IMG/VR virus record: IMGVR_UViG_3300017991_000454
Location: 1-20,357 of that record
DNA: 20,357 nt
Direction: 5' to 3' (one strand)
Source: a virus
The position numbers and the translations under genes were made by a program. Shown piece by piece: positions 1-20,357 of this stretch. A model generated the notes under the pieces. That model was not told the origin of the DNA. It worked only from the letters and a program-made list of their open reading frames with translations, and made no database searches. Numbering within the stretch: the stretch's first letter is position 1; each line of letters opens with the position of its first letter.

Positions 1-2
1 CA

Positions 3-116
3 AAATGGTGGAATCCGCTGACATGGTCTGATAAAAGTGTTGCAATCGAAGAACACCCCGATATGGTGGACGCAGAAGGTCACAAACTACCTGATATGGA
101 GGATGATAATGAGTGA
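3..116 (+). CDS. 3' end of an upstream gene (partial, unknown)
   Basis: A frame open from the left edge ends at TGA 114-116 and gives 37 residues with a tryptophan-rich beginning (WWNPLTW) and a very acidic end (DMEDDNE). No start lies in the window, so the gene begins upstream. The other two + frames close within 30 bases, which favours this one. Its position before TerS suits a small early-to-packaging boundary gene, but nothing in the fragment shows a function. Being short, it could also be a chance open frame. Confidence 0.4.
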   Translation, partial: KWWNPLTWSDKSVAIEEHPDMVDAEGHKLPDMEDDNE

Positions 117-173
117 GAAGAAAGAGGTATAATGACCCATGATAAAATTTCCTGTAAAAATGGATAACTTCCT

Positions 174-734
174 ATGAAAAAACCAATGCGAGCAAATAAG
201 GTTGCGGCGGTCTGCAAGCGACATAAAACCATGAAGGCGGCAGCAGCAGAACTTGGCATTACAGATCGTCAATTGCGCAACTATAAACAGAAATACCCAT
301 CAGTGGCAAAAGCCATTCTGCAAGGGCGCAAGATCAAAGGTGACCCGCGTGGCAGAAAAAAGAAGTTTGGCGGTGATGAAGATAAAAAGCGACTGATCGA
401 AGCTGTATTCAAACACCGGGCAGTGATCACACCGATTGCAAAAGAATTAGGCGTTGTGTACCAGACCATCAAAAACTATTATGAGAACGATGAAGAAGTA
501 CAACAAGCGGTTGTGGATGCAAACGCAGGAATTCTTGATCTGGCAGAACAGGGATTGTATAGGAAATTGGAGGCTGAAGATTTGCGTGCAATTACGTATG
601 TGCTGGACAGGAAAGGCAAAGACAGGGGTTACACCACAAGAATTGAAAACGTGATCACAGAAAAACCGGCGAAAGGTTACGTTGACGTTTCTCCTGATGA
701 TTGGGATGATGAAGATGACAAAACCGAAAATTGA
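174..734 (+). CDS. terS: terminase small subunit (TerS-like DNA-binding protein)
   Basis: 186 residues. TerS recognises the packaging site on phage DNA and hands it to the large terminase. The N-terminal 45 residues read as a helix-turn-helix (AAAELGITDRQLRNY), and a second similar unit follows near residues 80-105 (IAKELGVVYQTIKNYY). Around residues 115-155 is a helical stretch ending in AITYVLDRKGKDRGY, a pattern I recognise from the C-terminal part of many phage small terminases. The last 15 residues are acidic. The ATG at 174 has no good Shine-Dalgarno site; a 12-codon open frame (139-177) ends in an ATGA overlap with it, so coupled initiation is possible. Position two genes before TerL supports the call. 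The double HTH could also belong to another phage regulator, but that is less likely. Confidence 0.75.
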   Translation: MKKPMRANKVAAVCKRHKTMKAAAAELGITDRQLRNYKQKYPSVAKAILQGRKIKGDPRGRKKKFGGDEDKKRLIEAVFKHRAVITPIAKELGVVYQTIKNYYENDEEVQQAVVDANAGILDLAEQGLYRKLEAEDLRAITYVLDRKGKDRGYTTRIENVITEKPAKGYVDVSPDDWDDEDDKTEN

Positions 735-1107
735 GCTTGGCGCAGCCGCAATGAAACATCTGCAACAATCGCTGAAGGGCGTGGAGCAGGAAAGCGCAGA
801 AGAAAGGCGATTGCGTACAATCAGGGAATGGATGGATGAACACAAGTGGTCAAGTGGCATGTGGTTGAAGTATTGTGCTGAATCAATTGCAGAGAATTTT
901 GGCAATGTGCATGTGCAAAATGGCGTTGTGTTGGTTTCTATTGGTGATAGCATGAGGAACAAGGCGATTATTCACGCGATGAAAGATAACGCAGTGCTGT
1001 GGTCAAAGGTGTGGCGTGGCAGTATGTCAGGTGGCGTGTACATCTTTGCAACCAGCGAATATGACCCGAACAAAACACAGATCAGAGTTGTGATTGAGGA
1101 TAATTGA
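706..1107 (+). CDS. hypothetical protein between TerS and methyltransferase
   Basis: About 133 residues from ATG 706; ATG 709 and ATG 715 are equally possible, and the frame is open back to a TTG at 682. The start lies inside the end of terS (overlap about 20-30 bp) with no clear ribosome site, so translation probably depends on terS. I do not recognise the family. The N-terminal third is charged and helical (VEQESAEERRLRTIREWMDE); the C-terminal two thirds alternate in a beta-like way (VHVQNGVVLVSIGD, GGVYIFATSEYD, TQIRVVIEDN), so a small alpha/beta fold is likely. No signal peptide or membrane segment. Location suggests a role tied to packaging or the neighbouring methyltransferase, but this is only context. 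Confidence 0.75.
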   Translation: MMKMTKPKIELGAAAMKHLQQSLKGVEQESAEERRLRTIREWMDEHKWSSGMWLKYCAESIAENFGNVHVQNGVVLVSIGDSMRNKAIIHAMKDNAVLWSKVWRGSMSGGVYIFATSEYDPNKTQIRVVIEDN

Positions 1108-1119
1108 GGCGAAAGAGGA

Positions 1120-1551
1120 ATGAGCGACAAATATAAACTGTATCAGGGCGATTGCCTTGACATAATGCCGACGTTGGGAAAAGTGGATGCGGTGATTACT
1201 GATCCGCCCTATGGGATAAATTATCAGTCCGCCAGGCGGACTGATTCAGAGAGATTTGATGTTCTGGATGGCGACGATTTTGCTCCTACAATGTGGATCA
1301 AGATAGCATCTGATATAACATCTGATACATCTTGCTTGTTTATGTTTAGCAGGTGGGACACCGCAGAAGAATTCAGAAAACCAATTGATGTGTATTGGAA
1401 GTTGCAATCTCAAGTAATTTGGGATAGAGGCAATCATGGTCTTGGTGATTTAAAAAACAGTATGCGCCAATGCACGATAATTGCTGGTTTGCTACAAGGG
1501 GAGATTATCAATTTCCCGGCAAAAGACCGAAGTCTGTTTACAGAAGTATGA
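1120..1551 (+). CDS. DNA methyltransferase, N-terminal part (frame-split)
   Basis: 143 codons. Residues 1-112 are the first half of a beta-class amino-methyltransferase (N6-adenine or N4-cytosine): catalytic motif IV DPPYG lies near residue 28 ([14 protein letters not shown]), followed by the target-recognition region and the conserved [15 protein letters not shown] stretch. From residue 114 the frame loses similarity and ends at TGA 1549-1551; the expected continuation ([11 protein letters not shown], then the SAM-binding FMGSGTT) is in the -1 frame. The switch point is an A AAA AAC heptamer at 1452-1458, in phase. GAGG at 1106-1109 is 10 bases before the ATG. If read through by -1 slippage the product would be 224 residues, a normal length for small phage methyltransferases. 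Either programmed frameshifting, a real inactivating indel, or a homopolymer sequencing error explains the break. Confidence 0.8.
1452..1458 (+). other. in-phase slippery heptamer at the methyltransferase frame break
   Basis: The zero-frame codons TTA AAA AAC place the bases A AAA AAC exactly in the X XXY YYZ phase of -1 slippery sites, and a -1 slip continues into the frame that holds the rest of the methyltransferase. A weak SD-like GGTGA (1444-1448) is only 3 bases upstream, closer than usual for a stimulator. I find no strong hairpin within 5-10 bases downstream. The same run of six A is also a typical place for an indel or a base-calling error. Confidence 0.4.
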
Positions 1552-1793
1552 GATTGTCTGGTGGAAATCTTGAACACCCAACTAAAAAGCCTATCGAGCT
1601 AATGAAAATGATAATTCTTGATTTAACCAAAGAAAACGACCTAATCCTTGACCCATTCATGGGCAGTGGCACAACAGGCGTGGCGTGCATGGAAACCGGG
1701 CGCAGGTTCATTGGCATTGAGAAAGAACCGAAGTATTTTGAGATCGCAGAGAAGCGCATCAAGAACGCTGCTGCACAGGAAATAATGTTTTGA
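1470..1793 (+). CDS. DNA methyltransferase, C-terminal part (frame-split)
   Basis: 107 codons from ATG 1470; the homologous frame extends back to CAG 1458, where it meets the N-terminal half. It carries the HPTKKPIEL motif and then the SAM-binding motif I as [20 protein letters not shown] near residues 62-81, followed by [17 protein letters not shown]. Motif order (DPPY first, FxGxG last) is that of beta-class enzymes related to HinfI-, CcrM- and YhdJ-type methyltransferases; the target sequence cannot be read from this. No ribosome-binding site precedes 1470, so independent initiation is unlikely. It overlaps the TTG start of terL (TGA 1791-1793 against TTG 1790-1792). Phage orphan methyltransferases usually protect phage DNA from host restriction; no restriction enzyme gene is seen in the window. 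Confidence 0.8.
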
Positions 1794-3076
1794 GCGCACC
1801 AACCAAACAAACCACGTATAAACCGCTGAACTGGCAAATCCCGGCATGGAAGTGCAAAGATTTCACCATGCTATTGACTGGTGCGGCTGGCGGTGGAAAG
1901 TCAAGGTGTGGTCTTGAACGATTACACGCGCAGATGTTGAAATACCCGAATTCGACTGGCATCATGGGGCGTAAGGACAGATCGAGCGCGAATAAATCCA
2001 TTGTGCCATTCATGCGGTATACGGTGCAGGGTGATACAGATTGGGGTGTGTATAAAAAGACTGACAATGTGTTTGAGTATAACAATGGCTCGCAGTTGTG
2101 GGTGTTTGGCATGAAGGGCGAAGATCAGCGTGAAGCATTGCGTTCAATCGGCAAAACGGGTGCGGTTGATTTTGCGCTGCTGGAAGAAGCGAACAAGTTT
2201 TCCGAAGATGATTATCAAGAGGTCATCGGGCGTATGCGTGGTACTGCTGCCGGATGGCAACAGATCACATTGATGACAAACCCTGACGCACCTAATCATT
2301 GGATAAAGAAACGGTTGATTGATGCTGGTGAAGCGGCTGTGTTCTATTCCAGACCAGAGGATAACCCATACAATCCGAAATCGTATATTGAAAACCTGCA
2401 AAAGCTGACAGGCGTTTTCCGGTTGCGAATGTGGGAAGGCAAATGGGTGCAGGCTGAAGGCGCGGTTTATCCTGAATATGATGTTGCGAAACACCTGGTT
2501 GACTATAAGGATTTCTGGTGGGATAAGACTGGGCGGCATATTGTGGCGATTGACTTTGGTTACACAAATGCCTTTGTTGCGAGTTTGTATTACATAGATC
2601 GTGATGGGAAGATGTATAATGTGAAAGAAGTGTACATGACAAATCGGATTGTTGAAGATCATGTGCCAGCAATAAAGCGCATGATTCAAGACGTGAAGGT
2701 TGAAGCGTGGATTTGTGACCATGATGCTGAAGATCGTGCTACACTGGAAAAGCACTTGAAGATAACAACCATCCCGGCAATGAAATCAGTAATGATGGGC
2801 ATCAGCGCAGTGAAGCAGAGATTGAACGAAGAAAGATTGTTTTTTGTGCGCGGTGCGGTTGATCAGATTGATCAAGAATTGGAAATGAAAAAGAAACCAA
2901 CAGCAACGATTGATGAAATAGACGGTTACAGGTGGAGCGATAAGAAACAAGACACGCCGGTCAAAGAAGATGATCATGGCGTGGATGCGTGCAGATATGG
3001 CATTGCATATATCGACAAGGTTGGTCAGAATATAATTGAGATACAACCGCACGCCACGATTGAAAGGTATACGTGA
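1790..3076 (+). CDS. terL: terminase large subunit (ATPase-nuclease)
   Basis: 428 residues. The packaging motor: an N-terminal ATPase pumps DNA into the prohead through the portal and a C-terminal RNase H-like nuclease cuts the concatemer. Visible motifs: Walker A GAAGGGKS at 31-38; Walker B with catalytic acids in DFALLEEAN at about 127-135; coupling motif LMTNP at 161-165; nuclease acids at D255 (VAIDFGYTN), D310/D312 (ICDHDAED) and D394-D399 (DDHGVDA). Length is normal for the family. The start is TTG 1790, 9 bases after AGGA (1777-1780) and overlapping the methyltransferase stop; no ATG lies nearby. It is followed by a 1-bp overlap (TGATG) with the next gene. Confidence 0.95.
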
Positions 3077-3432
3077 TGGAATTCGGAACATGGAAACATG
3101 TGGTTTGGGAGAAATCAGAAGGGGTGTATATATTGGCTGAAGCCGATTATGATGAGGATGGCAATTTGTGTGGGTGTTATCCTGCAAACATAATGGGCAA
3201 TTCTGTTGAGAAATTACAGCAAACATTAGGTGCGATGTATGCGGCAACTGAACAGCCTATAATTCCACACGATGTAGAATTTAAGCAGTATGATCTTGAA
3301 AACGCAGCAAAGATGACAAAAGAGCAATTTGAAGAATTTGTTGATGTGTTGAATGATAATCAAGATTTAGATATTGAAGATATAAAACGAATGGCGAATT
3401 TGGATGATTTATTTGATGAAAGCGATGAATGA
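3076..3432 (+). CDS. hypothetical acidic protein between TerL and portal
   Basis: 118 residues from ATG 3076, which shares one base with the terL stop and sits 8 bases after AAAGG (3063-3067); a GTG at 3073 is the alternative start. The first half appears beta-rich (HVVWEKSEGVYILAEADYDEDG), the second half is acidic and helical (MTKEQFEEFVDVLNDNQDLDIED) and ends DDLFDESDE. No known motif, signal peptide or membrane segment. Small genes at this place vary widely among siphoviruses. The 16-bp palindrome described separately begins on its stop codon. Confidence 0.8.
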   Translation: MEFGTWKHVVWEKSEGVYILAEADYDEDGNLCGCYPANIMGNSVEKLQQTLGAMYAATEQPIIPHDVEFKQYDLENAAKMTKEQFEEFVDVLNDNQDLDIEDIKRMANLDDLFDESDE

Positions 3433-3445
3433 TGAACGTTCATCA
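3430..3445. repeat. 16-bp perfect palindrome, copy 1
   Basis: TGATGAACGTTCATCA is its own reverse complement. This copy covers the stop codon of the preceding gene and the gap before the portal ribosome site (AAAGGAAAAG from 3446). Identical copies lie at 6579-6594 and 13128-13143, and a one-mismatch copy at 18025-18040. It may be an operator or another protein-binding site. Confidence 0.6.
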
Positions 3446-3461
3446 AAAGGAAAAGTGAACT

Positions 3462-4997
3462 ATGGCAAATGATAATTCAGGACTTATAGCATCTGCACTG
3501 GAAAAGACCGCACCGGCACTTGCGCAGTCTGTTGATGCGCGTGGCAGCTTTCAAGACGCTGCACGCGTGCGCGGTGCAAGGGTGCAAATATTCAGAGATT
3601 ATGTGAATGGTGATCACCGGGCAGACATCACGCAGGATATGAAAGAAATGTTGCGGATTGATGGTGATGACACAGCACAGATGAACCAATTTAATGACAA
3701 CTATTGTGCCATTGTGGTGAACAAGATGGCATCGCGGTTGCATGTTGGCGAATTCAATACCAAAGAAGAAGCAGCACAGGCGTTCATTGCGGAAACGATT
3801 GAGCGCAACAAATACCCGGCGATTGAAGGCAAGATGTTCAGGGGTGCGGTACGTGATGGTGACAGTTACATTTTGACCGCTGAAAAGGTTATAGATGAGG
3901 AAAAAGGCATAAGCGATATTATATGGCAGTCCGAACCAGCATATAACGGGTTTTCCGGCATTTATGCAGTGTTCGATATTCAGACACAGCAACCAGTGTG
4001 GGCGTGTAAATTGTGGTCTGATGCTGATGTGCAGGATATACCAGAAATCGGCGAAGAAGATGATCAGATTGTGAAGGTGACGGCCTACACAAAAGACAGC
4101 ATTCACTATTTCGCGGGCTTGGCGAATGGCGATGAAGTCACACCGATGGTTGGCGAAGATGGAAAGCCAGCGGTTGAACAGTGGAATGCAAGCGCATTGC
4201 CTGTTGTGCATTTCGTGAATCAGGCTGATAACTATACCGGGTTTGGTGAAAGCGAATTAAAGATTGCTATACCGCTTCAGGATGTGCTAAACCGCACGCT
4301 GCATTCAATGGTGATGGCATCAGAACTGGCAGCGTTCAAAATTTACTGGTCAATTGGTATTGCCATTGACAAAAGCGGTATCACACCCGGTTCTGTGATC
4401 AATCTTATTTTGAAGGACAGCAACGGTGAAGCGGTCACGCAGATCACCGAAGCACAGGCTGAATTCTTGAAAGCGGTGAAGGTGGGCGAATTTGGCGAAA
4501 CTGATATTACACAATACACTAATCAGATCGACCAGCTTGTGCGTGAAATCTCGCAGGTCACAGAAACACCCATCTATGGCGTGACAACACAAGGCAACCT
4601 GTCTGGTGAAGCGCTGAAACAGCTTGAAATTGGTTTGATTGGCAAGGTTGAAAGATTCCAGCGTGAAAACGAAGATGCGGTGAAACATCTAATAAAACTG
4701 ACCGCTGAATTGCGAAACAAGCATATAACCAATACGCCAAAGGTTGAAGATTTATCGCTGATGTGGAAACCAGCAGAAATCATTGACGTTGGTGCAAAGG
4801 TGGCTGTTCTGGTTGGATTGCGCAAAGATGCGCAAGGTTTATTCACCGATAAATTTTACCGGGCAAAGATTGGTCAACTGCTGGAAATGACAAGTGCGGA
4901 TATTAAAGAACAAAACGAATTGATGCAGGCAAGCGCGGTGGCAAACCAACTGCTGTTCAGCGGTGCTGGTGGCACTGTGCCGGAAGGGTTAATCTAA
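3462..4997 (+). CDS. portal protein (SPP1 gp6-like)
   Basis: 511 residues. Portal proteins form the dodecameric ring at one capsid vertex that nucleates assembly, admits DNA and joins the tail. The order TerL, portal, Mu F-like minor head protein is diagnostic. Features that fit: an N-terminal FRDYVNGDHRADI and IVVNKMASRLHVGEF region, the central PVVHFVNQADNYTGFGESEL segment, and the helical stem/clip region with DVLNRTLHSMVMASELAAFKIYW and TETPIYGVTTQGNLSGEALKQLE (about residues 275-395), typical of SPP1-type portals. The end is helical and polar. The ATG has a strong AAAGGA site, and the 19 bases up to and including it nearly match those before the tail tube gene, consistent with high expression. 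Confidence 0.92.
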   Translation: MANDNSGLIASALEKTAPALAQSVDARGSFQDAARVRGARVQIFRDYVNGDHRADITQDMKEMLRIDGDDTAQMNQFNDNYCAIVVNKMASRLHVGEFNTKEEAAQAFIAETIERNKYPAIEGKMFRGAVRDGDSYILTAEKVIDEEKGISDIIWQSEPAYNGFSGIYAVFDIQTQQPVWACKLWSDADVQDIPEIGEEDDQIVKVTAYTKDSIHYFAGLANGDEVTPMVGEDGKPAVEQWNASALPVVHFVNQADNYTGFGESELKIAIPLQDVLNRTLHSMVMASELAAFKIYWSIGIAIDKSGITPGSVINLILKDSNGEAVTQITEAQAEFLKAVKVGEFGETDITQYTNQIDQLVREISQVTETPIYGVTTQGNLSGEALKQLEIGLIGKVERFQRENEDAVKHLIKLTAELRNKHITNTPKVEDLSLMWKPAEIIDVGAKVAVLVGLRKDAQGLFTDKFYRAKIGQLLEMTSADIKEQNELMQASAVANQLLFSGAGGTVPEGLI

Positions 4998-4998
4998 A

Positions 4999-6156
4999 AT
5001 GGCAGAGCCTTTGACCTTGCAGGAATACATAGCAAAAGTGCTTGACAGTGGTTATAACGCGACTGCTGGCACGATGCTGAAACAGATTGCCACAATCAGC
5101 AATCAGCAAGGTTCACAGATGCAGCGTGCATTGTCTGCGCTGGATGATGAAGCGCAAGTGCTTGATGAAGCTGGCGAATTGTTCACAAAGAATAATGAGC
5201 AATTGAGAAGCGCGCTGTCAGCATATTCCGGCGTGACGCTGGCAGCACAGACGCTAATTGGTGGAAACGATAATGCAATACAGAATTCAGGCGTTATCGT
5301 AGCACCGCAAGCGGTTACAGCGAAAGTGTGGCAGCAGATCACAGCGCAGATGCTGGAAGCTGGAATGAACCCGATTCAATCAGCACAGCGAACGGTGTTC
5401 ATGGATGCGCTGGTTGACGCTGGCATTCAATGGGGTTTTCCATCTGGCACTGACTTTGTTGAAAACTTTGTTGATTCACCGCAATGGATTGCGCGCCTTG
5501 AGTCATGGGGTGAAGGGTATGCAGACCTTACCAGAAATACCATATTGCAGGGCGTTGAACAGGGTTTGAATCCAAAGACGATTGCAGGCACAATGCGCCA
5601 ACACGCGCAGAACATACCAACATGGGCTGCTGAAAGCCTGACCAGAACATTGCAATTGACTTCATACCGGAATGCATCAGCAGCAATGGAACAGATCAAT
5701 GGTCAATTCATCGGTAAGAAAATCAGGGTTGCAAAGCTGGATGATCGAACCTGCCTGACCTGTGTGGCTTTGCATGGTACTGAAGTGCCTGTTGGTCAAG
5801 AAGTGCAAGATCACGCCAATGGCAGATGCGATGCAATCTATGTGCCTGCTGGCGGCGCAATGCCAACGGTGATGCAGGCTGACAGTAAACCGGGTGAGCG
5901 TAATTTTGTGAAATTCCAAACTGGTGAAGAATGGTTTGCAGGATTGCCGGAAAGCAGGCAAGCGCAACAGGTTTCATTTGCCAAAACACCAGCGAAATTC
6001 AACGCATACAAAGACGGTAATCCGCTTTCCTCTTTTGTTGGAAAGTATGATGATAGCGTATTCGGCGAACAGCCGATTGAATTGAGCCTGAAGAAAGCGT
6101 TGGGCGCAAACAAGGGCGCATCGTATTACATGGCGAATCAGGACAAAGATGAATGA
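4999..6156 (+). CDS. minor head / head morphogenesis protein (Mu gpF-like, SPP1 gp7-like)
   Basis: 385 residues. These proteins sit inside the prohead with the portal and assist head assembly or DNA ejection. The N-terminal 130 residues are helical; residues 170-235 hold the family's IAGTMRQHAQNIPTWAAESL and LTSYRNASAAM helices. The signature follows: KLDDRTCLTCVALHG with C252 and C255, then DHANGRCDAIYVPAGG with H272 and C277, a probable zinc site. C-terminal EEWFAGLPESRQAQQVSF is also seen in relatives. GGAAGGG ends 10 bases before the ATG, which follows the portal stop by one base. The end overlaps the next gene by 8 bp (ATGAATGA). Confidence 0.88.
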   Translation: MAEPLTLQEYIAKVLDSGYNATAGTMLKQIATISNQQGSQMQRALSALDDEAQVLDEAGELFTKNNEQLRSALSAYSGVTLAAQTLIGGNDNAIQNSGVIVAPQAVTAKVWQQITAQMLEAGMNPIQSAQRTVFMDALVDAGIQWGFPSGTDFVENFVDSPQWIARLESWGEGYADLTRNTILQGVEQGLNPKTIAGTMRQHAQNIPTWAAESLTRTLQLTSYRNASAAMEQINGQFIGKKIRVAKLDDRTCLTCVALHGTEVPVGQEVQDHANGRCDAIYVPAGGAMPTVMQADSKPGERNFVKFQTGEEWFAGLPESRQAQQVSFAKTPAKFNAYKDGNPLSSFVGKYDDSVFGEQPIELSLKKALGANKGASYYMANQDKDE

Positions 6157-6346
6157 AATTGAGTTTGATGAGCTAAACGGAAAAATGCAAAGATATGTAA
6201 GATGGTTTCAGTCACGTGGTTGTGATCTGAAAATGTGTTTTGACGATGGTGCTGGCTATCAATCCGCACAACTGTGGATGCAGTATGATAATGTGATATT
6301 GCTTGAATACCAGCAAGGAAAGATAACGGTGATTATTGATGAATGA
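6149..6346 (+). CDS. small hypothetical protein
   Basis: 65 residues. It starts in an ATGAATGA overlap with the minor head gene, 5 bases after AGGA (6140-6143), and ends in an identical ATGAATGA overlap with the following gene. The sequence is mixed: a basic helix (KMQRYVRWFQSRGCDLKM) then beta-like strands (YDNVILLEYQQGKITVIIDE). No recognised family. The tight coupling on both sides supports real translation. Confidence 0.7.
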   Translation: MNEIEFDELNGKMQRYVRWFQSRGCDLKMCFDDGAGYQSAQLWMQYDNVILLEYQQGKITVIIDE

Positions 6347-6500
6347 ACTGAACGAAAAACAAAAGAAATTCCTGATGGCATTACGGCAAGGTTTATTGCT
6401 GATCGTGGATGCGATTGAATCTTACGTTGGCATGGACATGCGTACAGCAGAAGTGCGCAAGGTTCTGAAGGCGTTGCAAAAACAGGGAAAACGTGTATAA
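6339..6500 (+). CDS. 53-residue hypothetical protein
   Basis: 53 residues from ATG 6339 to TAA 6498-6500. It overlaps the previous gene by 8 bp with the same ATGAATGA junction, and GGTGA (6328-6332) lies 6 bases before the start. The protein is helical and basic: a hydrophobic central helix (FLMALRQGLLLIVDAIESYVGM) followed by a basic helix (RTAEVRKVLKALQKQGKRV). Short helical proteins of this type occur beside head genes in other phages, but I cannot assign a role. A promoter-like pair (6474-6501) lies within its last codons, and a terminator follows at 6539-6573, closing the packaging/head transcript. Confidence 0.7.
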   Translation: MNELNEKQKKFLMALRQGLLLIVDAIESYVGMDMRTAEVRKVLKALQKQGKRV

Positions 6501-6501
6501 T
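6474..6501 (+). promoter_or_regulatory. promoter-like pair at the end of the 53-residue gene
   Basis: TTGCAA (6474-6479) and TATAAT (6496-6501) are separated by 16 bases. Transcription would begin near 6508 and reach the terminator at 6539-6573, giving an RNA of about 65 bases with no usable reading frame. The -35 overlaps coding sequence, so chance occurrence is possible. Confidence 0.35.
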
Positions 6502-6538
6502 GTAATTACCTCTTGGGTTCTCCTTATTATTGGTAGAC

Positions 6539-6573
6539 AAAAAACCGCCTGTGACTCCTTCAGGTGGTTTTTT
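6539..6573 (+). terminator. intrinsic terminator after the portal/minor head gene cluster
   Basis: Stem arms 6539-6551 and 6561-6573 pair over 13 positions (A6, then CCGCCTG with CAGGTGG, one G-U), with a 9-base loop and a T6 tail. The A-rich left arm makes it potentially bidirectional. It separates the head cluster from the moron-like island. Confidence 0.8.
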
Positions 6574-6578
6574 GCGTG

Positions 6579-6594
6579 TGATGAACGTTCATCA
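6579..6594. repeat. 16-bp perfect palindrome, copy 2
   Basis: TGATGAACGTTCATCA, identical to the copies at 3430 and 13128. It is intergenic, 5 bases after the terminator and 46 bases before the -35 of the promoter at 6641, a plausible place for a regulator. Confidence 0.6.
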
Positions 6595-6598
6595 TTCT

Positions 6599-6618
6599 TA
6601 GAACATAATAGAACGTAA
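6599..6618 (+). repeat. tandem 10-bp direct repeat carrying GAAC half-sites
   Basis: TAGAACATAA at 6599-6608 is followed directly by TAGAACGTAA at 6609-6618. Both contain GAAC, the half-site of the neighbouring palindrome (GAACGTTC core). It lies 22 bases before the -35 at 6641. Confidence 0.45.
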
Positions 6619-6640
6619 TATTAGAGATTGTGCAAACCCC

Positions 6641-6668
6641 TTGACTTGTGGGTACAATCATGTATAAT
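6641..6668 (+). promoter_or_regulatory. sigma70-type promoter for the zinc-ribbon gene
   Basis: TTGACT (6641-6646), a 16-base spacer, and a consensus TATAAT (6663-6668). The start site would be near 6675, leaving a leader of about 44 bases before the ATG at 6719. The palindrome and GAAC direct repeats lie just upstream. Confidence 0.75.
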
Positions 6669-6718
6669 ATAGATAGTTGAACGCAGAACACTAACAAACG
6701 AATAAATGAGGTGACCAA

Positions 6719-6886
6719 ATGTATAACGAAAATAATCACATCTATGCTGAATGCCCTGACTGCGGTGAAAACACACTGGTAAACGCAGATAATCCCGAAG
6801 AACTTTACTGCGAAAATGGTTGTTGCGAAGGCGAAATTATCTTTGCACTACACCCCAATTATGTACCCGCAAACGGTTATTATTAG
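6719..6886 (+). CDS. 55-residue zinc-ribbon-like protein (moron-like)
   Basis: 55 residues, ATG 6719 to TAG 6884-6886, with an excellent GAGGTGA site (6708-6714) and its own promoter and terminator. Cysteines C12-x2-C15 (CPDCG), C31, C35 and C36 suggest a small zinc ribbon; the rest is acidic (NPEELYCENG, CCEGE) and ends in a tyrosine-rich tail. An independently transcribed small gene set among late head genes is the classic organisation of a moron, a gene expressed apart from the lytic programme. What it does (host transcription, anti-defence or other) cannot be told from the sequence. Confidence 0.75.
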   Translation: MYNENNHIYAECPDCGENTLVNADNPEELYCENGCCEGEIIFALHPNYVPANGYY

Positions 6887-6894
6887 CCAAACAG

Positions 6895-6917
6895 ACCGCC
6901 GGAAGGCGGTTTTTTTG
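6895..6917 (+). terminator. intrinsic terminator after the zinc-ribbon gene
   Basis: ACCGCC, loop GGAA, GGCGGT (6895-6910), then T6 (6911-6916). It is a perfect 6-bp GC-rich stem starting 8 bases after the stop codon. Confidence 0.85.
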
Positions 6918-6929
6918 TTTAAGATAGTG

Positions 6930-6935
6930 TATAAT
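6930..6935 (+). promoter_or_regulatory. -10 element for the 61-residue gene
   Basis: A consensus TATAAT, 25 bases before the ATG at 6961. The position expected for a -35 falls in the T-run of the preceding terminator and does not resemble TTGACA. The location between a terminator and a gene with a strong ribosome site favours a real promoter. Confidence 0.45.
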
Positions 6936-6960
6936 AAAAATAAACTGTGAGGTGATAAAA

Positions 6961-7146
6961 ATGGTAGTTGTGAAAGAAATTGTTGACGCGACTGGCTTTG
7001 TTGAGGAAAAACAAAAGCAATTCAAGTTTCCTGAATGCGCTGATGTTCGGATTGATGGCGGCAAGCTGTCTTATATGCAATTGATTGGATTAGGCTTGTT
7101 TGATGTTGTTGTTGATCACATTATGAGAAAAAATAATTTGAAATAG
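6961..7146 (+). CDS. 61-residue hypothetical protein (moron-like)
   Basis: 61 residues from ATG 6961, 6 bases after GAGGTGA (6948-6954); an in-frame GTG at 6952 lies inside that site and is unlikely. The sequence runs from a short strand (MVVVKEIVD) through a charged part (EEKQKQFKFPECADVRIDGG) to a hydrophobic helix (YMQLIGLGLFDVVVDHIM) and a basic end. No family recognised. It has its own -10 element and terminator, so it is a second moron-like unit beside the zinc-ribbon gene, with a near-identical ribosome-binding site (both GAGGTGA). Confidence 0.7.
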   Translation: MVVVKEIVDATGFVEEKQKQFKFPECADVRIDGGKLSYMQLIGLGLFDVVVDHIMRKNNLK

Positions 7147-7158
7147 ATCGCAGAAATC

Positions 7159-7185
7159 AAAAAACGCCAATCTAAGGCGTTTTTT
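7159..7185 (+). terminator. intrinsic terminator after the 61-residue gene
   Basis: AAAAAACGCC (7159-7168), a 7-base loop, GGCGTTTTTT (7176-7185): a 10-bp perfect stem with T6 tail. The flanking CAGAAA/TTTCTG extends the symmetry. It may act in both directions. Confidence 0.85.
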
Positions 7186-7264
7186 CTGTTTAACCAACCA
7201 ACCACGCACATACAACCACACAAATGCTGTAACCACACTAAATTCAAAACTGGTGGGCAAATTT

Positions 7265-7294
7265 TTGCATTAGCACTATAAAATATGGTATTAT
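7265..7294 (+). promoter_or_regulatory. promoter upstream of the scaffold/capsid genes
   Basis: TTGCAT (7265-7270), an 18-base spacer and TATTAT (7289-7294). The start would be near 7301. A hairpin (7315-7328) and a terminator (7328-7371) follow at once, so transcripts would either stop as a short RNA or, if the terminator is overridden, continue into the scaffold and capsid genes. Confidence 0.5.
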
Positions 7295-7300
7295 GGTGAG

Positions 7301-7371
7301 TGACAAAAAGGTTGTCCGTCTTTACGGAACACCGCAAACGCAGATCAAATGCGTTGGGCGGTGTTTTTTTA
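7301..7371 (+). ncRNA. predicted leader or small RNA ending at a terminator
   Basis: Predicted only from a promoter (7265-7294) followed after about 7 bases by a structured stretch. It holds a hairpin TCCGT-CTTT-ACGGA (7315-7328) abutting a terminator hairpin. No start codon with a ribosome site lies in it. It may be an attenuator or antitermination leader for the late genes, or a free-standing small RNA of about 70 bases. Confidence 0.3.
7328..7371 (+). terminator. strong intrinsic terminator before the scaffold gene
   Basis: Outer stem AACACCGC (7328-7335) with GCGGTGTT (7358-7365), a small internal loop, inner stem AACGCA (7337-7342) with TGCGTT (7350-7355), and a T-run to 7370. Lying between a promoter and the scaffold start (7412), it could be regulated. 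Confidence 0.85.
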
Positions 7372-7411
7372 TTTTACGTGCGTTCACGATACAACGAAAG
7401 GATAATTGAAA

Positions 7412-8044
7412 ATGTTTGGTAACGATTTGGTCTTTAACAATATGCTGTTTGACGAAGATGGTGGCAGCGGTGGTTCTGATGCTGGTGATGATGCAGGCAC
7501 TACAAACAACACAGATCAGGACAAAGAAAGAAACAAACCTGTCAACATTCCGAAATATCGACTTGATCAAGAGATTGCAAAGCGCAAGGCTTTGGAAGAA
7601 CGATTGAGCAAGATTGAAGAAGAACAGCGCACCGAAGCTGAAAAACGTTTGAAAGAACAGAATGAATGGAAACAGCTTTATGAACAGGCAAACGCAGAGC
7701 TTGAAGAAGCAAAAACAAAGGTTTCTGACTTTGATGCTATGAATTCAAGCATCGAAGAAATTTACCAGAACAGCATCAAAGATTTGTCTGAAGAAGCGGT
7801 TGGCATGATTCCTGAACAGCTTACAACACAACAGAAGTTGCAATGGGTAACGGCACACAAGGCGAAACTACAACGCAAACCCATGCCTAATGTCTCTGCT
7901 GATGGGCGTTCTGACAACGGTGGTGGTGGCGGCGATTATGGGCTGACCCCCGAAGAAATCGCAACTGCACGAAAATTCGGTATGTCGCCAAAAGATTACG
8001 CTTTATCAAAAGATGGAAAACTTGACGAAATTGGAAAAAATTAA
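7412..8044 (+). CDS. capsid scaffolding protein
   Basis: 210 residues from ATG 7412, 9 bases after AAAGGA (7398-7402); an in-frame TTG at 7406 is less likely. Scaffolds direct capsid assembly from inside the prohead and then leave or are cleaved. The layout fits: a low-complexity acidic Gly/Asp/Asn N-terminus (to about residue 42), a long charged coiled coil from PKYRLDQEIAKRKALEERL to about residue 110, a linker, a Gly-rich stretch (DNGGGGGDYG), and a C-terminal helix-turn segment (LTPEEIATARKFGMSPKDYALS). It sits directly before the decoration and capsid genes, the usual place. Confidence 0.85.
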   Translation: MFGNDLVFNNMLFDEDGGSGGSDAGDDAGTTNNTDQDKERNKPVNIPKYRLDQEIAKRKALEERLSKIEEEQRTEAEKRLKEQNEWKQLYEQANAELEEAKTKVSDFDAMNSSIEEIYQNSIKDLSEEAVGMIPEQLTTQQKLQWVTAHKAKLQRKPMPNVSADGRSDNGGGGGDYGLTPEEIATARKFGMSPKDYALSKDGKLDEIGKN

Positions 8045-8069
8045 CTAGAAACAAAAAGGATGAACAATT

Positions 8070-8513
8070 ATGGCAGCTCCTGCTTATACTTGGGAATTTG
8101 TTTATGATCTTTGGGGTGATCGTGTCCCGAAGATTGCTGTACTTCCGGCAGCCGCGTCACTTGACACAGTTGACGGAACATTGGTTTATTTGAATTCTGG
8201 GGCAGTAACCGCAGCTGGCGCATCTTCAAGCACTTTGCTTGGGATTGCTCGCGAAACTGTGACCAGCGCAACCGCCGGTGACCCTGTGCGCGTTGAATTG
8301 ATTGGTTTTGGCATGGTCATTCGTGGCACTGCTGACGCTGACGCTTCCGCACTTGCACCGTTTGTCAACAAGACCGTTGATCTCAACGCTGATGGTAGTC
8401 TTGACGTTGCTGACACTTCAAATGGTTGTCTGGCTGTGTTCAAGACTTCTGGCACAAGCGACACAATCGTTGACTGTGTGATCACTGAATCTGACATGGC
8501 AGCGGTAAACTAA
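8070..8513 (+). CDS. head decoration (capsid-stabilising) protein
   Basis: 147 residues. AAAAAGGA (8053-8060) is 9 bases upstream. The protein is small, Ala/Val/Thr-rich and beta-type, with the pattern LVYLNSGAVTAAGASSSTLLGIARE then AGDPVRVELIGFGMVIRGTAD, seen in small phage decoration proteins that bind outside the capsid and strengthen it. It lies between scaffold and capsid genes, as lambda gpD does before gpE. Its own structure is not provable here; a second structural role is possible. Confidence 0.7.
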   Translation: MAAPAYTWEFVYDLWGDRVPKIAVLPAAASLDTVDGTLVYLNSGAVTAAGASSSTLLGIARETVTSATAGDPVRVELIGFGMVIRGTADADASALAPFVNKTVDLNADGSLDVADTSNGCLAVFKTSGTSDTIVDCVITESDMAAVN

Positions 8514-8530
8514 AAGGATGGTGAAATAAG

Positions 8531-9457
8531 ATGGCTGGAACAATGATTTCTTCTAATTGGGCACGCTCTGTTTTGCCCATCATGCGCAACCAATGGTATC
8601 AGCGCATGCAAGCAACACCATCTGCTGTTATGCAGTTATTTGGTGTTGAATCCTCAAATTCTTCAGTTGAATATTCTGAAGGCATAGGTGATTATGGTCT
8701 TGTGCCTGAATACAATCACCTTGATGACACTGGTAGCAATGCAATCGAGTATGATAAATTCTCCCGGTTGTATGAAACCACATTTACCCACAAGGAATAC
8801 GCCAAAGCAACCAGCATTGAACGCAAACTTGTGGATGACGAGAATTATGGGCTGATCAATCGGCGCGCTCGTATGCTTGGTACTTCATTTGGTCAGACTC
8901 GCGCCAGCCATGCCGCAAGCGTTTTTGAAAACGCATTCTCTGGCGTGCTTGGTAGTGACGGCGTTGTTTTGTGCAGCGCATCTCACCCGAATCGACCTGA
9001 TGACACCAGCACAACTCACAGCAACTTGGGCACTTCCGCATTGTCTGATGCTTCTGTGAAAGCAACCTTGATTGCTGGAAAGAGCATGGTTGATGACCGC
9101 GGCAACCCCCTGCCTGCAAACTATGACACAATTGTTGTGCCTGCCGAACTTGAACCGACTGCATGGACAATCGTCAATTCAATCAATCAGTCTGGTACTG
9201 CTGACAATGATGGCAACTATGTTGGTTCAAAGAACCTGAAGGTTATTACCGAAGTTTGGCTGACCGATGCAGACAATTGGTTCATGGTTGACAGCTCGCT
9301 GTCACAAGATCACCTGCTTTGGTTCAACCGGGTAATGCCTGAATTCGATATTGATGCAAACAGCAATTTCAATCTGGTTGCAAATTATCGTGGATACATG
9401 CGTTACAGCTTTGGCTGGGATGACTGGCGGTTCATTTACGGTCATAACGTGTCCTAA
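8531..9457 (+). CDS. major capsid protein (HK97 fold, Mu gpT-like)
   Basis: 308 residues. It builds the icosahedral shell. Recognised by the segment VVLCSASHP near residues 145-153 with upstream SIERKLVDDENYGLINRRARMLG and FGQTRASHAASVFENAF, all typical of the Mu gpT/HK97-like capsid group, and by the typical end YMRYSFGWDDWRFIYGHNVS. Length is normal; there is no obvious N-terminal delta domain, in agreement with a separate scaffold gene. GGTGA (8520-8524) lies 6 bases before the ATG. A stable hairpin without a T-run follows at 9475-9502. Confidence 0.9.
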   Translation: MAGTMISSNWARSVLPIMRNQWYQRMQATPSAVMQLFGVESSNSSVEYSEGIGDYGLVPEYNHLDDTGSNAIEYDKFSRLYETTFTHKEYAKATSIERKLVDDENYGLINRRARMLGTSFGQTRASHAASVFENAFSGVLGSDGVVLCSASHPNRPDDTSTTHSNLGTSALSDASVKATLIAGKSMVDDRGNPLPANYDTIVVPAELEPTAWTIVNSINQSGTADNDGNYVGSKNLKVITEVWLTDADNWFMVDSSLSQDHLLWFNRVMPEFDIDANSNFNLVANYRGYMRYSFGWDDWRFIYGHNVS

Positions 9458-9474
9458 ACACTGATCTAAACGGC

Positions 9475-9502
9475 GCAGGGTGGGCAATGGTGTTCACCCT
9501 GC
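9475..9502 (+). other. stable hairpin after the capsid gene
   Basis: GCAGGGTG (9475-9482) and CACCCTGC (9495-9502) form an 8-bp GC-rich stem with a 12-base loop, 17 bases after the capsid stop. No T-run follows, so it is not a standard terminator; it may protect the capsid mRNA 3' end or slow transcription. The 144-base gap to the next ATG holds no other clear signal. Confidence 0.55.
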
Positions 9503-9600
9503 ACAAACTAACAACAATCTAAAATTATAGTCTTTTCTTATAGCAGTTAATCGTGGTTGCCGCCACTAAACCCTATAAGAAGGTACTGAAAGGAAAGATT

Positions 9601-9981
9601 ATGGCAACTCATTTTTCTGGTGAAGTAGTATCAACAAACGGTTTCACTGGTGACATCACCGGCGATGTGACCGGCGATGTGACTGGTCAGGTTTTTGGCA
9701 ATGTCACCGAATACACATCCAGTGGCGCAATCGCCTTAACTGACAGTTTCGCGACCTTTAACACGACCAGCGGTTCTGCCGCAATGACTTTGGCAGATGG
9801 AACAGAAGGGCAGTTTCTTGGACTTTCGTTCACCACAGATGGTGGCGATTTGGTTATAACGCCTGCAAACTTTGCGAATGGAACTAGCATCACATTTGCA
9901 GACGCGAATGATTGTGCTTCTTTAGCATTTGATGGAACGAACTGGCACATTATATCAAATGTTGGCGGCACGATTGCATAG
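9601..9981 (+). CDS. small beta-rich structural protein with GDVTG repeats
   Basis: 126 residues from ATG 9601, just after AAAGGAAAG; the frame is open to a GTG at 9553 but that lacks a ribosome site. Residues 13-34 repeat GDITGDVTGDVTGQVFGNVT, coded by a near-perfect 12-bp tandem repeat, a pattern common in phage fibre and decoration proteins where it may form a beta-helical stalk. The rest is beta-rich (GSAAMTLADGTEGQFLGLSF, GTNWHIISNVGGTIA) and resembles a small trimeric fibre head. Probably a virion surface protein; exact place unknown. Confidence 0.65.
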   Translation: MATHFSGEVVSTNGFTGDITGDVTGDVTGQVFGNVTEYTSSGAIALTDSFATFNTTSGSAAMTLADGTEGQFLGLSFTTDGGDLVITPANFANGTSITFADANDCASLAFDGTNWHIISNVGGTIA

Positions 9982-9991
9982 GCGGTGACAT

Positions 9992-10372
9992 ATGGCAGTA
10001 ACAACTACACGAAGTGATTTGAGCGGTGCTGATGGTTTCAATTCTTTGAGAAAAGACAATGAAACTGGCACGGCAGCAATCACTTCTTCAGCCGCCATTG
10101 TCAAACCAACGCGACTGATCAGCGTTTCTTGTAAATTCAACGCAGCACCGACAACCAGTGAAAATTTGACGATAACGGCAAATCTGGCATCGGGTGCGGT
10201 TTATGATGTGCTTCTGTACAGCGTTGACCCATCTGCCAGCAGCTTGACTGATCTTGTATGGCTGCCTGATGAACCAATGTGGTTTTATGATGGCGATTCA
10301 ATTGATATTGCTTACACCAACACCGACACTGAAGATTATGGCATTGAAATTGTGATGATGGAATCAGTCTGA
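9992..10372 (+). CDS. small beta-rich structural protein
   Basis: 126 residues, with GGCGGTGA a few bases before the ATG. The sequence is a run of predicted strands: RLISVSCKFNAAPTTSENLTITANLASGAVYDVLLYSVDP, then LPDEPMWFYDGDSIDIAYTN and YGIEIVMMESV. This is the profile of a jelly-roll or immunoglobulin-like accessory capsid protein. No catalytic motif, signal or membrane segment. It shares one base with the next start (TGATG), so the two are co-translated. Confidence 0.65.
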   Translation: MAVTTTRSDLSGADGFNSLRKDNETGTAAITSSAAIVKPTRLISVSCKFNAAPTTSENLTITANLASGAVYDVLLYSVDPSASSLTDLVWLPDEPMWFYDGDSIDIAYTNTDTEDYGIEIVMMESV

Positions 10373-10884
10373 TGACCGCAATAATCAATGGCGCAATTCA
10401 AGATGAATTCAGTGGAAATATAAGCACTGATGGATACATCACTGGAAAGAAGGTTGGTGTATTTGCGGCGTTGAACGCATCTGCTGACACAACTGTGACC
10501 ACAGCAGGCACGTATTACCCAATTGCAGGCACGTTCACTAATGACCCCTTTGAAGATTTTGGCGCGGCAACGGTTCACACACCGGGCATCAAATATGAAG
10601 GCACGTTGACACAGTATTTTGAAATTGACTGGCACGCAACGTTAAGCGCGAATGGCAACAATAAAACCGTTATTTGCGCAGTAGAAAAGAATGGTGTTGT
10701 TGTAACGTCAAGTCAGATGGGCAAGTTTTGCAAAACAAGTGGCGAGCTTTATAATGCTTCTGGAACTTGCGTGATTGAGCTTGCAGAAGATGATGAAATT
10801 CAGTTGGTTGTAACATCAAGCGGAAATGGTGACATTATAACGTTTGCAAATTACACAACCAGCATTACTGAATTCTTTGACTAA
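10372..10884 (+). CDS. putative TNF/C1q-like virion protein 1
   Basis: 170 residues, ATG 10372 overlapping the previous stop by one base. It begins MTAIINGAIQDEF, closely similar to the next protein (MVAIINGESQ). The body fits a TNF/C1q-type jelly roll: GKKVGVFAALNASADTTVT, GIKYEGTLTQYFEIDWHATLSANGN, VICAVEKNGVVV, AEDDEIQLVVTSSGNG, and an aromatic end (FANYTTSITEFFD). Phages use such trimeric knobs on capsids or fibres. The assignment comes from strand pattern and not from a diagnostic motif. Confidence 0.6.
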   Translation: MTAIINGAIQDEFSGNISTDGYITGKKVGVFAALNASADTTVTTAGTYYPIAGTFTNDPFEDFGAATVHTPGIKYEGTLTQYFEIDWHATLSANGNNKTVICAVEKNGVVVTSSQMGKFCKTSGELYNASGTCVIELAEDDEIQLVVTSSGNGDIITFANYTTSITEFFD

Positions 10885-10893
10885 GGATAAAAC

Positions 10894-11418
10894 ATGGTAG
10901 CAATAATCAATGGTGAATCACAGGAATCACAATTTGAAACATCAATTGCTGAAACCATAAAGATGCACCGCACAACTATTCAAAATGGCTCAACCGCAAA
11001 CGCGTGGACAGATTGCGACACATTTACTGTGATCGCAGACGAAACGCAAGGTGGCATTGCCACATTGAATGTTGATGGCAAAACGCTCGAAATTCTCAAA
11101 GATGGACTGTACCAGTTTGGCGGTTGTCTGCATGTTCAGAACAATACCGCTGGCGTTTTCTCTGGTATCACCGTTTTAAGTAGGCTAGTGCAGGATGGCA
11201 CAGAAATGCGCTGTTCACAACGTGGCTATGTTATCAATATCGCTGCTGGCGGTGAAGATGTATTGAGTTACAACGGCACTGCTGCTTTAGCGGCTGGTGA
11301 AGAAGTGAAATTGCAATACTACACTGACAACACAAACGTTGACTTCTTCAGTGATTCAAACTTTGACAACGCGGTGGCTTATACGCTCTGGTTGATCAGA
11401 GTCGGCGAGCTTGAATAA
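10894..11418 (+). CDS. putative TNF/C1q-like virion protein 2
   Basis: 174 residues. AAGGA (10883-10887) overlaps the previous stop and precedes the ATG. It shares its first seven residues in pattern with the preceding protein (xxAIINGxxQ), suggesting a related assembly anchor at the N-terminus. The core LEILKDGLYQFGGCLHVQNN, ITVLSRLVQDG, LAAGEEVKLQYYTDN and YTLWLIRVGELE is a typical C1q-like strand order. Likely a virion surface trimer. It lies directly before the connector genes. Confidence 0.65.
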   Translation: MVAIINGESQESQFETSIAETIKMHRTTIQNGSTANAWTDCDTFTVIADETQGGIATLNVDGKTLEILKDGLYQFGGCLHVQNNTAGVFSGITVLSRLVQDGTEMRCSQRGYVINIAAGGEDVLSYNGTAALAAGEEVKLQYYTDNTNVDFFSDSNFDNAVAYTLWLIRVGELE

Positions 11419-11429
11419 AGGTGGTTTAG

Positions 11430-11825
11430 ATGGCAGCAGATTTTAGCTATAACAGCAATCTTTCAACTGATCTTGATTTGGTCAGGTTTCATTGTGGCGA
11501 CAAGTATGAACAAGGTTATTACTTGGCGGATGGTGAAATCAACTACTGGCTAACGGAAAAAACAACCGTTGGCGGTGCTGTTGTTGCATGTATTCAGCAC
11601 ATCATTGCTTTGTTATCGCAACCAAACTTCAAACTTGACTGGATGAGCGTAAGCAATGAAGAAGCGCGCAAGGGTTTTGAAAATCTGTTGAAAGAAAAAG
11701 CGCAGGAATTCGGCATCTCATTATTCAACGTTTCTGGTACTGCTACGATTTCCAGCGGATATCGGGCAGACAGCAACAAGACCGATGAAGATTACACCGG
11801 AACTGGTGCGAGTACGCGAGCATGA
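11430..11825 (+). CDS. head-tail adaptor (Ad1-type, HK97 gp6-like)
   Basis: 131 residues. Adaptors form a ring under the portal. LDLVRFHCGDKYEQGYYLADGEINYWL at the N-terminus, then a helical hydrophobic core (VVACIQHIIALLSQPNFKLDWM) and EARKGFENLLKEKAQEFG, match the helical pattern of the family. AAAGGTGG lies just before the ATG. The stop overlaps the next start (ATGA), opening a run of four tightly coupled connector genes in the usual order. Confidence 0.75.
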   Translation: MAADFSYNSNLSTDLDLVRFHCGDKYEQGYYLADGEINYWLTEKTTVGGAVVACIQHIIALLSQPNFKLDWMSVSNEEARKGFENLLKEKAQEFGISLFNVSGTATISSGYRADSNKTDEDYTGTGASTRA

Positions 11826-12220
11826 AACATTTACCGAATACTCAACTAACTGGAAACATGGCGCGAAGGATGGCACAGCAATTCTTTGTGGATGTGGCTT
11901 ATATCCTGTCTGATAAACAAACCGGGCAAGATGATTATGGGCAGCCAGAAGTTGAAACGCGCGAGAATGAAATCAAATGCTCATTCACCGACAAACCCAA
12001 AGCTGAAATGTGGCGCGCAGTCGCTGACGTTGAAAGCATTGATGCAGAAATTCGGTGGATTGCAAACGAAGGCGATGAAACGCCAAACAAGTCAGACCGG
12101 GTGCGCATTGTACAGCACTTTGAGAACGGCACTTATGAAGCTGGTGTGTTTGAGATCATCGACATTCGTGATCGTGGCACATTCGGTTATATGTGCGCAT
12201 TGCGCAAGGTGCAAATCTGA
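11822..12220 (+). CDS. head closure / stopper protein (Hc1-type)
   Basis: 132 residues from ATG 11822 (ATGA overlap); an internal ATG at residue 13 is an alternative. Stoppers close the DNA channel below the adaptor. The body contains beta strands typical of the SPP1 gp16/lambda FII-like group: VDVAYILSDKQTGQDDYGQPEVE, NEIKCSFTDKPKAEMW, DAEIRWIANEG, DRVRIVQHFENG and YEAGVFEIIDIRDRG. The order adaptor, stopper, neck, completion supports it. The stop shares one base with the next ATG. Confidence 0.7.
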   Translation: MKHLPNTQLTGNMARRMAQQFFVDVAYILSDKQTGQDDYGQPEVETRENEIKCSFTDKPKAEMWRAVADVESIDAEIRWIANEGDETPNKSDRVRIVQHFENGTYEAGVFEIIDIRDRGTFGYMCALRKVQI

Positions 12221-12612
12221 TGGCAGTGAAAACAACGGTCAATGACAAAGGATTTCAGAAGTCTTTGAAAGACATTGTCATTACAAAATCTGAATTGCTC
12301 GCAGTTGAAGGTGCGGGCGCAAGGAACATTGCAACCGCACAGAAAACGCTTGTGCCTGTTGATACTGGTGCAACGCGTGCATCAATTGGCTCGCACATTG
12401 TTTCTGTTTCAGAAGAGCGCATCGTTGACGAAGTTGGCGCAGAAACAGAATACGCACCATTCGTTGAACTCGGAACATCAAACACGAATTACCCAATGCA
12501 GCCATTTGTCAGACCGTCTGTGTTTGGGCGCGAGAAAAGTATTTTTGCTGACATGGCGGATGCTTTCTTTATGACAGTTTTGCGCAGATGGAAAGGCAAG
12601 GTGCAACGATGA
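12220..12612 (+). CDS. neck / tail-joining protein (HK97 gp10-like, Ne1-type)
   Basis: 130 residues from ATG 12220, preceded by AAGGTG (12207-12212) and sharing one base with the upstream stop; the open frame extends back to 12193 but that ATG lies inside the previous gene without a ribosome site. Family hallmarks: KTLVPVDTGATRASIGSHIV and the conserved YAPFVELGTSNTNYPMQPFVRPS segment. These proteins take part in joining head and tail. The stop overlaps the next start by four bases. Confidence 0.85.
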   Translation: MAVKTTVNDKGFQKSLKDIVITKSELLAVEGAGARNIATAQKTLVPVDTGATRASIGSHIVSVSEERIVDEVGAETEYAPFVELGTSNTNYPMQPFVRPSVFGREKSIFADMADAFFMTVLRRWKGKVQR

Positions 12613-13070
12613 CAGGCGAACTTCTGAAAGAAATGCGTAAGGTTATGATCGCTGATGATCAGATTACATCTGTGTTTGGAACTGCTGACGATTATCTTGG
12701 CACGCGCATCTATGTTGACCACGTGCCGGATATACCAGAACCAACCGATGAAGATGACGGCGTGAAATACCCATTGGCGTTGTTGCGCAGTGTGGCAACT
12801 GGTGCGGAATGGGCAAAGAATTCAAGCAATCACCGGCGTGGGCTTCTAAGATCACAAAGAACGCTTGTGCAGTGCGATGTGTGGGCAGACGACCAAATAG
12901 ACCGCTCAACCGCTGTACGTGCCATAGAATGCACAATTTTGCGTTCTGAAGGCGACTGGAATGATATAAGCGTTGGGTTCTTGACCAGCAACGAAGTGCG
13001 CACGCTGTATGATACAGACAATCGAAAATTCAGATCAATTATTGAAATTGAGGTTGGTTACAATGGTTAG
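12609..13070 (+). CDS. tail completion protein (Tc1-type)
   Basis: 153 residues from ATG 12609, with AAGGTG just upstream and an ATGA overlap with the neck gene; ATG 12588 is possible but gives a longer overlap. Tail completion proteins cap the tail tube before joining. Typical features: an N-terminal helix (LLKEMRKVMIADDQI), a beta strand with YVDHVPDIPEP, KYPLALLRSV, then RTLVQCDVWADDQIDRSTAVRAIECTI, a pattern of strand and helix seen in the lambda gpU/DUF3168-like group. The end overlaps the following gene by 8 bp. Confidence 0.75.
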   Translation: MTGELLKEMRKVMIADDQITSVFGTADDYLGTRIYVDHVPDIPEPTDEDDGVKYPLALLRSVATGAEWAKNSSNHRRGLLRSQRTLVQCDVWADDQIDRSTAVRAIECTILRSEGDWNDISVGFLTSNEVRTLYDTDNRKFRSIIEIEVGYNG

Positions 13071-13398
13071 AAAGAAAAAAGTAAAACCTGTTGAAGAAGA
13101 ATGCGAACCATGCGCAGAGAAACGCGCTGATGAACGTTCATCAAAGCAGCTTGAAGAACTTGCAGCAATGGTTGATGCAGAAGCTGAACCTATTGCTGAT
13201 GAAAAGAAAAAAGAACTGCCAAAGTCGCTTGATGACTTGGTGAAACAAGAATTTTTCAAAGGCGTAATACCTGTATGGCGATGTAATGCAGGATGCGACC
13301 ACATGATGAATTCAAAAGACGATATGATCTTGCACGCGCTGACAAAGCATTTCACGCCAGAAGAAGCAAATCAAATTGTCTCAACAGTTAAACTTTAG
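13063..13398 (+). CDS. small zinc-finger-like protein
   Basis: 111 residues from ATG 13063, with AGGTTGG upstream; the open frame extends to 13009 but that start lies well inside the previous gene. The N-terminus is basic (MVRKKKVKP), residues 10-65 are highly charged and helical, and the C-terminal third holds C74-x3-C78-x12-H91-x4-H96 (WRCNAGCDHMM, LHALTKHF), a C2H2-like zinc finger; a C14xxC17 pair lies near the start. Not a known connector. Codons for DERSS at about residues 23-27 contain the 16-bp palindrome. It may be a virion or DNA-binding protein. Confidence 0.75.
   Translation: MVRKKKVKPVEEECEPCAEKRADERSSKQLEELAAMVDAEAEPIADEKKKELPKSLDDLVKQEFFKGVIPVWRCNAGCDHMMNSKDDMILHALTKHFTPEEANQIVSTVKL
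13128..13143. repeat. 16-bp perfect palindrome, copy 3 (inside a gene)
   Basis: TGATGAACGTTCATCA, identical to the two intergenic copies, read here as GAT GAA CGT TCA TCA (DERSS). Its retention within codons hints at a DNA-level function. Confidence 0.55.
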
Positions 13399-13414
13399 AA
13401 AGGTATGGTGAATT

Positions 13415-13780
13415 ATGGCTGAAACTTTAATTGCAACACAAGCAATGCAAGCACCGTTTGCAGATGTGGCTGCTGGTGGGATTGATTTTGTATTCTCCGC
13501 TGCTGACAACGTGAATGGTAATTATTACGTATGCACCGGGCGTGAAATCCTGTTGATGAACAATCCATCAGGCGGTGCGCTGACTGTGACAATTACCAGC
13601 GCGGATGACGCATTCAATCGCAGCGAAGATATTACTGATTATTCGTTAGCGGCTGGTGATTTTGCGTACTTTACTGGTGGACTGACCACACAGCGCGGAT
13701 GGATGACCAGCGGAACGCGCAACATTGTTGTGACCGCTTCAAGTGCTGACGTTGATTTTGCGGTGCTTCAGTTACCGTAA
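13415..13780 (+). CDS. small beta-rich structural protein before the tail tube
   Basis: 121 residues, AAAGG upstream of the ATG. It reads as a compact beta protein: GIDFVFSAADNVNGNYYVCTGREILLMNNPSGG, LTVTITSADD, AAGDFAYFTGGL, NIVVTASSADVDFAVLQLP. Proteins of this type lie beside the tail tube or capsid genes in other phages and are usually virion components. No enzyme motif. It could decorate the capsid or the tail. Confidence 0.65.
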   Translation: MAETLIATQAMQAPFADVAAGGIDFVFSAADNVNGNYYVCTGREILLMNNPSGGALTVTITSADDAFNRSEDITDYSLAAGDFAYFTGGLTTQRGWMTSGTRNIVVTASSADVDFAVLQLP

Positions 13781-13797
13781 GAAAGGAAAAGTGAATT

Positions 13798-14259
13798 ATG
13801 ACTTGTCAAACAAGTAATGCTGAATGGGCAGCCGGTGCAAGGTTGTACATGGGTGATTTAGCAACACCGACTGTGTACACAGAAATCGCAGAGGTGCGCG
13901 ATATGTCACCATTTTCTGCAACACGCGATGACATTGATGTGACCAGCAGAGGAACGAGCGCGAGCAATTCAAGTGGCTGGCGTGAGTTTATCGGCGGTTA
14001 TCGTGACGGTGGCGAATTGACATTTGAGGCTAACTGGCTCATTGGCGATGCAACACAAGACGAAGTGACCGGGTTGCTATACTGGTTTTCCAGTAATGAT
14101 ACACCGCACCCATGGCGCGTAGTGTCACCGTCTGGTTTACGAAAAATGGAATTTTGCGGTTATGTGTCTGGTTTCGAACCGGATTACCCGCTTGAAGATC
14201 GTGCTGCTTTGTCTGCAACCATAAAGATTTCTGGTGCAGTCACCGTCAGTGACGTATAA
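13798..14259 (+). CDS. major tail tube protein
   Basis: 153 residues. Hexameric rings of this protein stack around the tape measure to form the tail. ARLYMGDLATPTVYTEIAEVRDMSPFSATRDDIDVTSRG followed by GWREFIGGYRDGGELTFEANW is typical of the lambda gpV-like tube family (residues 14-80), and a C-terminal strand pair (LSATIKISGAVTVS) closes the fold. AAAGGA with the bases to the ATG nearly repeats the portal site. It stands before the chaperone pair and tape measure as expected. Confidence 0.88.
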   Translation: MTCQTSNAEWAAGARLYMGDLATPTVYTEIAEVRDMSPFSATRDDIDVTSRGTSASNSSGWREFIGGYRDGGELTFEANWLIGDATQDEVTGLLYWFSSNDTPHPWRVVSPSGLRKMEFCGYVSGFEPDYPLEDRAALSATIKISGAVTVSDV

Positions 14260-14281
14260 ACTAGATTAAAAAGGTGAAATA

Positions 14282-14686
14282 ATGACTGGCTCAATCAAAG
14301 ATCAAATTCTTGGCAAAGATGATTTGCACACTAAAGAAATTGAAGTACCTGAATGGGAAATGACAATTCACATCAAGCAGCTTTCAAAAGCGCAGGTAGA
14401 TTCGTTTCAGAGACTTGCTATGAAAAACACAGTGCGCGTGACAGATAATGACGGATCAAAGGTAGAACAGACCGTTGATTATTCCGGTCTTGATGCGTGG
14501 GTTTGTGTTCGTGGAATTGTTGACGAAGATGGCAACCGCGTATTCATGAACAAAGATGAAAGCGCGCTGAAAGATAAAAACCCGAATGCGGTTGGCGCAA
14601 TCGCTGTTGCCATTCTTGAACATACTGGTTTGTACAGCAATCCAGATGATGAAGATGATTTACAGGATAAAACCTTAAAAAAATGA
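14282..14686 (+). CDS. tail assembly chaperone G-type
   Basis: 134 residues, AAGGTG before the ATG. In lambda-like phages two overlapping genes give a short G product and, through rare -1 frameshifting, a longer G-T fusion; both coat the tape measure while the tail assembles. Here G starts DQILGKDDLHTKEIEVPEWEMTIHIKQLSKAQVDSFQRL, a pattern seen in many G-type chaperones, and ends at TGA 14684-14686 directly after a run of seven A. A complete frameshift signal lies across its end. Fusion product predicted: 284 residues. Position between tail tube and tape measure supports the call. Confidence 0.85.
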   Translation: MTGSIKDQILGKDDLHTKEIEVPEWEMTIHIKQLSKAQVDSFQRLAMKNTVRVTDNDGSKVEQTVDYSGLDAWVCVRGIVDEDGNRVFMNKDESALKDKNPNAVGAIAVAILEHTGLYSNPDDEDDLQDKTLKK

Positions 14687-14736
14687 TCGCAAACCCAATG
14701 TTATTGTTTGACTATCGGTTAGCAATGGCATTGGGT
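14664..14736 (+). promoter_or_regulatory. -1 programmed frameshift signal
   Basis: SD-like AGGA (14664-14667), 9 bases, heptamer A AAA AAA (14677-14683; zero frame TTA AAA AAA TGA), 9-base spacer, then a 16-bp hairpin: arms 14693-14708 and 14721-14736, perfect apart from three G-U pairs, 12-base loop. A -1 slip enters the T frame at 14683. Confidence 0.85.
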
Positions 14737-15135
14737 AAAACGATAGAAGAAATCAACCAAATGCAATATGGTGAATATATTGGCTGGTTGGCGTATGAAA
14801 CACTTGAACCGTTTGGTTATAGCGTAGATGAAAGACGATATGCAAACCAGATGCAACTAACGCAGAATTTAGGTGTGAGCAAAAAATCAGACCGAGAGAC
14901 TGCAAAGTCATTTTTCTATGATGGTATCAAAGAAATGAAAAAATGGCTCGATAAAAAGACAAGTGCGAAGCGCAGAGATGAACTGATGAAAACACCTGAA
15001 GGGCGCGAAGAACTGGCAATGATCGAAGAACGCCAAATGGGTGCAATGTTCAGCAGTCAAGGTTTTTCTGTAAACAAAGGTGAGCGTGATAAATGGCAAC
15101 AGGCACTACGGCAGCAACAATTGCGGCGCAGTTAA
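14683..15135 (+). CDS. tail assembly chaperone T extension (read as G-T fusion)
   Basis: 150 codons in the -1 frame from 14683. Most likely read as the C-terminal part of the G-T fusion, which binds the tube protein while G coats the tape measure. The ATG at 14683 (ATGA with the G stop) is poorly placed for independent initiation: the nearest SD-like AGGA is 15 bases away. The start (PMLLFDYRLAMALGKTIEEINQMQYGEYIGWLAYE) has the helical pattern of T-type domains, and the rest is charged and helical. The end overlaps the tape measure start by 43 bp. Confidence 0.8.
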   Translation: MIANPMLLFDYRLAMALGKTIEEINQMQYGEYIGWLAYETLEPFGYSVDERRYANQMQLTQNLGVSKKSDRETAKSFFYDGIKEMKKWLDKKTSAKRRDELMKTPEGREELAMIEERQMGAMFSSQGFSVNKGERDKWQQALRQQQLRRS

Positions 15136-17033
15136 CACTAAACGCTAAAGACTTCAACAAAGGCATTGAAGCTGCGAGCGACAAATCAACCACATTTGCC
15201 AAAAACTTCAAAAACGTTGGCAAATCAATAACGAATGTTGGAAAGACAATGGCGATTGCTGGTGCATCTATAACAGCAGGCATCACCGCGCCTACGGTTG
15301 CGCTTGTCAAACTTGGTGGTGAAGTCGCTGGTATTCAATCAGCATTCAATAGCATGGTTGAAGGTTGGGGGAAAGATGCAGATGAATTTCTAAAACACAC
15401 ACAAGAAGTGTCAAACGGCATGATCAGCAACACCGAAATAATGAAAAACATGAACCTTGCGGCGGCGTTGGTTGGTGATGAATTTGCCCAAACGTTGCCC
15501 GATGCAATGGGATTGTTGCAGAAGGCGGCAGCGGCGACTGGGCAAAGTCTTGATTATATGCTGTCATCTTATACAACAGGTATTGCGCGAGAATCAAAAA
15601 TGATTCTTGACAATCTTGGTTTGTCCATTGATTTGGCGGCAGCAAAAGAAGAATATGCAATCAGTATTGGAAAAACAACGGAACAGCTAACGGCGCAGGA
15701 ACAAAAGATGGCGTTGACGGTTGCGACTTTGGAAGGTCTGAACAAAGCTTATGGCAACATGCCTGATGTGCCTGACCAGACAGTTGCAATTGCCCAAATG
15801 GAAACAGCATGGGCGAACCTGAAAGACACGCTTGGTCTTTTCTTGGCAGAAGCATTGACACCGGCAATTCAGGGGTTGAACGAATTGGCGCAGGATCATT
15901 TACCAAAGATTCAAGAATGGCTGAACAGCATGGATGAAGAAACAAAAAAGAACGTTGGCAGTATGCTTATGCTGACAATGGGACTGGGCGCATTGATGCT
16001 TGTTTTGTCACCCGTTGTGATGGCGATTGGCTCGCTGGTTTCTGCATTTTCTGGTTTGGCTGGTTTGCTTGGTGCTGGTGGTGGTGCAGCAGGCGCGGCG
16101 GCTGGTGGCGGAGGTGTTATTGCTGGTTTTAGTGCACTTGTTGGCGTTTTAACAAGTGCTCCGGTTGTCATCTTGGGCGTTATTGGAGCACTCGGTCTCA
16201 TGGGTGTTGCACTTTCGGAATGGGCTGAAAATAATGAAAATGTTACGATGCACTATGAAGAAACCGCTAAGCGTGTTCAAGAGGCAACTGAAAATAATAC
16301 AGCCTCAATATACAATGCCAATAACGCATGGGTTGAAGCGTATCATAATGGAAATATTGGTATTCAAGAATCAATCAATTCATACTCTGGTGCTCTTACT
16401 GCAATGGCTAATACCACTGATGCAGCCGCAGGAGGTATTTCTGGTTCAATAACTGGAGCTGCCAACGCGACAGGAGAGGCGTCAGAAGGTGCAGTCTCAG
16501 CAATTGGCGGGTGGATTGGCGCACTTCAGGAATTGGCAAAAGGAACAGACGCAACGGTTGCAGGAATGCAAGCGATGGTATCTTCTGCAAAAGCACAAGC
16601 AGCTTCAGCGGCACGCTGGACAGGACTGGCTAATTCATATGCAGGCAGCGGTGGTGCTGGATTACGTTCAGATCAGGGGATTGTGACGCCATATGGCATT
16701 GCTCCAGTTAGCGCATCAAGCAATTCAATTGCAATGTCAATGAGATACGCAAACCGCATGGGCTTTGGCAATCCATTTGCATCTGGTGGTGGCAGCGCGA
16801 CATCGTATCGTGGCGGTGGTGGTAGCACGACATCGTATCGTGGCGGCGGCGGCGGGTATGGCTCTGCTGGCACTGGCGTTGATCTTGGCGGTGGTGGTGA
16901 TGGCACACCCGATGTTTACTTTGCACCAGGTGCAATCACCGTAACTATTCAAGGCAATGCAGATGATACTGACATCCGCAACAGCGTGAAACTTGGCGTT
17001 TGCGATGCGTTGCGTTCAGTTGGATATGGATAG
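15093..17033 (+). CDS. tape measure protein
   Basis: 646 residues, AAAGGTGAG (15077-15084) 8 bases upstream. The protein sets tail length and leaves with the DNA. N-terminal LNAKDFNKGIEAASDKSTTFAKNFKNVGKSITNVGK is typical of tape measures; residues about 60-275 are helical and carry the conserved TTGIARESKMILDNLGLSIDLAAAKEEYA and ALTPAIQGLNELA segments; residues about 290-375 contain strongly hydrophobic stretches (MLMLTMGLGALMLVLSPVVM, VVILGVIGALGLMGVAL). The C-terminus is Gly/Ser-rich with a 10-residue repeat. No peptidase or lysozyme motif is seen. At about 0.15 nm per residue the tail would be near 97 nm, short to medium for a siphovirus. Confidence 0.92.
   Translation: MATGTTAATIAAQLTLNAKDFNKGIEAASDKSTTFAKNFKNVGKSITNVGKTMAIAGASITAGITAPTVALVKLGGEVAGIQSAFNSMVEGWGKDADEFLKHTQEVSNGMISNTEIMKNMNLAAALVGDEFAQTLPDAMGLLQKAAAATGQSLDYMLSSYTTGIARESKMILDNLGLSIDLAAAKEEYAISIGKTTEQLTAQEQKMALTVATLEGLNKAYGNMPDVPDQTVAIAQMETAWANLKDTLGLFLAEALTPAIQGLNELAQDHLPKIQEWLNSMDEETKKNVGSMLMLTMGLGALMLVLSPVVMAIGSLVSAFSGLAGLLGAGGGAAGAAAGGGGVIAGFSALVGVLTSAPVVILGVIGALGLMGVALSEWAENNENVTMHYEETAKRVQEATENNTASIYNANNAWVEAYHNGNIGIQESINSYSGALTAMANTTDAAAGGISGSITGAANATGEASEGAVSAIGGWIGALQELAKGTDATVAGMQAMVSSAKAQAASAARWTGLANSYAGSGGAGLRSDQGIVTPYGIAPVSASSNSIAMSMRYANRMGFGNPFASGGGSATSYRGGGGSTTSYRGGGGGYGSAGTGVDLGGGGDGTPDVYFAPGAITVTIQGNADDTDIRNSVKLGVCDALRSVGYG
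16798..16846 (+). repeat. 30-bp period repeat in the tape measure gene
   Basis: A 19-base unit (CGACATCGTATCGTGGCGG) occurs at 16798-16816 and 16828-16846, giving two copies of the decapeptide GGGS(A/T)TSYRG. It is a flexible, glycine-rich linker and not a CRISPR array. Confidence 0.6.
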
Positions 17034-17038
17034 ATAAA

Positions 17039-17890
17039 ATGACATATACACTTGCAAGAATTGACACTTTTGAACTTCCTGACCGATTGCCAGCGGATGA
17101 CGTTGGTACTGGTCAGGTAAAGACACCGTTTGTTGACGTTGACTTTGGCGGTGCGTTTGATTTGCGCAGAAATGATGATAGTGTATTCGGCTCGCGCACA
17201 CTTCAAAAACGATGCTTGTTTTATTTCTCTGATCAAGACGAGCGCGAAACGTTTTTCAGGGATTTGCGTGGCTATGTTGGCGTTCCTGCAAAGCTATTCC
17301 GCACATGGGATGATGGAACTGATGAATGGGTATCGTGCAGGCTTGCAAACATTCGCGGAACGCGCACACTAAATAATGTTTTACATCAGGAAGTTACTCT
17401 TATATTCCAGATTTATTCACCGTACTGGCGCGGCTCATATAATGGCGCATGGACATTCGACAGTGGAAAAAAGTTTGATTATGGGCTTGAATTTGACAGT
17501 GGTGATGATTACACATTCAATGTGACTTCTGGTGTTTCGTTTGATGTGGTGCATGATGGCAACACAATTGCCAAAGACCCCATTATTACAATCACATCTG
17601 GAAGCGCGGCGATCACATCGGGTTCACCTGCATTGACGATTTCTGCCAGCAATATTGAACTTGAATATGATGCAACAATCAATGCTAATGAATCTCTGGT
17701 TTTGAATTGTGGAAACTTCAGCGTTGAAAACAACGGCGTTGACGATTATGCGAATTTCTCGCGTGGCTCAAATCACAAGATCAACGAATGGTTCAGGCTT
17801 CCAGCAGGCACAACAGAGGTTACGTTGACGTTTACTGGCGGCGGCGGTGGTGTTACTTGTGAATTTGCATTCTACGATGGGCATCAATAA
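17039..17890 (+). CDS. distal tail protein (Dit-like)
   Basis: 283 residues from ATG 17039, five bases after the tape measure stop; the frame is open to 17000 but that lies inside the tape measure gene. Dit forms the hub where the tail tube meets the tip. N-terminal half: a beta-rich domain with TLARIDTFELPDRLPADDVG, TLQKRCLFYFSDQDERETFFRDLRGYVGVPAKLF and VTLIFQIYSPYWRG, a typical Dit pattern. C-terminal half: a carbohydrate-module-like beta sandwich (FDSGDDYTFNVTSGVSFDVVHDG to LTFTGGGGGVTCEF). Length and place before the Tal-like gene agree. Confidence 0.8.
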   Translation: MTYTLARIDTFELPDRLPADDVGTGQVKTPFVDVDFGGAFDLRRNDDSVFGSRTLQKRCLFYFSDQDERETFFRDLRGYVGVPAKLFRTWDDGTDEWVSCRLANIRGTRTLNNVLHQEVTLIFQIYSPYWRGSYNGAWTFDSGKKFDYGLEFDSGDDYTFNVTSGVSFDVVHDGNTIAKDPIITITSGSAAITSGSPALTISASNIELEYDATINANESLVLNCGNFSVENNGVDDYANFSRGSNHKINEWFRLPAGTTEVTLTFTGGGGGVTCEFAFYDGHQ

Positions 17891-17902
17891 GGACATATAA
17901 AC

Positions 17903-19822
17903 ATGTTAGTGGAGATTCAAAATTCCAGCGGTACAAAACTTGGCGTGATTTCAACTGTCACGAAATGGGAAAGCGTCAAGCGGCTCAACCGGGCTGGAAC
18001 ATTCAAATTTGAAATGCCTTTGACTGATGAACGATCATCACTGATACAAGAAAAACGCGTTGTGTATTGTTACCGGGTGCTTGGTGGCGTTGGCGGCAAT
18101 CTTGAACTTGTTGGCAGCGGAGTGATTGACAACATCAATGTTGATGTAAACCCATCGACAGGCAAAAGCACATTGACCGTTTCAGGTGATGATTTGTTTA
18201 GAGAATTAGTTAATCGCACAGTTGGAAGGTTGAAATTGCAGACCGCTGGCGGCGCGCCTGTCTCAACCGGACTGGCTGACATTATGGCGTTTGCGCCTTC
18301 TGGCTGGTCATTGGATACTGTGAATGGATACGCAAGCACCGGGAACGCTGTTTATGGCTCATTCTTTGGCGAATCTGTGCTTGGTGCATTGTCAACATTA
18401 GGGCGCAATGCTGGCGAATTCTTCAGGCTTGGCGAAGGGCGCAAGGTTGTGTGGCTGCGTGACGATATAGATGAAAGTGGTTTGCGTGGTTATCAATCGC
18501 TTGACCCTGATGCGGCAAACAATGAAGATGCTGTGTTGATCACCAGCTTGCGCGAGCAACAAAAAACTTTTCAGCTTGTGACGCGTGTATACCCATTTGG
18601 CGCAGGCAATGGCGATGATCGGCTTACGCTTGAAGCAGCAACGGAAACACCGCCTGCCGGGTACACATTCAGCAGTGACAGCAAGGGGTATTACATTGAG
18701 CGCGATGATGCGGTTACAGATTATGGACTGATCGAAAGACAGATTGCGTTTGACGATATTGCAGCGGTTTCAAATACTGACAATGATGTGGAAAGCGCAG
18801 CAAACCAGCTTTTCAATACTGCGCTTTATTGGTTACAGATTCAGAGTTTCATTACAAAAGAATATTCTGTGACAATTGCCAAACAGGACAAAATCATTGA
18901 ACCGGGCGAAACCATAAAGATTGAATGGTATGAATGGGTTACAGACGAAAATGGCAATCAGGTTGAAGCGTTCAGCGTAAATGATGATATGACCATATTA
19001 GAATCAACAACGCGCGTGACAGATGAAAGCGTTGAAACGCCAAATGTGATTGTGTCAACGTCTGCTGCATGGGCGAAAAATTGCGCTGATATTGTGGCAG
19101 ACAGCATCGCCTTTGGCACAGTGTACGCGGCACATGCACAATTTGCCAGGTCTGTTGACAGTCAATCGGAATCACAAGCGATGGACAGCAGCAATGATTT
19201 TAGCATGCGCTGGTGGTTTGGCGAAGAAATTGCGATTGTGAACAGCGTGAAACTGCGATTCAGAATTGACCCGCTGGTGAGTACGGCAACTGGCGCATCA
19301 AGTGGTGGTGGCTCAACGTCTGGTTCTGGTGGTGGGACAACTGTTTCAAGTACGGCAAATGGCGGTACTCATGCCCATGATATTACATTCACGAGTGGTT
19401 CTGCTACAGCAGATGTTGGTTTGATTGGTGGAGCACTTGTCACTTCCGGCAGCACAGTTTCTTCATCTACTGATGTTCAAACAATCCAGCACACACATAG
19501 TGTTACGGTTCCAAATCATACTCACACAACTCCCAATCATTCACATGGCATTTCGTATGGTGTGTTTACTGATACCGCTGGCAACACGTTTTCACTTTCT
19601 GATCTTACAATTACCGTAAATGGTGGTTCTGATATTTCCAGCAGCGTGACGAGCATCACAGGTGGCTGGTATGAATTAGATATTACAGATGAGGTCAAAG
19701 ATTCTGCTACACTAAGACCGAAACAAGAAAATAATGATGTAACGTTTAGCACATCTCAAAAGCGTGGCACGATTAAGACTGACTTAACAATGGTCACAGC
19801 AGTGCAGGCGATTGGATTATAA
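17903..19822 (+). CDS. tail-associated protein (Tal / gp37-like) with HxH clusters
   Basis: 639 residues, AAGGA (17889-17893) 9 bases before the ATG. The first 370 residues (LVEIQNSSGTKLGVISTVTKWESVKRLNRAGTFKFEMP onward) resemble the ReqiPepy6 gp37-like/prophage tail-endopeptidase group that forms the central tip below Dit. A Gly/Ser linker at about 465-485 is followed by HAH, HTH, HTH and HSH motifs (about residues 489-551), a metal-binding pattern known from phage fibre tips, inside HTHSVTVPNHTHTTPNHSHGISYG. A beta-rich end (YELDITDEVKDSATLRP) follows. Protease residues are not obvious, so peptidase activity is uncertain. A near copy of the palindrome lies at 18025-18040. Confidence 0.82.
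   Translation: MLVEIQNSSGTKLGVISTVTKWESVKRLNRAGTFKFEMPLTDERSSLIQEKRVVYCYRVLGGVGGNLELVGSGVIDNINVDVNPSTGKSTLTVSGDDLFRELVNRTVGRLKLQTAGGAPVSTGLADIMAFAPSGWSLDTVNGYASTGNAVYGSFFGESVLGALSTLGRNAGEFFRLGEGRKVVWLRDDIDESGLRGYQSLDPDAANNEDAVLITSLREQQKTFQLVTRVYPFGAGNGDDRLTLEAATETPPAGYTFSSDSKGYYIERDDAVTDYGLIERQIAFDDIAAVSNTDNDVESAANQLFNTALYWLQIQSFITKEYSVTIAKQDKIIEPGETIKIEWYEWVTDENGNQVEAFSVNDDMTILESTTRVTDESVETPNVIVSTSAAWAKNCADIVADSIAFGTVYAAHAQFARSVDSQSESQAMDSSNDFSMRWWFGEEIAIVNSVKLRFRIDPLVSTATGASSGGGSTSGSGGGTTVSSTANGGTHAHDITFTSGSATADVGLIGGALVTSGSTVSSSTDVQTIQHTHSVTVPNHTHTTPNHSHGISYGVFTDTAGNTFSLSDLTITVNGGSDISSSVTSITGGWYELDITDEVKDSATLRPKQENNDVTFSTSQKRGTIKTDLTMVTAVQAIGL
18025..18040. repeat. 16-bp palindrome, imperfect copy 4 (inside a gene)
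   Basis: TGATGAACGATCATCA differs from the other copies by one base in the centre (T to A), which breaks the symmetry. It is read as GAT GAA CGA TCA TCA, again DERSS. It could be a decayed or chance copy. Confidence 0.35.
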
Positions 19823-19836
19823 AAAGGAATTAGACT

Positions 19837-20357
19837 ATGACAACGAATTTTCACACCCCGATTACAACCGGCGCAGACGCTGATGCTTCTGTTGTTAATT
19901 CGCCATTGGCTGAACTTGACAGCGCGATCAATGACATTAATTTCACATACTCTGGTGTTGGCAATGAATACCTGGATGGCTCTGGTGCGTTTTCCATTCC
20001 ATCAGGTACGGGGCCAGGAATAAACGGTCACGTAATCACAGATGAAGGCGGCGCAGATTTACCGCAACGTGCAAAAATGGATTTCATTGGCGATTTGGTT
20101 GTAGCTTCTAATGGTGCTTCGGCAACGGAAGTTTTGATTGAATTGACGAATGATACTTCTCCTGTTTTTGGTGGAAACCCTGATCTTGCTGGTAATTACC
20201 TATTTGATAGTGTTGGCAATGTTGAAATTAATGATGCACTTGATGTGACTGGAACTGTAACTGTTACAACTGGCGATGTTGTGCTTGACAATATCAAAGA
20301 ATATCAGATCGAAGATTCTGGCGGTACGGCTCGCTCGATGGTCAAGCTCACCGGTAG
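19837..20357 (+). CDS. tail fibre / receptor-binding protein (5' part, cut by window end)
   Basis: 173 complete codons from ATG 19837, preceded by AAAAAGGA; no stop before the window end (the final TAG is out of frame). Start MTTNFHTPITTGADADASVVNSPLAELDSAINDI is typical of phage fibres that attach to the tip. Then come a beta-rich repeat-like region (INGHVITDEGGADLPQR, LDVTGTVTVTTGDVVLDNIKEY) and SGGTARSMVKLTG, a segment common in fibre proteins. Likely to bind the host surface; specificity is in the missing C-terminus. Confidence 0.75.
   Translation, partial: MTTNFHTPITTGADADASVVNSPLAELDSAINDINFTYSGVGNEYLDGSGAFSIPSGTGPGINGHVITDEGGADLPQRAKMDFIGDLVVASNGASATEVLIELTNDTSPVFGGNPDLAGNYLFDSVGNVEINDALDVTGTVTVTTGDVVLDNIKEYQIEDSGGTARSMVKLTG

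Follow-up and report, generated by a model that had tools for sequence, protein, structure and literature searches.

Sequence evidence for a lambda-type -1 frameshift joining tail assembly chaperones G and T in an uncultivated phage

The DNA analysed here (the window, a virus record of 20,357 bases) contains a siphovirus structural module, in which the tail chaperone genes G and T are very probably joined by programmed -1 frameshifting on an A AAA AAA heptamer followed by a hairpin, giving a G-T fusion beside G with a lambda-like role. A preliminary description had proposed this core reading, which is strongly supported by the protein families, the gene order and the slip sites and hairpins of relatives. 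The slip site, the frame, the hairpin and their conservation were computed.

Gene order and protein identities

Four genes of the tail region were identified by profile matches:

13798..14259, + strand: major tail (tube) protein, upstream neighbour (Phage_TTP_12, E 3.8e-12)
14282..14686, + strand: gene G, tail assembly chaperone, 134 aa, zero frame (phrog_344, E 1.2e-17)
14683..15135, + strand: T domain, -1 frame, 150 codons (matches to Phage_tail_T and phrog_337)
15093..17033, + strand: tape measure protein, downstream neighbour, starting inside T (phrog_1533, E 1.9e-14)

The gene order is thus major tail protein - G - T - tape measure. For G, the Pfam matches to Phage_TAC_1 and Phage_TAC_13 were both sub-threshold, and a PDB sequence search with G as the query gave no match; an AGGTG is found at 14272-14276, 5' of its ATG. 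T matched phrog_337 (tail protein) with an E value of 1.2e-9 and Pfam Phage_tail_T (PF06223) with an E value of 1.8e-5 and 25.5 bits, 0.4 bits below the curated cut-off of 25.9; all four of the close T homologues scanned, the window's among them, matched Phage_tail_T. The tape measure gene overlaps T by 43 nt (15093-15135), and AAAGGTGA precedes its ATG.

The slip site lies at the end of G

The sequence around the G stop contains the following elements:

14668..14670, + strand: TAA closing the -1 frame just upstream
14677..14683, + strand: slippery heptamer A AAA AAA in the G frame, the sole A7 on this strand, with equivalent heptamers in relatives
14684..14686, + strand: G stop TGA, directly 3' of the heptamer and overlapping ATG 14683

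The last codons of G read ...CAG GAT AAA ACC TTA AAA AAA TGA. The in-phase heptamer adjoining the zero-frame stop and the -1 frame open for 150 codons, both given in the preliminary description, were confirmed to the base, the open frame running from 14683 to 15135 (150 aa). Because the -1 frame is shut upstream by the TAA, the shift is confined to 14671-14686, a stretch with no slippery site besides the A7 run. Nowhere else on the + strand of the entire window is there an A7 run, and this one falls exactly at the G/T boundary. Together, the heptamer and the TGA create the ATG at 14683 (an ATGA overlap). As a slip site in E. coli, A AAA AAA is weaker than A AAA AAG (PMC5009743).

A hairpin follows the slip site at a usual distance

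Downstream of the stop, we found a putative stimulatory hairpin:

14693..14708, + strand: 5' arm, ACCCAATGTTATTGTT (sequence and folding; protein-preserving null, p = 0.0022)
14709..14720, + strand: loop, 12 nt (sequence)
14721..14736, + strand: 3' arm, AGCAATGGCATTGGGT (sequence, folding and protein-preserving null)

The stem has 16 pairs, three being G-U, and is separated from the heptamer by 9 nt (14684-14692), inside the usual slip-to-structure spacing of 5-9 nt (PMC7618472). Spacer, stem and loop agreed with the preliminary description; the ViennaRNA minimum-energy fold additionally folded part of the loop and paired AUCG of the spacer (14685-14688) with CGAU at 14741-14744. The 77-nt region downstream of the slip folded at -26.2 kcal/mol, an energy that none of 200 dinucleotide shuffles reached (z = -5.5). 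Since this region is coding, we also used a null in which the T protein was fixed and codons were redrawn according to the codon usage of this phage; 22 of 10,000 such synonymous resamplings reached the energy of the hairpin (z = -3.6, p 0.0022). The hairpin is strong without being the strongest in the window, as 19 of 6,764 sliding 66-nt windows (itself included) folded at least equally well; its position, rather than its raw energy, is what matters.

Other identities for this element were examined. Rfam gave no match up to E 1. An intrinsic terminator was rejected: there is no T tract, and no terminator was found in 14200-15200. A DNA-level palindrome or operator is disfavoured because G-U pairs maintain the stems in both the window and its relatives. 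The loop also contains an exact 6-base complement (CTATCG, 14712-14717) to CGATAG at 14741-14746, just past the stem. A pseudoknot formed by these 6 bp was not supported, with p 0.095 and no conservation in relatives; in addition, its connector of 4 nt is geometrically too short to span a 16-bp stem.

From these features we infer that slippage occurs, at what level, and what the product does in assembly. A minority of the ribosomes translating G would arrive at AAA AAA carrying two tRNA-Lys while the hairpin, 9 nt downstream, stalls the ribosome at the mRNA entry. Both tRNA-Lys would then re-pair one base back (tandem -1 slippage, A AAA AAA being read as AAA AAA), and translation would go on as ...T-L-K-K|M-I-A-N-P... 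in the -1 frame to give a 284-aa G-T fusion. The remaining ribosomes would terminate at the UGA and release only the 134-aa G. By analogy with lambda, the tape measure protein would be coated by many copies of G and few of G-T, with the T portion bringing in the major tail protein.

Relatives carry equivalent slip sites, mostly without an early start codon for T

Single-protein scans of IMG/VR with G, T, the tape measure and the tail tube protein gave no confirmed relatives; searches at the terminase and portal level did yield relatives, the best at 44-56% identity, and these have A AAA AAC TAA with a hairpin a few bases 3'. A first T alignment was too diverse for use as a search profile. A T-profile scan collected 80 loci and a genome scan 2 more, and most of them had a canonical heptamer at the expected place. 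After deduplication, 42 junctions were stop-adjacent (28 AAAAAAC, 9 GGGAAAC, 3 AAAAAAG and 2 AAAAAAA), and in 30 the slip preceded the stop by 18-60 nt. Deduplicating at a slightly different length gave 43 stop-adjacent junctions, the window counted among them. The window is one of the two stop-adjacent junctions using A AAA AAA, and the one in which heptamer and stop make an ATG.

The same arrangement occurs in isolated phages, with a heptamer (A AAA AAC, A AAA AAG or G GGA AAC) 0 or 3 nt before the G stop and T in the -1 frame: Mcat9, Mcat11, Mcat13 and Mcat32 of Moraxella, Psymv2 of Psychrobacter, AbIPP1 of Acinetobacter, IME1369_02 of Morganella, Pm34 of Proteus, and Dubu and phiSASD1 of Streptomyces. 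The records of HK97, Dubu, phiSASD1 and Jflix2 were deposited as frameshift joins. Separately, Moraxella phage Mcat23 (L016) has two T-like places (record positions 7353-7670 and 9446-9697), as if it carried two tail-chaperone modules.

Homology of T (L-I-A-D-P-x-R-x-F...) starts directly after the slip, and 33 of the 43 distinct stop-adjacent junctions lack an ATG, GTG or TTG within the first eight T codons, indicating that T needs the shift. In the closest relatives, the residue aligned with the Met at 14683 is Leu (CTA, from C|TAA). ATG 14683 is therefore best read from the alignment as a by-product of A7 adjoining TGA, though some reinitiation at the ATGA is possible.

A hairpin after the slip is kept in most relatives

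We examined the 66 nt after the slip in the stop-adjacent set under the protein-preserving null. The mean z was -2.26, and 56% of the junctions had p < 0.05; equal-sized stretches elsewhere in G or T gave mean z values of -0.26 to -1.06. Dinucleotide shuffles agreed (mean z -2.18 after the slip versus -0.08 to -0.56 elsewhere). Part of the ACCC...GGGT stems comes from conserved N/D-P and L-G codons, for which the protein-preserving null accounts. Hairpins were strong in Mcat9 and Mcat13, and none was significant in Psymv2 (z -0.35). The preliminary description had named relatives lacking both the A-run and the hairpin as evidence that would count against it; we found the slip heptamer in the relatives and a hairpin in most of them.

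It had also suggested looking for covariation in the stem. In ten near relatives sharing a 16-pair stem, five pairs were altered on both sides, and the covariation score was 0.190 compared with 0.107 in shuffles (0 of 500 reached it), which, coming from kin sequences, is supportive and not a probability; sliding the partner lowered the score. This nearest group pairs in a register other than that of the window, whose stem has no close relative, so the paired changes bear on the group's own pairs and leave the window's register uncovered. The 3' arm is more distal in the window and Mcat9 (A/H-L-G codons) than in the nearest group (R-L-G codons). Across the window and its nearest relatives, the distance from slip to hairpin is kept while the arms differ, a pattern that fits selection for the structure and not for particular bases.

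The upstream AGGA lacks support as a conserved stimulator

One further element was considered:

14664..14667, + strand: AGGA, SD-like, a possible but unsupported stimulator (anti-SD energy -4.1 kcal/mol, p 0.30)

AGGA lies 9 nt before the heptamer (spacer 14668-14676), where it had been described. It is weak, its energy being equalled by chance in 30% of codon resamplings, and no clear SD-like enrichment was seen upstream of 72 slip sites (mean z -0.33, near the codon-resampled background). The AGGA as a conserved stimulator is thus not supported. The preliminary description counted three stimulators and held that they are rarely so plain together. The slip site and the hairpin stood, and the SD-like element lacked comparative support, leaving two plus a possible third; nor is the combination unique, since an SD, a slippery site and a pseudoknot were proposed for corynephage phi16 (PMC5506516). 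In several junctions with the slip farther from the stop (L057, L062, L076, L077, L098 and similar ones), we observed GGAGGA(G) a few nt 5' of the heptamer, mostly explained under the codon null by the local amino acids (e.g. V-E-E-L).

Alternative explanations

Ribosomes that end G at the UGA might instead restart at ATG 14683 and make a separate T, with no need for a fusion. The ATGA overlap is present, the nearby AGGA could help to hold the ribosome, and coupled genes commonly have an SD placed before the upstream gene ends (PMC5009743). Nevertheless, we regard termination-reinitiation as very unlikely: it leaves both the conserved heptamers and the hairpin unexplained, T homology is already present immediately 3' of the slip even at the many junctions lacking an early start codon, and the nearest relatives have Leu at the position of the ATG. 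The AGGA is also 15 nt from ATG 14683, too distant for ordinary initiation, as the preliminary description correctly stated. A frameshift fusion accompanied by some free T from ATG 14683 would be particular to this phage, with its A7-TGA in place of the relatives' A6C-TAA, and only here do heptamer and stop make the ATG. This combination is unlikely, given that no ribosome-binding site stands at normal spacing, that the strong hairpin covering the start region would impede initiation, and that the lambda model contains no free T.

Two further explanations concern the A run itself. RNA polymerase slippage could produce mRNAs with an extra A, and one added A in this homopolymer would join the frames so that G is read straight through T. 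Seven As are, however, short for efficient transcriptional slippage, the run is shorter or absent in relatives (A6C, A6G, GGGAAAC), and the spaced hairpin would have no reason to be there; we therefore consider it highly improbable. That an assembly error misplaced the boundary, or that G and T are really one gene, is barely credible: homopolymer errors are conceivable on this contig, where a methyltransferase gene (1120-1793) is split at an A6 run, yet dozens of independent contigs, and isolated phages as well, show the G/T split at the same position. A programmed -1 frameshift thus remains the preferred reading.

Other features of the window

The DNA methyltransferase is split over two frames, 1120-1551 and then 1470-1793 in the -1 frame. 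Many phage methyltransferases match its N-terminal half. At the break there is an in-phase A AAA AAC (1452-1458), past which the -1 frame continues methyltransferase-like sequence. A homopolymer assembly error, a disrupted gene or a second frameshift could each explain the split. Between the head genes, a run of small ORFs at 6500-7400 includes a near-perfect sigma-70-like promoter (TTGACT-16-TATAAT, 6641-6668) together with a hairpin and T tract resembling a terminator (6893-6912); similar hairpin/T-tract stretches were seen by eye near 6540-6575, 7160-7185 and 7330-7375. This region resembles one moron gene cassette or several.

Two possible junction architectures and their significance

Hairpins differed between the two kinds of junction, with a mean z (dinucleotide shuffles) of -2.18 at stop-abutting sites versus -0.76 at long-overlap sites. 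On balance, we lean towards two tail-chaperone architectures: a stop-abutting one (slip 0-3 nt before the G stop), with a dedicated and repeatedly re-evolved 3' hairpin, to which the window would belong, and a long-overlap one (18-60 nt), mostly without a hairpin. The loci behind this contrast all came from a single search seed, and we found no description of the contrast in the literature searched. It may arise because stop-abutting sites require a stronger stimulator or because they escape dual coding just past the slip; at long-overlap sites, two-frame coding right after the slip may by itself limit structure.

Programmed frameshifting in DNA phages has its best-known case in these chaperone genes, and the present results extend that case to an uncultivated phage lineage. 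With 43 junctions and the protein sequence controlled for, they provide comparative evidence that, in the stop-abutting subgroup, the signal includes a downstream hairpin, and the difference between near and far sites offers a directly testable idea of how phages set the ratio of G to G-T. Gene callers seeing only A7-TGA-ATG would label T an ordinary separate gene.

Comparison with known systems

By the available sequence tests, the junction is a lambda-type G-GT -1 frameshift, which would work alike and belongs there; it is of a known kind and not a surprise. Counterparts of the lambda G-GT system are found in HK97, HK022, P2, L5, TM4 and phiC31. The lambda site itself is not known to have a clear hairpin. 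Shared with lambda are the gene order, the shift near the 3' end of G, the T-domain family PF06223 (near threshold in the window) and, in most relatives, the absence of a separate gene start for T. The lambda slip site is G GGA AAG (PMC7618472), whereas the window has A AAA AAA adjoining the stop and a strong hairpin. In lambda, where G and G-T are made at about 30:1, G forms the coat on the tape measure and T is the part that binds the major tail protein (PMC5009743); two HK97-like chaperone genes shift at 6-7% (PMC3711429).

Acinetobacter phage Loki gp12/gp13 has AAAAAAC directly before the stop of the first chaperone, and a -1 fusion was proposed; the part of that report available to us does not mention a downstream structure (PMC5313236), in contrast to the A7 and computed hairpin of the window. 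For the tail genes of corynephage phi16, an SD-like element, a slippery sequence and a downstream RNA structure were likewise all proposed, but the slip is GGGGGAA and the structure an H-type pseudoknot (PMC5506516), compared with A AAA AAA and a simple hairpin here. E. coli dnaX, an unrelated gene, shares the A-rich heptamer, the downstream stem-loop and the optional upstream SD (PMC5009743, PMC3711429); it differs in using A AAA AAG, in shifting at about 50% to give a shortened product and in having an SD that is a real stimulator. The closest isolated T homologues are those of Mcat9/Mcat13, Psymv2 and AbIPP1, which have A AAA AAC (A AAA AAG in Mcat13) at the G stop and stem sequences that differ from that of the window.
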